From positions 4,278,001-4,342,000 of the forward strand of contig NZ_VLKF01000001.1 of assembly GCF_007994135.1 (NCBI RefSeq): DNA of 64,000 nucleotides, read 5' to 3'. Origin of the DNA: Modestobacter roseus (GTDB lineage Bacteria; Actinomycetota; Actinomycetes; Mycobacteriales; Geodermatophilaceae). A program made the position numbers and the translations under genes. The notes under the pieces were generated by a model. The model saw only the letters and a program-made list of their open reading frames with translations. It did not search any database and had not been told where the DNA came from. Positions 1 to 64,000 of the stretch are shown here, in pieces. Every line of letters starts with the position of its first letter. Positions within the stretch are counted from its first letter, which is position 1.

Positions 1-1881
1 GCCCGGCTGGAGCAGCTGCTCGACGAGCACGCCAACATCGCCGCGATGGACCCGCCGAAGCTGCCCGCCGTCCGGCAGCAGATCTGGACGCTGATCCAGG
101 CCGCGAAGCTCGACCACGACCTGGGCCTGGACGACCGGCCGCACGACGCCGAGTTCGACGAGATGATCCTGCACGTCGACGGCTGGCTGTGCGCCATCAA
201 GGACAGCCAGATCCGCGACGGGCTGCACGTCTTCGGTTCCCCGCCGGAGGGCGACGCGCGCGTGGGCCTGGTGCTGGCGATCCTGCGGGCCCGGCAGATC
301 TGGGGCGGTTCGGTCGCGATGCCCGGTCTGCGCGAGGCGCTCGGCCTGGTCGAGGACGGCTCGGCCGGGCTGCACGAGACCGACGAGGTCGAGGCGCGGG
401 CGCTGGCCCTGGTCACCGCGATGGAGGCGGCCGGCTGGACCGCCGACGCCGTCGAGCCCACCGTGGCCGACGTGCTGGGCGGGCCGCACGCGGAGGTGTC
501 CCGGGTGCTGCACTTCGCCGTCGCCGAGGTCGTGCCGCGGCTGGCGAAGACCACGGACGAGATCGACATGGCGCTGCACGCCCTGGACGGCGGGTACGTG
601 CCCGCCGGGCCGTCGGGCTCGCCGCTGCGCGGGCTGGTCAACGTGCTGCCGACCGGGCGCAACTTCTACTCCGTCGACCCGCGGGCGGTGCCCTCCCGGC
701 TGGCCTGGGAGACCGGGCAGGGCCTGGCCGAGTCGCTGGTCGAGCGGTACGTCGCCGAGACCGGTTCCTTCCCGGCGTCGGTCGGCCTGTCGGTGTGGGG
801 CACCTCGGCGATGCGCACCTCCGGGGACGACGTCGCGCAGGTGCTGGCGCTGCTCGGCGTCCGGCCGGTCTGGGACGAGGCCTCCCGCCGCGTGACCAAG
901 CTGGAGCCGATCCCGCTCGGTGAGCTGGGCCGGCCGCGGATCGACGTCACCGTGCGCATCTCCGGGTTCTTCCGGGACGCCTTCCCGCACGTGGTGACCA
1001 TGCTCGACGACGCCGTCACCCTGGCCGCGGGGCTGGACGAGACGCCGGAGCAGAACTACGTCAAGGCCCACGTGGAGGCCGACGTCGCCGAGCACGGCGA
1101 CCGCCGGCGCGCCACCACCCGGGTGTTCGGCTCCAAGCCCGGCGCCTACGGGGCCGGGCTGCTGTCGCTGATCGACAGCCGGGACTGGCGCACCGACGCC
1201 GACCTGGCCGAGGTCTACGCGGTGTGGGGCGGCTACGCCTACGGCCGCGACCTCGACGGGGTGCAGGCCCGCCCGGACATGGAGACCGCCTACCGGCGGA
1301 TCGCGGTGGCGGCCAAGAACATCGACACCCGCGAGCACGACATCGCCGACTCCGACGACTACTTCCAGTACCACGGCGGGATGGTCGCCACGGTGCGCGC
1401 GCTGACCGGCAGCTCCCCGAAGGCCTACATCGGCGACTCGACCCGGCCCGAGCACGTGCGCACCCGGTCGCTGGTCGAGGAGACCTCGCGGGTGTTCCGG
1501 GCCCGGGTGGTCAACCCGAAGTGGCTGGCCGCGATGCGCCGGCACGGCTACAAGGGCGCGTTCGAGATGGCCGCCACCGTCGACTACCTGTTCGGCTACG
1601 ACGCCACCACCGGCGTCGTCGCCGACTGGATGTACGAGAAGCTCGCCCAGTCCTACGTGCTCGACCCGGAGAACCGGGCGTTCATGGAGGAGTCGAACCC
1701 CTGGGCGCTGCACGGCATCGCCGAGCGGCTGCTGGAGGCGGTCGACCGGAAGATGTGGGCGGAGCCGGACCCGGCGCTGCTGGCCGAGCTGCAGCAGGCC
1801 TACCTGGACACCGAGGGCGACCTCGAGGGCGGCGAGACCCCGGCGCAGCAGCCCGGCGCCGGCGCCGGCGCCCAGGCCTGA
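1..1881 (+). CDS. cobN: Cobaltochelatase large subunit CobN, C-terminal part
   Basis: The frame is open from base 1 without a start, so only about the last 626 residues of a protein usually near 1200 residues are present. CobN is the large subunit of the ATP-dependent CobN-CobS-CobT chelatase that inserts cobalt into hydrogenobyrinic acid a,c-diamide in the aerobic corrin pathway. Recognisable CobN/BchH-type stretches include GRNFYSVDPRAVPS about residues 219-232 of the visible part, a SKPGAYGAGLL segment, and the DPPK region near the left edge. The tail is Gly/Ala-rich and ends in a clean TGA, followed by a strong hairpin. Genes for the later cobalamin steps lie about 2.5 kb further on the opposite strand. 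Identity is confident; the N-terminus cannot be judged. Confidence 0.95.
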   Translation, partial: ARLEQLLDEHANIAAMDPPKLPAVRQQIWTLIQAAKLDHDLGLDDRPHDAEFDEMILHVDGWLCAIKDSQIRDGLHVFGSPPEGDARVGLVLAILRARQIWGGSVAMPGLREALGLVEDGSAGLHETDEVEARALALVTAMEAAGWTADAVEPTVADVLGGPHAEVSRVLHFAVAEVVPRLAKTTDEIDMALHALDGGYVPAGPSGSPLRGLVNVLPTGRNFYSVDPRAVPSRLAWETGQGLAESLVERYVAETGSFPASVGLSVWGTSAMRTSGDDVAQVLALLGVRPVWDEASRRVTKLEPIPLGELGRPRIDVTVRISGFFRDAFPHVVTMLDDAVTLAAGLDETPEQNYVKAHVEADVAEHGDRRRATTRVFGSKPGAYGAGLLSLIDSRDWRTDADLAEVYAVWGGYAYGRDLDGVQARPDMETAYRRIAVAAKNIDTREHDIADSDDYFQYHGGMVATVRALTGSSPKAYIGDSTRPEHVRTRSLVEETSRVFRARVVNPKWLAAMRRHGYKGAFEMAATVDYLFGYDATTGVVADWMYEKLAQSYVLDPENRAFMEESNPWALHGIAERLLEAVDRKMWAEPDPALLAELQQAYLDTEGDLEGGETPAQQPGAGAGAQA

Positions 1882-1900
1882 GCTCGCGGGCGCCGCGTTT

Positions 1901-1960
1901 CGATCAGGTTCCCTGATCGAGCGGCGTCCCCCTGCACCAATGCTGGTGCAGGGGGACGCC
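1901..1960. terminator. Bidirectional terminator hairpins between cobN and marR
   Basis: Two hairpins follow cobN. The first is an 8-bp stem (1901-1908 with 1912-1919). The second is a perfect 17-bp stem (1923-1939 with 1944-1960) around the loop atgc. The flanking genes converge here, so the hairpin probably ends both transcripts. No U tract is seen, as is usual in high-GC actinomycetes. Confidence 0.75.
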
Positions 1961-2010
1961 CTCTGGTGCGGGGGGTGCCGTCGATCGGCGGCTGTCCTCG
2001 GCGCGAGCGG

Positions 2011-2457
2011 TCAGCGCGCCTGGGCCTCCAGCGCGGCGACGCAGGCGAGCAGGTCCTGCTGCAGGCGGGCGGCGGCAGGGGCCGACAGCGCGGTCAGCAT
2101 CCGCTGCTCGACCTCGGCCACGGCCCGGCTGGCCCGGTCGAGCAGCGAGGCGCCCGCCGTGGTCAGCTCGGTGGGCAGAGCGCGCCCGGCCGGTGCGGTC
2201 GCCGGCCGGGTCAGCAGGCCCCGCTCCTGCAGGCCCTGGAGCACCGCGTGCATCGACTGCCGGGTGACGAACGTGGCCCGGGCGAGCTCCGCGGCGGACA
2301 GCCCCGGCCGGTGCCGCAGCTGCTCCAGGCACGCGTACTGGGACACGCCGAGGTCCAGGGGGCGCAGCGCGGCGTCCATCGCCGTACGCAGCGCCGCGGC
2401 GGCCTGCTTGAGCGCCAGCCCGACGGAGGTCTCGAGGTGGACGGCGGGTTGCGTCAT
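2011..2457 (-). CDS. MarR family transcriptional regulator
   Basis: A 148-residue winged-helix protein of normal MarR length. The central part reads as the MarR DNA-binding domain: YACLEQLRHRPGLSAAELAR, then a recognition region with TRQSMHAVLQGLQERGLL and an RALPTELT wing. Flanking helices would form the dimer interface. It starts with ATG at 2457. It is divergent from the VOC gene at 2517, and two TGTCAG/CTGACA palindromes fill the 59-bp gap, one overlapping the start codon. This predicts autorepression together with control of the neighbour. The ligand is unknown. Confidence 0.85.
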   Translation of the reverse strand: MTQPAVHLETSVGLALKQAAAALRTAMDAALRPLDLGVSQYACLEQLRHRPGLSAAELARATFVTRQSMHAVLQGLQERGLLTRPATAPAGRALPTELTTAGASLLDRASRAVAEVEQRMLTALSAPAAARLQQDLLACVAALEAQAR

Positions 2458-2499
2458 GTCAGGAGTCTGACATAGCGTCTCGATGTCAGGAACCTGACA
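2456..2499. promoter_or_regulatory. Paired palindromic operators, probable MarR sites
   Basis: Two inverted repeats share the half-site TGTCAG. Site 1 is ATGTCAG-gagt-CTGACAT (2456-2473) and overlaps the marR start codon. Site 2 is TGTCAGG-aa-CCTGACA (2484-2499). They start 27-28 bp apart, a little under three helical turns, so dimers could bind nearly the same face. MarR regulators commonly bind such palindromes in a divergent gap. Site assignment is by position and symmetry only. Confidence 0.65.
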
Positions 2500-2516
2500 A
2501 TACTCGAGGAGATGCC

Positions 2517-2891
2517 ATGCCGCACGTCACCGGACCCGACTTCATCGCCCTGCAGGTGCGCGACGTCGCGGCCTCCGCCGCGTTCTACGAGCAGCACCTG
2601 GGGCTGCGCCGCGCCCCGGCCGGACCGCCGCACGGGGTGGTCTTCGCCACCAGCCCGATCGCCTTCGCGGTGCGCGAGCCGCTGCCCGGCGTCGACCTGG
2701 ACGCCGCGTCCCCGCGGCCGGGTCTGGGCGTGGCGGTGTGGCTGCACGCCGACGACGCGCAGGGGCTGCACGACGCCCTCGCCGCCGCCGGGGTGCCCAT
2801 CGTTACCGCGCCGGTCGACGGGCCGTTCGGCCGCACGTTCACCTTCGCCGACCCCGACGGCTATGCGGTCACCGTGCACGACCGGGCGTGA
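2517..2891 (+). CDS. VOC/glyoxalase-fold protein
   Basis: A 124-residue single-domain vicinal oxygen chelate protein. The fold is visible as DFIALQVRDVAASAAFYEQHLGL near the N-terminus and the closing strand-turn pattern FTFADPDGYAVTVHD at the end, typical of the bleomycin-resistance/dioxygenase/glyoxalase superfamily. The N-terminal metal-ligand position has Gln rather than the common His, so metal binding is uncertain. The start at 2517 is supported by GAGGAG six bases upstream. It is divergent from a MarR gene and shares its operators, suggesting an inducible detoxification or resistance role; the substrate cannot be told. Confidence 0.8.
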   Translation: MPHVTGPDFIALQVRDVAASAAFYEQHLGLRRAPAGPPHGVVFATSPIAFAVREPLPGVDLDAASPRPGLGVAVWLHADDAQGLHDALAAAGVPIVTAPVDGPFGRTFTFADPDGYAVTVHDRA

Positions 2892-2898
2892 GGTCCGG

Positions 2899-2932
2899 CG
2901 CCGGGCACCGATGACTTCGTCGGTGCCCGGCG
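2899..2932 (+). terminator. Hairpin terminator after the VOC gene
   Basis: A perfect 13-bp stem (2899-2911 with 2920-2932) with an 8-base loop lies eight bases after the VOC stop codon. It separates this gene from the next, which has its own putative -10 TCTACT at 2934-2939, five bases before its ATG. Confidence 0.65.
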
Positions 2933-2944
2933 GTCTACTGCTGC

Positions 2945-4024
2945 ATGACCACCACGCTGCTGGCGATCGGCACCCGCAAGGGGCTCTGGCTCGCGACGAG
3001 CGAGGACCGGCGCGCCTGGTCGCTCTCCGCACCGCACTTCCTGATGACCGAGGTGCCCAGCGTCGGCATCGACGTCCGCGACGGGCGCACCCGGGTGCTG
3101 CTCGGCATCCGTTCGGAGCACTTCGGCCCGACCGTCGTCCACTCCGACGACCTGGGCACCACCTGGACCGAGCCCGAGGGCGGCGCGATCCGGTTCCCCA
3201 CCGACGCCGGCGCCGCCGTCGAGCGGGTCTGGCAGCTGCACCCGGACTCCGCCGACCGGCCCGGCGTGGTCTGGGCCGGCGCCGAGCCGATCTCGGTCTG
3301 GCGCTCGGACGACGGCGGCGAGCACTTCGAGCTGTGCCGCGGGCTCTGGGACCACCCGCACCGCGCCGAGTGGGGCGCCGGCTACGGCGGGGCCGCGGCG
3401 CACTCCGTCGTCCCCGGGCCCGACGGCACGGTGCACGTCGCGATGAGCACCGGCGGCGTCTACCGCACGCGCGACGGCGGGGCGTCCTGGCAGCCGCGCA
3501 ACGCCGGCATCTCCGCCTACTTCCTGCCCGGCCCGGCGCCGGAGTTCGGCCAGTGCGTGCACAAGATCGCCCGGGACGCCGCCGACCCGCGGCGGCTCTA
3601 CGCGCAGAACCACCACGGCGTGCACCGCTCCGACGACGACGGCGACACCTGGACGTCCATCGCCGACGGGCTGCCCTCGGACTTCGGCTTCGTGATGCTC
3701 GCCGACCCGCGCCGGGGCGGGCGGATCTGGGTGGTGCCGCTGGTCGCCGACGGGCAGCGCATCCCACCGGACGGTCGGCTGGCGGTGCACCGCAGCGACG
3801 ACGCGGGGGAGACCTGGCAGCGGCTGGACGCCGGGCTGCCGACCGACGAGTACAACGCGGTGCTGCGCGACGCCGCCTGCGTGGACGCCGGCGACCCGGT
3901 GGGCGTGTACGTGGGCACCCGCGGCGGGGAGGTGTACGCCAGCGCCGACGCGGGGGAGTCGTTCACCCAGGTCGCCGGCCACCTGCCCGACGTGCTCTGC
4001 GTGCGCGCGGCGGTCCTGCCGTGA
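2945..4024 (+). CDS. BNR/Asp-box repeat beta-propeller protein (sialidase-like)
   Basis: A 359-residue protein built almost wholly of BNR (Asp-box) repeats of the S-x-D-x-G-x-T-W type: SDDLGTTW, SDDGGEHF, TRDGGASW, SDDDGDTW, SDDAGETW and SADAGESF, spread along the chain. This predicts a six-bladed propeller. No signal peptide is visible, so it is probably cytoplasmic. BNR repeats occur in sialidases but also in many non-enzymes, and the sialidase Arg triad is not evident, so no activity is assigned. It overlaps the ThiS-like gene by 4 bases (GTGA), so the two are probably translated together. Confidence 0.8.
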   Translation: MTTTLLAIGTRKGLWLATSEDRRAWSLSAPHFLMTEVPSVGIDVRDGRTRVLLGIRSEHFGPTVVHSDDLGTTWTEPEGGAIRFPTDAGAAVERVWQLHPDSADRPGVVWAGAEPISVWRSDDGGEHFELCRGLWDHPHRAEWGAGYGGAAAHSVVPGPDGTVHVAMSTGGVYRTRDGGASWQPRNAGISAYFLPGPAPEFGQCVHKIARDAADPRRLYAQNHHGVHRSDDDGDTWTSIADGLPSDFGFVMLADPRRGGRIWVVPLVADGQRIPPDGRLAVHRSDDAGETWQRLDAGLPTDEYNAVLRDAACVDAGDPVGVYVGTRGGEVYASADAGESFTQVAGHLPDVLCVRAAVLP

Positions 4025-4305
4025 CCGTGCGGGTGCTGCTGCCCCGCCTGCTCGCCGACTGCACCGGCGGCCGCTCCTCGGTGGCGCTCGACCTCCCCGG
4101 CGAGGCCACCGTGGGCGCGGTGCTGGACGCGCTCGCCGCCGACCACCCGGTGCTCGACCGCCGGGTGCGCGACGAGACGGGGGCGCTGCGCCGGCACGTG
4201 AACGTCTACGTCGACGGCGACGAGGTGCGCCGGCTGCGCGGGCTGGCGACGGTGGTCCCACCCGGGGCCGAGGTCATGGTCGTGCAGTCCGTCGCCGGCG
4301 GCTGA
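4021..4305 (+). CDS. MoaD/ThiS-like ubiquitin-fold protein
   Basis: A 94-residue protein with a beta-grasp pattern: VRVLLPRLLADCT at the N-terminus, VGAVLDALAADHP as the helix, and HVNVYVDGDEVR before the final strand. The last two residues are Gly-Gly, the feature that MoaD and ThiS use for adenylation and thiocarboxylation. The GTG start overlaps the BNR stop (GTGA). No E1-like MoeB/ThiF and no molybdopterin or thiamine gene is nearby, so the partner is unknown. It may be a sulfur carrier or protein modifier linked to the BNR protein. Confidence 0.75.
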   Translation: MTVRVLLPRLLADCTGGRSSVALDLPGEATVGAVLDALAADHPVLDRRVRDETGALRRHVNVYVDGDEVRRLRGLATVVPPGAEVMVVQSVAGG

Positions 4306-4308
4306 GCC

Positions 4309-5073
4309 TCACGCCAGCAGCAGCGCCGCGGTGAGCAGGGCCGCCGTCGCGGCCGCCTCGCCCATCGCGCCCATGACGTCGCCGTTGACCCCGCCCAGCC
4401 GGTCGACGGCCCGGGCGAGGAGCCCCTCGGAGCAGCCCAGCCCGACGGCGACGGCGGCCGCCAGCACCAGGGCGGTGCCGGGGTCGACCAGCAGCCCGGC
4501 CCCCGCCGCCGCGGCCAGGGTGAGCAGGGCGACGCCGGCCAGCCAGCCCCGGGACACGGTGCCTGCCACCGCCGATCCGAGCGACGAGCCCTCGGCGATC
4601 GGCACGTCGGCCAGCCCCGTCCGGGCCATCGCCACCCGGGCGGTGACCGCGGCCACCGGAAGGGCCAGCCAGCCGCCGTCCAGGGTCAGCAGCTGGGCCA
4701 GGCACGCCACCTGCAGCAGCAGGGTGAGCACCAGCGTGGCGACGCCGAACGGGCCGACGTCGCCCGCGCGCATCACCGCCAGCGCCTTCTCCCGCCCGCG
4801 CAGCGGCCCGAGCCCGTCGGCGGTGTCGGCCAGCCCGTCCAGGTGCAGCCCCCGGGTGGCCACGGCCAGGACGGCGATCCCGAGCACGGCACCCACCAGC
4901 GGGCTCGCGGCGCGGCCGGCGGCCCAGGCGACCGCGGTGGCCGCCGCGCCCAGCACCAGCCCGACCAGCGGCGCCCACGGCAGCGCGCCCCGCACCGACC
5001 CGACCGCCGGCATCCGCACCGCGGACAGCAGGGAGAACGCCTCCACCGGCCCGGACCACCAGCGGCGGCTCAT
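4309..5073 (-). CDS. cobS: Adenosylcobinamide-GDP ribazoletransferase (cobalamin synthase)
   Basis: A 254-residue, Ala/Leu-rich multi-span membrane protein. CobS joins alpha-ribazole (or its phosphate) to adenosylcobinamide-GDP in the last steps of cobalamin synthesis at the membrane. Family features are TRGLHLDGLADTADGLG (about residues 83-99), with the acidic DGLADTADG motif, MRAGDVGPFG, and the late VNGDVMGA segment. The ATG at 5073 overlaps the cobU stop by 4 bases, and this start gives normal family length. It is the last gene of the operon phosphatase-cobU-cobS. This is the nucleotide-loop CobS, not the chelatase subunit of the same name in the Pseudomonas scheme. Confidence 0.93.
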   Translation of the reverse strand: MSRRWWSGPVEAFSLLSAVRMPAVGSVRGALPWAPLVGLVLGAAATAVAWAAGRAASPLVGAVLGIAVLAVATRGLHLDGLADTADGLGPLRGREKALAVMRAGDVGPFGVATLVLTLLLQVACLAQLLTLDGGWLALPVAAVTARVAMARTGLADVPIAEGSSLGSAVAGTVSRGWLAGVALLTLAAAAGAGLLVDPGTALVLAAAVAVGLGCSEGLLARAVDRLGGVNGDVMGAMGEAAATAALLTAALLLA

Positions 5074-5633
5074 CGCAGCCGCTGCGGCAGCCCCGCCACC
5101 ACGAACCACACCTCGTCCGCGGTGGCCGCCAGCCGCTGGTTGACCGTGCCCAGGGTGTCCCGGAACAGCCGCCCGGCGCGGGTCTCGGGCACGACGCCCA
5201 GGCCGACCTCGTCGCTGACCGCCACCACGTGCGCCGGGCTCATCACCCAGTTGGTGACCAGCGCGTCGCAGCGGTCGGCGAGCCTGGCGAGGGCGGCCTC
5301 GGCGTCGCCGCCCGCCCCGGCCGCGTGCGCGCCCCCGTCGTCGACGGCGTCCCACACGCCGGCCTCGTCCATCAGCGCCGCCACCCAGGTGGTCACGCTG
5401 TCGACCAGCACGGCGCCCGGGCGCACCAGCTCCGAGGGAGCGGTCGACTCGATCGTCGTCCAGCTCACCGGGCGGCGCGCACGGTGCGCGGACACCCGCG
5501 CCGCCCACTCCGCGTCGCCGTCCACGACCGGCGAGGTGGCCAGGTACGTGACCTCCAGCCAGCTGTCCAGCAGCTGCTCCGCGTAGGCGGACTTGCCCGA
5601 GCGGGAACCGCCCAGCACCAGGATGCGGCTCAC
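5070..5633 (-). CDS. cobU: Adenosylcobinamide kinase/guanylyltransferase
   Basis: A 187-residue protein with a P-loop at the very N-terminus (LVLGGSRSGKSAYAE). CobU phosphorylates adenosylcobinamide and transfers GMP to make adenosylcobinamide-GDP, the CobS substrate. Other family stretches are YLATSPVVDGDAEWAARVSAH, with the His expected to carry GMP, VLVDSVTTWVAALM, and ALVTNWVMSPAHVVAVSDEVGLGVVP. The GTG start at 5633 overlaps the upstream phosphatase stop, and its stop overlaps cobS, so the three genes are translationally coupled. Length is normal. Confidence 0.93.
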   Translation of the reverse strand: MSRILVLGGSRSGKSAYAEQLLDSWLEVTYLATSPVVDGDAEWAARVSAHRARRPVSWTTIESTAPSELVRPGAVLVDSVTTWVAALMDEAGVWDAVDDGGAHAAGAGGDAEAALARLADRCDALVTNWVMSPAHVVAVSDEVGLGVVPETRAGRLFRDTLGTVNQRLAATADEVWFVVAGLPQRLR

Positions 5634-6193
5634 TGCAGCTCCAGGACCGTCACGGTGCCGTTGTGCGGGGTGACCACGGGCATCTCCGCCGGCCCCAGCC
5701 CGGCGGCCACCGCCTGCGCGGCCCGGATGGTGTCGCCGTGCGTGACCAGCGCGACCACCTCCGCCGGCGGGTCCGCGGCGAGCCGGCCGAGGAAGGCCGC
5801 CACCCGGGCGTGCAGCTGGGCGAGGCTCTCCCCGCCCTCGGCGGCCCAGTGCACGTCGGTCCAGTCCACGACGTCCCACAGCTCGCGCGAGGGGCGGCCC
5901 TCCAGCACGCCGTAGCCCTGCTCGCGCAGCTCCGCGGTCGTGGTGACCGGCAGCCCGGTGGCCGTGGCGCAGTGCTCGGCGGTCTGCACCGCGCGCAGCA
6001 GGTCGCTGGAGAGCAGCGCACCGGGTCCGGTGCCGGCGGCGGTGCGCGCGGCCAGCTCGGCGGCGGCTGTGGCGGCCTGCTGGTGGCCGAGCTCGGTGAG
6101 CGGCACGTGCGGCGTCTGGCCCTGCATCAGGCCCGCGGCGTTCCACTCGCTCTGGCCGTGCCGGACGAGGAGGAGGGTGAGGGGTCGGACCAT
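5630..6193 (-). CDS. Histidine phosphatase family protein, probable alpha-ribazole phosphatase (CobC-like)
   Basis: A 187-residue phosphoglycerate-mutase-fold protein. The catalytic RHG motif is LLLVRHGQSEWN at residues 6-17, and a second-half VALVTHGDTIRAA carries the other active-site His. It is the first gene of a 4-base-overlapping operon with cobU and cobS, which points to alpha-ribazole-5-phosphate phosphatase, the CobC step. A general phosphatase or mutase cannot be excluded from sequence. ATG at 6193 is chosen because RHGQSEWN then sits at normal distance. A TAGGCT -10-like box (minus strand, 6209-6204) lies 10 bases upstream, so the leader would be short or absent. Confidence 0.82.
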   Translation of the reverse strand: MVRPLTLLLVRHGQSEWNAAGLMQGQTPHVPLTELGHQQAATAAAELAARTAAGTGPGALLSSDLLRAVQTAEHCATATGLPVTTTAELREQGYGVLEGRPSRELWDVVDWTDVHWAAEGGESLAQLHARVAAFLGRLAADPPAEVVALVTHGDTIRAAQAVAAGLGPAEMPVVTPHNGTVTVLELQ

Positions 6194-6239
6194 CGTGGGG
6201 GAGAGCCTAGGTGGGGCCCGGTGCGGCATCCTGGCCGGC

Positions 6240-6635
6240 ATGACCCCCGCCGAACCGGTCAACGTCACCGACGCCCTCGCCCGCTTCACCGACGTCTACA
6301 GCCCGCGCATCGTGGCCCGGGTCAACGACTACGACGTCCGGATCGCGCACACCCTCGGTGAGCACGTGTGGCACACCCACGAGCACACCGACGAGTTCTT
6401 CCTCGTCCTCGACGGCCGCTTCGACGTCGCCGTCCGGCAGCCCGACGGCTCGGAGGTGACCGTGCACCTGCAGCGCGGGGACACCTACGTGGTGCCGAAG
6501 GGCGTCGAGCACAAGCCCTCGTCGACCGGCGGGTCGATCCTGATGTTCGAGCCCACCGGCACCGTGACCACCGGCGACGACGAGGGCGTCGCGATCCCCG
6601 AGCACGTCGACCGCACCGTGGGCCGCCCGCTCTGA
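6240..6635 (+). CDS. Cupin domain-containing protein
   Basis: A 131-residue single-cupin protein. Cupin motif 1 is visible as GEHVWHTHEHTDEFFLVLDG (two His, a third His and Glu as probable metal ligands). Motif 2 is GDTYVVPKGVEHKP with the final His ligand. The ATG at 6240 gives normal length. It is divergent from the cobalamin operon, with only 46 bp between the two starts. Small cupins of this kind include isomerases, dioxygenases and sugar-binding proteins, so no substrate is assigned. Confidence 0.85.
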   Translation: MTPAEPVNVTDALARFTDVYSPRIVARVNDYDVRIAHTLGEHVWHTHEHTDEFFLVLDGRFDVAVRQPDGSEVTVHLQRGDTYVVPKGVEHKPSSTGGSILMFEPTGTVTTGDDEGVAIPEHVDRTVGRPL

Positions 6636-6655
6636 GCCGCCTCGGGGGCGACTCG

Positions 6656-6661
6656 TACCGT
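6656..6661 (+). promoter_or_regulatory. -10 element, leaderless start of the Fic-like gene
   Basis: TACCGT matches TAnnnT and lies 7 bases before the GTG at 6669. That spacing places the transcription start at or next to the start codon. No Shine-Dalgarno sequence is present, consistent with a leaderless mRNA. Confidence 0.5.
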
Positions 6662-6668
6662 CGGCGGC

Positions 6669-7466
6669 GTGACGATCCCGCTGCGCCCCGGCGCCGGCCG
6701 CGCCGCCCGGCCGGCCGCGCGCGCTCCCGGCCCCGACCCGCTGGCACCGCTGCTGGACCTGCCCGGCGTCCGGGACGCGGCGGAGTCGGCGCGCGCCGCC
6801 GTCGACCGGCTGCTGGCCCACCGGCTGATGCGCAACCGCTCGGCCGAGGTGAGCACCGAGTCGGCGCTGCGCGGCGCCCGGGCGTCCGCGGCGCTCGAGG
6901 GGGTCGATGTGCCGCTCGCCGACCTGCGGGCCGGCGCGTTCGACCACCCGGTCCTGCAGGGCTCGCTGCGCGTCTCCGCCGGCCTGGGCGCGACGGTCGA
7001 GACCTGGGAGCGGGCGCCGGGGCAGGTGCTCGCCCGGTTGCACGTCCTCGCGGCTACCGATCTGGCCGATCGTGAGGCGCTGGGCCGGCCCGCGGCCGGC
7101 GCCGGGCCGCGGCTGACCGGGCTGTTCTCGCTGGTCACCGCGGGCAGCACCGTCCCCGCGGTGCTCGTCGCCGCCGTCGTGCACGGGGAGCTGGCCGCGC
7201 TCGCTCCCTTCGGCACCCAGGACGGCGTGGTGGCGCGCGCGGCCGGCCGGTTGACCGGCATCACCCGGGGGCTGGACCCGAAGGCGGTCTCGGTGCCCGA
7301 GGTGGGCTTCGTCGAGCTGGGCGCGCCGGCGTACGCCGCCGCGGTGGAGGGCTACCGGTCCGGCGGCCCGGACGGCGTCGCCGGCTGGCTGGTGCACTGC
7401 TGCCGGGCCACCGAACTCGGGGCCGCCGAGGGGCTGGCGATCGCGGAGAGCCTGCTCCGCGGCTGA
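6669..7466 (+). CDS. Rv3662c-type protein with a degenerate Fic-like core
   Basis: A 265-residue alpha-helical protein starting at GTG. Its place next to a HAD-IB hydrolase and ssd matches M. tuberculosis Rv3662c. The region near residue 179 resembles the Fic motif HPFx(D/E)GNGRxxR but reads APFGTQDGVVAR: the catalytic His is Ala, and the GN and first Arg positions are Gln, Asp and Val. Flanking stretches (ESALRGARASAALEGVDVPLADL, VVHGELAAL, GRLTGITRGLDPK) also look Fic-like. The protein is unlikely to transfer AMP by the usual chemistry. Some annotations of this family say oxidoreductase, for which no nucleotide-binding motif is visible. Function unknown. Confidence 0.75.
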   Translation: MTIPLRPGAGRAARPAARAPGPDPLAPLLDLPGVRDAAESARAAVDRLLAHRLMRNRSAEVSTESALRGARASAALEGVDVPLADLRAGAFDHPVLQGSLRVSAGLGATVETWERAPGQVLARLHVLAATDLADREALGRPAAGAGPRLTGLFSLVTAGSTVPAVLVAAVVHGELAALAPFGTQDGVVARAAGRLTGITRGLDPKAVSVPEVGFVELGAPAYAAAVEGYRSGGPDGVAGWLVHCCRATELGAAEGLAIAESLLRG

Positions 7467-7501
7467 GCGGGCGGCGGGACTGCGGCGACCGCGCCGGGCG
7501 T

Positions 7502-7507
7502 CGAGAC
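7502..7507 (+). promoter_or_regulatory. -10-like element before the aldo/keto reductase
   Basis: GAGACT lies 7 bases before the ATG at 7515, the same geometry as other leaderless starts in the window. The first base departs from TAnnnT, so support is weak. Confidence 0.3.
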
Positions 7508-7514
7508 TGGGTCC

Positions 7515-8504
7515 ATGCGATCTCTCGAGGTGGACGGTCTGGGGCAGGTCAGCCGGATCGGGCTGGGCACGTGGCAGTTCGGCTCACGGGAGTGGGGCTA
7601 CGGCGGGGACTACGCCGGCGGCACCGCCGGCCGGATCGTGCAGCGCGCGCTGGAGCTCGGCGTCACCTTCTTCGACACCGCCGAGGTGTACGGCTTCGGC
7701 AAGAGCGAGCGGATCCTGGCCGAGGCGCTCGGCGACCGCCGGTCCGACGTCGTGGTGGCCAGCAAGCTCTTCCCGGTGGCGCCGTTCCCGCCGGTGGTGC
7801 GCAACCGGGCGTCCGGCAGTGCCTCCCGCCTCCAGCTGGACCGCATCCCGCTCTACCAGGTGCACCAGCCCAACCCGCTGGTGCCCGACTCGGTGATCAT
7901 GCCCGGGCTGCGGACCCTGCAGGAGGAGGGCCGGGTCGGCGCGGTGGGGGTCTCCAACTACTCGCTGGAGCGGTGGCAGGCCGCCGACCGCGCGCTCGGC
8001 TCCCCGGTGGTCAGCAACCAGGTGCAGTTCTCCCTGGCGCACGCCGGGCCGCTGGCGGACCTGGTGCCCTTCGCCGAGCGGGAGGACCGGGTGGTCATCG
8101 CCTACAGCCCGCTGGCCCAGGGGCTGCTCGGGGGCAGGTACTCGGCCGACCACCGCCCCGGCGGCGTGCGGGCGGCGAACCCGTTGTTCGGCACCGAGAA
8201 CCTCCACCGGGCCGAGCCGCTGCTCGACGTCCTGCGCGAGGTCGCGGCCGCGCACGACGCCCGGCCGGCGCAGGTGGCCCTGGCCTGGCTGATCGCCCAG
8301 CCGCGGGTCGTGGTCATCCCCGGTGCGTCCAGCGTCGAGCAGCTGGAGGCCAACGTGGCGGCCGCCGAGCTGGAGCTGGCGGCCGACGAGGTCACCGCGC
8401 TCACCGACGCCGCCCGTGCGTTCCGGCCGGTCTCCGGCGTGCGCACCGTCACCGACACGGTGCGGGAGAAGGTCGACCAGCTGCGGGAGCGGTTCGCCGG
8501 CTGA
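7515..8504 (+). CDS. Aldo/keto reductase
   Basis: A 329-residue (beta/alpha)8 NAD(P)H-dependent oxidoreductase of normal family length. The catalytic tetrad can be followed: Asp and Tyr in FFDTAEVYGFGKSE (about residues 54-67), Lys in VVASKL, His in LYQVHQPN. Cofactor-side features are GVSNYSLERWQAA and the late VVIPGASSVEQLEANV. The C-terminal part, with IAYSPLAQGLLGG, matches the family of general aldo/keto reductases acting on aldehydes or sugars; the substrate cannot be read. It sits between an Rv3662c-like and an Rv3661-like gene, which are neighbours in M. tuberculosis, so it is probably a lineage-specific insertion. Confidence 0.92.
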   Translation: MRSLEVDGLGQVSRIGLGTWQFGSREWGYGGDYAGGTAGRIVQRALELGVTFFDTAEVYGFGKSERILAEALGDRRSDVVVASKLFPVAPFPPVVRNRASGSASRLQLDRIPLYQVHQPNPLVPDSVIMPGLRTLQEEGRVGAVGVSNYSLERWQAADRALGSPVVSNQVQFSLAHAGPLADLVPFAEREDRVVIAYSPLAQGLLGGRYSADHRPGGVRAANPLFGTENLHRAEPLLDVLREVAAAHDARPAQVALAWLIAQPRVVVIPGASSVEQLEANVAAAELELAADEVTALTDAARAFRPVSGVRTVTDTVREKVDQLRERFAG

Positions 8505-8526
8505 TCCGGCGGTTCCCCGCCGGCGG

Positions 8527-9438
8527 TCAGGCGCCGCGGCGCCGGCCGCGGCCGTCCGGCGGGGGCACCACCGGCAGGGCGGTCTCGCCGGGGGAGAGGG
8601 CGCGCAGCGCCCGCCGGCGGGCGTACCAGGCCAGCCCGGCCACGGCGGCGCCGACGCCCACCCCGACGCCGGTCACGACCGGCGTCCGCCCGCCGAACCG
8701 CGAGCGCAGCGTCACCGGGCGGGTGAACTCCAGCACCGGCCAGCCGCGCTCGACCGCGGCCCGGCGCAGGCCCCGGTCGGGGTTGACCGCGGTCGGGTGG
8801 CCGACCGCGGACAGCATCGGCAGGTCGGTGACCGAGTCGCTGTAGGCGAAGCAGTCGGCGAGGTCCCAGCCCTGCTCGGCCGCGAGCTCCCGCATCGCCA
8901 CGGCCTTGTTCTCGCCGTAGGCGTAGAAGTCGATCTCGCCGGTGTACTTCCCGTCGACGGTCACCATCCGGGTGGCCACCACCCGGTCCACGCCGAGCAT
9001 CTCGCCGATCGGCTCGACCATCTCGGCTCCGCTGCTGGAGACGATGACGATCTCCCGGCCCGCGGCCCGGTGCGCCTCGATCACGTCGGCGGCCTCGGCG
9101 TAGATCAGCGGGTCGACGATCTCGTGGAGCGTCTCACGGACGATCTCGTGCACCGCGGCGACGTCCCAGCCGGTGGTCATCGCGGTGATCTGGCGGCGCA
9201 TCCGCTCCATCTGGTCGGCGTCGGCGCCGGCGAGGGAGAAGACGAACTGCGCGTAGGCGCCCTTGAGCACGGCCCGGCGGTTGATCAGCCCACCCTGGAA
9301 GAACGGTCGTCCGAAGGCCAGGGTGCTGGACTTCGCGATGACCGTCTTGTCCAGGTCGAAGAACGCCGCAGCGCGGGTCACATCCCACACGGTAAGGGGA
9401 TCGGCAGCCCGGTTGTCCAGGTGCACCGCCGTCCACAC
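8527..9438 (-). CDS. HAD-IB family hydrolase (Rv3661-like, SerB-related)
   Basis: A 303-residue HAD phosphatase. Motif I is AAAFFDLDKTV about residues 24-34 (DxDxT), motif II is IVIVSSSG, and motif III/IV is YGENKAVAM...CFAYSDSVTDLPML with the acidic pair. A hydrophobic C-terminal segment (VVTGVGVGVGAAVAGLAWYARRR) followed by Arg suggests a tail-anchored membrane protein. This subfamily is related to phosphoserine phosphatase, but the substrate is not known. The GTG at 9438 is the longest choice; a start nearer motif I is possible. It is divergent from the tad locus, as Rv3661 is from Rv3660c. Confidence 0.88.
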   Translation of the reverse strand: MWTAVHLDNRAADPLTVWDVTRAAAFFDLDKTVIAKSSTLAFGRPFFQGGLINRRAVLKGAYAQFVFSLAGADADQMERMRRQITAMTTGWDVAAVHEIVRETLHEIVDPLIYAEAADVIEAHRAAGREIVIVSSSGAEMVEPIGEMLGVDRVVATRMVTVDGKYTGEIDFYAYGENKAVAMRELAAEQGWDLADCFAYSDSVTDLPMLSAVGHPTAVNPDRGLRRAAVERGWPVLEFTRPVTLRSRFGGRTPVVTGVGVGVGAAVAGLAWYARRRALRALSPGETALPVVPPPDGRGRRRGA

Positions 9439-9506
9439 CCCGAGGGGTCATCCACAGTTCGCCGTCCCGCCTTCCGATCCGGCGCCGGTGCCGATGCGCT
9501 GGTCGG

Positions 9507-10598
9507 GTGCCCGTCGCCCCGCGCCGCACCGGCGCCCTCCCGTCCGACTGCCGTCCCCTCGTCGCCAGCACCGACGAGGCCCTCCTCGACGACCTGCTGG
9601 GGCTGCTCGCCGCCGCCGGTGCCACCGCGGAGCTGACCACCGGAGGTCCGGCGCTGCGCCGCGCCGCCCGCGACGCGCCGCTGGTGCTCGTGGGCGCCGA
9701 CCTGCTGCGCAGCGCCCCGGTCCGCACGCTGCCCCGCCGGCCCGGGGTGCTCGTGGTCACCGGCAGCGAACCCGCGCCGGAGGTCTGGGCCGCGGCGGTG
9801 GAGCTGGGGGCCGAGCGGGTCGTGGTGCTGCCCCGCGACGAGGCGTGGCTGCTGGAACGGGCCGCGGCGGCGGTCCGCGCCCCCGCGCGGCCGGGCTGGC
9901 TGGCCGTCGTCGGCGGCGCCTGCGGTGGTGCCGGGGCGAGCACGCTGGCGACCGCGCTCGCGGTCGCCGCCCGGGCCGCCGGCGTCGGCGAGGTGCTGCT
10001 GGTCGACGGCGACGGCCGGGCCGCAGGGCTCGACCTGCTGCTGGGCGCCGAGCACGCGCCGGGGCTGCGCTGGCCCGAGCTGTCCGGCCTCAGCGGCCGG
10101 GTGTCCGGCGCGGCGCTCGTGGCCGCGCTGCCGGAGGCCCATGGCGTGGCGGTCCTGTCCGCCTCCCGCGACCAGCCGCAGCCGGTGCCCGCCGACGCGC
10201 TGCTGGCCGTGGCCCGCGGGTCACGGGACAGCGGCCTGGGCGTCGTGGTCGACCTGCCCGCGCACGGCGAGGCCGCCGAGGAGGTGCTGGCCGCCGCCGA
10301 CCTCGCCGTCCTCGTCGTGCCCGCCCGGATCCGAGCCGCGGCCGCCGCCCGGCCGCTGCTGGCGTCACCGGCCGGCGCCTGGTCCGCGGCGGTGCTGGTC
10401 AGCCGGCCGGTGCCCGGTGGGCTCAGCCGCGCCGACGTCGCCCACCTGGTGGGCCGCCCGGTCTTCGCCGAGCTGGCCGCCGACCGCGCGGCCGTGGTGC
10501 GCAGCGAACGCGGCGAGCCACCCGCCGTCGGCGCGCGGGCCCCGCTGGGGCTGGTCAGCCGCCAGCTGCTCGGCCGGCTGCCCGGGCGGGCGGCATGA
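9507..10598 (+). CDS. ssd: Septum site-determining protein Ssd / CpaE-TadZ-like
   Basis: A 363-residue MinD/ParA-superfamily protein heading the tad locus, in the position of M. tuberculosis Rv3660c. The N-terminal ~120 residues form a receiver-like domain, as in CpaE. The ATPase-like part begins about residue 135 with VVGGACGGAGASTLATAL, followed by VLLVDGDGRAAGLDLLLG. The canonical P-loop (KGGxGKT) has lost its lysines and reads GGACGGAGAST, so ATP hydrolysis is doubtful. Its expected role is to localise the pilus assembly machine; the mycobacterial homologue has been linked to septum regulation. GTG start; its stop overlaps tadA (ATGA). Confidence 0.85.
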   Translation: MPVAPRRTGALPSDCRPLVASTDEALLDDLLGLLAAAGATAELTTGGPALRRAARDAPLVLVGADLLRSAPVRTLPRRPGVLVVTGSEPAPEVWAAAVELGAERVVVLPRDEAWLLERAAAAVRAPARPGWLAVVGGACGGAGASTLATALAVAARAAGVGEVLLVDGDGRAAGLDLLLGAEHAPGLRWPELSGLSGRVSGAALVAALPEAHGVAVLSASRDQPQPVPADALLAVARGSRDSGLGVVVDLPAHGEAAEEVLAAADLAVLVVPARIRAAAAARPLLASPAGAWSAAVLVSRPVPGGLSRADVAHLVGRPVFAELAADRAAVVRSERGEPPAVGARAPLGLVSRQLLGRLPGRAA

Positions 10599-11753
10599 CC
10601 GGCGCCCCGGTCACCCCGCTCATCGACCGGGTCCGCTCCCGGCTGGCCAGTGCCCCGGGGGCCGGCGTCCCCGGGGCCGCGACCGTCGCCGCGCTGGTCC
10701 GGGAGGAGAGCGGCGGCCTGCTCGGCGACCGGGCGGTGCTGGACGCCGTCCGGCTGGCCACCGACGAGCTGGCCGGCGCGGGGGTGCTCGAGCCGCTGCT
10801 GCGCCGGCCCGGGGTCACCGACGTGCTGGTCAACGGGCCGGACGAGGTCTGGGTCGACTGCGGGAGCGGCCTGGAGCGGGCCGACGTCCGGTTCCCCGAC
10901 GAGGCGGCCGTGCGGCGGCTCGCCGTCCGGCTCGCGGCGTCGGCCGGCCGGCGGCTGGACGACGCCGCGCCGTGGGTGGACGCCGGCCTGCCCGACGGCA
11001 CCCGGCTGCACGCGGTGCTGGCGCCCGTCGCGGCCGGGAGCACGTGCCTGTCCCTGCGGGTGCTGCGGCGGGCCGCGCTGTCCTGGGCCGACCTGCTGGC
11101 GCGCGGGCCTTCCCGGGGCGTCCGCCGACCTGCTGCGCGCGGCGGTGCGCCGCCGGCCGGCCTTCCTGGTCACCGGCGGCACGGGCACCGGCAAGACCAC
11201 GGTCCTCTCGGCGCTGCTCGGGCTGGTCGACCCCGCCGAGCGGCTGGTGCTCTGCGAGGACGCACCCGAGCTCGACCCCCGCCACCCGCACGTCGTCCGC
11301 CTGCTCACCCGGCCGCCCAACGTCGAGGGCGCCGGCGCGGTCACCCTGCGCGACCTGGTACGGCAGGCGCTGCGGATGCGCCCCGACCGGCTGGTCGTCG
11401 GCGAGGTGCGCGGCGGTGAGGTGGTCGACCTGCTGGCGGCGCTCAACACCGGTCACGACGGCGGCTGCGGCACGGTGCACGTCAACCGGGCCGCCGACCT
11501 GCCCGCCCGGCTGGAGGCGCTGGGCAGCACCGCGGGGTTGGACCGGGCGGCGGTGCACAGCCAGGCCGCGGCCGCGCTCGGACTGGTCGTCCACCTGCGC
11601 CGCGGGCCGGGCGGGCGGTCGGTGGACGAGCTCGCCGTCGTCCGCCGCCGGGGCGACCTGATCGAGGTGGCGCCGGGCTGGCGGGCCGACGGCGGGGAGT
11701 GCCCCGCACGGGCGGAGCTGGCCGGGCTGCTCGACTGCCGGGTGCCCGGATGA
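10595..11753 (+). CDS. tadA: TadA/CpaF secretion ATPase, frame-shifted in this sequence
   Basis: CpaF/TadA is the hexameric ATPase powering pilus assembly. The first part starts at ATG 10595 and shows the N-terminal domain (LEPLLRRPGVTDVLVNGPDEVW, DGTRLHAVLAPVA) up to SWADLLARG. From about 11108 the continuing homology is in the next frame: PGASADLLRAAVRRRPAF, then Walker A GGTGTGKTTVLS, the Walker B region LVLCEDAPEL, and RPDRLVVGEVRGGEVVDLL. In the first frame the Walker regions are lost. One extra G in the run GCGCGGGCC (about 11103-11108), or two missing G, would explain it. Without it the protein would be about 385 residues, normal for the family. The end overlaps tadB (ATGA). Confidence 0.85.
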
Positions 11754-12550
11754 GCGCGCCGGCCCTGCTGTGCCTGGCGCTCGCGCTGCTGGCCTGGCCG
11801 GTGGCGCCGGGCGCGGCCCAGCGGCTGCGGCCGACCGGGCAGCCGTCCGGGCACCGTCCCCGGCCCGGCACGGCGATGCACCGGTGGGCCCTGCGGTCCG
11901 GTCCCGCGACGGCGGCGCTCGTGGCCGGGCTGCTGCTGTCCACGCCCGTGGTCGCCGTCCTGGCCGCGGTCTGCGCCGCTGCCGGCGCGCGGGTGGTGCG
12001 TGCCCGGGCCGAGACCGTCGCCGAGGACCGCCGCACCCGCGCGCTGGCCGAGGCCCTGGGCGTGCTGGTCGCCGAGGTCCGGTCCGGCCGGCCGCTGGCC
12101 GAGGCGGCCGGCGCGGCGGCGGCCGGCTGTCCGGACCCGGCCACGGCGCGGGTGCTCGTGCCGGTGCTCCGGCTCGGCGAGGCGCCACAGGTCCGGCCGC
12201 GCGACCCGCTCGGTCCGGCGCTGGTCCGGCTCGCGGCCGCCGTCCGGCTCAGCGGCGCGACCGGGTGCTCCCTCGCGGCGGTGGTGGGCGCGGTGGAGGA
12301 CGACCTGCGGGCCCGGTTGCGCACGGCGGCCGAGCTCCGGTCCGCGGTCGCCGGGCCGCGGGCCAGCGCGACCGTGCTGGCGGGCCTGCCGGTGTTCGGG
12401 CTGCTCATGGGCGCCGGTGTGGGGGCCGATCCGTGGCGGGTGCTGACCACCACCACGCCGGGGACCGTGCTGCTCGTGCTGGGTGTGGGGCTGGAGCTGG
12501 CCGGGTTGGCCTGGTCGGCCCGGCTGGTCGGCCGGGTGGTCCGCGGGTGA
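11750..12550 (+). CDS. tadB: TadB-like type II secretion F domain membrane protein
   Basis: A 266-residue inner-membrane platform protein of the Tad pilus, in the position of Rv3658c. It has an N-terminal membrane segment (ALLCLALALLAWPVA), a second hydrophobic pair (ATAALVAGLLLSTPVVAVLAAVCAAAGARVV), and a cytoplasmic helical T2SSF domain (LAEALGVLVAEVRSGRPLAEAAG, VRLSGATGCSLAAVVGAVEDDLRARL). C-terminal membrane helices begin near VLAGLPVFGLLMGAG. ATG 11750 overlaps the tadA stop. It would pair with TadC in the membrane. Confidence 0.82.
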   Translation: MSAPALLCLALALLAWPVAPGAAQRLRPTGQPSGHRPRPGTAMHRWALRSGPATAALVAGLLLSTPVVAVLAAVCAAAGARVVRARAETVAEDRRTRALAEALGVLVAEVRSGRPLAEAAGAAAAGCPDPATARVLVPVLRLGEAPQVRPRDPLGPALVRLAAAVRLSGATGCSLAAVVGAVEDDLRARLRTAAELRSAVAGPRASATVLAGLPVFGLLMGAGVGADPWRVLTTTTPGTVLLVLGVGLELAGLAWSARLVGRVVRG

Positions 12551-12681
12551 GCGCAGCCCTGGCCGCGTCGGCGCTCGCGGCCGCGCTGCTGCTCTGGGTG
12601 CCGCCCGACGCCGCCCGTCGGGCCCGCGTCCGGTCGCTGGCCGGGCCGCGCCGGGACCGGTCGGCCGGCTGCGCCGGGTGA
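12547..12681 (+). CDS. 44-residue membrane peptide, probably the detached N-terminus of TadC
   Basis: A short frame starts at GTG 12547, overlapping the tadB stop, and encodes a hydrophobic helix (AALAASALAAALLLWVPP) followed by basic residues (RRARVRSL), then stops at 12681. TadC proteins often begin with such a membrane segment and basic linker. The rest of TadC lies in another frame starting in the same overlap (GTGA, 12678-12681). Either this is a frame-shifted tadC lacking one base near 12630-12680, or two coupled genes. The mycobacterial TadC-like Rv3657c is also short, so the second view is not excluded. Confidence 0.5.
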   Translation: MSAALAASALAAALLLWVPPDAARRARVRSLAGPRRDRSAGCAG

Positions 12682-13289
12682 CCGGGGGACCGCCGGGCCC
12701 GGTGCGACGGCGGGTCGAGGCGGCCGCCGGTGCGCTGGCGGTGTTCGCGCTGCTCGGCGGCGGCGTCCTCGGCACGGTCGCGGCGATGGCCGGCGGCGTG
12801 GCGCTGGACCGGGTGCTGCGTCGCGCCGGCGATGAGCCGGAGCGCGCCGGTGCCGCCCAGGTGCACGCCGACCTGCCGGTCGCCTGCGACCTGCTGGCCG
12901 TCTGCCTCGCTGCGGGCACCCCGGTGGGGGAGGCGCTGGCCGCGGTCGCCGGGTCGGTGCCCGGCCCGCTGGGCGACCGGCTGGGGCAGGTGGCGGCGCT
13001 GTACCGGCTCGGCGCGACGCCGCAGCGGGCCTGGGCCGGGGCCGGGCCGCCGGTCGACGCGCTCGCCCGGGTGGTGGTGCGTGCCGGGGAGTCCGGCTCG
13101 TCGGTGGTGCCCGCGCTGGCGCGGCTGGCCGTCGACCTCCGCGGGGACGAGCGGGTGCGGGTCGACGCCGCCGTCCGGCGGGCCGGGGTGTGGGTGCTCG
13201 CCCCGCTGGGGCTCTGCTTCCTGCCCGCGTTCCTCTGCCTCGGCGTCGTCCCGCTGGTGCTGGGGATCGCGAGTGACGTCTTCGGCTGA
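12678..13289 (+). CDS. tadC: TadC-like type II secretion F domain membrane protein
   Basis: A 203-residue protein with a membrane segment (AAGALAVFALLGGGVLGTVAAMAGGVALD), a cytoplasmic T2SSF domain (ACDLLAVCLAAGTPVGEALAAVAGSV, VVRAGESGSSVVPALARLAVDLRGDERVR), and a C-terminal membrane helix (VWVLAPLGLCFLPAFLCLGVVPLVLGIA). This is the second platform protein of the Tad machine and corresponds to Rv3657c by position. The GTG at 12678 is used because the upstream frame gives no sensible N-terminus. A longer protein joined to the preceding 44-residue frame is possible. Functional identity is good; the N-terminus is uncertain. Confidence 0.75.
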   Translation: MTGGPPGPVRRRVEAAAGALAVFALLGGGVLGTVAAMAGGVALDRVLRRAGDEPERAGAAQVHADLPVACDLLAVCLAAGTPVGEALAAVAGSVPGPLGDRLGQVAALYRLGATPQRAWAGAGPPVDALARVVVRAGESGSSVVPALARLAVDLRGDERVRVDAAVRRAGVWVLAPLGLCFLPAFLCLGVVPLVLGIASDVFG

Positions 13290-13447
13290 GCGCGTCTTCG
13301 GCTAGGGCACATCTAACCCCCGGCTCGCCGGCCGGTGTCCACAGCCCGAGCCGCTCTCCACAACTCCGCGGACTCCCTGGGCGGCGGCCGGCGGCGCCGG
13401 GAGGGTCGGGTCCGCGGGCCGAAGGACGGCCTGCGGAAGGGAGCGAG

Positions 13448-13696
13448 ATGACCGGGCAGGACAGGGGACGACAGGACGGCGGGGGACGCCGCAGCGGACG
13501 GGTGGCGACGGCGCTGCGCCGGCGCTGGGCGGCGGTGCGCCGGTCCGGCGAGGAGGGGATGAGCACCGCGGAGTACGCCGTCGGCACGGTCGCGGCCTGC
13601 GCGTTCGCCGCGGTGCTCTACCAGGTGGTCACCGGTGGCTCGGTCGTGGCGGCGCTGGGCGACCTGGTGCAGCGTGCGCTGGCGACGCTGTCCTGA
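13448..13696 (+). CDS. Flp-type pilin, DUF4244 family
   Basis: An 82-residue small pilin-like protein in the position of Rv3656c. A positively charged leader of about 37 residues precedes the prepilin peptidase motif G/MSTAEY (Gly then Glu at +5 and Tyr at +6), then one hydrophobic helix (AVGTVAACAFAAVLYQVVTGG). This is the Flp hallmark, so it is the likely major subunit of the pilus. The ATG has a strong GAAGGGAG ribosome site. No TadV prepilin peptidase is in the window, so processing must use a gene elsewhere. A 158-bp gap after tadC may hold its own promoter, as expected for an abundant pilin. Confidence 0.85.
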   Translation: MTGQDRGRQDGGGRRSGRVATALRRRWAAVRRSGEEGMSTAEYAVGTVAACAFAAVLYQVVTGGSVVAALGDLVQRALATLS

Positions 13697-13701
13697 CCGC
13701 C

Positions 13702-14076
13702 GTGCGCGCCGCCCGGTCCGGCTCGGAGGACGGCATGGTGACCGCGGAGACCGCGGTCGTGCTCCCGGTGCTGCTGGTCGTGCTGGCCGGTGCGGTCGCC
13801 GCGGTGGTCGTGGTCGCCGCTCAGCTGCGCTGCGTCGACGCCGCCCGGGAAGGGGCCCGGGCGGCGGCGCGCGGGGAACCGGCGGCCGTGGTGGAGCGGG
13901 TCGCCGGCGCTGCGGGCCCGGACGGCGCTGTGGTCAGCCAGGGGAGCAGCGGCGACACGGTGACCGTGACGGTGGCCGCGGTGGTCGCGCCGCTGGGGCC
14001 GGTGCCGTGGCGGGTGACGGTCACCGCGACGGCCACCGCCGTGGTCGAACCCGCGGCCCGGGGGAGCGGGCGGTGA
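13702..14076 (+). CDS. TadE-like minor pilin
   Basis: A 124-residue pseudopilin in the position of Rv3655c. The prepilin motif G/MVTAE (Glu at +5) is followed by a hydrophobic stretch (AVVLPVLLVVLAGAVAAVVVVAA), then LRCVDAAREGARAAARGE, which is typical of TadE. The C-terminal part is Val/Thr-rich beta structure expected outside the membrane. The start at 13702 is GTG, 5 bases after the pilin stop. Its stop overlaps the next TadE-like gene (GTGA), so expression is coupled. Confidence 0.82.
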   Translation: MRAARSGSEDGMVTAETAVVLPVLLVVLAGAVAAVVVVAAQLRCVDAAREGARAAARGEPAAVVERVAGAAGPDGAVVSQGSSGDTVTVTVAAVVAPLGPVPWRVTVTATATAVVEPAARGSGR

Positions 14077-14507
14077 GGCGCCCGGACGGCGAGGCGGAAC
14101 GGGGGTCGGCCACGGTCTGGGTGGTGGCGCTGGCCGGACTGGTGGCGGCGGTGGGGATGGCCGCGGTGCTCGTCGGCGCGGCGGTCGTCGCCCGGCACCG
14201 GGCCACCGCGGCGGCCGACCTGGCGGCGCTGGCCGCGGCCGGCGCCGCGGTGCAGGGCGACCCGGCGGCGTGCGCCGTCGCCAGCGAGGTGGCGGTCGCG
14301 AACGGTGCCGCGGTCACCTCGTGCACGGTCGGCGCCGGGGCGGTGGTGGAGCTGCACGTCCGGGTGCCGGTCCGGCTCGGCCCGCTCGGCGTGGTCGACG
14401 CCGACGGGCGCGCCCGCGCCGGGCCGGTGGCGCCGGAGCCGCCCGGATCAGGAGGCGAGGGATCAGGAGGCGAGGGATCAGGAGGCGAGGGATCAGGAGG
14501 CGAGGGC
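14073..14507 (+). CDS. Rv3654c-type TadE/TadF-like protein with no stop codon at its expected end
   Basis: A membrane-anchored small protein starting at GTG 14073 in overlap with the TadE-like gene. ERGSATVWVVALAGLVAAVGMAAVL is the N-terminal helix, RHRATAAADLAALAAAGA is the conserved post-helix stretch, and the body runs to about residue 120. Relatives end soon after a GRARAGPV-like sequence. Here the frame continues through four GSGGE units coded by a 15-bp tandem repeat and then open, antisense to the helicase, to 17882. The listed end is therefore nominal. A protein of 1269 residues is not credible; a lost stop through repeat expansion or sequence error is likelier. Confidence 0.65.
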
Positions 14508-14520
14508 TCAGAAGACGAGG
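14446..14520. repeat. 15-bp tandem repeat, four perfect copies and one diverged
   Basis: The unit GATCAGGAGGCGAGG occurs at 14446, 14461, 14476 and 14491. A fifth, diverged copy GCTCAGAAGACGAGG is at 14506 and contains the helicase stop codon. On the minus strand every unit carries TGA in the helicase frame, so the repeat looks like duplication of the helicase 3' end. On the plus strand it codes GSGGE repeats in the TadE-like frame. Confidence 0.9.
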
Positions 14521-16991
14521 TCGTCGGGGTCGGGCGCCTGCCGGGCGTCGTCGGCCGGCTCGGCGGTCTCCTGGGTGACGGTGGTGGCGAAGGGGGCCGG
14601 CGGCCGGGTGACCGCCACGTCCTCGGCGGGCAGCTCCGGGGCGGCGGCGAGCTCGTCGAGGACCACGTCGAGCACGCGGACCGCGCCCCGCTTGTCCAGC
14701 GGGTCGTTGCCGTTGCCGCACTTGGGCGACTGCACGCACGAGGGGCAGCCGGACTCGCACTCGCAGCTGGCCACCGTGGCCCGGGTGGCCTGCAGCCACT
14801 CCCGCAGCACCGCGTAGCCGCGCTCGGCGAAACCGGCCCCGCCGGGGTGGCCGTCGTAGACGACGATCGTGGCCGCGCCGGTGTCCGGGTGCAGCGCGGT
14901 GGAGATGCCGCCGAGGTCCCAGCGGTCGCAGGTGGCCAGCAGCGGCAGGATGCCGATCGAGGCGTGCTCGGCGGCGTGCAGCGAGCCGGGCAGCGCGGCG
15001 TCGTCGACGTCGGCGCGGCCCACGGCCCGTTCGTCCAGGGTCAGCCAGACGGCCCGGGTGCGCAGCTGCCGGGGCGGCAGGTCGAGCGGGAACTCCGCCA
15101 GCACCTCGCCGGTGCCCAGCCGCCGGCGCTGGTAGGCCACCACCTGGTTGGTCACGTCGACCACGCCGGTGTGCGCGGTCACCGCGCCCAGCCGCCGGGT
15201 GCGCTCGATCGAGACGATCGACAGGTCCACGGTGTCCCGGGCGACCGTCGTCCACTCCGGGCTCTCCGCGTGCACGACCGCGCAGGCGTCCTCGTCGTCG
15301 AACTCGTCGACCACGAAGGTGTCCCCGCGGTGCACGTACAGCGCGCCGGTGTGCACCGTGGCGTGCGAGGCGTCGCCGTCGACGGTGCCCAGCAGCCGCC
15401 CGGTGTCCCGCTCGATGATCGACACCGGCGCCGCGCCGCTGCCCCGGATGTCGACGTCGGGCCGCCCCCGCCCGGCCCAGTACCAGCCGGTCGGGCGGGC
15501 CCGCAGCTGCCCGGCGGCGACCAGCTCGGCGACCTGCGCCTCGGCCACCGGGCCGCCGAAGTCGGCCAGCTCCTCGGGGCGCAGCGGCAGCTCGGCCGCC
15601 GCGCAGCACAGCTGCGGGCCGAGCACGTAGGGGTTGGCGGGGTCGGTGACGGTCGCCTCGACCGGCCGCCCGAACACCGCCCGCGGGTGGTGGGCCAGGT
15701 AGTGGTCCAGCGGGTCGTCGCGGGCGACGAAGACGACCAGCGACTCCCGCTGCGCCCGCCCGGCCCGGCCGGCCTGCTGCCACATCGACGCCAGGGTGCC
15801 CGGGTAGCCGGCCAGCACGACCGCGTCCAGGCCGGCGATGTCGATGCCCAGCTCCAGCGCGTTCGTGGTCGCGACGCCGAGCAGCTGGCCGGTGGACAGC
15901 GCCCGCTCCAGCTCCCGCCGCTCCTCGGGCAGGTAGCCGCCGCGGTAGGAGTCGACCTTGGCGGCCAGGTCCGACCGCCCGCGCGAGCGCAGGATCGCCC
16001 GGGCCTGCTCGGCCACGTTCTCCGCGCCGCGCCGCGAGCGGACGAAGGCCAGCGTCCGGGCGTCCCGCTGGACCAGGTCGGCGAGCAGGCCCGCGGCGTC
16101 CGCGGCCGCCGACCGGCGCAGCGGTGCGCCGTGCTCGCCGGTCCGCTCGGTCAGCGGCGGCTCCCACAACGCGAACGTGGCGCCCGGCCGGGGGGAGCCG
16201 TCCTCGGTCACCGCCGTCACCTCGGCGCCGACCAGCCGGGTGGCGGCCGCGGCGGGGTCGGCCACGGTCGCCGAGGCCAGCACGAACACCGGCTCCGCGC
16301 CGTAGCGGCGGCAGACCCGCCGCAGCCGGCGCAGCACGTGCCCGACGTGCGAGCCGAAGACGCCGCGGTAGGCGTGGCACTCGTCGATGACGACGTAGGC
16401 GACGCGGCGCAGCGTGCTGGACCACTTCTGGTGTGCCGGCAGGATCCCGCGGTGCAGCATGTCCGGGTTGGTGACGATCCACCGCGAGTGCCGCCGCACC
16501 CACTCCCGCTCCTCGGCCGGGGTGTCGCCGTCGTAGGCGGTCGGGCGCACCGAGGGGCCGGCCAGCGCCGCCACCGAGGCCAGCTGGTCGCGGGCCAGCG
16601 CCTTCGTGGGGGCGAGGTAGAGCACGCAGGCCCGGTCGTCCTCGGCCAGCGCGGTGAGCGCCGGCAGCTGGTAGGCCAGCGACTTGCCCGAGGCGGTCCC
16701 GGTCGCGACGACGACGTGCGCGCCGCCGCGGGCCAGCTCGGCGGCGGCCACCTGGTGGCTGAAGGGCGCGACGACCCCGCGGGCGGTCAGCCGGTCGCGC
16801 AGCTCCGCGCCCACCCAGTCCGGCCACGCCGCCACCCGGCTGGGACGGGCGGCGAGCCGGTGCACGTGGGTGACCGGGTCCTCGTCCTCCGCCGTGCCGG
16901 CCAGCAGCGACTCCAGCAGCTCGTCACCGGGCAGCGCCCGGGGTTCGGCGCCGGCGTCCACGACGGGCCGGGCGGGGTGGAGCGAGGTCAC
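14508..16991 (-). CDS. DEAD/DEAH-box helicase, YprA/MrfA-type (Rv3649-like)
   Basis: A superfamily 2 helicase of about 827 residues. Motif I is VVATGTASGKSLAYQLP (about residue 85), Ia is LAPTKALARDQ, II is VVIDECHAYRG (a DECH variant), and III is VLASATV. In the second RecA domain are TLAFVRSRRGAENVA, GVATTNALELGIDI and QQAGRAGR. A C-terminal MrfA-like cysteine cluster, CECESGCPSCVQSPKCG, lies near residue 745. It probably acts in DNA repair. Its place beside the tad locus, convergent with it, matches Rv3649. GTG 16991 is the first plausible start before SLHPARPV; a GTG at 17000 is an alternative. Confidence 0.9.
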   Translation of the reverse strand: MTSLHPARPVVDAGAEPRALPGDELLESLLAGTAEDEDPVTHVHRLAARPSRVAAWPDWVGAELRDRLTARGVVAPFSHQVAAAELARGGAHVVVATGTASGKSLAYQLPALTALAEDDRACVLYLAPTKALARDQLASVAALAGPSVRPTAYDGDTPAEEREWVRRHSRWIVTNPDMLHRGILPAHQKWSSTLRRVAYVVIDECHAYRGVFGSHVGHVLRRLRRVCRRYGAEPVFVLASATVADPAAAATRLVGAEVTAVTEDGSPRPGATFALWEPPLTERTGEHGAPLRRSAAADAAGLLADLVQRDARTLAFVRSRRGAENVAEQARAILRSRGRSDLAAKVDSYRGGYLPEERRELERALSTGQLLGVATTNALELGIDIAGLDAVVLAGYPGTLASMWQQAGRAGRAQRESLVVFVARDDPLDHYLAHHPRAVFGRPVEATVTDPANPYVLGPQLCCAAAELPLRPEELADFGGPVAEAQVAELVAAGQLRARPTGWYWAGRGRPDVDIRGSGAAPVSIIERDTGRLLGTVDGDASHATVHTGALYVHRGDTFVVDEFDDEDACAVVHAESPEWTTVARDTVDLSIVSIERTRRLGAVTAHTGVVDVTNQVVAYQRRRLGTGEVLAEFPLDLPPRQLRTRAVWLTLDERAVGRADVDDAALPGSLHAAEHASIGILPLLATCDRWDLGGISTALHPDTGAATIVVYDGHPGGAGFAERGYAVLREWLQATRATVASCECESGCPSCVQSPKCGNGNDPLDKRGAVRVLDVVLDELAAAPELPAEDVAVTRPPAPFATTVTQETAEPADDARQAPDPDDLVF

Positions 16992-17184
16992 GCCTCCCAC
17001 TGTCACACCGGCGCGCAACCCGCCTCCGCGCCGACCGGGTCGGACAGCGCGGAGTGTGCAGCAGATCACAGAAGTGGTGGCGGAAGAGACCCGGCTACGG
17101 CACAGTGCGTCCCACGCCGGGACCCGCCGGGCGCCAGCCCGGGGTGGCCGGACGGTGCGCGCCCACCCTGCCGCGGAGGCCCCG

Positions 17185-19446
17185 ATGCCCGACGCCGACC
17201 TGTCCGGAGGAGACCTCGCCCTGGTGGCGGTCGTGCTCCTCGTCTCCCTCGCCGCGCTGGGCTTCGCCGCCTGGCTGGTCCGCGCGGTGCTCGCCGCCGA
17301 CCAGGGCACGGCGTCGATGCAGGAGATCGCCGCGGCGATCCAGGAGGGGGCGGGGGCCTTCCTGCGTCGCCAGTTCCGCACGCTGGCGGTCTTCGCCGTC
17401 ATCGTCTTCCTGCTGTTGCTGCTGCTGCCGGTCACCGACGGCGGGCTGGGCACCCGGGTGGGCCGGGCGGTGTTCTTCCTGGTGGGCGCCGGCTTCTCGG
17501 CCAGCGTCGGCTTCATCGGCATGACCCTGGCGACCCGGGGCAACGTGCGGGTCGCCGCGGCCGCCGCCGCCGGCGGGCACCGTCCCGCGTTCCGGATCGC
17601 CTACCGCACCGGCGGCGTCGTCGGGATGATCACCGTGGGGCTGGGCCTGTTCGGTGCGGCGCTGGCGCTGCTGCTGTTCCAGGAGACCGCCCCGGTGGTG
17701 CTCGAGGGCTTCGGCTTCGGTGGCGCGCTGCTGGCCATGTTCATGCGCGTCGGTGGCGGCATCTTCACCAAGGCCGCCGACGTCGGCGCCGACCTGGTCG
17801 GCAAGGTGGAGGCCGGCATCCCCGAGGACGACCCGCGCAACGCCGCCACCATCGCGGACAACGTGGGCGACAACGTCGGTGACTGCGCGGGCATGGCCGC
17901 GGACCTGTTCGAGTCCTACGCGGTCACGCTGGTCGCCGCGCTCATCCTCGGCCAGGTCTTCCTCGGCCCCGTCGGGATGGTCTTCCCGCTGGTGGTCGCC
18001 GCGATCGGGGTGGTCGCCTCCATGGTCGGCATCCTGGCCAGCAACCCCCGCGGCGGCGACCGGTCCTGGATGGCGCCGGTCAACCGCGGGTTCTTCACCT
18101 CCGCGGCCGTCTCGCTCGCGCTGGTGGCGGTCGCCTCGTTCACGGTGCTGCCGGCGCTGTCCGGCGGGCTGGACGTACCGGTCAGCCCGCAGGTGCTCGG
18201 CTTCCTGTCGGTGCTGGTCGGGATCGTGCTGGCCGCCGCGATCCAGCAGCTCACCGGGTACTTCACCGAGACCTCCCGGCGCCCGGTGAAGGACGTCGGC
18301 CGCAGCTCGCTGACCGGCCCGGCCACCGTCATCCTCTCCGGCATCTCCCTCGGCCTGGAGTCGGCGGTCTACGCGGCGCTGCTGATCGGCGCGGCGGTCT
18401 ACGGGGCGTTCCTCATCGGCGGGGCGGCCGCGCTCTACGCCGTCGCGCTGGCCGGCTGCGGGCTGCTCACCACCGCCGGCGTCATCGTCTCGATGGACAC
18501 CTTCGGGCCGGTCAGCGACAACGCACAGGGCATCGCCGAGATGTCCGGCGACATCGACGACGACGGTGCCCAGGTGCTCACCGACCTCGACGCCGTGGGC
18601 AACACCACCAAGGCCATCACCAAGGGGATCGCGATCGCCACCGCGGTGCTGGCCGCCACCGCGCTGTTCGGCTCCTACAACGCGAGCATCGGTGATGCGC
18701 TGGACGACGCCGGCGCCGCGCTGGGGGACGCCTTCACCCTGGTCTCGCCGAACAACGTCGTCGGGGCGGTCATCGGCGCCGCCGTTGTCTTCCTCTTCTC
18801 CGGACTGGCGATCAACGCCGTCTCCCGCGCGGCCGGGCGGGTGGTGTTCGAGGTGCGCGAGCAGTTCCGCACCCATCCCGGGATCATGGCCGGCACCGAG
18901 CGCCCGGACTACGGCCGCGTGGTCGACATCTGCACCCGCGACTCGCTGCGCGAGCTGACCACCCCCGGGCTGCTCGCGGTGCTCGCGCCGGTCGCCGTCG
19001 GCTTCGGCCTCGGGTTCGGCCCGCTGGCCGCCTACCTGGTCGGCGCGATCGCCACCGGCACGCTGATGGCCGTCTTCCTGGCCAACTCCGGCGGCGCGTG
19101 GGACAACGCCAAGAAGATGGTGGAGGACGGCGCCCACGGCGGGAAGGGCAGCCCGGCGCACGCGGCCACGGTCATCGGTGACACCGTCGGCGACCCGTTC
19201 AAGGACACCGCCGGGCCGGCGATCAACCCGCTGATCAAGGTGATGAACCTGGTGGCCCTGCTGATCGCCCCCGCGGTCGTCGCCCTCTCGGTCGGGGAGG
19301 ACCAGAACACCACCGTGCGGGTGTCCATCGCGCTGGGCGCCACCCTGGTCATCGTCGCCGCCGTGGTGGTCAGCAAGCGCCGCTCCGTCGTCGTCGGCGG
19401 GGAGAGCGACACCGCCGCGCCCACGCTGAGCGCCAGCGCCCCCTGA
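17185..19446 (+). CDS. hppA: Membrane-bound proton-pumping pyrophosphatase, K+-independent type
   Basis: A 753-residue integral membrane protein with about 16 hydrophobic segments. It couples PPi hydrolysis to H+ pumping. The catalytic signature DVGADLVGKVEAGIPEDDPRN begins about residue 199, followed by NVGDNVGDCAGMAADLFESY. A second cluster is IDDDGAQVLTDLDAVGNTTKAITKG near residue 472, and a third is GGAWDNAKKMVEDG near residue 634. The GNTTKAxTKG version, with Lys where K+-dependent enzymes have Ala, marks the K+-independent class. ATG 17185 has GGAGG seven bases upstream. It is absent at this place in M. tuberculosis. A soluble pyrophosphatase is also encoded 10 kb away. Confidence 0.95.
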   Translation: MPDADLSGGDLALVAVVLLVSLAALGFAAWLVRAVLAADQGTASMQEIAAAIQEGAGAFLRRQFRTLAVFAVIVFLLLLLLPVTDGGLGTRVGRAVFFLVGAGFSASVGFIGMTLATRGNVRVAAAAAAGGHRPAFRIAYRTGGVVGMITVGLGLFGAALALLLFQETAPVVLEGFGFGGALLAMFMRVGGGIFTKAADVGADLVGKVEAGIPEDDPRNAATIADNVGDNVGDCAGMAADLFESYAVTLVAALILGQVFLGPVGMVFPLVVAAIGVVASMVGILASNPRGGDRSWMAPVNRGFFTSAAVSLALVAVASFTVLPALSGGLDVPVSPQVLGFLSVLVGIVLAAAIQQLTGYFTETSRRPVKDVGRSSLTGPATVILSGISLGLESAVYAALLIGAAVYGAFLIGGAAALYAVALAGCGLLTTAGVIVSMDTFGPVSDNAQGIAEMSGDIDDDGAQVLTDLDAVGNTTKAITKGIAIATAVLAATALFGSYNASIGDALDDAGAALGDAFTLVSPNNVVGAVIGAAVVFLFSGLAINAVSRAAGRVVFEVREQFRTHPGIMAGTERPDYGRVVDICTRDSLRELTTPGLLAVLAPVAVGFGLGFGPLAAYLVGAIATGTLMAVFLANSGGAWDNAKKMVEDGAHGGKGSPAHAATVIGDTVGDPFKDTAGPAINPLIKVMNLVALLIAPAVVALSVGEDQNTTVRVSIALGATLVIVAAVVVSKRRSVVVGGESDTAAPTLSASAP

Positions 19447-19595
19447 TCCCGCACCCCGATCGCGCACCCGCCTGACCCGGCGCCGCTGTGGACGACGCCG
19501 GTCGGTGTGGACGACGGCGCACGCGGCGGCCCCGCCGCCGCCCAGCATCGTCTCGCCGGCCCCACCCGGGGGCCGCACGAGCGAGGGAGGGCTGC

Positions 19596-19922
19596 GTGTC
19601 CGGACTGGTCTCCGTCCAGCTGGCGGCGCTCGGGCAGCTCCGCGTCGAGCTGGCCGCGCTGGGCCGGGAGCTCGCGGACGACGCCGACCTGAGCCGCGCC
19701 ACCGGCTCGTCGCTGGGCAGCGCGCTGCCCGGGCCGGTCGGGGTCGCCGCGGCGGGTGCCGGCGGCCGGTGCGCAGAGCTGACCGGCGCGCTCGCCGACC
19801 GGACGGCGGCGGTTGCCGCGGTGCTCGACGCGGCGCTGAGCGCCTACCGGGCGGCCGACGCCGGGCTGGCCGGGCAGCTGGCCGCCCTCGACCCGCCCCG
19901 CGGTCCGCGGACGCCGCGGTGA
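19596..19922 (+). CDS. Small helical protein resembling a type VII secretion (EspC/WXG100-like) substrate
   Basis: A 108-residue, Ala/Leu-rich, all-helical protein starting at GTG with a GGGAGG ribosome site. The two-helix hairpin pattern and the YxxxD motif (YRAAD, about residue 84) late in the chain resemble EspC/WXG100 substrates of actinobacterial type VII systems. No clear WxG turn is present in this protein; the partner downstream has one. It overlaps the DUF1023 gene by 4 bases, so the two are expressed together and may form a secreted heterodimer. No EccC or other ESX machinery is in the window. Assignment rests on pattern only. Confidence 0.55.
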   Translation: MSGLVSVQLAALGQLRVELAALGRELADDADLSRATGSSLGSALPGPVGVAAAGAGGRCAELTGALADRTAAVAAVLDAALSAYRAADAGLAGQLAALDPPRGPRTPR

Positions 19923-21457
19923 GCGCACCGGGCCTGGCGCAGCTGGCCGGCTGGGACGTGCCGCAGCTGCGCGGCTGCGTCGGCACCCTCGCGCTGGTGG
20001 TCGACCGGCTGACGCCCTGGCGCGTGCGGCTGGACGCCCTGGGGCGCCGGCTCGACAGCGCCGAGTGCTGGTCGGGCGAGGCGGGGACGGCGGCCGCCGG
20101 CGCGCTGCTCGAGCTGTCGGGGGTGGCCACCGGCGTCGGCTCCCGGGTCGACGCGGCCCTCGGTGCCCTGCGCCGGCTGGTCGACGCCGCGACCGACGCC
20201 GCCGAGCACGCCGCCCGCGCGCTCGCGGTCGCCGACTCGGCCGGGCTCCAGCTCGACGACGCGGGCCGGGTCACCGGGCTGCCCCCGCAGCCGCACCCGG
20301 CCATGGCCCCGGACCAGGCTGCGGAGCTCGCTGCCCGCCGGACCGCCGCGGAGGCCGCCGCCGCGCTCGCCACCGGCCTCGCCGCGGAGGCCCGGGCCGC
20401 GGGTGCGCGGGCACTGGTCGCCGCCGTCTCGGCGGGCGAGGAGCTGGGCGACCTGGCGCCGGCTGCCGGGCCGGTCACCTTCGCCGACCTGCTGCCCCGG
20501 CTGGACCCGGCGGGACGGCACGTGGTCCCGCCGGATCCCCGGGCCGGTCCGGTCGCCGTCGCGGACTGGTGGGCCGCGTTGAGCGCACCGCAGCAGCTGG
20601 ACGTCATCGTCGAGCACCCGGACGCCGTCGGCGCGCTCGACGGGCTGCCGGGGTGGGCCCGCGACCGGGCGAACCGGCTGCGGCTGCAGGCGGCGCTCGC
20701 CGAGCTGCCGCCCGGGGAGGCGCGCGAGACCGCCACCGCGGTCGCCGGTCAGCTGGCCGCCGGGGGCGACCGCCCGGTGCAGCTGCTGGTGTTCGACCCC
20801 GGGCAGGGGCTGGCGGCGCTGTCGGTCGGCGACCTCGACGCCGCCGAGGCGATCGCCGTCCTCGTGCCCGGCATCCTCACCACGGTCGCCGACGACCTCG
20901 CGGGCCTGACCGGCGACGCCGCCGACGTGGTGGCCGCCGCGACCGCGGCCGCGCCCGGGCTGGCGGTGGCCGCGGTCGCCTGGCTGGGCTACCGCACCCC
21001 GGGGCTGCTCGGTGCCCTCCAGCCGGTCACCGCCGTGCACGCCGGTCGAGTGCTCGACCGGGCGCTGGACGGGCTGGCCGCGGCCCGCGGCGTCCCGGGA
21101 GTGACACCGGCGGCCCGCACCACGGTGGTGGGCCACAGCTACGGCAGCCTGGTCACCGGGCAGGCCGCGCGTGCTCCGGGCCGGCTCGCCGCCGACGCCG
21201 TCGTCCTGCTGGGCAGCCCCGGCACGGGTGCCGGCCGGGCCTCCCGGTTGGAGGCGGGGGAGGTCTACGGGGCCTGGACGGCGGCCGACCCGATCAGCAC
21301 CAGCGGGTACTACGGCCCCAGCCCGGCCGACCTGGGCTTCGGCGACGTCCCGCTGCCCACCGATCCAGGCCAGGGACACACCGAGTACTACGACCCCGAC
21401 CGGCCCACGCTCGCCGCCATCGGTGCCGTCGTGGCCGGTGTCGGACCGGTCCGGTGA
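19919..21457 (+). CDS. DUF1023 alpha/beta hydrolase with N-terminal WXG-like helical domain
   Basis: A 512-residue protein. The first ~130 residues are helical with a WSG turn (SAECWSGEAGTAAAG, about residues 44-58), like WXG100 domains. A helical linker follows. The C-terminal DUF1023 alpha/beta-hydrolase domain has the nucleophile elbow TTVVGHSYGSLV (Ser near residue 405) and VVLLGSPGTG, with a late HTEYYD stretch. DUF1023 proteins occur as secreted effectors or lipases with WXG-like domains in actinomycetes. GTG 19919 overlaps the small gene upstream. An inverted repeat after the stop ends the transcript. The substrate is unknown. Confidence 0.8.
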   Translation: MSAPGLAQLAGWDVPQLRGCVGTLALVVDRLTPWRVRLDALGRRLDSAECWSGEAGTAAAGALLELSGVATGVGSRVDAALGALRRLVDAATDAAEHAARALAVADSAGLQLDDAGRVTGLPPQPHPAMAPDQAAELAARRTAAEAAAALATGLAAEARAAGARALVAAVSAGEELGDLAPAAGPVTFADLLPRLDPAGRHVVPPDPRAGPVAVADWWAALSAPQQLDVIVEHPDAVGALDGLPGWARDRANRLRLQAALAELPPGEARETATAVAGQLAAGGDRPVQLLVFDPGQGLAALSVGDLDAAEAIAVLVPGILTTVADDLAGLTGDAADVVAAATAAAPGLAVAAVAWLGYRTPGLLGALQPVTAVHAGRVLDRALDGLAAARGVPGVTPAARTTVVGHSYGSLVTGQAARAPGRLAADAVVLLGSPGTGAGRASRLEAGEVYGAWTAADPISTSGYYGPSPADLGFGDVPLPTDPGQGHTEYYDPDRPTLAAIGAVVAGVGPVR

Positions 21458-21479
21458 CCGGTGCTGCGGTCCGGCGGAA

Positions 21480-21504
21480 GCGGTTCCCGGGCCCGGGGAA
21501 CCGC
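21480..21504 (+). terminator. Inverted repeat after the DUF1023 gene
   Basis: A perfect 9-bp stem GCGGTTCCC / GGGAACCGC with a 7-base loop (21489-21495) lies 23 bases after the stop codon. It probably terminates the type VII-like pair before topA. Confidence 0.55.
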
Positions 21505-21581
21505 AGCGTCCGCCGGCCGTTGACGGGGCAACGGCGCGCCCGGATCGGCTCGCCGCCGGGCCCGGTGTCCGAGCGGTGGCC

Positions 21582-21587
21582 TACCGT
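21582..21587 (+). promoter_or_regulatory. Putative -10 element for topA
   Basis: TACCGT (TAnnnT) lies 88 bases before the topA start and is the best -10-like hexamer in the 218-bp gap. No clear -35 is visible. This gives a leader of roughly 80 bases ending in an AGGAG ribosome site. Confidence 0.35.
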
Positions 21588-21675
21588 GGCGCCTGCCGAA
21601 CGGGTGCAGCTCCGTCTGCCCCGTGTGCGCCGGGCCCGAGCCCGGCGCCTGCACCAGCACCCTGACAGGAGTCCC

Positions 21676-24528
21676 GTGCCGCCCTCCAAGACGACCAAGT
21701 CCGCCACCAGCACCGGTGCCCGTGCGCCGCGCAAGCGTGCCGCCGCCGCCGGATCCCGGCCGCTGGTCATCGTGGAGTCGCCCACCAAGGCGAACAAGAT
21801 CGCGGGTTACCTCGGTGGCGACTACGTCGTGGAGGCCAGCGTCGGGCACATCCGCGACCTGCCGCGCAACGCAGCCGACGTGCCCGCCGCGCACAAGGGC
21901 GAGTCCTGGGCGCGGCTGGGCGTCGACGTCGACCACGGCTTCTCCCCGCTCTACGTGGTCAGCCCCGACCGCAAGCAGCAGGTCACCCGGCTCAAGCAGC
22001 TGGTGAAGGAAGCCAGCGAGATCTACCTCGCCACCGACGAGGACCGCGAGGGCGAGGCCATCGCCTGGCACCTGATCGACACCCTCAAGCCGAACGTGCC
22101 CATCCGCCGGATGGTCTTCCACGAGATCACCCGGGAGGCGATCGCCCGCGCGGTGGCCAACCCCCGCGAGCTCGACACCGCCCTGGTCGACGCCCAGGAG
22201 ACCCGCCGGATCCTCGACCGGCTCTACGGCTACGAGGTCTCCCCGGTGCTGTGGAAGAAGGTGCTCCCCAAGCTGTCGGCCGGCCGGGTGCAGTCGGTGG
22301 CCACCCGGATCGTGGTCGAGCGCGAACGCGCCCGGATGCGCTTCACCGCCGCGGACTACTGGAGCCTGGACGGCGTCTTCGAGGTCGCCGACAAGCGGGC
22401 CGGCGCCGACGCGGGTGAGCCGACGACCCTGCGCGCCCGGCTGGTGACCGTCGACGACAGCCGGGTCGCCACCGGCAAGGACTTCGACGCCGACACCGGC
22501 ACCGTCACCAGCAACGTCGTCCACCTCGACGAGGCCGGGGCCCGCGGCCTGGCGGCCCGGCTCGAGGGCCGCGCGGTGACGGTCAGCCGGGTCGACGAGC
22601 GGGACTACACCCGCAAGCCCTACGCGCCCTTCATCACCTCCAGCCTGCAGATGGAGGCCGGCCGCAAGTTCGGCTGGTCGTCGGCCCAGGTCATGCGGGT
22701 GGCCCAGCGGCTGTACGAGAACGGCCACATCACCTACATGCGGACCGACTCGACCAACCTCTCCAACGAGGCGATCAGCGCCGCCCGCCGGCAGGCCGCC
22801 GAGCTCTACGGCGACGCCTACGTGCCGGCCGAGCCGCGCCGCTACGCCACGAAGGACAAGGGCGCCCAGGAGGCGCACGAGGCGATCCGCCCCGCCGGCG
22901 ACTCCTTCCGCACCCCCGGCCAGCTGGCCGGGCAGCTGGCCCGCGACGAGTTCCGGCTCTACGAGCTGATCTGGCAGCGGACCATCGCCTCGCAGATGGC
23001 CAACGCCGTGGGCAAGACGCTGAGCATCCGGCTCGCCGGCAGCTCGAGCACCGGGGAGGCGGTCGAGTTCACCGCCTCCGGCCGGACCATCACCTTCCCC
23101 GGCTTCCTGCGCGCCTACGTCGAGGGCAAGGACGAGGGCTCCGGGAACGACGACGAGGCCGACGACAGCGAGCGCCGGCTGCCCCGCGTGGAGCAGGGCC
23201 AGCGGCTGGACACCCGCGAGCTGGACCCCAAGGGGCACACCACCAGCCCGCCGGCGCGCTACACCGAGCCGAGCCTCACCGCCCGGCTCCAGGAGCTCCG
23301 GATCGGCCGGCCGTCGACCTACGCGTCGATCATGCAGACCATCCAGGACCGCGGCTACGTGTGGAAGAAGGGCTCCGCGCTGGTCCCGTCCTTCATCGCC
23401 TTCGCCGTGGTGAACCTCCTCGAGCAGCACTTCGGCCAGCTGGTCGACTACGACTTCACCGCCCTGCTGGAGGACGAGCTCGACGAGATCGCCGCCGGCC
23501 GGCTGGGCCGGGTCGACTGGCTGACCGAGTTCTACTTCGGCGGCGAGGGCGGGCACGCCGGGGGCATCGGGGCGTCCGGTGGTCTCAAGTCCGTGATCGG
23601 CCAGCGGCTGGAGGAGATCGACGCCCGCGGCGTGAACTCCATCCCGCTGCGGGCCACCGGGCCGCAGGGGGAGCCGGTGGTCGTGCGGGTCGGCCGGTAC
23701 GGGCCCTACCTGCAGGCCGGCGGCGAGGAGGGCGCCCGGGTCAGCATCCCCGAGGAGATCGCGCCCGACGAGCTGACCAGCGAGAAGGTCCTCGAGCTGC
23801 TCAACGCGCCGTCGTCGGACCGCGAGCTGGGCACCGACCCGGAGTCCGGCTTCCCGGTCGCGGTGAAGGCCGGCCGGTACGGGCCCTACGTCACCACGCT
23901 GGTGCCCGAGGGCAGCAAGGAGCAGCCGCGCACCGCGAGCCTGTTCAAGACGATGTCGCCGGAGACGGTCACCCTCGAGCAGGCCCTGCGGCTGCTCACC
24001 CTGCCGCGCACGCTCGGTGCCGCGCCCGACGGTGAGGACATCCAGGCGCTCAACGGCCGGTACGGGCCCTACATCAAGAAGGGCACCGACTCCCGGTCGC
24101 TGGAGAGCGAGGACGCGCTCTTCACCATCACCCTCGACGAGGCGCTGGCGATCTTCGCCCAGCCCAAGCAGCGCGGCCGCGCCGCGGCGAAGGCCCCGCT
24201 CAAGGAGCTCGGCCCCGACCCGGTCAGCCAGGGGCAGGTCACCGTGCGCGAGGGCCGCTTCGGGCCCTACGTCACCGACGGCGAGGTCAACGCCAGCCTG
24301 CGCAAGGGCGACGAGGTGGAGACCATCACCCTCGAGCGGGCCGCGGAGCTGCTGGCCGACCGCCGTGAGCGGGCGCCGGTGAAGAAGAAGGCGGCGAAGA
24401 AGACCGCGGCCAAGAAGGCGCCGGCGAAGAAGGCGACCGCGAAGAAGGCGACGGCGAAGAAGACGACGACGAAGAAGGCCGCCCCGGCGGCCGCCGACGT
24501 CGCCGAGCCGGTCTCCGCGAGCAGCTGA
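21676..24528 (+). CDS. topA: DNA topoisomerase I
   Basis: A 950-residue type IA topoisomerase relaxing negative supercoils. The Toprim domain holds LVIVESPTKANKIAGYLG near residue 33 and TDEDREGEAIAWH near residue 120. The catalytic Tyr is in GHITYMRTDSTN, about residue 354. The C-terminus carries four topoisomerase repeat modules recognisable by GRYGPY/GRFGPY and has no zinc-finger cysteines. It ends in a Lys/Ala-rich basic tail (KKAAKKTAAKK type), as in actinobacterial enzymes, where such tails help DNA grip and processivity. GTG 21676 follows AGGAG by six bases. Position next to the DNA polymerase genes matches Rv3646c. Confidence 0.97.
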   Translation: MPPSKTTKSATSTGARAPRKRAAAAGSRPLVIVESPTKANKIAGYLGGDYVVEASVGHIRDLPRNAADVPAAHKGESWARLGVDVDHGFSPLYVVSPDRKQQVTRLKQLVKEASEIYLATDEDREGEAIAWHLIDTLKPNVPIRRMVFHEITREAIARAVANPRELDTALVDAQETRRILDRLYGYEVSPVLWKKVLPKLSAGRVQSVATRIVVERERARMRFTAADYWSLDGVFEVADKRAGADAGEPTTLRARLVTVDDSRVATGKDFDADTGTVTSNVVHLDEAGARGLAARLEGRAVTVSRVDERDYTRKPYAPFITSSLQMEAGRKFGWSSAQVMRVAQRLYENGHITYMRTDSTNLSNEAISAARRQAAELYGDAYVPAEPRRYATKDKGAQEAHEAIRPAGDSFRTPGQLAGQLARDEFRLYELIWQRTIASQMANAVGKTLSIRLAGSSSTGEAVEFTASGRTITFPGFLRAYVEGKDEGSGNDDEADDSERRLPRVEQGQRLDTRELDPKGHTTSPPARYTEPSLTARLQELRIGRPSTYASIMQTIQDRGYVWKKGSALVPSFIAFAVVNLLEQHFGQLVDYDFTALLEDELDEIAAGRLGRVDWLTEFYFGGEGGHAGGIGASGGLKSVIGQRLEEIDARGVNSIPLRATGPQGEPVVVRVGRYGPYLQAGGEEGARVSIPEEIAPDELTSEKVLELLNAPSSDRELGTDPESGFPVAVKAGRYGPYVTTLVPEGSKEQPRTASLFKTMSPETVTLEQALRLLTLPRTLGAAPDGEDIQALNGRYGPYIKKGTDSRSLESEDALFTITLDEALAIFAQPKQRGRAAAKAPLKELGPDPVSQGQVTVREGRFGPYVTDGEVNASLRKGDEVETITLERAAELLADRRERAPVKKKAAKKTAAKKAPAKKATAKKATAKKTTTKKAAPAAADVAEPVSASS

Positions 24529-24542
24529 GGCGGGGGCGCGCG

Positions 24543-25301
24543 GTGGAGGGCTGGGACCGGCGCCGGACGTCGTTCGGCGCGGTCGCCGCCGAGTACGCCG
24601 CGCTGCGCCCGTCCTACCCGGCCGACGCGGTCGCCTTCCTGCTGGGGCCGGCACCCCGAGGGGTGGAGCCGCTGCGGGTGCTCGACCTGGGCGCCGGCAC
24701 CGGCCTGCTCACCGACGTCCTGCTTGCCGCCGGGCACGACGTCGTCGCGGTCGACCCGTCCGAGCCGATGCTCGACCAGCTGCGGGCCCGGCTGCCGCAC
24801 GTCCCGGCGGCGGTCGGCGGGGCCGAGGCGATCCCGCTGCCCGACGGCGACGTCGACGCGGTGGTCGCCGGCCAGGCCGCGCACTGGTTCGACGTCGGGC
24901 CGGCGGCGGCCGAGCTGCGCCGGGTGCTGCGCCCGGGAGGCGTGGTCGGCTTCGTCTGGAACACCCGCGACGAGCGGGTGCCGTGGGTGGCCGCGCTCGA
25001 GCAACTGCTCGCCGACGAGGCGCGCGACCACGAGGCCGACCAGACGGTCGTCGACCGGTTCGCCGCCGCGCTGCCGGCCGAGGTCGCGACCGCCGACTCC
25101 GGCACCGTCCAGGAGGTGACCCCGGAGCAGGTGGTGGTCGGGATCGGCACCCGCAGCTACGCGGCCACCATGGACGCCCCTCGTCGGGCGGAGCTCCTCG
25201 GCCGGGTGCGGCGCCTGCTCGCCGAGCACCCCGACACGCGTGGCCAGGAGGTCCTCCAGCTGCCGTACACGACCCGGGCCCACCGGCTCGGCCTCCGCTG
25301 A
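24543..25301 (+). CDS. Class I SAM-dependent methyltransferase
   Basis: A 252-residue methyltransferase. Motif I is VLDLGAGTGLLTDVL (about residues 44-58), with VVAVDPSEPMLDQLR as the acidic strand-end, and VDAVVAGQAAHWFDV plus ELRRVLRPGGVVGFVWN as the later core strands. The N-terminal SFGAVAAEYAALRPSYP pattern is common in the UbiE/Cfa-like family with an AHWF motif. It starts at GTG 14 bases after the topA stop and may be cotranscribed. The substrate is unknown. Confidence 0.88.
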   Translation: MEGWDRRRTSFGAVAAEYAALRPSYPADAVAFLLGPAPRGVEPLRVLDLGAGTGLLTDVLLAAGHDVVAVDPSEPMLDQLRARLPHVPAAVGGAEAIPLPDGDVDAVVAGQAAHWFDVGPAAAELRRVLRPGGVVGFVWNTRDERVPWVAALEQLLADEARDHEADQTVVDRFAAALPAEVATADSGTVQEVTPEQVVVGIGTRSYAATMDAPRRAELLGRVRRLLAEHPDTRGQEVLQLPYTTRAHRLGLR

Positions 25302-25365
25302 GCCCGGCCCGGCCCCGCCCACCCCACCGCGGAAGCTGGCCGTTCCGTCACCCCCGACCGGTACG

Positions 25366-27831
25366 GTGACCCCGCCGCCGTGGCCTGCGGCCACCCGACA
25401 CCACTCACCCCCGGGGGTCCTGATCAGCTCCGACCCGGACGGGCCGTCCCCGCACGGCCCGTCAGCAGACCACCGGCCGGACGCCGGTCCCGCCGACGTG
25501 CCCGGCACCGGGTCCGGCGGGGTGGTCGACGGCGCGCCGGTCGCTGACGAGCCGCGCGGCGTGCCCGCCGATGGGCTGTCACCCGCGGGCACCCCGACGC
25601 CCGAGGGGGCCGGAGTGCCGCTGGCCGGGCTGCCCGAGCGCCCCTGGCGCGCCGAGCACGCGCCGTCCGGGACCGAGCCCGCCGCCGACGCCGCGGCCGA
25701 GGCCACCGGCAGCGACGACGGAGCCGGTCCGGACGGCGACGCACTGGACGGCGGTGTCGGCATCGCCTCCCGGATCCGGGCCGTGCTGCGGGTGCGCGAC
25801 TTCCGCAAGCTCTGGCTGTCCACCGCGCTGTCCAGCTTCGGGGACTGGCTGGGGCTGCTGGCCATCACCTTCACCGCGTACTCGCTGGTCGACGGCTACG
25901 CGGCGAACTTCGCCCTCGGCGGTGTGCTGATCTTCCGGCTGCTGCCGGCGATCGTGCTCGGCCCGCTGGCCGGCGCCTTCGCCGACCGGTTCGACCGGCG
26001 CAAGACGATGGTGATCACCGACGTCGTCCGGTTCGGGCTCTTCGCCTCGATCCCGCTGGTCGGCGACCTGCTGTGGCTGTTCATCGCCCAGTTCCTCATC
26101 GAGGCCGTCAGCCTGTTCTGGATCCCGGCCAAGGACGCCGCCGTGCCCAACATGGTGCGGAAGGACCAGTTGGAGGCGGCCAACCAGCTCTCCCTGGTCA
26201 CCACCTACGGCCTCACGCCGGTGCTGGCCGCCGGGGTCTTCGCCGTGCTCACCGCTGCCGGCGGGCTCGGTGAACTCGTCCCCGCGGTCGACGAGGCCGA
26301 CTTGGCGCTGTACCTCAACGCGCTGACCTTCCTGGTCGCCGCGGTCGTCATCTGGAACCTGCCCTCGATCAGCGGCCGGCGGGCCGAGGGCACCAAGGTC
26401 ACCGGGGACGGTTTCCTCAGGTCGCTGGTGAAGGGGTTCTCCTTCGCCGGGCACACCCCGCTGGTCCGTGGTCTCGTCATCGGGATCACCGGGGCGTTCG
26501 TCGCCGCCGGCGTGGTCATCGCGACCGCACAGGCGTTCGTCATGTCCATGGGGGCCGGGGCCGCCGCCTACGCACTCCTCTTCGGCGCGGTCTTCGTCGG
26601 CCTCGGCCTGGGCATCGCCGTGGGGCCGGGCGTCGCCCGCGATCTGTCCCGGGAGCGGCTCTTCGGCGTCGCGATCGTCTGCGCCGGCGCCGCCGTCGGG
26701 CTGCTCGCCTGGACGTTCACGCTCTGGCTCGCGCTGGTGATGGTGCTGCTGATGGGCTTCTTCGCCGGCATCGCCTACCTGGCGGGCTTCACCCTGCTGG
26801 GCACCGAGGTCGAGGACGAGCTCCGTGGGCGCACCTTCGCCCTGGTGCAGTCACTGGTCCGCGCGGCGCTGATCCTCTCGTTGGCCGTCGCCCCGTTCGG
26901 CGTCGGCGTGATCGCCCGGTTCACGGTCGAGCTGGGGCCCGTGGCCTTCACGGTCACCGGTGAGCGGCTGATGCTGTTCGTCGCCGGGGTCCTCGCGGTC
27001 GGGGTGGGCCTGGTCGCCTACCGGCAGATGGACGACGGGCGACCGGTGCCCCTGATCGCCGACGTGCTCACCGCGCTGCGCCGGGACACCACCGCCCGCC
27101 GCCGGCTGGCCGGGGGTGGCGTGCTCATCGCCTTCGAGGGCGGCGAGGGGGCGGGAAAGTCCACGCAGGTCCGCCGCCTGCACGAGTGGCTGACCGAGGA
27201 GGGCCTGGGCGCCCGCACGACCCTCGAGCCGGGCGGGACGCCCTCCGGCGGGCGGATCCGCGCCATCCTGCTCGACCCGGCCAGCTCCGGGCTCTCCCCG
27301 CGGTCGGAGGCGTTGCTCTACGCCGCCGACCGGGCGCAGCACGTGCACGACGTGCTGCGACCCGCGCTCGACGCCGGGGAGGTGGTCATCACCGACCGGT
27401 TCGTCGACAGCTCGCTGGCCTACCAGGGCGCGGGCCGGACCATCCCCATGGACGACGTCCGCTCGATCTCCCGCTGGGCCACCCAGGGCCTGCAGCCCGA
27501 CCTCACGGTGCTGCTCGACCTCCCGCCGGAGGTCGGGCTGGCCCGCGCCCGCGGCCGCGCCGCCGCCGACCGGATGGAGTCGGAGTCGCTGGAGTTCCAC
27601 CAGCGGGTCCGCCAGACGTTCGTGGCACTGGCCGAGGCCGAGCCGGACCGCTACCTGGTGCTCGACGCCCGGCAGTCGCCCGACGAACTGGCCGCCGCGA
27701 TCCGCCGGCGGGTCAGCGTCCTGCTGGAGGGTCTGCCGCTCCAGCAGCCGGCCAAGCTCCCCACGCCGCGGGGTCGCCGGGGGAGCGAGCACGGCGTGCA
27801 GACCGGGTCCACCCCCCAGTTGCACCCCTGA
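25366..27831 (+). CDS. tmk: MFS transporter fused to thymidylate kinase
   Basis: One open frame joins a major facilitator protein and dTMP kinase. After an acidic, Pro/Gly-rich arm of about 130 residues comes RVRDFRKLWLSTALSSFGDWLG and about 12 membrane segments, with GAFADRFDRRKTM as the MFS loop 2-3 motif. From about residue 585 it is a complete Tmk: P-loop LIAFEGGEGAGKSTQVRRL, TLEPGGTPSGGRIR, the ITDRFVDSSLAYQG catalytic segment, and LPPEVGLARARGR. The kinase makes dTDP from dTMP; the fusion would fix it at the membrane. The start is uncertain: GTG 25366 is the first in-frame choice after the methyltransferase, GTG 25498 is another, and neither has a good ribosome site. holB follows after 14 bases. 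Confidence 0.9.
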   Translation: MTPPPWPAATRHHSPPGVLISSDPDGPSPHGPSADHRPDAGPADVPGTGSGGVVDGAPVADEPRGVPADGLSPAGTPTPEGAGVPLAGLPERPWRAEHAPSGTEPAADAAAEATGSDDGAGPDGDALDGGVGIASRIRAVLRVRDFRKLWLSTALSSFGDWLGLLAITFTAYSLVDGYAANFALGGVLIFRLLPAIVLGPLAGAFADRFDRRKTMVITDVVRFGLFASIPLVGDLLWLFIAQFLIEAVSLFWIPAKDAAVPNMVRKDQLEAANQLSLVTTYGLTPVLAAGVFAVLTAAGGLGELVPAVDEADLALYLNALTFLVAAVVIWNLPSISGRRAEGTKVTGDGFLRSLVKGFSFAGHTPLVRGLVIGITGAFVAAGVVIATAQAFVMSMGAGAAAYALLFGAVFVGLGLGIAVGPGVARDLSRERLFGVAIVCAGAAVGLLAWTFTLWLALVMVLLMGFFAGIAYLAGFTLLGTEVEDELRGRTFALVQSLVRAALILSLAVAPFGVGVIARFTVELGPVAFTVTGERLMLFVAGVLAVGVGLVAYRQMDDGRPVPLIADVLTALRRDTTARRRLAGGGVLIAFEGGEGAGKSTQVRRLHEWLTEEGLGARTTLEPGGTPSGGRIRAILLDPASSGLSPRSEALLYAADRAQHVHDVLRPALDAGEVVITDRFVDSSLAYQGAGRTIPMDDVRSISRWATQGLQPDLTVLLDLPPEVGLARARGRAAADRMESESLEFHQRVRQTFVALAEAEPDRYLVLDARQSPDELAAAIRRRVSVLLEGLPLQQPAKLPTPRGRRGSEHGVQTGSTPQLHP

Positions 27832-27845
27832 GCGAGAGTGGATCC

Positions 27846-29030
27846 GTGACCACCGCCGCCCCACCCGCCGGGGTCTGGGCCGACGTCGTCGGCCAGCCCG
27901 CCGTCGTCGCCGAGCTGCAGGCCGCCATCGCCTCGCCGACGGCGATGACCCACGCCTGGCTGTTCACCGGGCCGCCCGGGTCGGGGCGCTCGGTGGCCGC
28001 CCGTGCGTTCGCCGCCGCGCTCCAGTGCCCCCACGGCGGCGACGGCACCTGCCACGAGTGCCGGACCGTGCTGGCCGGCAGCCACGCCGACGTCCACCGC
28101 GTGGTGCCGGAGGGCCTGTCCATCGGCGTCGCCGAGGTGCGCCAGATCGTGCGCACCGCCGGCCGTGCGCCGTCCGGGGGGCGGTGGCAGGTGGTCGTCG
28201 TCGAGGACGCCGACCGGATGACCGAGCAGGCGTCGAACACGGTGCTCAAGATGCTCGAGGAGCCGCCGCCGCGCACGGTGTTCCTGCTCTGCGCGCCGTC
28301 GCTGCACCCCGATGACGTGCCGGTCACCATCCGCTCGCGCTGCCGGGTCGTGGCGCTGCGCACCCCCCGGATCGAGGCAGTCGCCGAGGTGCTCACCCGG
28401 CGCGACGGTGTCGACCCGGCGCTGGCCGCGTGGTCGGCAGCTGCCGCCGGCGGGCACGTGGGCCGGGCCCGGCACCTGGCCCAGGACGAGTCGGCCCGGC
28501 TGGCCCGCAAGGCGGTGCTGGACATCCCGCTGTCGCTGGTCTCGCTGGCCGCCTGTCTCAACGCCGCCGACGACCTGGTGGCCGCCGCCAAGGAGGAGTC
28601 CGACCGGACCACCGCCGAGGTCGACGCCGTCGAGACCGACGCGGTCAAGGCGAGCCTCGGCGTCGGCGCCCGCGGACCGGGGGTGGCCGCGGCCAGCCGC
28701 GGAGCCGGTCAGCTCAAGGAGCTGGAGAAGCGGCAGAAGTCCCGCGCGACCCGGCTCGGCCGCGACTCGCTGGACCGCGCGCTGGTCGACCTCGCCGCCC
28801 TGTACCGGGACGCGCTGGTGATCAGCTCGGCCGGGGGAGCGGAGGCGGGGGTGCCGCTGGCCCACCCGGACCGGCGCGCGGACGCGGTCGAGCTGGCCCG
28901 GCGGATCGGGGCGGACGGCGCGCTGCGGCGCATCGACGCGGTGCTGGCCGCCCGCACCGCGCTGGAGCAGAACGTCAAGCCGCAGATCGCCGTGGAGGCG
29001 CTGACCGTGGCCCTGCGGCTGCCGGCCTGA
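27846..29030 (+). CDS. holB: DNA polymerase III subunit delta'
   Basis: A 394-residue clamp-loader subunit. It begins GVWADVVGQPAVVAELQAAI. The P-loop is the degenerate delta' form GPPGSGRS, with Arg for Lys. Cysteines in CPHGGDGTCHEC form the zinc-module region. RWQVVVVEDADRMTEQASNTVLKMLEEPP and SRCRV (the SRC finger) are diagnostic. A basic coiled segment (LKELEKRQKSRATRLGR) sits in the collar domain. GTG 27846 is close behind the tmk fusion; tmk-holB adjacency is widespread in bacteria. Rv3644c is the mycobacterial counterpart. Confidence 0.94.
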   Translation: MTTAAPPAGVWADVVGQPAVVAELQAAIASPTAMTHAWLFTGPPGSGRSVAARAFAAALQCPHGGDGTCHECRTVLAGSHADVHRVVPEGLSIGVAEVRQIVRTAGRAPSGGRWQVVVVEDADRMTEQASNTVLKMLEEPPPRTVFLLCAPSLHPDDVPVTIRSRCRVVALRTPRIEAVAEVLTRRDGVDPALAAWSAAAAGGHVGRARHLAQDESARLARKAVLDIPLSLVSLAACLNAADDLVAAAKEESDRTTAEVDAVETDAVKASLGVGARGPGVAAASRGAGQLKELEKRQKSRATRLGRDSLDRALVDLAALYRDALVISSAGGAEAGVPLAHPDRRADAVELARRIGADGALRRIDAVLAARTALEQNVKPQIAVEALTVALRLPA

Positions 29031-29068
29031 CCCACCGGGGGCTGCGCGGCGCCGGCGCACCGGTGCCG

Positions 29069-29074
29069 TAAGCT
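29069..29074 (+). promoter_or_regulatory. -10 element for tRNA-Thr
   Basis: TAAGCT lies 15 bases before the first tRNA base, so transcription could begin about 7-8 bases upstream of the mature 5' end. No convincing -35 is visible. Confidence 0.45.
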
Positions 29075-29089
29075 CTCCGTCGCACGCCC

Positions 29090-29162
29090 GCCGCCTTAGC
29101 TCAGTCGGTAGAGCATCTCACTCGTAATGAGAAGGTCGTCGGTTCGATTCCGACAGGCGGCT
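29090..29162 (+). tRNA. tRNA-Thr (anticodon CGT)
   Basis: A 73-base cloverleaf. The acceptor stem GCCGCCT pairs with AGGCGGC. The D arm is GCTC/GAGC. The anticodon stem TCTCA/TGAGA encloses the loop CTCGTAA with anticodon CGT, which reads ACG threonine codons. The T arm is GTCGG-TTCGATT-CCGAC. The discriminator base is T and CCA is not encoded. All stems pair perfectly. Confidence 0.97.
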
Positions 29163-29243
29163 CTCCAGTTCCCCCGGCCAGTGGTCCGCCCTGGCCGGCG
29201 CCGCCCTGTCGTGCGCGGTGCCCTCCGCTGATCACCTGACGAG

Positions 29244-29287
29244 ACGCCGACGGCGGCGCACCCGGGTGGGTGCGCCGCCGTCGGCGT
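29244..29287. terminator. Bidirectional terminator between tRNA-Thr and ppa
   Basis: A perfect 20-bp stem (29244-29263 with 29268-29287) around the loop gggt. It lies between converging transcripts and would end both the tRNA and the ppa message. It is the longest perfect hairpin in the window. Confidence 0.8.
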
Positions 29288-29332
29288 GCGTGCTCGGCGA
29301 TCCGGCCGGAGCCGGGTCAGGGTGGACGGGGG

Positions 29333-29824
29333 TCAGTGGCTGCCGGCGTCGAGGGCCCGCTGGCGGGAGGCCTCGATCTCGGCCTCGGCCTCGGCGCGCC
29401 CGACCCACTCGGCGCCCTCGACCGACTTGCCCGGCTCGAGGTCCTTGTAGGTCTCGAAGAAGTGCTGGATCTCCAGCCGGTCGAACTCCGACACGTCGCC
29501 GATGTCCTGCAGGTGGGCCATCCGCGGGTCGGTCGCCGGGATGGTGAGGACCTTGTCGTCCCCCCCGGCCTCGTCGGTCATCCGGAACATCCCGATGGCC
29601 CGGCAGGTGATGAGGCACCCGGGGAAGGTCGGCTCCTCCAGCAGGACGAGCGCGTCCAGCGGGTCACCGTCCATCCCGAGGGTCTCCTCGATGTACCCGT
29701 AGTCCGCGGGGTACCGGGTCGAGGTGAACAGCATCCGGTCCAGGCGGATGCGTCCGGTGGCGTGGTCCAGCTCGTACTTGTTCCGCTGGCCCTTGGGGAT
29801 TTCTACCGTCACGTCGAACTGCAC
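29333..29824 (-). CDS. ppa: Soluble inorganic pyrophosphatase, family I
   Basis: A 163-residue Mg-dependent pyrophosphatase of normal bacterial length. It hydrolyses PPi to drive biosynthetic reactions. Active-site segments are [12 protein letters not shown] near the N-terminus, [32 protein letters not shown] (the DGDPLDALV signature, about residues 55-63), and [13 protein letters not shown]. The C-terminal helix contains [13 protein letters not shown]. It is the Rv3628 counterpart and is divergent from the carboxypeptidase gene. Confidence 0.97.
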
Positions 29825-29878
29825 GCGGATAGTGTGGCCTACGACCGCCCGCCGCGTCGGCGGAGGTCACTCCGGGGG

Positions 29879-32688
29879 GTGGGGGAGATCTCGTCGAGTC
29901 CGCAGGACGCGCCGTCGGACCAGCCGTCGGAGGCGGGTGACGGGAAGGGCTCGCAGGACTCTGCACCCTCGGGTGGCACACCGTCCGCAACCACACCCGA
30001 CGACGCCGCCGCGACCCCGCCGGCCGTGGAGGCCGACGTGCCGGTCCCGGCGGACGCCGCGCCGTCGGCCGTCGAGGACGCCGGCCCGGTCGCCGATCCA
30101 GCGGCCGGGGCGGGGGAGCAGTCGGCGAACCCTGCGGGCGACGAGTCCGCCACCGACGAGTCCGCCACCGACGAGTCCGCCACCGACGAGTCCGCCACCG
30201 ACGAGTCCGCCACCGACGAACCGACGGTGGACGGATCGCCGATCGACGACGAGGTCGGCGACGAGCCGGTCGTCCCGGCCACCGACGAGCCGGTCACCCC
30301 GGCCACCGACGAGGCGGCCGCTGACGAGCCGACGACGGACGCCGCACCCGAGCCCACGAGGGCCGAGCAGGCCGCCGCGGCCCAGCAGGCGGTCGAGGAG
30401 GCCGCCGCGGCACGGGCCGCCGCCGACCAGCTGGCCGCCGAGACCGCAGAGGAGGCGGAGGCCCGGCGGGTGGCCGCGGAGCAGGCCGCTGCCGATCTGG
30501 CCGAGGTCAAGCGCTGGATCGCCGAGCGCGCCGCCGCGGAGCAGGCCGCCGCCGAGGAGGCCGCCCGGCTGACCCCGGAGGACGAGGCGGCGGCCGCCGC
30601 CGCGCAGGCCGCCGCCGACCTCGCCGAGGTGCGCCGCTGGGCCGCGGAGAAGGAGGCCGCCGAGCAGGCCGCCGCAGTGCAGGCCGCTGCCGAGCAGGCG
30701 GCGTTCGAGCGGGCCGAGGCCGAGCGGGCGGCCGCGTTGCAGGCCGAGGCCGACCGGATGGCCGCCGAACGGGCCGAGGTGGAGCAGGCGGTGCTCGCCG
30801 AGGCGGCCGCCCGCCGCTCCGCGGAGCAGGAGGCCGCTGCCCGGGCCGCCGACGAGGCCGAGGCCCGCCGGACGGCGGAGCGGGAGGAGGCGCGCCGAGC
30901 GGCCCAGGAGGCCGAGGCCGAGCGGATGGCCGCCGAACGAGCTGAGGCCGACCGCGCGGCGGCAGTCCAGGCCGAAGCCGACCGCGCGGCTGCCCAGGCC
31001 CAGGCCCAGGCCGAGTCCGAGTCCGAGGCCCAGGCCGAGGCCGACCGGGCGACCGCAGCGCGCGCAGCGGAGGAGCGGGCCGAAGCAGCTCGGGCCGCCG
31101 AGCAGCATCGCGACGCCCGCCCGGCCACCCCGGCCGCCACCCCGCTCGCGGCCCTCCCCGGCCAGCGGGTCGCCGGCGCCCGGCCGACACCCGGTCCACG
31201 CCCCACCCCCGCCCCGCGGCCCGCCGCTCCCGAACCCGCCCCGTCCCGGAGCCCGCGGCCAGCGGGGCGACGGCCAGCGCACCCCGCCCCAGCCGCCGCG
31301 ACCGCCGCGCGGGTGGTCGCCGCCGGGGCCGGGCGGTGCTGGCCGCGGTGCTGGTGCTGGCGGTCGCCGCCGCGGCCGTGGTGCTGGGCCTCCAGTTCGT
31401 CGGGGACCGCGCCGACACCGGTCTCGCCGAGGGGGCCGAGCAGGTCCCCGACGCCGTCCTCCCGGTGCTCTCCGACCCCGCACCGGTGCTGACCGAGCTG
31501 TCCGGCAGCGCGCCGCGGCCCGACCCGGCGGTGCTCAGCAGCGTGCTCACGCCGCTGTTGGCCGACCCGGCCCTGGGCGGAGGGCTGTCCGCCCAGGTGG
31601 TCGACGTCGCGACCGGCGCCGTCCTGTTCGACCGCGACGGCGGCGACCCGGGCACCCCGGCCTCCACCGCCAAGCTGCTGACCGCGCTGGCCGCGCTCAC
31701 CACCCTCGACCCGGCCGACACCCTCACCACGACCGTCGTCGCCGGGGCCATCCCCGGCGAGGTCGTGCTGGTGGGCGGGGGCGACCCCACGCTCTCGACC
31801 ACCGCGCCGTCGCAGAACTACCCGGGCGCGGCCACCGTGGCCGAGCTCGCCGCCGAGGTCCAGCAGTCGCTGGGCGGCGCCCCGGTCACCCGGGTGGTGG
31901 TCGACAACTCGCTGTTCACCGGCCCCCTCGCCGCGCCCGGCTGGGGGGCCGGCGACGCGCCCTCGACCTACGCCGCACCGGTCACCGCCACCGCGGTCGA
32001 CGGCGCGCGGGTCGACCCGGACGGGCCGATGCGCAGCGGCGCCCCCGGCACCGACGCCGGCGAGGCGCTGGCGGCCGCCCTGGGCGTCCCCGACGCCCCG
32101 GTCGCGCTCGGGGAGGCGCCGGCCGGCGCCCGCGTCCTGGGCAGCGTCGACTCCGCGCCGGTCGTGCGGCTGGTCGAGCAGGCGCTCAGCCAGTCGGACA
32201 ACCTGCTCGCCGAGTCCCTGGGCCGGCACGTGGCGATCGCCCGGGGACTCCCGGCCGACTTCGCCGGGGCCGCCCAGGCGGTCACCGCCGCGGTCGCGGA
32301 CGCCGGCCTGGACACCACGGGCCTGACGATGAGCGACGGCAGCGGCCTCTCCGCCACCGACCTGGTGCCCGCCCGGTTGCTCACCGAGCTGCTGCGCGGG
32401 GTCGCCGACGGCAGCATCCCCGACACCGGCGGGCTGCTCAGCGGGCTCCCGGTGGCCGGGTACGACGGGACCCTGGCTGATCGCCCGGGCACCGGCCAGG
32501 CCGGCGTGGTCCGGGCCAAGACCGGCACCCTCGACGGCGTGCACGACCTGGCCGGGACGGTGCTCACCGACGACGGGCGGCTGCTGGCCTTCGCCGTGCT
32601 CGCCGACGGTGCAACCGGTGGCCTGGTCGCGGCCGAGGCGGCCCTGGACGACGTCGCCACCGCACTGGCCGCCTGCGGCTGCCGCTGA
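29879..32688 (+). CDS. dacB: PBP4-type D-Ala-D-Ala carboxypeptidase with a long cytoplasmic coiled-coil arm; frame-shifted in this sequence
   Basis: From GTG 29879 about 450 residues are low-complexity: a Ser/Asp/Pro-rich start, five DESAT repeats, then an Ala/Glu/Arg-rich coiled coil (repeated AEQAAA, AEADRMAAERAE). A Pro-rich linker leads to about 31240, where sense moves to another frame. There PSRRDRRAGGRRRGR precedes the membrane helix VLAAVLVLAVAAAAVVLGLQF and an extracytoplasmic S13 peptidase of about 420 residues. Its motifs are STAKLL (SxxK), QSDNLLAES (SxN) and AKTGTLDG (KTG). It would trim peptidoglycan stem peptides. One missing base near 31235-31262 restores a single protein of about 936 residues. 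Alternatively the enzyme starts separately near 31336, which would leave the arm as an unrelated gene. Rv3627c is the counterpart. Confidence 0.8.
30140..30214 (+). repeat. Five perfect copies of a 15-bp coding repeat (DESAT)
   Basis: GACGAGTCCGCCACC repeats five times without change and codes Asp-Glu-Ser-Ala-Thr in the arm of the carboxypeptidase gene. Perfect nucleotide identity suggests recent slippage, so copy number may vary between strains. Confidence 0.95.
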
Positions 32689-32714
32689 GCCCGACGGCGG
32701 CCACCCCCGGTGGG

Positions 32715-32720
32715 TACGGT
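32715..32720 (+). promoter_or_regulatory. -10 element, leaderless start of the zincin gene
   Basis: TACGGT lies 6 bases before the ATG at 32727, with no ribosome site between. This is the leaderless geometry seen repeatedly here. Confidence 0.5.
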
Positions 32721-32726
32721 GAACCG

Positions 32727-33821
32727 ATGAGCCGCCCCTCGTCCCTCGTCGACTGGGACCTCGCCGGCCGCACCGCCCGTCGGCTGACCAAGGCGGGTCC
32801 GGAGACCTCCCGGGAAGAGGCTGCCGACGTCGTCGCCGAGCTGCACCGCGCGGCGGCGACCGCCGTCGCGCACGTCGAGGAGCTGACCGGCCTGCACCCG
32901 GTGGCCGGCGGACCCGAGCCGGTGGTCGCCGTCGTCGACCGGCCCGGCTGGGTCGACGCCAACACCATGGGCATGGCCGCGCTGCTCGACCCGCTGACCG
33001 AGGCCCTGCGCGCCGCCCAGGGCGGCACCCCGCCCGGCCCGCTGGCCACCGCGATCGGCTCCCGCGCCACCGGTGTGCAGGCCGGCGGGGTGCTGGCGTT
33101 CCTCTGCACGCGGGTGCTCGGCCAGTACGAGGTGTTCGGCACCGGTGGCCGGCTGCTGCTGGTCGCCCCGAACATCGTCGAGACCGAGCGGCGCCTGGGC
33201 GTCGACCCGACCGACTTCCGGCTGTGGGTCTGCCTGCACGAGGTCACCCACCAGCTCCAGTTCACCGCCGTCCCGTGGCTGCGCCCCTACCTCGAGGAGC
33301 AGGTGCAGGCCTTCGCGTCGGCCACCGACCTGACCCCCGACGTGCTGCGGGAGCGGCTCACCGACCTGGTCCGCAGCCTCGGCGACGCCGTACGGGGCGG
33401 CACCGACGACGACGCCCCGCAGGGGCTGATGGCGCTGGTCCGCGGCCCGGAGCAGCGGGCCGTGCTGGACCGGGTGACCGCGGTGATGAGCCTGGTCGAG
33501 GGGCACGCCGAGTTCGTCATGGACGGCGTCGGCCCGGACGTCGTCCCCTCGGTGCGCACGCTGCGCAAGCGCTTCGCCCAGCGCCGCAAGGGCCGCGGCC
33601 CCATCGACCGGGTGCTGCGCCGCCTGCTGGGCCTGGAGCAGAAGATGCAGCAGTACGCCGACGGTCGGGTCTTCGTGACCGGCGTGGTCGAGCTGGCCGG
33701 CATGGACGGGTTCAACCAGGTCTGGGCCGGGCCGCAGAACCTGCCGCTGGTCGAGGAGCTCACCGACCCGGCCCGCTGGGTGGCGCGCGTGCTGGGCAGC
33801 CGCCCGGCCGTCCCCGCCTGA
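32727..33821 (+). CDS. Zincin-like metallopeptidase, DUF2342/F420-associated family (Rv3626c-like)
   Basis: A 364-residue protein with the zinc motif HEVTH in CLHEVTHQLQFTAVPWLRPYL (about residue 171) and a downstream SLVEGHAEFVMDGVG that may give the third ligand. Family members were first annotated as coenzyme F420 biosynthesis-associated, but a peptidase fold is more direct from sequence. There is no signal peptide, so it is probably cytoplasmic. It is followed by tilS after one base. The substrate is unknown. Confidence 0.88.
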   Translation: MSRPSSLVDWDLAGRTARRLTKAGPETSREEAADVVAELHRAAATAVAHVEELTGLHPVAGGPEPVVAVVDRPGWVDANTMGMAALLDPLTEALRAAQGGTPPGPLATAIGSRATGVQAGGVLAFLCTRVLGQYEVFGTGGRLLLVAPNIVETERRLGVDPTDFRLWVCLHEVTHQLQFTAVPWLRPYLEEQVQAFASATDLTPDVLRERLTDLVRSLGDAVRGGTDDDAPQGLMALVRGPEQRAVLDRVTAVMSLVEGHAEFVMDGVGPDVVPSVRTLRKRFAQRRKGRGPIDRVLRRLLGLEQKMQQYADGRVFVTGVVELAGMDGFNQVWAGPQNLPLVEELTDPARWVARVLGSRPAVPA

Positions 33822-33822
33822 G

Positions 33823-34860
33823 GTGGCCGGGCCGCCGCCGGCGGTCGCGGTCGTCCGGCACGCCGTCCGCCTGGGGCTGCGGCGATCGGACCGGCCGGTA
33901 CTGGTCGCCTGCAGCGGGGGAGCGGACTCGGTGGCGCTGGCGTCGGCGCTGGCCTTCGAGGCGCGCGACGCCGGCGTCCGGGTCGGGGGCGTGACCGTCG
34001 ACCACGGGCTGCAGCCGGGCTCGGCCGCCCGCGCCGACGCCACGGCGCAGCTGCTGCGCGGGCTCGGCCTCGACCCGGTGCTGAGCGTGCGGGTCCAGGT
34101 GGGGGACGACGGTGGCCCGGAGGCGGCCGCGCGCGCCGCCCGGTACGCGGCCCTGGTCCGGGCGGCCGGTGAGCACGGTGCGCGGATCGCGCTCGGCCAC
34201 ACCCTCGACGACCAGGCCGAGACGGTGCTGCTCGGGTTGGGCCGCGGCTCGGGTCCGCGCTCGGTGGCCGGGATGGTCGAGGAGCGGACCGCCGACGGCG
34301 TCCCCTGGTGGCGGCCGCTCCTCGGCGTCCGGCGGGCGACCGTCCGGCAGGCCTGCACCGACCAGGGGCTGCCGGTGTGGGACGACCCGTGGAACGCCGA
34401 CCCGGCCTACACCCGGGTCCGGCTGCGGGCCGAGGTGCTGCCGCTGCTGGAGCAGGTGCTCGGCGGCGGGGTCGCACCGGCGCTGGCGCGCACCGCCGCG
34501 CTGCTCCGGGAGGACCTCGACGCCCTGGACGAGCTCGCCGGCGCCCGGCTCGCCGAACTGCTCGTGGACGGCGGGCTGCCCGCCGGGCCGCTCGCCCAGC
34601 TCCCCGACGCGCTGCGCCGGCGGGTGCTGCGCGGTTGGCTGCGGCGTGCCGGCGTCCCCGACCTGCAGGCCGTGCACCTGCGCGCGGTCGACGCGCTGCT
34701 CACCCGCTGGCGGGGGCAGGGCCGGGTGGACCTACCCGGCGGCGCGGGCGTGCTCCGGTCGTCTGGCAGGCTGACGCTGCTGTCCGGCGCCGCGCGTCCT
34801 GCCGAGCACCGGGCTGCGGTCGACCACCCAGCCGAACCCCCAGAGGAGCCCTGCCCGTGA
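33823..34860 (+). CDS. tilS: tRNA(Ile)-lysidine synthase
   Basis: A 345-residue N-type ATP pyrophosphatase. The PP-loop is [14 protein letters not shown] near residue 26. [15 protein letters not shown] and [20 protein letters not shown] are further TilS signatures. The C-terminal half is the helical tRNA-recognition region. The enzyme converts C34 of tRNA-Ile(CAU) to lysidine so that it reads AUA. GTG start; it overlaps hpt by 4 bases, the tilS-hpt-ftsH order being widespread. The C-terminal domain is short, as in other actinobacterial forms. Confidence 0.94.
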
Positions 34861-35459
34861 GCGAGCCGACCACCCCCGGAGCGCAGGACACCGGGCAGTT
34901 GTTGGGCCCTGACCACGGCTACGGCCCCGACATCGACCACGTGCTCCTCTCCGCGCGGCAGATCGAGGAGAAGATCGAGGAGCTGGCGGCGACGATCGCC
35001 GAGGACTACGCCGGCCGCGAGGTGCTGCTCGTGGGGGTGCTCAAGGGCGCGGTCATGTTCATGTCCGACTTCGCCCGGGCGCTGCGCCTGCCCACCCAGA
35101 TGGAGTTCATGGCGGTCTCCTCCTACGGCAGCTCCACCAGCTCCTCGGGCGTGGTGCGCATCCTCAAGGACCTCGACCGGGACATCAGCGACCGCCACGT
35201 GCTGGTGCTCGAGGACATCATCGACTCCGGGCTCACGCTGTCCTGGCTGCTGAAGAACCTGGGCGGCCGGCGGCCGGCGAGCCTCGAGGTCTGCACCCTG
35301 CTGCGCAAGCCCGACGCGGTGCAGGTCGACGTCCCGGTGAAGTACATCGGGTTCGACATCCCCAACGAGTTCGTCGTCGGGTACGGCCTCGACTACGCCG
35401 AGCGCTACCGCGACCTGCCCTACATCGGCACGCTCAAGCCCGAGGTGTACTCCACCTAG
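34857..35459 (+). CDS. hpt: Hypoxanthine phosphoribosyltransferase
   Basis: A 200-residue purine-salvage enzyme converting hypoxanthine or guanine plus PRPP to the nucleotide. The PRPP motif is [19 protein letters not shown] (about residues 114-132). [19 protein letters not shown] is the N-terminal loop region, and [14 protein letters not shown] is the flexible loop with the Ser-Tyr pair. [24 protein letters not shown] is the C-terminal signature. GTG 34857 overlaps tilS; GAGGAG lies 8-9 bases upstream. Confidence 0.96.
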
Positions 35460-35487
35460 AGGTCGCTCCACGGGCCGGTCCCGGGTC

Positions 35488-35544
35488 GGCCCTGCCCAGA
35501 GGCTCATCGCGAGCTCGCGAGCGGTGAGGAGGGCGGGGTCCTTC
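35488..35544. repeat. Palindromic intergenic element, copy 1
   Basis: A GC-rich imperfect palindrome in the hpt-ftsH gap. The left side reads GCCCAGAGGCTCATCGC and the right side GCGGTGAGGAGGGCGGGG around a GAGCTC centre. It shares CCAGAGGCTC, a GAGGAGG tract and CGGGTCCT-type ends with the element at 60758-60811. It may act as a terminator after hpt or be a dispersed REP-like sequence. Confidence 0.65.
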
Positions 35545-35675
35545 CGCGGTGTACCGTCGAGCCAACGACGTCGCCCCGCGGCGGGCTGCCGCCTCCGTCC
35601 GCGTGCGGCGTCCTGCGACGATCAGGAGGGTCGACGGGCGGGCCGGGCGAGACCCGGGTGGCCCGGCATCGGTGT

Positions 35676-37661
35676 ATGGAACGTAAGAAGATCTTCCGCT
35701 CGGTCTGGTTCTGGGTCCTCATCGTCGTCGCGCTGGCCTTCATCGGCTCCAGCTTCTTCCGCGGCAACAGCAGCTACGACGAGGTCTCGACGTCGACCGC
35801 ACTCGCCCAGATCGAGAGCGGGAACGTCACCTCCGCCACGATCAACACCACCGAGCAGACGGTCGACCTCGACCTCGAGAACCCGGTGGAGGGCAGCGAG
35901 CAGGTCAGCGCGTCCTACCCGGTGGCGCTCGAGGAGGGCCTCGTCCAGCTGCTGCGGGACTCCGACGAGGAGTTCGACACCACCGTCACGCAGACCAGCC
36001 TGCTCACCAGCCTGCTGGTCAGCTTCCTGCCGTTCCTGATCCTGCTGCTGCTGCTGTTCTGGCTGTTCAACTCCATGCAGGGTGGCGGCCGCGGTGTGAT
36101 GGCCTTCGGCAAGTCCAAGGCCAAGGTGGTCAGCAAGGACACCCCGAAGACGACGTTCTCCGACGTCGCCGGCGCCGACGAGGCGATCGAGGAGCTGCGG
36201 GAGATCAAGGACTTCCTGCAGAACCCGGTCAAGTTCCAGGCGATCGGGGCCAAGATCCCCAAGGGCGTGCTGCTGTTCGGCCCGCCCGGCACCGGCAAGA
36301 CGCTGCTGGCCCGCGCGGTCGCCGGCGAGGCCGGCGTGCCGTTCTACTCGATCTCCGGCTCGGACTTCGTGGAGATGTTCGTGGGCGTCGGCGCCAGCCG
36401 GGTCCGCGACCTGTTCACCCAGGCCAAGGAGAACGCCCCGGCGATCATCTTCGTCGACGAGATCGACGCCGTCGGCCGCCAGCGTGGCGCCGGCATGGGC
36501 GGCGGGCACGACGAGCGCGAGCAGACCCTCAACCAGATGCTGGTCGAGATGGACGGCTTCGACGTCAAGGGCGGGGTCATCATGATCGCCGCCACGAACC
36601 GGCCGGACGTGCTGGACCCCGCACTGCTGCGCCCGGGCCGCTTCGACCGGCAGATCGCCGTCGACCGCCCCGACCTGGCCGGCCGCACCGAGGTGCTGAA
36701 GGTGCACGCCACGGGCAAGCCGCTGGCCGAGGACGTCGACCTGGCGACCGTCGCCCGCCGCACCCCCGGCTTCACCGGCGCCGACCTGGCCAACGTGCTC
36801 AACGAGGCCGCCCTGCTCACCGCCCGGCACAACGGCACGGTGATCACCGACGCCGCCCTCGAGGAGGCGATCGACCGGGTCCTCTCCGGGCCCGAGCGCA
36901 AGACCCGGGCGATGAGCGAGAAGGAGAAGAAGGTCACCGCGTACCACGAGGGCGGCCATGCCCTGGTGGCCCACGCACTGCCGAACACCGACCCGGTGCA
37001 CAAGGTGACCATCCTGCCGCGCGGCCGCTCGCTGGGGCACACCCTCGTGCTGCCCACCGAGGACCGGTACACCCAGACCCGCTCGGAGATGATCGACACC
37101 CTGGCCTACGCGCTGGGCGGCCGGGCGGCCGAGGAGCTGGTCTTCCACGAGCCGACCACCGGCGCCGGCAACGACATCGAGAAGGCCACCTCGCTGGCCC
37201 GCTCGATGGTCACCCAGTACGGCATGAGCGCGAAGCTCGGCGCGGTGAAGTACGGCAGCACCGACTCCGAGCCGTTCCTCGGCCGGGACATGGGTTCGCG
37301 GCCGGACTACTCCGACGCGGTCGCCGCCGACATCGACGGCGAGGTGCGGGCGCTGATCGAGGCCGCGCACGACGAGGCCTGGGAGATCCTGGTCGAGTAC
37401 CGGGACACCCTCGACCAGCTGGTGCTCGAGCTCATGGAGAAGGAGACCCTCTCCCGCGAGGACATGGCGCGGATCTGCGCCGGGGTCGCCAAGCGGCCCT
37501 CGCTGGCGCCGTACAACGGCTTCGGGAAGCGGACGCCGTCCCAGCGCGGGCCGGTGCTCACCCCCACCGAGGCCGCCGCAGCGCAGAACGGCCACGCCAA
37601 CGGCGCATCGCAGGCCCCGAACCCGGTCGGCGACGTGGGCGCCCCGGCTCCGGGCCGGTGA
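35676..37661 (+). CDS. ftsH: ATP-dependent zinc metalloprotease FtsH
   Basis: A 661-residue membrane AAA protease that degrades membrane and regulatory proteins. An N-terminal helix ([19 protein letters not shown]), a small extracytoplasmic domain, and a second helix ([19 protein letters not shown], about residue 112) are followed by the AAA domain: Walker [17 protein letters not shown] near residue 205, Walker [12 protein letters not shown], and a second region of homology with [21 protein letters not shown]. The zinc site is [14 protein letters not shown] near residue 424. ATG 35676 is preferred to an upstream GTG at 35658 because it opens directly at MERKKIF. It overlaps folE by 4 bases. 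Rv3610c counterpart. Confidence 0.96.
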
Positions 37662-38317
37662 GCGGCCGGGTCACCGGGGGCGGGCACGAGGTCGACGGGG
37701 TCGGCCAGGACCAGGTCACCGGCGACGTCGTCGGCGACCTGCGCCCGGGTCGGATCGACTCCGCGCGGGCCGAGGCCGCCGTCCGGGAGCTGCTGCTCGC
37801 CATCGGCGAGGACCCGGACCGGCCGGGTCTGGTCGACACCCCGGCCCGGGTCGCCCGGGCCTACGCCGAGGTCTTCGCCGGCCTCGACCAGGACCCCTAC
37901 GACGTCCTCGCGACGACGTTCGACGAGGACCACGACGAGCTGGTGCTGGTCAAGGACATCCCGATGTACTCGACCTGCGAGCACCACCTCGTGCCCTTCC
38001 ACGGTGTCGCGCACGTCGGTTACATCCCCGGCCCCGACGGCCGGGTGACCGGGCTGTCCAAGCTGGCCCGGCTGGTCGACGTCTACGCCCGGCGGCCGCA
38101 GGTGCAGGAGCGGATGACCCGGCAGGTCGCCGACGCGCTGTTCGACGTGCTCAAGCCGCAGGGCGTGATCGTGGTGGTCCAGGCCGAGCACCTCTGCATG
38201 TCGATGCGCGGCATCCGGAAGCCGGGCTCGTCCACGACGACGTCGGCCGTGCGCGGGGTCTTCCGGGACAGCGCGGCCACGCGCAGCGAGGCGATGAGCC
38301 TCATCCTGCAGCGGTGA
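37658..38317 (+). CDS. folE: GTP cyclohydrolase I
   Basis: A 219-residue enzyme catalysing the first step of folate synthesis, GTP to 7,8-dihydroneopterin triphosphate. The zinc/active-site stretch is [21 protein letters not shown] (about residues 105-125), with the later [26 protein letters not shown] supplying the second Cys and substrate contacts. The first ~30 residues are a non-conserved Gly/Val-rich leader. GTG 37658 overlaps the ftsH stop. It heads folE-folP-folB-folK. Confidence 0.96.
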
Positions 38318-39171
38318 GCCGCACGCTGCCACGCCCCGGCCGGTGCGTGGTGATGGGCGTCCTCAACGTCACGCCGGACTCCTTCTCCGACGGCGGCACC
38401 TTCGCCGACACCGCCACCGCCGTCGCGCACGGCCGGCGCATGCACGCCGCGGGCGCCGACTACGTCGACGTCGGGGGCGAGTCGACCCGCCCCGGCGCCG
38501 ACCGCGTCGACGCCGAGGAGGAGTGCCGGCGCGTCGTGCCGGTGGTCCGCGAGCTGGCCGCCGCGGGCGTGCGGGTGAGCGTGGACACCACCCGCGCGGA
38601 GGTCGCCGAGGCGGCGCTCGACGCCGGCGCGGTGCTGGTCAACGACGTCAGCGGCGGGCTGGCCGACGCCGGCATGGCCCGGCTGGTCGCCGACGCCGGC
38701 GTCCCGTGGGTGCTGATGCACTGGCGGGGCCACAGCCGCGAGATGTACGCGGCGGCCCGCTACGGCGACGTCGTCACCGAGGTCGCCGCCGAGCTGACCG
38801 CGCGGGTGGAGGACGTCGTCGCGGCCGGCGTCGACCCGGCGCAGCTGGTGCTCGACCCGGGGCTGGGCTTCGCCAAGAACGCCGAGCACAACTGGGCGCT
38901 GCTGGCCGGGCTGGACCGGCTGGTCGCCCTCGGGCTGCCGGTGCTGGTGGGCGCCTCGCGCAAGACGTTCCTGGGGCGGCTGCTGGCCGGCCCCGACGGC
39001 GCCGTCCGGCCGGTCGAGGGCCGGGAGGCGGCGACGACGGCGATCTCGGTGCTCGCCGCGCAGGCCGGCGCCTGGGGCGTGCGGGTGCACGACCCGGTGC
39101 AGTCGCTGGACGCGATCAGGACGCTGGCGGCGGTGCAGGCTGCCCGCGGGGGAGGGAGTGGACGTGGCTGA
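38314..39171 (+). CDS. folP: Dihydropteroate synthase
   Basis: A 285-residue TIM-barrel enzyme joining p-aminobenzoate to the pterin pyrophosphate, the sulfonamide target. Signatures are [16 protein letters not shown] near residue 12, [17 protein letters not shown] near residue 50, [28 protein letters not shown] and [12 protein letters not shown]. All are intact, so it looks like active FolP1 rather than the FolP2 paralogue. GTG 38314 overlaps folE by 4 bases. Confidence 0.96.
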
Positions 39172-39526
39172 CCGGATCACCGTGCACGGCCTGACCGGGC
39201 ACGGCTTCCACGGGGTGTACCCCGAGGAGCGCGAGCGCGGGCAGACCTTCCGGGTGGACGCCGCCCTGGAGCTGGACACCGCCCCCGCGGCGGCGACCGA
39301 CGACCTGACGAGGACGGTCAACTACGCCGAGCTGTCCCAGCGGCTGCACGCGGTGCTCGTCGGCGACCCGGTCGACCTCCTGGAGACCCTCGCCCAGCGG
39401 CTGGCCGACCTCTGCCTCGGGTACGACGGTGTGCAGGCGGTGGAGATCACCGTGCACAAGCCGCAGGCCGACCTCGGGGTCCCCGCCGACGACGTGACGG
39501 TCGCGATCCGGCGCGAGCGCCGATGA
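39164..39526 (+). CDS. folB: Dihydroneopterin aldolase
   Basis: A 120-residue tunnel-fold enzyme that makes 6-hydroxymethyl-dihydropterin. It opens with [27 protein letters not shown]; the Glu/Tyr pocket residues and the late ITVHKPQADLGVPADDVTV, with the catalytic Lys, are visible. GTG 39164 is chosen because GGAGG lies 8 bases upstream; a GTG at 39158 is too close to that site. It overlaps the folP end by 8 bases and folK by 4. Confidence 0.95.
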   Translation: MADRITVHGLTGHGFHGVYPEERERGQTFRVDAALELDTAPAAATDDLTRTVNYAELSQRLHAVLVGDPVDLLETLAQRLADLCLGYDGVQAVEITVHKPQADLGVPADDVTVAIRRERR

Positions 39527-40026
39527 GCCGGGCGGTCCTGTCCCTCGGCGGCAACCTGGGCGACCGCGCGGGCACGCTGCGCCGGGCGATGGAGTCGCTC
39601 GCCGGGCAGGGGCTGGTCGCGCGCTCGGTGCTGTACGAGACGCCGCCGTGGGGGCCGGTCGAGCAGCCGCCGTACCTGAACGCGATCGCCGTCGTGCGGG
39701 GTGACCGGGACGCCGCAGGCTGGCTGGCGCTGGCCCACGAGCTGGAACAGGCGGCCGGGCGCACCCGGGAGGTGCGCTGGGGAGCGCGGACGCTGGACGT
39801 CGACGTGGTCACGGTGACCGCGGACGACGGCACCGCAGTCCGCTCCGACGACCCGCAGCTCACCCTCCCGCACCCGCGGGCGCACGAGCGGGCGTTCGTG
39901 CTGGTGCCGTGGCTGGCGCTGGACCCCGGTGCGGAGCTCCCCGGGCGCGGTGCGGTGGCCGACCTGCTCGCGGCACTGCCGCCCGACGACGTCGCCGCGG
40001 TGGTCCGCTGGGAGCAGCTCGCGTGA
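39523..40026 (+). CDS. folK: 2-amino-4-hydroxy-6-hydroxymethyldihydropteridine diphosphokinase
   Basis: A 167-residue pyrophosphokinase for the pterin alcohol, giving the FolP substrate. Family signatures are LSLGGNLGDRAGTLRRA at the N-terminus, YETPPWGPVEQPPYLNAI near residue 40, RWGARTLDVDVVTV (the RxxPRxLDxDI-type signature, about residues 86-99), and LPHPRAHERAFVLVPWLALDP. ATG 39523 overlaps folB; its stop overlaps the DUF3180 gene. Confidence 0.95.
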   Translation: MSRAVLSLGGNLGDRAGTLRRAMESLAGQGLVARSVLYETPPWGPVEQPPYLNAIAVVRGDRDAAGWLALAHELEQAAGRTREVRWGARTLDVDVVTVTADDGTAVRSDDPQLTLPHPRAHERAFVLVPWLALDPGAELPGRGAVADLLAALPPDDVAAVVRWEQLA

Positions 40027-40520
40027 GCCCGGTGCGCCGCCGCGACCTGGTGGTCCTCGCCGTCGGCATCGCCGTGGCGTCCTGGCTGGTGGTCCGGGCG
40101 GCCTACGGGTCGCTGCCGGTGCGCTCCTGGTGGCTCCCGCTGCCGCTGGGGGTGCTCGCCCTGGCGCTGGCCCTCGGTGCCCGCGCGCTGCGCGCCCGGC
40201 TGGCCGTGCAACGGGACCGCCGTCCGGGGCCGCGGGGGTCGGTCCGGCCGGTCGAGCCGATGCTGGTCGCCCGGCTCGCGGTGCTCGCCCAGGCCAGCGC
40301 CTACGTCGGTGCGGTCTTCGCCGGCGTGTGGGGAGGGCTGCTGCTGCACGCGCTTCCGTCGATCGGTCAGCTGCGAGCGGCCGGTGGCGACGCGGTCACC
40401 GGCGCCATCGGCGTCGTCCTGGGGGCCGCCCTGGTCGCCGCCGCGCTGTGGCTGGAGCACGTCTGCAAGATCCCGCCCGAGCACGACGACGAGGGCACGC
40501 CCGGCGGCGCCCGCGCCTGA
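40023..40520 (+). CDS. DUF3180 membrane protein (Rv3605c-like)
   Basis: A 165-residue protein with four predicted membrane helices: LVVLAVGIAVASWLVVRAAYG, WWLPLPLGVLALALALGARAL, the pair around LAVLAQASAYVGAVFAGVWGGLLL, and AIGVVLGAALVAAALWL. It ends with a short Cys/Pro/acidic tail. This family regularly follows folK in actinomycetes, as here by a 4-base overlap, but no function is known. An accessory or transport role linked to folate is only a guess from position. Confidence 0.88.
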   Translation: MSPVRRRDLVVLAVGIAVASWLVVRAAYGSLPVRSWWLPLPLGVLALALALGARALRARLAVQRDRRPGPRGSVRPVEPMLVARLAVLAQASAYVGAVFAGVWGGLLLHALPSIGQLRAAGGDAVTGAIGVVLGAALVAAALWLEHVCKIPPEHDDEGTPGGARA

Positions 40521-40544
40521 CCGTCTGCCGGCCTCCGAGGCGGG

Positions 40545-41729
40545 TCACACGCGGGTGGCGCCCGCCGTCTCCGGGACGGTGCCCTCGACGGAACGGCGCA
40601 GCGCCGCGTGCAGCGACTCGGGGGTCAGCACCCCGCAGAACCGGTCGCCGTCGAGCACCGCGACCCAGCCGGCCTCCAGCTGCAGCATGGTGGAGAACGC
40701 CGTCTTGAGCGTGGCCTCGACCGGCACCCAGGCCTCCATCCGGCGTGCGACGGTGCGCACCGTGCCGCTCCCGGCGGCCCGCTCGGCGGAGATCCAGCCG
40801 TGCAGGTCCTGCTGGTCGTCGAGCACCACGGCCCAGCGGGCCCCGGCCCGGGTCAGCGCGGCCCGGGCGTCGGCCAGCCCGTCGTCGACGTGCACCACCG
40901 GCGGCTGCTCCAGGTCGTCGAGGTCGATGCCGGTGACCGCCAGCCGCTTGAGGCCGCGGTCGGCACCCACGAAGTCGGCGACGAACGGGGTGGCGGGGGA
41001 GCCGAGCAGCTCCGCCGGCGGGGCGAACTGCTCGACCGTGCCGCCCTCGCTCATCACCGCGATCCGGTCGCCGAGCCGCACCGCCTCCTCGATGTCGTGG
41101 GTGACGAAGACGATGGTCTTGCGCACCGCCTCCTGCAGCCGGAGGAACTCGGTCTGCAGCCGCTCGCGCACGATCGGGTCGACGGCGGAGAACGGCTCGT
41201 CCATCAGCAGGACGCCGGGGTCGGCGGCCAGCGCCCGGGCGACCCCGGCGCGCTGGCGCTGCCCGCCGGAGAGCTGGTGGGGGTAGCGGTCGCCGAACGT
41301 CGCCGCGTCCAAGCCGACCAGCGTGAGCAGCTCCTCCACCCGGTCCCGGGTGCGCTGCTTGTCCCACCCGAGCAGCCGGGGCACGGTGGCGACGTTGCGG
41401 CGCACCGTCTGGTGCGGGAAGAGCCCGACGTTCTGGATGACGTAGCCGATCCGCCGGCGCAGCTGCACCGGGTCGACGTCGGTGACGTCGTCGTCGCCGA
41501 GCAGGATCCGCCCGCTGGTCGGCTCGATGATCCGGTTGATCATCTTCATCGTGGTCGTCTTGCCGCAGCCCGAGGGTCCGACCAGCACGCTGAGCTCGCC
41601 CGCGGCGAAGGTCAGGTCCAGCTCGCGGACCGCGACCGTGCCGTCGGGGTAGCGCTTGCCGACCCCGTCCAGCCGGATCTGCTCGGCTCGTGCTGGTGCG
41701 GGCTTTCCGGGCGGGGCAGTAGCGTCCAC
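40545..41729 (-). CDS. Betaine/choline-type ABC transporter ATP-binding protein with CBS domains
   Basis: A 394-residue OpuCA/ProV-like ATPase. Walker A is VGPSGCGKTTTMKMINR near residue 53, the signature is LSGGQRQRAGVARALAADP, Walker B is VLLMDEPFSAVDP, and FVTHDIEEAVRLGDRI is the H-loop. Residues about 270-380 form a CBS pair (VVHVDDGLADARAALTRAGARW, ...VEATLKTAFSTMLQLEAGWVAVL), which in this family senses ionic strength. It is divergent from the two permease genes and 38 bp from the first start, so a shared regulatory region is expected. The system probably imports osmoprotectants. Confidence 0.93.
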   Translation of the reverse strand: MDATAPPGKPAPARAEQIRLDGVGKRYPDGTVAVRELDLTFAAGELSVLVGPSGCGKTTTMKMINRIIEPTSGRILLGDDDVTDVDPVQLRRRIGYVIQNVGLFPHQTVRRNVATVPRLLGWDKQRTRDRVEELLTLVGLDAATFGDRYPHQLSGGQRQRAGVARALAADPGVLLMDEPFSAVDPIVRERLQTEFLRLQEAVRKTIVFVTHDIEEAVRLGDRIAVMSEGGTVEQFAPPAELLGSPATPFVADFVGADRGLKRLAVTGIDLDDLEQPPVVHVDDGLADARAALTRAGARWAVVLDDQQDLHGWISAERAAGSGTVRTVARRMEAWVPVEATLKTAFSTMLQLEAGWVAVLDGDRFCGVLTPESLHAALRRSVEGTVPETAGATRV

Positions 41730-41767
41730 GAGGTGGCCTTCCTGGCAGGCGCCCGGTGCTGAGCGCG

Positions 41768-42454
41768 ATGAGCGATGACGTGCTCGCAGTCGATGCGGCG
41801 CCGAACCCCTGGTTCGACCCCTCCTACGTGACCCGTGAGTGGGACACCATTGTGGACCTGGCCGGCGAGCACGTGCGGCTCACCGTCGGCGCGGTCGTGC
41901 TCGGTGCCCTGATCGCCCTCCCGCTGGCGCTGCTCGCCCGGCGCAGCCGGTGGCTGGCCGGCCCGGTGCTCGGCCTGTCGACGCTGATCTACACCATCCC
42001 GTCGTTGGCGATGTTCGCCTTCATCGCGCCGGCCACCGGGCTGACGACGACGACGGTGCTGGTCGGGCTGGTGCTCTACTCGCTGGTGATCCTGGTCCGG
42101 AACTTCCTCGCCGGCCTGCGGTCGGTGCCACCGGACGTGCGGGAGGCCGCGCAGGGCATGGGCTACGGGCCGGTGCGGCTGTTCTGGCAGGTCGAGCTGC
42201 CGCTGGCGCTGCCGTCCTTCATCGCCGGCCTGCGGGTGGCCACGGTCTCCACGGTCGCGCTGGTCACCGTCGGGGTGATCGTCGGGCACGGTGGGCTGGG
42301 GCAGCTGATCACCGGGGGGTTCGCCGCGAACTTCTACCGCGCCGAGATCGTCACCGGCGTCGTCGGCTGCGTGCTGCTGGCGCTGATCGGTGACCTCCTG
42401 CTGGCGGGGGCCGAGCGGGTGCTGACCCCCTGGTCGCGGCGGGTGGCGGCGTGA
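41768..42454 (+). CDS. Osmoprotectant ABC transporter permease (OpuCB-like)
   Basis: A 228-residue BPD-type permease. Five or six membrane helices surround the EAA loop EAAQGMGYGPVRLFWQVELPLALPSFIAGLR (about residues 121-151). An N-terminal stretch of about 24 residues before the first amphipathic region contains WFDPSYVTREWDTIVDLAGEHVRL. ATG 41768 is used; a GTG four codons upstream is possible. It overlaps the second permease by 4 bases. It forms the channel with that permease. Confidence 0.92.
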   Translation: MSDDVLAVDAAPNPWFDPSYVTREWDTIVDLAGEHVRLTVGAVVLGALIALPLALLARRSRWLAGPVLGLSTLIYTIPSLAMFAFIAPATGLTTTTVLVGLVLYSLVILVRNFLAGLRSVPPDVREAAQGMGYGPVRLFWQVELPLALPSFIAGLRVATVSTVALVTVGVIVGHGGLGQLITGGFAANFYRAEIVTGVVGCVLLALIGDLLLAGAERVLTPWSRRVAA

Positions 42455-43167
42455 ACCGGCTGCAGGACGCCGTCGTCTACCTCAACGACCCGTTCAACTG
42501 GACCCGGCCGAACGGGATCGTCGACCTGCTGGTCGAGCACCTGCGGATCTCCGGGCTGGCGGTGCTGGTGGCCCTGCTGATCGGGGTCCCGGTGGGCGCG
42601 CTGCTGGGGCACACCGGCCGGGGTGGGGGCTTCGTCGTGGGGTTGTCCAACGTGTCCCGCGCCGTGCCCACCCTGGCCCTGCTCACGCTGTTCGCGGTGA
42701 CCCCCATCGGCTTCGGCCCGACGGCGACGACGATCGCGCTGGCGGTGTTCGCGATCCCGCCGGTGCTCTCCAACACCCACGTCGGGTTCCGCGGCGTCGA
42801 CCGTGACGTCGTCGAGGCGTCCCGGGCGATGGGCATGGACGGCCGGCAGGTGCTGCTGCGGGCCGAGCTGCCGCTGGCGGTGCCGATGGTGATGACCGGG
42901 GTGCGCACCGCCGCCGTCCAGGTGGTCGCCACCGCGACGCTCGCCGCGCTGGTCGCCGGAGGCGGGCTGGGCCAGATCATCACCCTCGGGTTCCGGCAGC
43001 AGGACTACGGCGCCGTGCTCGCCGGGGCGCTCGTCGTCGCCGGTCTCGCCGTCCTCACCGAACTGGCGCTCGCGGTGTTGAGCTGGGCGGTCACCCCGGG
43101 CCAGCGGCAGCTGCCGTGGACGCGGCTGCGGGTGCGCCGCCGGGTGCAGGCGACCTCTCCCCTCTGA
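42451..43167 (+). CDS. Osmoprotectant ABC transporter permease (OpuCD-like)
   Basis: A 238-residue permease with the EAA loop EASRAMGMDGRQVLLRAELPLAVPMVMTGVR near residue 128 and the GGGLGQIITLGF stretch typical of this family. The start is GTG, overlapping the first permease. Two permeases, one ATPase with CBS domains and one lipoprotein binding protein make a complete OpuC-type importer. The 143-bp gap before the binding-protein gene may carry a separate promoter. Confidence 0.92.
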   Translation: MNRLQDAVVYLNDPFNWTRPNGIVDLLVEHLRISGLAVLVALLIGVPVGALLGHTGRGGGFVVGLSNVSRAVPTLALLTLFAVTPIGFGPTATTIALAVFAIPPVLSNTHVGFRGVDRDVVEASRAMGMDGRQVLLRAELPLAVPMVMTGVRTAAVQVVATATLAALVAGGGLGQIITLGFRQQDYGAVLAGALVVAGLAVLTELALAVLSWAVTPGQRQLPWTRLRVRRRVQATSPL

Positions 43168-43310
43168 GCTGCGGTCACGGAACGGCAACGGCTTCCCCGA
43201 GGAGTTGCGGTCCGGCTCCCGAGGAGGTTGGTTGTGCACTGCGGGTTCGTCCCGCCAGACACGCGTGGCAGTCCATCAGGGGGCGCCACGGGACACAGAA
43301 GGCGGAGTCG

Positions 43311-44336
43311 ATGCGCACGCGTCCCCGTACGTTCACCCACCTCGCCGTCACCGCCGCGGCCGCCGCGGTGCTCGCGACCGCTGCCTGCGGGGAGTCCGGC
43401 TCGTCCGGCACCGGCGGCAACGCCCAGGCCAGCGGCTCGGCCGGCGGCTCCGGTGGTGACGCCTGCGCCCCCGTCCCCGGTGACCAGCTGGTCGTGCTCG
43501 AGGACGACCAGCAGCTGCAGAACGCCGACAACATCATCCCGGCGGTCAACGCCCAGGCCGCCGCGGCCAACCCGGCCCTGGTGGAGACGCTGAACGCCGT
43601 CTCGGCGGAGCTGACCACCGAGCAGCTGATCGAGATGAACGCCGCGGTGGACGTGGAGCGGCAGAGCGCCGAGGACGTCGCCGCGGCCTACGTCGCCGAC
43701 AACGGCCTGGACTCCGGTTCGGGCGGGAGCGGCGCGGTCGTGGTGGGCGCCGCGGACTTCACCGAGTCGCAGGTGCTGGCCAACGTCTACGCCGACGCGC
43801 TGACGGCCGCGGGCTTCCAGGCGAGCGTGCAGACCGTGGGCAACCGCGAGCTGTACCTGCCGGCGCTGCAGCGTGGGGAGATCCAGGCATTCCCCGAGTA
43901 CCTGGCCACGGTCGCCGACATCCTCAACGAGCAGGTGACCCCCGGTGCCGACCCGATCGCCTCGGGCGACGCGGAGGCGACGGCGGCCGCGCTGGAGCCG
44001 ATCGCCGAGCAGGCCGGGCTGGTGTTCGGCGAGCCGGCCGAGGCCGCCGACCAGAACGCCTTCGCCGTCACCACCGAGTTCGCCGACGCCCTCGGCGTCA
44101 GCACGCTGTCCGAGCTCGCCGAGGCCTGCGGTGACGGCTCGCTGCTGCTCGGTGGTCCGGGCGAGTGCCCGACCCGGCCGCAGTGCCAGCCCGGCCTGGA
44201 GGACACCTACGGCCTGGAGTTCGCCGGGTTCTCCGAGTACGACGCCGGTGGCCCGCTGACCAAGGCGGCCATCCAGCAGGGCGAGGTCTCGATCGGCCTG
44301 GTCTTCAGCTCCGACGGCGCCCTCGCCCAGGGCTGA
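43311..44336 (+). CDS. Osmoprotectant-binding lipoprotein with circularly permuted OpuAC domain order
   Basis: A 341-residue lipoprotein (lipidation Cys at residue 26 in LATAACGES) with a Gly/Ser-rich linker. Residues about 58-135 (QLVVLEDDQQLQNADNIIP, NAVSAELTTEQLIEMNAAVDV, AAYVADNGL) match what is normally the C-terminal end of the OpuAC fold. After DSGSGGSG comes what is normally the N-terminal start, VVVGAADFTESQVLANVYADAL, then VGNRELYLPALQRGEIQAFPEY, and the protein ends at VSIGLVFSSDGALAQG, exactly where the LVVLEDD segment usually follows. The order is thus permuted, not truncated. GGCGGAG provides the ribosome site. It should feed betaine, choline or similar to the adjacent permeases. 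Confidence 0.9.
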   Translation: MRTRPRTFTHLAVTAAAAAVLATAACGESGSSGTGGNAQASGSAGGSGGDACAPVPGDQLVVLEDDQQLQNADNIIPAVNAQAAAANPALVETLNAVSAELTTEQLIEMNAAVDVERQSAEDVAAAYVADNGLDSGSGGSGAVVVGAADFTESQVLANVYADALTAAGFQASVQTVGNRELYLPALQRGEIQAFPEYLATVADILNEQVTPGADPIASGDAEATAAALEPIAEQAGLVFGEPAEAADQNAFAVTTEFADALGVSTLSELAEACGDGSLLLGGPGECPTRPQCQPGLEDTYGLEFAGFSEYDAGGPLTKAAIQQGEVSIGLVFSSDGALAQG

Positions 44337-44359
44337 CCAGGAACCCGCCCGAGGCAACG

Positions 44360-44395
44360 GTGAGGGCCCGCTCCCCGGGGGGAGCGGGCCCTCAC
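44360..44395. terminator. Bidirectional terminator after the osmoprotectant-binding gene
   Basis: A near-perfect long hairpin: GTGAGGGCCCGCTCCCC (44360-44376) against its complement ending at 44395, with a tight G-rich turn. It lies between the converging binding-protein and DUF1684 genes and probably serves both. Confidence 0.8.
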
Positions 44396-44399
44396 CCGT

Positions 44400-45008
44400 T
44401 CAGTACCAGCCGCCGGGGGGCAGCTGCTCCCCGGCGAGCACCTCCGCGTCGACCCGGTTCCCCTCCGGAGCCAGCGGGCAGGTCCAGGCCGGGTCGAAGG
44501 TGCAGGAGGGGTGGTAGGCGAAGTTGAGGTCGACCACCAGCCGGCCGTCCGTGCTCCCGAGGTCGGCGCCCTTCACCGTGTCCAGCAGGTAGCGCCCGCC
44601 GCCGTAGGTCGAGTTGCCGGCGCTCGCGTCGCGCAGCGGCAGGAACAGCCCACCGCCGTACCCGGCCAGCCACCAGACGTCCAGCCGGCCGACATCGCCG
44701 AGAATCACCCGCCCGATCCGGCGCAGCACCACCCCGCCCTCGTCGGTGGTCGGCACGCCCAGCCGGACCGGTTCCACGTCGGTGTCCACCGGGACGTCGA
44801 AGCGGAGCGCCGGGTCGTAGTCGGCGAAGGGCAGCCCCGCGAAGCCCGCGCGGGCGGTGACCGGCAGCGGTGAGTCGGGGTGGTCGGCGAACAGCGCGTC
44901 GCGGCCCGCGCGCCAGGCGTGCCAGCCCGCCTCGGGGTCGTCGGTGGCACGGACCGCGGTGTAGAGGCCGGCGACCCGCCGTCGCCAGTCCAGCAGGCTC
45001 AACGTCAT
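44400..45008 (-). CDS. DUF1684 domain-containing protein
   Basis: A 202-residue cytoplasmic protein. It begins MTLSLLDWRRRVAGLYTAVR and contains WRAGRDALFADHPDSPL, FLPLRDASAGNSTYGGGRYLLD and the DUF1684 hallmark LNFAYHPSCTFDPAWTCPLAPEGNRVDAEVLAGE near the C-terminus. The two conserved Cys and the His suggest a binding site, but no activity is established. It converges with the transporter operon; no functional link is evident. Confidence 0.88.
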   Translation of the reverse strand: MTLSLLDWRRRVAGLYTAVRATDDPEAGWHAWRAGRDALFADHPDSPLPVTARAGFAGLPFADYDPALRFDVPVDTDVEPVRLGVPTTDEGGVVLRRIGRVILGDVGRLDVWWLAGYGGGLFLPLRDASAGNSTYGGGRYLLDTVKGADLGSTDGRLVVDLNFAYHPSCTFDPAWTCPLAPEGNRVDAEVLAGEQLPPGGWY

Positions 45009-45076
45009 GGGCCCAGCCTGCCACCGCCGCCCCCGCCGATGTCGCGCCGTGACGGCCTGATGCCGCTGGGTGGCCT

Positions 45077-45082
45077 TAGGGT
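45077..45082 (+). promoter_or_regulatory. -10 element, leaderless start of the Rv3604c-like gene
   Basis: TAGGGT lies 7 bases before the ATG at 45090, giving a leaderless transcript. Confidence 0.5.
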
Positions 45083-45089
45083 GGGGGTC

Positions 45090-46660
<1,571 letters not shown>

Positions 46661-46663
46661 CCG

Positions 46664-46692
46664 GCGGCCCCGTCCCTAGCCGATGGGGCCGC
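46664..46692. terminator. Hairpin spanning the convergent stop codons
   Basis: GCGGCCCC (46664-46671) pairs with GGGGCCGC (46685-46692). It lies across the 15-bp gap between converging genes, and the SDR stop codon falls in the loop. Confidence 0.45.
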
Positions 46693-47431
46693 GGGAGAGC
46701 GCGCCGCCGTCGAGCACCAGCGTCTGGCCGGTGACCCAGCCGGCCTCGTCGGACAGCAGGTAGGCGGCGGCCGAGCCGACGTCCTCCGGGACGCCCAGCC
46801 GGCCCACCGGGTACTGCGCGGACACCTGCTCCTCGCGGCCGGTGAACAGCGCCTCGGCGAACCGGGTCCTCACCACGGCCGGGGCGACGGCGTTGACCCG
46901 CACGGTCGGCCCGAGCTCGACGGCCAGCTGGGTGGTCAGGTTGACCAGCGCGGCCTTGCTGACCCCGTACGCGGCGATGCCCTCGCTGGACTTGAGCCCC
47001 GCCACCGAGGCGACGATCAGCACCGACCCGCCGTGCTCGGCCATCCACGCCCGCCACGCCTCCTGCACCAGGCCGAGGCTGGCGACGACGTTGGTGTCCA
47101 GGATCTTCCGGACCGCGTCCAGCGGTGCGTCCATCAGCGGGCCGTAGACCGGGTTGATCCCCACGTTGCCGACCAGCACGTCCAGGCTGCCGAAGGTGTC
47201 GATCGCGGTGCGGACGGCCTCGGCCCGGTGCTCGGCGTCCCCGGCGTTGCCCGCGACGGCCACCGCATTCTCCGGCCCACCCAGCGTCTCGACCGCCTCG
47301 GCGAGGGCATCCGGCTTGCGGGCGGTGACCACCACCCGGGCTCCCCGGTCGACCAGCGCCTGGGCGATCGCCAGGCCGATGCCCCGGCTCGCGCCGGTGA
47401 CCAGTGCGGTGCGTCCCTCGAAGCTGCTCAC
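46676..47431 (-). CDS. SDR family oxidoreductase
   Basis: A 251-residue classical short-chain dehydrogenase. The cofactor motif is TALVTGASRGIGLAIAQAL (TGxxxGIG) at residues 8-26. VLVGNVGINP replaces the common NNAG with GNVG, the catalytic Ser is in SVLIVASVAG, and the catalytic dyad is in AAYGVSKAAL (YxxxK). It ends in the usual DEAGWVTGQTLVLDGG. GTG 47431 has GGAGGAG upstream. It resembles FabG/glucose dehydrogenase-like SDRs; the substrate is not known. It is not part of the M. tuberculosis block at this place. Confidence 0.92.
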   Translation of the reverse strand: MSSFEGRTALVTGASRGIGLAIAQALVDRGARVVVTARKPDALAEAVETLGGPENAVAVAGNAGDAEHRAEAVRTAIDTFGSLDVLVGNVGINPVYGPLMDAPLDAVRKILDTNVVASLGLVQEAWRAWMAEHGGSVLIVASVAGLKSSEGIAAYGVSKAALVNLTTQLAVELGPTVRVNAVAPAVVRTRFAEALFTGREEQVSAQYPVGRLGVPEDVGSAAAYLLSDEAGWVTGQTLVLDGGALSRGPIG

Positions 47432-47749
47432 CGTGCTCCTCCCGCTCGTGCGCCGGCTCCGGTGCCGGCGCGGGCCCCAACGTAGCCATGGGCCGCAGCG
47501 CCCGCGGGGTCACCCGGGTGAGCCAGGACACAGGCTCCCGCCGTTGCCCGACGCCGGGACGGTGACAGACTCGGTGCGGACACGCCACCTGCGCGACACG
47601 CCTGCGGGCGGTTGCAGCGGGCGGGGTGCCGAACGAGGAACACCGAACAGCACGACACCGAACAGCACGACACACGGCCCACGACGACGTGGGACGACGC
47701 GACCTGAGTCCGGTACCCGTCAGGGACTGGAACGAGAGGGTGCACCGGG
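47432..47749. other. Divergent intergenic region before the cofactor operon
   Basis: 318 bp between the SDR and the DUF2520 gene. It holds no convincing gene. A -10-like GACAGACT about 47564-47571 may serve the plus strand. A perfect 15-bp direct repeat lies at 47641-47670. A GAGAGGGTG stretch about 13 bases before the ATG at 47750 is a possible ribosome site. No riboswitch was recognised. Confidence 0.5.
47641..47670 (+). repeat. 15-bp direct repeat, two perfect copies
   Basis: CACCGAACAGCACGA occurs at 47641 and 47656, back to back, in the leader of the DUF2520-panC-panD operon. It could be a pair of regulator half-sites or simple duplication. Confidence 0.8.
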
Positions 47750-48715
47750 ATGCCCGTCCGTCCCTCCCGCGCGGGAGACGCCGCGCCGTCCGCTCTGCCC
47801 GCCGCCGGGCTCGCCCCGGCCCCCGAGGCCCCCGCCCGGCTCCGCGTCGGCGTCATCGGCGCCGGCCGGGTCGGTTCCGTGCTCGGCGCCGCGCTGGCCG
47901 CCGCCGGCCACGACGTGGTCGCCGCTGCCGGCCTCTCGGCGGCCACCCGCGAGCGCGCCGCCCGCTTGCTGCCCGGGGTGCCGCTGCGCCCCGCCGACGA
48001 GGTGGTCGCCGACAGCGACCTGGTCGTGCTCGCGGTCCCCGACGACACGCTCCCCGGGCTGGTCACCGGCCTCGCCGAGACCGGCCGCTGGCGCCGCGGT
48101 CAGCTGGTGTTCCACACCTCGGGCGCGCACGGCCTGGCCGTGCTCGAGCCGGCCGAGCGGGCCGGCGTCCTGCCGCTCGCGCTGCACCCGGCGATGACCT
48201 TCTCCGGTGGCCCCGAGGACGCCCAGCGGCTGTCCGCGAGCCCGTTCGGGGTGACCAGCCGGCCCGAGCACCGGGCGGTCGCCGAGATGCTGGTGCTGGA
48301 GATGGGCGGCGAGCCGTTCTGGGTCGCCGAGGCCGACCGGCGGCTCTACCACGCGGCACTCGTCACCGGCGCCAACCACCTGGTCACCCTGGTCGCCGAG
48401 GCGGCCGACCTGCTGCGCACCGCCGGCGTCGACGCGCCTGCCCGGGTGCTGGGCCCGCTGCTCACCGCAGCGCTGGACAACGGCCTGCGCCGCGGCGACC
48501 GGGGGCTCACCGGCCCGGTCAGCCGGGGCGACGTCGGCACCGTCCGCGACCACCTGGAGACCCTCGCCGAGCGGGCGCCGGAGTCGGTGGACGCCTACGT
48601 GGCACTGGCCCGGCGCACCACCGAGCGGGCGCTGGCGGCCGGTCGGCTGCGGCGGCAGGAGGCCGATCCGCTGCTGGACCTGCTCGACGGCTCCGCCGAG
48701 GAGGCCGCCCGATGA
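47750..48715 (+). CDS. Rossmann-like/DUF2520 protein (Rv3603c-like)
   Basis: A 321-residue protein. After a Pro/Ala-rich leader, [27 protein letters not shown] (about residues 31-57) is a complete NAD(P)-binding fold opening. [16 protein letters not shown] follows, then [14 protein letters not shown] and [10 protein letters not shown], and the DUF2520 helical domain ([19 protein letters not shown]) near residue 200. This is the plan of ketopantoate-reductase/6-phosphogluconate-dehydrogenase relatives. Its coupling to panC (4-base overlap) suggests a role in pantothenate synthesis, possibly ketopantoate reduction, but this is inference. It matches Rv3603c beside panC. Confidence 0.88.
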
Positions 48716-49578
48716 GCACGCCGCTGGTGGTGGAGACCACCGCCGAGCTGTACCGCCTGCGGGACGGGCTGCCCGGCCCCGTCGTCCTGGTGCCCACCAT
48801 GGGCGCGCTGCACGAGGGCCACCGGACGCTGGTCCGCGCAGCGCGCGAGCTCGGCGGCAGCGTCGTCGTCTCGGTGTTCGTCAACCCCACCCAGTTCGGG
48901 CCGGGGGAGGACTTCGACCGGTACCCGCGCACCTGGGACGCCGACCTGGCCGCGCTGGCCGAGGAGGGCGCCGACGTCGTCTTCCACCCGCCGGTCGAGG
49001 AGGTCTACCCGGCCGGCGCGGTGGGCGTCACCGTGCAGCCGGGTCCGCTGGGGTCGGTGCTGGAGGGCGCGGTCCGCCCCGGGCACTTCGCCGGTGTGCT
49101 GACCGTGGTGGCGAAGCTCGTCGGTCTGGTCCGCCCGGACGTCGCCGTCTTCGGCGAGAAGGACTACCAGCAGCTCACGCTGATCCGGGCGATGGCCCGC
49201 GAGCTGGCGCTGGGGGTGCAGGTGGTCGGCGTCCCGACCGTCCGCGAGGCCGACGGCATGGCGCTGTCCTCCCGCAACCGCTACCTCGACCCGGAACAGC
49301 GCCGGGCCGCCGCGGCGTTGTCCGCAGCGCTGCGCGCCGGCGCCCAGGCGGGCCCGCGGGGCGCCGACGCCGTCCTGGCCGCGGCCCGCGCGGTGCTCGC
49401 CGAGGCCCCCGGCCTGCTCCAGGACTACCTGGAACTGACCGATCCCGATCTGGGGCCGGCGCCCGTCGCCGGGCCCGCCCGCCTGCTGGTCGCGGCCCGC
49501 GCCGGCAGCACCCGACTCATCGACAACACCGCTGTCCACCTGTCCCGACCGACCCACCCCGCGGGGAGCCCCCGATGA
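48712..49578 (+). CDS. panC: Pantothenate synthetase (pantoate-beta-alanine ligase)
   Basis: A 288-residue ATP-dependent ligase joining pantoate and beta-alanine. [15 protein letters not shown] near residue 27 holds the HxGH motif. [24 protein letters not shown] binds pantoate. FGEKDYQQL and [20 protein letters not shown] give the KDYQQ and KMSKS-like (ALSSRN) regions. All are intact. ATG 48712 overlaps the DUF2520 gene; the end overlaps panD. Confidence 0.96.
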
Positions 49579-50000
49579 TGCGCACGATGCTCAAGAGCAA
49601 GATCCACCGCGCCACCGTGACCCAGGCCGACCTGCACTACGTCGGCTCGGTGACGATCGACGAGGACCTGCTCGACGCCGCCGACCTGCTGGCCGGCGAG
49701 CAGGTGGCGATCGTCGACGTCACCAACGGTGCCCGGCTGGAGACCTACGTGATCCCCGGCGAGCGCGGGTCCGGCGTCATCGGCATCAACGGCGCGGCCG
49801 CGCACCTGGTGCACCCCGGCGACCTCGTCATCCTGATCAGCTACGGCCTGATGGACGAGACCGAGGCCAAGTCGTACCTGCCGAAGGTCGTGCACGTCGA
49901 CGGCGCCAACCGCGTCGTCGAGCTCGGCGCCGACCCCTCGGCCCCGGTGCCCGGCGCGCCCGACCAGCGGCGCAGCGACCGCGGCGTCCCGGTCCGGTGA
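49575..50000 (+). CDS. panD: Aspartate 1-decarboxylase
   Basis: A 141-residue pyruvoyl enzyme making beta-alanine from L-aspartate for Pan[26 protein letters not shown] near the N-terminus contains the Gly-Ser self-cleavage site (YVGSVTID), where Ser becomes the pyruvoyl group. [26 protein letters not shown] contains the conserved Arg and Asn positions. The C-terminal ~25 residues are variable. ATG 49575 overlaps panC; GTG of nadB overlaps its stop. Confidence 0.96.
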
Positions 50001-51688
50001 CCCCTGCCGCAGAAATGGCCATTTCTGCGGCCGTGCCCGTCCGGCTGCCGGCGCGGTTGGCGGCGCCGGCCCCCGGCTGGGAGCTGACCGCCGACGTCTG
50101 CGTCGTCGGCTCCGGGGTCGCCGGGTTGTGCGTCGCGCTGCACGCCCGCGCGGCCGGGCTGTCGGTCGCCGTCGTGACGAAGGACGAGGTCGGCGACGGC
50201 TCGACCCGCTGGGCGCAGGGCGGGATCGCCGCCGTCCTCGACCCGGCCGACACCCCCGCCGCGCATGCCCGGGACACCGAGGTGGCCGGTGTGGGGCTGT
50301 GCGAGCCGGCTGCGGTGCAGGCGCTGGTCACCGAGGGGCCCGAGCGGCTGCACGAGCTGATCAGCTGGGGTGCGGCCTTCGACCGCGACCCCACCGGCCG
50401 GCTGCTGCTCACCCGCGAGGGCGGGCACTCGACCGACCGGATCGTGCACGCCGGCGGGGACGCCACCGGCGCGGAGGTGCAGCGCTCGCTGGTGCAGGCC
50501 GTGGCCGCCGACCCGGGCATCACCCTGGTCGAGCACGCGATGGTGCTGGACCTGGTCACCGACGCCACCGGCCGGGCGTCCGGGGTGACCCTGCACGTGC
50601 TGGGGGAGGGCAGCGCCGACGGCGTCGGCGCGGTGCGCGCCCGGGCGGTCGTGCTGGCCACCGGCGGCATGGGGCAGGTCTACGCCTCCACCACCAACCC
50701 CTCGGTCTCCACCGGCGACGGCGTCGCCCTCGGCCTGCGCGCCGGCGCGGTCGCCACCGACCTGGAGTTCGTCCAGTTCCACCCGACCGCCCTGTACCTC
50801 GGCCCGGACGCCCGCGGTCAGCAGCCGCTGGTCTCCGAGGCGCTGCGCGGGGAGGGGGCGGTGCTGCGCGACGGCGCGGGTGAGCGGTTCATGGCCGGCG
50901 TGCACCCGCTGGCCGAGCTGGCCCCGCGCGACGTGGTCGCCAAGGCGATCACCCGGGTGCAGCTGCGCGACGGCGTCGACCACGTCTGGCTCGACGCCCG
51001 GCACGTGCCCGGGCTGGCGGCCCGCTTCCCGACCATCGTGGCCCGCTGCCGCGAGGCCGGCATCGACCCGGTGACCGACCTGGTGCCGGTCACCCCGGCG
51101 GCGCACTACGCCTCCGGTGGCCTGGTCACCGACCTGGCCGGCCGGACGACCGTGCCCGGCCTCTACGCCTGCGGGGAGGTCGCCTGCACCGGCGTGCACG
51201 GGGCCAACCGGCTGGCGTCGAACTCCCTGCTGGAGGGCCTGGTCTTCGCCGGCCGCATCGGCGCGGCGCTGGCCCGCGAGCTGCCGGTCCCCGGGCCGCC
51301 TGCCGGCACGGACCCCCGCCCGGCGGGGCTGCTGGACGCCGGCGTGCGGGGCGCGCTGACCGCGACCATGTCCGCGCGGGTGGGCGCGCTGCGCAGCGGC
51401 GCCGGCCTGGCCGCCGCCGGCGAGCGGATCGCGCTCCTGGCCGAGCAGGCCGGCGACGACGTCGAGCCCGGCGTGCCCGGCTGGGAGACCACCGACCTGT
51501 TCACCGTGGCCACCGCGATCACCGCGGCGGCCACCGCACGCGAGGAGACCCGTGGCTGCCACTGGCGCGAGGACCACCCCGACGCCGACGACGCCTGGCG
51601 GGTGCACCTGGACGTGCGCCTGGCCGCCGACGGCGGGGTCACGGTGACCCGCCGTCCCGTCGGCACGTCCCCGGCGGTGCACTGGTGA
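49997..51688 (+). CDS. nadB: L-aspartate oxidase
   Basis: A 563-residue flavoenzyme oxidising L-aspartate to iminoaspartate for NAD synthesis. The FAD motif is [22 protein letters not shown] near residue 33. [47 protein letters not shown] and [47 protein letters not shown] are family signatures. GTG 49997 overlaps the panD stop, but a 26-bp perfect palindrome lies at codons 4-12 and contains an in-frame ATG (50015); another GTG is at 50033. Residues before LPARL are not conserved, so the true start could be any of these. nadA is not in the window. Confidence 0.94.
50006..50031. repeat. 26-bp perfect palindrome inside the start of nadB
   Basis: The half GCCGCAGAAATGG is followed directly by its exact reverse complement, with no spacer. 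It is markedly richer in A/T at its centre than its surroundings and codes AAEMAISAA in the nadB frame. It may be a dispersed palindromic repeat that landed at the panD-nadB junction, or an operator for a dimeric regulator. No second copy was noticed in this window. Confidence 0.9.
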
Positions 51689-52593
51689 GGGCGGCCACCG
51701 ATCTGACCGGCACCGGCCTGGAGGCGGCCTGGGTCGACGAGCTGGTCGAGCGCACCCTCACCGAGGACCTCACCGGCGGCGCCCCGCTGCCCCGGCAGTC
51801 GGACGTCGCGGTCGGCTACGACGTCACCAGCGCCGCGACCGTGCCCGGCGACCAGTTCGGGACGGCGGACCTCGTGGCCCGCGCGGACGGCGTGGTCGCC
51901 GGCCTGCCGGTGGCCGCCCGGGTGTTCACCCGGCTCGCCCCCGGGGCCACGCTCACCGCCCCGGCCGCCGACGGCGACCGGGTGCGCCGCGGTGACGTGC
52001 TGCTCACCGTGCGCGGCCCGGTGCGGGCGCTGCTGGCGGCGGAGCGCAGCGCGCTGAACATCGCCAGCCGGGCGAGCGGCATCGCCACCGCCACCCGCGC
52101 CTGGGTGGACGCGGTGGCCGGCACCGGCGCCGTCGTCCTGGACACCCGGAAGACCACGCCCGGGCTGCGGCCGCTGGAGAAGTACGCGGTGCGGTGCGGC
52201 GGCGGGTCGAACAAGCGGATGGGCCTGTACGACGTGGCGATGGTCAAGGACAACCACGTCGCCGCCGCGGGCTCGGTGGCCGCCGCCGTGGCGCTGGTGC
52301 GCGAGCGGGCGCCCCGGGTGACCGTGCAGGTCGAGTGCGACACCGTCGCGCAGGTGGGCGAGGCGCTGGACGCCGGCGCGGACTTCCTGCTGCTGGACAA
52401 CATGACCACCGACCAGCTGCGGGAGGCCGTCGCGCTGGTGGGCGACCTGGACGTCGACCTGGAGGCCACCGGCGGGCTGACCCTGGAGGTCGCCCGCGCG
52501 GTGGCCGACACCGGCGTCGACTACCTCTCCGTCGGCGCGCTCACCCACTCCTCGCCGATCCTCGACCTCGCGCTCGACCTCCGGACCGGCTGA
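51685..52593 (+). CDS. nadC: Nicotinate-nucleotide pyrophosphorylase (carboxylating)
   Basis: A 302-residue quinolinate phosphoribosyltransferase giving nicotinate mononucleotide. ALLAAERSALNIASRASGIATATRAWVDAV and VLDTRKTTPGLRPLEKYAVRCGGGSNKRMGLYDVAMVKDNHV (about residues 152-193) are diagnostic, and DFLLLDNMTTDQL, LEATGGLTLEVAR and YLSVGALTHS complete the barrel. GTG 51685 overlaps nadB, and coaX follows 1 base after its stop. Confidence 0.96.
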   Translation: MRAATDLTGTGLEAAWVDELVERTLTEDLTGGAPLPRQSDVAVGYDVTSAATVPGDQFGTADLVARADGVVAGLPVAARVFTRLAPGATLTAPAADGDRVRRGDVLLTVRGPVRALLAAERSALNIASRASGIATATRAWVDAVAGTGAVVLDTRKTTPGLRPLEKYAVRCGGGSNKRMGLYDVAMVKDNHVAAAGSVAAAVALVRERAPRVTVQVECDTVAQVGEALDAGADFLLLDNMTTDQLREAVALVGDLDVDLEATGGLTLEVARAVADTGVDYLSVGALTHSSPILDLALDLRTG

Positions 52594-52594
52594 C

Positions 52595-53392
52595 GTGCTC
52601 CTCGCCGTGGACGTCGGCAACAGCCACACCGTGCTGGCCACCTTCGACGGTGACCGCCGGGTCGGCAGCTGGCGGGTGACCACCCAGCCGGGGGCCACCG
52701 CCGACGAGCTGCTGTTCCTGTGGCGGGGGCTGCTGCGCGACGCCGAGGTCACCGGTGTGGCCGCCTGCTCCACGGTGCCCGCGCTGCTGCCGGCGCTGCG
52801 CCAGCTGCTGGACTCCCTGGCCGTGCCGGTCACCCTGATCGGCCCGGGGGTGCGCACCGGCGTGCCGCTGCACGTGGACAACCCGCGGGAGGTCGGGGCC
52901 GACCGGGTGGTCACCGCCCTGGCCGCGCACGAGCGGTACGGCCGCCGGCCCGACGGCAGCGGCCGGCCGGTCGTCGTCGTCGACTTCGGCACGTCCACCA
53001 ACGTCGACGCCGTCGGCCCGGCCGGGCAGTTCCTCGGCGGGGCGCTCGCGCCCGGGGTCGAGGTCAGCCTGGACGCACTGGCCACCCGGGCGGCGCAGCT
53101 GCGCTCGGTGGAGCTCACCGTGCCCGCCCAGGCGATCGGGAAGAACACCGTGGCCGCGCTGCAGTCCGGCCTGGTGCTCGGCTTCGCCGGCCTCGTCGAC
53201 GGGCTCGTCGACCGGATCGCGGGGGAGCTGGTCGCCCAGTTCGGTGCCGCGCCGGTGGTGGTCGCCACCGGCGGGCTGCACCGGCTGGTCGCCGACAGCT
53301 GCCGGTCCATCTCCGAGCGTGACCCGGACCTCACCGTGCACGGCCTGCGGCTGGCGTTCGAGCGCCACCAGGGCGGTACCGCCCAGCGCTGA
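52595..53392 (+). CDS. coaX: Type III pantothenate kinase
   Basis: A 265-residue ASKHA-fold kinase for the first step from pantothenate to Co[19 protein letters not shown] at the N-terminus is the phosphate-1 motif with the catalytic Asp. [37 protein letters not shown] and [24 protein letters not shown] are the other CoaX signatures; [13 protein letters not shown] is the adenosine motif. The GTG start is two bases after the nadC stop region, so it ends the operon that also makes pantothenate. Confidence 0.95.
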
Positions 53393-53404
53393 CTCGCCCC
53401 GCCG

Positions 53405-53410
53405 TAGGCT
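53405..53410 (+). promoter_or_regulatory. -10 element, leaderless start of lysS
   Basis: TAGGCT lies 8 bases before the GTG at 53419 with no ribosome site between, so lysS probably has its own leaderless promoter behind coaX. Confidence 0.5.
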
Positions 53411-53418
53411 GGGACCCC

Positions 53419-54924
53419 GTGAACGAGGAACCCCCCGGCAACGGCGACGACGAACTCCCCGAGCAGCTGCGGGTCCGGCGGGCCAAGCTGGACCGGCTGC
53501 GCGAGGCCGGGGTCGACCCGTACCCCGTGACGGTGGCCCGCACGGCCGGCCTGGCCGACGTGCGCGTGGCGCACCCGGACCTGCCGCCGGACACCATGAC
53601 CGGCCAGCAGGTCGGCGTCACCGGGCGGGTCATCTTCTCCCGCAACACCGGCAAGCTCTGCTTCGCGACGCTGCGGGAGGGCGACACCGAGCTGCAGGTC
53701 ATGCTCTCCCGCGACCGCGTGGGCGAGGAGGCGCTGGCCGCCTGGAAGGCCGACGTCGACCTCGGCGACCACGTGCTGGTCACCGGCGAGGTCGGCACCT
53801 CCCGCCGGGGCGAGCTGTCGGTGTTCGCCGACTCCTGGCAGCTGGCCGCGAAGGCGCTGCGGCCGCTCCCGGTGGCGCACAAGCCGATGAGCGAGGAGCT
53901 GCGGGTCCGGCGGCGCTACGTCGACCTGATCGTCCGGGACGAGGCCCGCCGCACCGTCGCCGAACGTGCGGCGGTGATGAGCGCGTTGCGTTCCGGCCTC
54001 ACCGGACGCGGTTTCCTCGAGGTCGAGACCCCGATGCTGCAGACCGTGCACGGCGGCGCCGCGGCGCGGCCTTTCCGCACGCACATGAACGCGTTCGACC
54101 TGGACCTCTACCTGCGCATCGCGCCGGAGTTGTTCCTCAAGCGCTGCATCGTCGGTGGCCTGGACCGGGTGTTCGAGATCAACCGGAACTTCCGGAACGA
54201 GGGGGCCGACTCCTCGCACTCCCCGGAGTTCGCGATGCTCGAGTTCTACGCCGCTTACGGCGACTACTCCGACGGTGCGCGCATCACCCGCGAACTCATC
54301 CAGGAGAGCTGCGCCGCGCTGTTCGGCGACCACGTCGCGCGGCACCACGACGGCACCGAGCTGGACCTCTCCGGCGAGTGGCCGCAGCGCCCGCTGTACG
54401 CGCTGGTCTCCGAGGCGGTGGGGGAGGAGGTCACCCCGCAGACGCCGGTGGAGCACCTGCGGGCCCTCGCCGCGCGGCACGAGGTCGGCGTCGACCCGGC
54501 CTGGCTGCCGGGCAAGGTCGTGGAGGAGCTGTTCGAGGCGCTCGTGCAGCACACGCTGCAGTCGCCGACGTTCGTCGTCGACTACCCGGTGGACACCTCG
54601 CCGCTGACCCGCGCGCACCGCACGGAGCCCGGGCTGGCCGAGAAGTGGGACCTCTACATCGGTGGCATCGAGCGGGGCACCGGCTACTCGGAGCTGGTCG
54701 ACCCGGTCGCCCAGCGGGAGCGGTTCACCCAGCAGGCGCTGCTGGCCGCCGCCGGTGACCCGGAGGCGATGGCGCTGGACGAGGACTTCCTGGAGGCCCT
54801 CGAGTACGGGATGCCCCCGACGGCGGGCGTCGGCATGGGGATCGACCGGCTCATGATGACCCTCACCGGACTCGGCATCCGGGAGACGATCCTGTTCCCC
54901 CTGGTGCGTCCTCTCCATTCCTGA
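53419..54924 (+). CDS. lysS: Lysyl-tRNA synthetase, class II
   Basis: A 501-residue enzyme charging tRNA-Lys. The N-terminal OB fold ([32 protein letters not shown], about residues 63-94) binds the anticodon. Class II motif 2 is [34 protein letters not shown] (about residues 251-284), and motif 3 is [15 protein letters not shown] near the C-terminus. Length and motifs are normal. Position between coaX and lsr2 matches Rv3598c. Confidence 0.96.
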
Positions 54925-55068
54925 CCTGCACTTTTCCGCCCCCTTCTGGTGGAATGTGCAAGCGGATTGGTGGAAATGGCGGGCAATGTGGTCGAATGGG
55001 CCCGTCGGCCGTCAGGTCGGCAAATGTGCACCGGCCACGGGGGCTGACGCAACAGGAGTGGAACAACA

Positions 55069-55422
55069 ATGGCTCGCAAGGTCCAGGTGATCCTCAGTGA
55101 CGATCTCGACGACGGCATTCCCGCCGACGAGACGGTGACGTTCTCCCTCGACGGGACGACGTACGAGATCGACCTGTCGGAGAAGAACGCCGCGGAGATG
55201 CGCGACGTGTTCGGGAAGTACGTCTCGGCGGCCCGGAAGGTGAGCAGCCGCGGCACGCGGGCCTCCGGTGCCGGGCGTTCCCGGGCCACCGGTGGCGGCG
55301 GCCGGATGGACCGCGAGCAGGCCGGCGCCATCCGCGACTGGGCCCGCAAGAACGGTCACGAGGTCAGCGACCGCGGCCGCATCCCGGCCAGCGTGGTCGA
55401 GGCCTTCGAGGCCGCGCACTGA
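55069..55422 (+). CDS. lsr2: Lsr2 nucleoid-associated protein (H-NS-like silencer)
   Basis: A 117-residue DNA-bridging protein that silences AT-rich, often foreign DNA. The N-terminal oligomerisation domain is [39 protein letters not shown] Ser/Gly/Arg-rich linker follows. The C-terminal DNA-binding domain is [36 protein letters not shown], with the RGR motif that enters the minor groove. ATG 55069 has AGGAG upstream. The 144-bp leader is visibly less GC-rich than the surroundings, with AATGTGCA at two places, which could allow Lsr2 to bind its own promoter. Confidence 0.96.
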
Positions 55423-55429
55423 AGAAGGA

Positions 55430-55480
55430 CCCCCTCGCCCCCCGGCACTCGCACGCTCGCGCCGGGTCCCTGCGAGGGGG
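55430..55480. terminator. Hairpin terminator after lsr2
   Basis: CCCCCTCGC (55430-55438) pairs with GCGAGGGGG (55472-55480), with an inner CCCGGC/GCCGGG stem. The element starts 8 bases after the lsr2 stop. Confidence 0.7.
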
Positions 55481-55485
55481 CCGTA

Positions 55486-55523
55486 CGTCGGCCCGGCCGC
55501 CCTCAGGGGTGGCCGGGCCGACG
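55486..55523. terminator. Second hairpin between lsr2 and the convergent gene
   Basis: A perfect 13-bp stem CGTCGGCCCGGCC / GGCCGGGCCGACG with a 12-base loop. Together with the preceding hairpin it insulates lsr2 from the converging Imm-5-like gene. Confidence 0.7.
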
Positions 55524-55551
55524 GCGTTCTCCGGCTCGTGCGGCGCTGGGC

Positions 55552-56067
55552 TCAGCAGTCGAACACCGACCAGCAGAGGGCGTTCCGCCGGCGCTGGTCG
55601 TCGAGCACGAGCTCGCGGACGGCCTCGGGGAGCTGGTCGCGCTGCCACCGGCACTCGCGCCGTCCGGCGACCTCCTCGGCGCCCGCTGGTGCGGCCGCGC
55701 GGGCGGCCTTGATCGCGTAGGCGGCCGCGCCCAGGTCGTGCTCGGCGACGTGGGCCACGGCCCCGGCCTGGCCGGCGGCGTAGGCGGCGTGCCGGGGTGC
55801 GCCCCGCAGGTCCCGCGCGGCGCCCATGGCGTGCCCGCCGGCGGCGCGGGCCTGCATCATCGGCACCTCGCCACGCACCCAGGCCCGGGCGTGCTCGATC
55901 GCCTGGCGCGGTCGCGGGTCCTCCGGCCGGGCCGCCTCGAACAGCGGGAGCACGTGCTCCGCGCACGCCGCAGCCCACAGGGCCAGCAGGTGGTGGTCGG
56001 CGTCGGTCAGGGTGCCGCCGCGGCGGACCGTCACCAGGCGCGGGTCCCGGACCCTCGGCAGGATCAC
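55552..56067 (-). CDS. Putative immunity protein, Imm-5-like
   Basis: A 171-residue helical protein. [23 protein letters not shown] near residue 22, [64 protein letters not shown] and [33 protein letters not shown] form the pattern annotated as putative immunity protein (Imm-5-like). Repeated AARxAxxAAxxA helices suggest an alpha-solenoid. There is no toxin gene beside it: the neighbours are lsr2 and clpC. It is therefore either an orphan immunity gene or a family with another role. It is divergent from clpC. Confidence 0.7.
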
Positions 56068-56142
56068 GCGGCAGCCTCCTGTGCGTACGGCGTCTGGTGG
56101 GCAGGGCGTCCGCTGACGGCGTAACGGCGCGACGCCGGCGGC

Positions 56143-56172
56143 GGAACACCGTCAGTGGGACGACAGTTGACT
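56143..56172 (+). promoter_or_regulatory. SigH/SigR-type promoter upstream of clpC
   Basis: GGAAC (56143-56147) is followed after 18 bases by GTT (56166-56168, in GTTGAC). This matches the GGAAT/C-N18-GTT form used by actinobacterial SigR/SigH sigma factors under thiol-oxidative and heat stress. In related actinomycetes clpC belongs to that regulon. The 5' leader would be about 165 bases. A TACAGT hexamer at 56233-56238 may be the -10 of a second, housekeeping promoter. Confidence 0.45.
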
Positions 56173-56342
56173 CTCACGAGCCCCCGATCAGGTCCGACGG
56201 CCTCGTCGCGACGCAGGTCGGGTGGTGCGAACTACAGTGGAACGACCGGTGCCCCAGCGCGCCGACGTACGTCGGGTGTCCACCGTCCCCTGCCGGGGAC
56301 ACGAGCACAGCAGGTCCAGCCGGTCAGAGGGAGATACAGCAG

Positions 56343-58886
<2,544 letters not shown>

Positions 58887-58902
58887 TCGACCCGTAGGTC
58901 CA

Positions 58903-58940
58903 CACAGGGGCCGTCTCCCGACCGGGAGGCGGCCCCTGTG
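58903..58940. terminator. Bidirectional terminator between clpC and mutY
   Basis: A 17-bp stem (58903-58919 with 58924-58940), with one T-G pair and the loop gacc, lies 17 bases after the clpC stop between converging genes. Confidence 0.8.
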
Positions 58941-58982
58941 CCGTGTCCGGGCCCCCTGCCGGGCCGCCGGCGGTCGCGTGGC

Positions 58983-59894
58983 TCAGCCGGGCAGCGTGAA
59001 CCGACCGTCAGCGGTCTGCTCGACCAGCCCGTCGACCAGCAGCGAGTCCAGGCAGCGGGCGCGCTGGACGGGGTCGTCCCACACCGGCGCCAGCGCATCG
59101 GCCGGCACCGGCCCGTCCGCGCCCCGGAGCACGTCCAGCAACCGGCCGCGCACCTGCCGGTCGGTGCCGGCGAACTTCTGCACCCGGCGCGGCGGGCCCT
59201 CGTGCGCGGGGGAGCCGGCCAGCCGCCAGGCGCAGCGGTCGCGCACCGGGCAGGCGGGGCACCGTGGTGCACCGGCGACGCAGACGAGCGCGCCGAGCTC
59301 CATCACGGCCACGGAGAAGCGCACCGCACGGGCGTCGTCGTCCGGCGCCAGCGCGGCGATGTCGGTCAGGTCGGTGGCGCGGGCCGGTGCCGCCTCGGCG
59401 CGGCCGTGCACCAGCCGGGCGACGACCCGGCGGACGTTGGTGTCGACGACGGGCTGCCGCCGGCCGTGCCCGAAGCAGCTGACCGCCCGGGCCGTGTAGG
59501 TGCCCACGCCGGGGAGCGCCTCCAGTTCGGCGACGTCGGCCGGGACCCGGCCGTCGTGGCGCTCGGTGACGGCGATCGCGGCCTCCCGCAGCCGCAGCGC
59601 CCGCCGGGGGTAGCCGAGCTTGCCCCAGGCGCGGATGACCTCGGCGGGGCTCTCTGCGGCGAGCGACGCCGGGGTGGGCCAGCGCCGCACCCACTCGCGC
59701 CAGACCGGCTCGACCCGGGCCACCGGGGTCTGCTGCAGCATCACCTCGCTGACCAGGACCGCCCACGGGTCGGTGCCCGGTGCCCGCCAGGGCAGGTCGC
59801 GCGCCGCGCCCGCGTACCAGTCGACGATCGTCTCCCCGACCGGCTCGGGGCTGGGAACGGCGGTGGACCGGTCGGTGCCAGGGAGAGCGCTCAC
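58983..59894 (-). CDS. mutY: A/G-specific adenine glycosylase
   Basis: A 303-residue base-excision repair enzyme removing adenine opposite 8-oxoguanine. The catalytic Glu is in VSEVMLQQTPVARV near residue 50, the helix-hairpin-helix is LEALPGVGTYTARAV, and the catalytic Asp is in VVDTNVRRVVARL. The iron-sulfur cluster Cys spacing C-x6-C-x2-C-x5-C is exact in CVAGAPRCPACPVRDRC. The C-terminal domain is short and not a full NUDIX-like module, as in other actinobacterial MutY. Rv3589 counterpart. Confidence 0.95.
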   Translation of the reverse strand: MSALPGTDRSTAVPSPEPVGETIVDWYAGAARDLPWRAPGTDPWAVLVSEVMLQQTPVARVEPVWREWVRRWPTPASLAAESPAEVIRAWGKLGYPRRALRLREAAIAVTERHDGRVPADVAELEALPGVGTYTARAVSCFGHGRRQPVVDTNVRRVVARLVHGRAEAAPARATDLTDIAALAPDDDARAVRFSVAVMELGALVCVAGAPRCPACPVRDRCAWRLAGSPAHEGPPRRVQKFAGTDRQVRGRLLDVLRGADGPVPADALAPVWDDPVQRARCLDSLLVDGLVEQTADGRFTLPG

Positions 59895-60044
59895 GAGCGC
59901 CCAGTCTGCCTGCTGGCGGGGCGGTGGACCGGTTCGTCGCGGAGCGTCACCGGTGGATCGCCCGCGGGTACCGCCGGTTCAGTCGTGGGCCCGGTGCCCA
60001 GCCGAGCCGGGCGTGGCGCGCGACGGCCGGCGGGGACGGGCGGC

Positions 60045-60050
60045 TAGCGT
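60045..60050 (+). promoter_or_regulatory. -10 element, leaderless start of the secreted membrane protein gene
   Basis: TAGCGT lies 6 bases before the GTG at 60057, the leaderless geometry found elsewhere in the window. Confidence 0.45.
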
Positions 60051-60056
60051 CGCCCT

Positions 60057-60740
60057 GTGCTCCACCCGGTCGGCCCTCTGCCCGCTGCCGTCTACTGGCG
60101 GCGGCGGCTGCTCGTGCTCGGCTGCGCCGTCGGGGTGCTCGGCGGCGGCAGCTGGGTGGCGGTCGCGGCCGCCATCGGCGAGGACGCCGAGGTCACGGCG
60201 GAGGCCCCGGTGACCGGGGAACCGGCCGACCCGCCGTTGCTGGACCGCGTTTCGCCCTCGCTGGCCGCGGTCGAGGTGCCCACGGCAGCGCCGACGTCGG
60301 AGGCGCCCGCCACGGAGTCGGCGCCGGAGCCCACCGGCCCGACCCCGGGGGACCGGTGCGGCGACGAGATGATCTCGGTCGAGGTGCGGCCCCAGCCGGC
60401 GACCACCCCGGTCGGCAGCAAGCCCACGTTCGACCTCGTGGTGACCAACGTGTCCGCGGTGCCGTGCACGCGCACCCTGGACAAGCAGCTGCAGGAGATC
60501 GTGCTGCTCGACGGCGCGGGGAACCGGCTCTGGGGCAGCAACGACTGCTTCCCGGAGACGTCCTCGGACGTCCGGACCCTGCAGCCGGAGGAGTCGGTCA
60601 CGTTCCCGGTGCTGTGGGGCGGGCTGACCAGCAGCCCGGACTGTGCCACCGAGCGGACTCCGCCGCCCCCGGGCGACTACGTCCTGCGGGGGCGCCTGGA
60701 GACGCGCACCAGCCCGGACGCCGCCCTCACCCTCACCTGA
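60057..60740 (+). CDS. Membrane-anchored extracytoplasmic protein of unknown function (Rv3587c-like position)
   Basis: A 227-residue protein. A short basic N-terminus (YWRRR) precedes one membrane helix (LLVLGCAVGVLGGGSWVAVAAAI). A Pro/Thr/Glu-rich spacer of about 70 residues leads to a compact domain from about residue 100 (DRCGDEMISVEVRPQPATTPVGSKPTFDLVVTNVSAVPCTRTLD, then VTFPVLWGGLTSSPDC). Four cysteines in the outer domain could form two disulfides, and the strand pattern suggests an Ig-like or DUF4232-like beta sandwich. M. tuberculosis has the membrane protein Rv3587c at this place beside disA. Function unknown. Confidence 0.75.
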   Translation: MLHPVGPLPAAVYWRRRLLVLGCAVGVLGGGSWVAVAAAIGEDAEVTAEAPVTGEPADPPLLDRVSPSLAAVEVPTAAPTSEAPATESAPEPTGPTPGDRCGDEMISVEVRPQPATTPVGSKPTFDLVVTNVSAVPCTRTLDKQLQEIVLLDGAGNRLWGSNDCFPETSSDVRTLQPEESVTFPVLWGGLTSSPDCATERTPPPPGDYVLRGRLETRTSPDAALTLT

Positions 60741-60757
60741 GGGCCGGGAGGCCCTCC

Positions 60758-60811
60758 GGCCCCGTCCAGAGGCTCGCCCCGAGCGTCCGAGGGGCGAGGA
60801 GGACGGGTCCT
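60758..60811. repeat. Palindromic intergenic element, copy 2, also a likely terminator
   Basis: Nested arms CCCGTCC and CTCGCCCC pair with GGGGCGAG and GGACGGG around GAGCGTCCGA. It lies between converging genes just before the disA stop. It shares CCAGAGGCTC, GAGGAGG and GGGTCCT segments with the element at 35488-35544, so both probably belong to one repeat family. Confidence 0.7.
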
Positions 60812-60814
60812 ACC

Positions 60815-61885
60815 TCAGCTGTAGCGGTCGAGGATCGACGTCTCGGCCAGCCGGGACAGGCCCTCGCGGATGCCGCGCGCACGGGCCTCGCCGACGCCCT
60901 CGACGGCCAGCAGGTCCTCGATGGTGGCGGCCAGCAGCTTCTGCAGGCCACCGAAGTGGGTCACCAGCCGGTCGATGATGCCGGCGGGCAGCCGGGGGAC
61001 CCGGGCCAGCAGGCGGTACCCGCGCGGGCTGACCGGGGAGTCCAGGGCGTCGGGGGAGGTGGGCAGCCCGTAGCAGCGCGCCACCGCGGAGAGGTCGAGG
61101 AGCTCGGTGGCCGACAGGGCCCGCAGGTCGGCGAGCACCTCCTCGCCGGTGCGGCCGCGCCGGCCGCTGGGCAGGTAGTCGCGGACCAGCAGGCCGCGGT
61201 CCTCCTCGACGCCGGCGAGCATCTCGTCCAGCTGGAGGGCCAGCAGGCGGCCGTCGGTGCCCAGCTCGATGACGAAGCCCTCGATCTCGTCGGCGATCCG
61301 GCGGACCATCTCCAGCCGCTGGCTGACGCTCATCGCGTCCCGGACGGTGACCAGGTCCTCGATCTCCAGCGCGGACAGCGTGCTGGCGACCTCGTCCAGC
61401 CGGAGCTTGTAGCGCTCCAGGGCGCTGAGCGCCTGGTTCGCGCGGGCCAGGATCGTCGTCGGGTGCTCGAGGATGTACCGGCGGCCGGTGACGTAGACCG
61501 AGATGATGTGCATCGACTGGCTGACCGAGATCACCGGGAACCCGGTCTGCAGGGCGACCCGCTCGGCGGTGCGGTGCCGGGTGCCCGACTCCTCGGTGGG
61601 GATCGTCGGGTCGGGCATGAGGTGCACACCGGCGCGCACGATCCGGGTGCCGTCGTAGGAGACGATCACCGCGCCGTCCATCTTGGCCAGTTCCCGCAGC
61701 CGGGTGGCCGACAGCGCCACGTCCAGGGCGAACCCGCCGGTGCACAGCGACTCGACCACCCGGTCGTAACCGAGGACGATCAGGGCTCCGGTGCGGCCGG
61801 CGAGGATCCGCTCCAGACCGTCCCGGAGCGCGGTGCCCGGGGCGATCCGACCGAGCAGTTCCCGCAGGGCGGCCTCGGGGTCCAC
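60815..61885 (-). CDS. disA: Diadenylate cyclase DisA (c-di-AMP synthase)
   Basis: A 356-residue protein making c-di-AMP from two ATP while scanning DNA. The DAC domain motifs are [13 protein letters not shown] (DGA, about residue 70) and [19 protein letters not shown] (GTRHR, about residues 101-105). A helical spine domain follows, and the C-terminus has helix-hairpin-helix DNA-binding sequences ([19 protein letters not shown]). GTG 61885 gives normal length. It sits next to radA in the usual order, the RadA partner being known to affect DisA activity in other bacteria. No c-di-AMP riboswitch or phosphodiesterase is in the window. Confidence 0.96.
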
Positions 61886-62011
61886 AGCGGGGGGGCACGA
61901 GCGCTCCTGACGGTCGGGCGGTACGGCGGCTGATGCTACTCGGAAGCCCCTCCTGCCCGGTCACCTCGGGTCCTCCCCCCGGGTGGCTGCCCGCACCCTC
62001 GACACGCTGCG

Positions 62012-63379
62012 TCACCACAGCCGGGCGAACGCGCCACCCAGGTCGGTGACCTCGATCAGCCGCATGCCCTCCGGCGCGGGGCCGGAGTCGACCGGGACGA
62101 GCGCTGCCGTGTACCCCTGCCGGGCGGCCTCGGCCAGCCGACGGCCGGTGCCGCCGACCCGGCGGATCTCCCCGGAGAGGCCAACCTCGCCGATGGCGAC
62201 CAGGCCGGCGGGCAGCGGGGTGTCCTTGGAGGCGGAGGCGATCGCCAGGGCCAGCGCGAGGTCGGCGGCGGGCTCGGCGATCCGCACGCCGCCCACGGAG
62301 GCGGCGAAGACGTCGGCGTCCCCGAGCCGGATGCCCCCGCGCCGCTCGACGACGGCGTTGATCATGGCCACCCGCTGGGAGTCCAGCCCGCTGACGGCCC
62401 GCCGCGGCGAGCCGCCTCCGCCGCTGGTGGCCACCAGGGACTGGACCTCGGCGAGCAGGGGCCGGCTGCCCTCCATGGTCACCGTGACGCAGCTGCCGGG
62501 CACCGGGGCCGAGCGTCGGGAGACGAACAGGTGGGACGGGTCGGGCACGCCGACGACGCCGCCGTCACCGATCTCGAAGCAGCCGATCTCGTCGGCCGGC
62601 CCGAACCGGTTCTTGGTGGCCCGGATCATCCGCAGCGTGGAGTGCCGCTCGCCGTCGAAGGAGATGACGACGTCGACCAGGTGCTCCAGGGCCCGGGGCC
62701 CGGCGATGGCGCCGTCCTTGGTCACGTGGCCGACCAGGATGGTGGTCATCCCGCGGGTCTTGGCGACGGCGGTCAGCGCGCTGGCCACGGCCCGCACCTG
62801 GCTGGCCCCGCCGTCGGTGCCGTCGACCGCGGGGGAGCGGACGGTCTGGACGCTGTCGAGGACCAGCAGCGAGGGGGAGACGTCCTCGACGTGGGAGAGG
62901 ACCGCCGACAGCTCGGTCTCGGCGGCCAGGTAGAGCTGGTCGTGCAGGGCACCGATCCGCTCGGCGCGCAGCCGCACCTGCGCGGCGGACTCCTCGCCCG
63001 ACACGACCAGCGTGGGGCCGTTCGCCGCGGCGACCCGGTGCGCGACCTCCAGCAGCAGCGTGGACTTGCCGACGCCGGGCTCGCCGGCGACCAGCAGCAC
63101 CGCGCCGGGGACCAGGCCACCGCCCAGCACCCGGTCGAACTCGGGGATGCCGGTGGGGACGGCGCGGGCCCCGGCGAGCCCGACCTGGGCGATCGGACGG
63201 GCCTTGGCGCTCACCGGGCCGGCCGAGACCGCCCGGAGCGGGGCGGCGATCGCACCGACCTCCTGGAGGGTGCCCCACGCCTGGCACTCCGGACAGCGGC
63301 CGACCCACTTGGCGGACGTGTGACCGCACTCGGAACAACGATGGGCGGGGCGGGCGGACTTCACACCGGAGGGGGGCAC
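62012..63379 (-). CDS. radA: DNA repair protein RadA
   Basis: A 455-residue RecA-like branch-migration helicase. The N-terminal zinc finger is HRCSECGHTSAKWVGRCPEC (C-x2-C-x11-C-x2-C, about residues 14-33). Walker A is LVAGEPGVGKSTLLL near residue 98, and the RadA-specific KNRFG motif lies in ATKNRFGPADEIGCFEIG near residue 254. The C-terminal Lon-like domain shows GDADVFAASVGGVRIAEPAADLALALAIAS. GTG 63379 is the listed start; a GTG at 63361 six codons in is possible. 126 bp separate it from disA. Confidence 0.96.
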   Translation of the reverse strand: MPPSGVKSARPAHRCSECGHTSAKWVGRCPECQAWGTLQEVGAIAAPLRAVSAGPVSAKARPIAQVGLAGARAVPTGIPEFDRVLGGGLVPGAVLLVAGEPGVGKSTLLLEVAHRVAAANGPTLVVSGEESAAQVRLRAERIGALHDQLYLAAETELSAVLSHVEDVSPSLLVLDSVQTVRSPAVDGTDGGASQVRAVASALTAVAKTRGMTTILVGHVTKDGAIAGPRALEHLVDVVISFDGERHSTLRMIRATKNRFGPADEIGCFEIGDGGVVGVPDPSHLFVSRRSAPVPGSCVTVTMEGSRPLLAEVQSLVATSGGGGSPRRAVSGLDSQRVAMINAVVERRGGIRLGDADVFAASVGGVRIAEPAADLALALAIASASKDTPLPAGLVAIGEVGLSGEIRRVGGTGRRLAEAARQGYTAALVPVDSGPAPEGMRLIEVTDLGGAFARLW

Positions 63380-63437
63380 TCCGCCATCGTGACGGCGGGG
63401 TACGACGGAACGGTGGAGGAGGAGCCGAGCCGCCGGC

Positions 63438-64000
63438 TCACTCGTCCGCGGACTCCGAGGACTCGGACCCGGGCTCGGTCGGCTCGGACCCGGTCTCGCC
63501 GCCCTCCTCGCCGCCCTCCTCCTCGTGGAAGTCGAACTGCTCGCCGCGCGGCAGGTCGCGGACCGGGTTCCCGACCGGCACGTCGAGGGTGACCTCCCCG
63601 GCCTCCTCGAAGGTGAACGTCACCGGGACGTACTGGCTGACGCCCACGGAGCTGGAGAGACCCACGAGGGTGACCGCCGGCCCGTCGCCGCCGCCCAGCA
63701 GCAGGGCCTCGCCGGCGGGGACGGTGAGGTCGAGCGAGCTGCCGGTGCCCCCGGTGCTCCCGTCTGCGGCCGGCTCCGCGGCGGGGTCGACGACCTCGAC
63801 GTCGGTGAAGTCCGGACCCGTGACGGAGACCAGCGTGTCGTCGGTCTGGGTCTCGTTCACGATCGCGCCGATCAGCCGGGCGTCGCTGCCGGCCGGGTAC
63901 TCGCCGCCGGTCGGGTAGGGCAGCTGCAGCCCGCGCAGGACCACGCCCTCCGCATCGGCGTTCACGCCGAGCTGCTGCTCCGAGTTGGCGGTCTGGGACA
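63438..64000 (-). CDS. lpqE: LpqE-like lipoprotein, N-terminus beyond the window
   Basis: The frame is open to the window edge, so only the last 187 or so residues are seen. SQTANSEQQLGVNADAEGVVLRGLQLPYP at the edge resembles the SQTAN...VLLRDI region of M. tuberculosis LpqE (Rv3584), which also neighbours radA. The body is beta-rich (DTLVSVTGPDFTDVEVV, VPAGEALLLGGGDGPAVTLVGL, VPVTFTFEEAGEVTLDVPV), like the PCu(A)C/DUF461 metal-chaperone fold, but no Met/His copper motif is evident. The C-terminal ~30 residues are strongly acidic (Glu/Ser/Gly). Signal peptide and lipobox would lie outside. Confidence 0.75.
   Translation of the reverse strand, partial: SQTANSEQQLGVNADAEGVVLRGLQLPYPTGGEYPAGSDARLIGAIVNETQTDDTLVSVTGPDFTDVEVVDPAAEPAADGSTGGTGSSLDLTVPAGEALLLGGGDGPAVTLVGLSSSVGVSQYVPVTFTFEEAGEVTLDVPVGNPVRDLPRGEQFDFHEEEGGEEGGETGSEPTEPGSESSESADE

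Follow-up and report, generated by a model that had tools for sequence, protein, structure and literature searches.

A 64,000-nucleotide stretch of the Modestobacter roseus genome (the window; its coordinates are contig coordinates minus 4278000) contains an open reading frame, with its ATG at 43311 and a stop codon ending at 44336, for a lipoprotein of 341 residues in which the parts of a solute-binding domain stand in an unusual order. Is this a circular permutation of the OpuAC fold, as a preliminary description of the sequence had proposed, and if so, how widely is it shared and from what did it arise? The Pfam OpuAC profile (PF04069) is matched above its curated cut-off (145.8 bits versus 21.2), not as one collinear stretch but in two pieces, profile positions 187-256 at window 43485-43697 (E 2e-13) preceding positions 2-184 at window 43734-44327 (E 3e-27). 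E. coli ProX and a near relative of the lipoprotein, L171, match positions 2-256 in a single run, so the exchanged order is a property of the lipoprotein and not of the profile. ProX is thus of standard order by Pfam; searching it with our own segment profiles gave no usable match for segment order. The gene and its parts are as follows.

43311..44336, + strand: permuted solute-binding lipoprotein P0001, 341 aa (open reading frame; Pfam OpuAC in exchanged order)
43311..43388, + strand: signal peptide, residues 1-26, with the lipobox-like ending ...LATAAC26 (sequence)
43389..43463, + strand: flexible Gly/Ser tether, residues 27-51 (pLDDT near 44 as far as residue 50)
43464..43466, + strand: C52, start of the first ordered segment and putative partner of C273 (Cys in 102/102 window-type records)
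43482..43712, + strand: segment A, residues 58-134, C-terminal in the standard order (Pfam 187-256; AfProX 201-273; predicted structure)
43713..43730, + strand: Gly/Ser linker, residues 135-140, joining the old C- and N-termini (sequence comparison)
43731..44327, + strand: segment B, residues 141-339, N-terminal in the standard order (Pfam 2-184; AfProX 1-191)
44127..44129, + strand: C273 in lobe D2, co-occurring with C52 in window-type proteins (sequence alignment)
44166..44186, + strand: cysteine pair C286 and C292, common to many relatives of other orders (sequence comparison)

LATAAC26, which we take to be the lipobox by its motif rather than by a tool score, ends in a cysteine that is invariant in all 12 rows of a small family alignment. 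Segment A would comprise the second hinge strand and the second part of lobe D1, and segment B the first part of D1, the first hinge strand and lobe D2. When the chain of Archaeoglobus fulgidus ProX (AfProX) is aligned to the lipoprotein, the two segments correspond separately, as had been anticipated: chain residues 1-191 align to residues 136-333 (i-Evalue 1.5e-12) and chain residues 201-273 to residues 60-133, the latter weakly when taken alone (i-Evalue 0.41) and at 7e-6 with a family profile. L171, 54% identical to the lipoprotein over segment B, runs unbroken across the cut site (...VFSSDGGVA-AF-NLVVLTDDKK...). There the lipoprotein ends as ...VFSSDGALAQG* and, after its tether, begins as ...DACAPVPGDQLVVLEDD. 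The four nearest standard-order relatives have 2-5 residues between the two profile parts, at the place where the lipoprotein has its ends, and the idea that nothing is lost in the exchange is right, by comparison with L171, except for a few residues of a loop. The old termini are joined by SGSGGS, a linker which measures 6-12 residues across the 102 window-type records. The lipoprotein at 43311-44336 is therefore confirmed as a circular permutant of an OpuAC/OpuCC-type binding protein, with its cut at Pfam 184/187, which would correspond to the passage from lobe D2 into the second hinge strand.

AlphaFold2 returns a single confident fold (mature part pLDDT 92.3, pTM 0.84), consistent with one complete binding protein, and structural alignment of this predicted model with VIA-align matches it to the two-lobe fold of the AfProX/OpuBC/OpuCC/OsmF/EgtUC group. 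Sequence and fold alike thus show kinship with the binding proteins of substrate-binding cluster F-III (ProX/OpuBC/OpuCC), the group of closest relatives being AfProX, B. subtilis OpuBC/OpuCC, E. coli OsmF/YehZ and EgtUC. By the window-type profile the closest solved relatives are AfProX (E 5e-29), EgtUC (5.5e-28 for a mutant chain, 9.6e-28 for the wild type) and OsmF (2.2e-21); none of 27 related PDB sequences has the window order. Segment A is modelled with confidence over its whole length, in keeping with the earlier expectation that the N-terminal residues complete a lobe, and the structural outcome named beforehand as a refutation did not arise; but that lobe would be D1, the usual home of the N-terminus, and not the C-terminal lobe as first stated. 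Relative to the hinge strands, the cut was placed by means of the EgtUC lobe borders given in PMC9732360; it would fall before hinge strand 2, towards D2, and this strand should therefore still be present. The suggestion that the hinge crossings differ accordingly stands in part, in that chain continuity is cut at one strand; the hinge itself is probably not rebuilt, both strands seeming to remain. A change in tethering is borne out by sequence and fold order, which together suggest that the permutation left the protein tethered to the membrane by the hinge/D2 edge instead of by D1.

The relationship to B. subtilis OpuAC is of a different kind. Its rmsd to the model is large (3.4-4.0), perhaps partly owing to lobe opening, and it is absent from the PDB sequence matches of the window-type profile. 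The C-terminal end of OpuAC (2b4l, 2b4m, 5nxx, 3chg) aligns at model residue 271, which suggests that OpuAC is cut within D2, near Pfam 113/114, rather than at the border of D2 and hinge; with its cut at Pfam 184/187, the window protein is not a permutant of the OpuAC type. According to CPSARST (PMC2395249), 2b4l, 1r9l and 1sw1 are related by circular permutation, so that permutation within the betaine-binding superfamily was, on that report, already known.

A survey of homologues found the arrangement to be widespread: the window order is a conserved family, shared beyond this one protein, and relatives with other cuts exist as well. Within the genus, 14 of 23 genomes, its own included, carry the window order as judged by Pfam; eight others carry about 114-257 followed by 2-113 (a cut at 113/114, resembling that suggested for OpuAC by the structural match), and the remaining one, 72% complete, gave no match. 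Outside the genus but within the same order of bacteria it occurs in 3 of 16 genomes, a fourth having the first half of the window order at a contig end. At the level of the class, 17 of 394 sampled genomes match the window-order profile end to end, four further matches being standard-order relatives, while in the phylum 129 of 396 sampled genomes match, two of them end to end. Among the phylum matches listed, those of 12 genomes are cut at 113/114 and those of two further inside D2, and segment profiles confirmed all 14. Other phyla were covered by a GTDB scan (one genome per species), in which 372 loci encode relatives. The window order is found in all of the best 80 of these 372, with best-segment identity as low as 54% over nearly the whole length; these 80 belong to Geodermatophilaceae (60), Promicromonosporaceae (7), Micromonosporaceae (4), Cellulomonadaceae (3), Demequinaceae (3) and three others (1 each). 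Altogether the loci compared comprise 102 window-type records (90 distinct, since they include genomes entered twice), 44 of standard order, 19 with the 113/114 cut and two with the third cut. In the last two, L142 and L143 (G670, G677), the cut lies within D2, in its second part; L142 starts FEFRPLDAGGP... and ends ...GLEETYGLSFAS. In G003, one of the 14 genomes of the genus with the window order, a 158-aa frame (L157) gives an additional, partial match to OpuAC 116-256, the other half not being among the matches listed. A Geodermatophilaceae-type permuted gene, 69% identical, stands in a record titled Bacillus sp. AZ43 (UNVERIFIED_ORG; L091), an organism name that is probably wrong.

The genes adjoining the lipoprotein identify its system.

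42451..43167, + strand: permease 2, BPD_transp_1 (Pfam; operon conserved)
41756..42454, + strand: permease 1, BPD_transp_1 (Pfam; operon conserved)
40545..41729, - strand: divergent ABC ATPase with a CBS domain match, ProV/OpuCA-like (Pfam; TIGR01186)

An ATPase and two BPD_transp_1 permeases beside a binding protein constitute a type I ABC importer. The ATPase scores 325.3 bits against TIGR01186 (ProV/OpuCA), just under the subfamily cut-off of 326.6. The order divergent ATPase, permease, permease, binding protein is kept in 90 of the 102 window-type records; 12 differ. Elsewhere in the genus, the window-type importer adjoins folB-folK (compare window 39158-44336). An importer stands beside the same two genes in the five genomes fetched (L151-L155) of the eight in the genus with the 113/114 cut; in four of the five its permeases are 40-44% identical to those of the window, and the gene order, as seen on one flank, is reversed. 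At this site one permuted transporter has apparently been exchanged for another.

To trace descent, trees were built from sequences rearranged into standard order. In a 61-row tree the window type forms one clade (99/97). In a further tree it lies within a supported clade (100/97) together with L131-L134, L138 and L171-L174 (L167 being the same gene as L131), and these nearest relatives are all of standard order. It is very unlikely that the window order arose from the 113/114-cut order by a second step rather than from the standard order. The two permuted orders do have a fused A-to-B1 joint in common, and in the genus both adjoin folB-folK, yet a clade of the window type and the genus 113/114 type is rejected by the AU test (p 5e-9); this rejection and the standard-order neighbours speak against such a derivation. 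The trees support descent of the window order from the standard order, separately from the other permuted relatives. A divergent window-type protein, L175 (G763), sits on a long branch in an unsure place and has equivalents of C52 and C273; once it is included, two changes are required for the window type, one clade for it still not being rejected (p 0.37).

The number of permutations is less simply counted. In the 61-row tree the 113/114 cut needs five changes, four of them forced by starred branches, while in a quick 81-row tree starred branches force two, as against five in parsimony. A single clade of all 113/114 rows is rejected (AU p 1.7e-4); one of the genus-side 113/114 rows is not (p 0.41). 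A single clade of all permuted rows is rejected twice, with p-values (3e-116 and 4e-5) that differ so widely that only the rejection, not its size, is usable. These results argue for at least four permutation events, namely the window cut, the third cut and the 113/114 cut twice, provided that the standard order is ancestral and was never restored, change counts being unable to tell gain from loss.

Less probable again is a fusion of two segments of different origin by domain shuffling. In 69 of the 102 records the best match of segment B is in L171-L174 and that of segment A elsewhere, as such a fusion might produce; segment A, however, is short (77 aa) and resolves poorly, and the best matches fall inside the same supported clade in 100 of 102 records for A, with two outside, and in 102 of 102 for B. 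A union of unrelated parts was rejected on these grounds. By simple counting dN/dS is below 1 in 8 of 8 comparisons for both segments, at 0.25-0.47 for the three closest only and up to 0.88 for distant ones, which is weak proof of selection because high-GC codon bias depresses dS at distance.

What the protein binds bears on whether it still works as a transporter component. The aromatic cage of AfProX includes the tyrosines Y111, Y190 and Y214. A further cage tyrosine, Y63, is given in PMC9732360. In the family alignment Y63 corresponds to Y197 in 43 of 43 members and Y190 to F332 in 40 of 43, but Y111 is replaced by N249 and Y214 by D73, each in all 43, so that an AfProX-type cage is not present. 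T66 and R149 of AfProX are kept as T200 and R289 (each 43/43), and K13 aligns with A148 (Ala 34, Gly 8, Phe 1; n = 43). The label "osmolyte-binding" first given to the protein is thus not established, with Asp and Asn at two cage positions throughout, and a plain betaine annotation is unsafe. Retention of T200 and R289 suggests a small zwitterion or carboxylate as the probable ligand, whereas binding of a classical trimethylammonium compound in a four-tyrosine cage is unlikely. Naming the substrate from its family met no success, NCBIfam giving OsmF (NF049931) only, at 87.2 bits against an equivalog cut-off of 400. The standard-order loci L171-L174 (G141, G057, G759, G043) share the motifs DQNAFAV, LQNADN and VFSSDG with the window protein, differing from it in order and in having no C52/C273 pair. 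Since they read DQNAFAV and LQNADN, the pocket was altered before the permutation took place. That the permuted protein is a relic which folds and no longer delivers substrate, as the two replaced cage positions might hint, is more doubtful still: the replacements precede the permutation, many residues are invariant, and the operon partners are kept in the 90 records mentioned above.

An assembly rearrangement or gene-fragment fusion, whether artefact or recent accident in one strain, is scarcely credible given that the same order recurs in isolates and metagenome bins (80 of the best 80 of 372 loci, 17 of 394 genomes of the class, 14 of 23 of the genus), with a conserved operon and at best-segment identities as low as 54%. 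The refutation by an assembly rearrangement that the earlier description had allowed for did not come about.

A feature confined to the window order is a pair of cysteines. C52 and C273 both occur in 102 of 102 window-type records, and C52 in 43 of 43 rows of the family alignment. A cysteine within ten residues before segment A is found in none of the 65 records of other orders, and a C273 equivalent in none of the 50 testable ones (29 standard, 19 and 2 permuted), a comparison which leaves out 15 standard records of outgroup type. The exported protein has four cysteines besides that of the lipobox, and this, together with the joint occurrence of C52 and C273, suggests a disulfide near the cut which may re-close it. 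The pair may mark one inherited event, in which case evolution offers just one instance of its association with the cut.

Taken as a whole, the lipoprotein is very probably the solute-binding part of a type I ABC importer and a naturally permuted member of the ProX/OpuBC/OpuCC/EgtU group, descended from standard order. Its chain would run from the tether through a stretch lying by D2 to hinge strand 2, the second part of D1 and the Gly/Ser linker, and thence through the first part of D1 and hinge strand 1 to D2. The Venus flytrap would still close on a small ligand and dock on two permeases, held by a tether moved from D1 to the hinge/D2 edge. A C52-C273 disulfide, its two cysteines being found with the window order only, would fasten the new N-terminal stretch to D2, so that both lobe connections would be kept.

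Natural circular permutants have usually been found singly, by structure. A wider reading, to be entertained as a tentative possibility rather than an expectation, is that this Actinomycetota family underwent at least four independent permutations, that these cut it at three points within D2 or on its border and fused the old termini by short linkers, that in the window type the disulfide re-closes the hinge and the tether has moved beside it, and that permutants displace one another in one chromosomal slot. If this is true, tether position would be a selected property of these importers. Three cut points within one family and phylum, accompanied by standard-order relatives and like operons, would allow a direct comparison of how transport depends on the place of the tether and on an unbroken hinge, a natural experiment on the tethering and hinging of binding proteins for which the cysteine pair offers a sharp prediction. 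More cases may lie unseen, since collinear profile scans split permutants into two partial matches. Cuts accepted in nature may also interest designers who insert fluorescent proteins into such folds; iNicSnFR and iAChSnFR are among the PDB sequence matches.

A partial parallel exists in Treponema pallidum Tp0684 (MglB-2), which, according to the accessible text of PMC4990184, is tethered, circularly permuted and still able to bind ligand, tethering being seen by its authors as a possible cause of the permutation; the same text refers to work on "domain dislocation". Tp0684 differs in its Type I/cluster B fold and sugar ligand, and its permutation adds a hinge crossing, whereas in the window protein one crossing would be cut. 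The literature searched covered permutation in betaine- and solute-binding proteins and OpuAC/ProX, subscription papers lying mostly outside it; neither the window cut, its wide conservation or the cysteine pair, nor how many times one actinobacterial family has been separately permuted, appeared there, and the available parts of PMC2861598 and PMC3688454 yielded nothing on permutation.

The likely route to the window order would be a tandem duplication in frame, after which the outer pieces were lost. No duplication intermediate was seen within the family of the window protein. In several genomes of one family of the class, two full OpuAC matches stand in tandem within one long frame (G320:C9:62504-64066, G169:C1:7080361-7081929 and others); these are the kind of intermediate that the duplication route would need, though they apparently belong to another branch of the superfamily.
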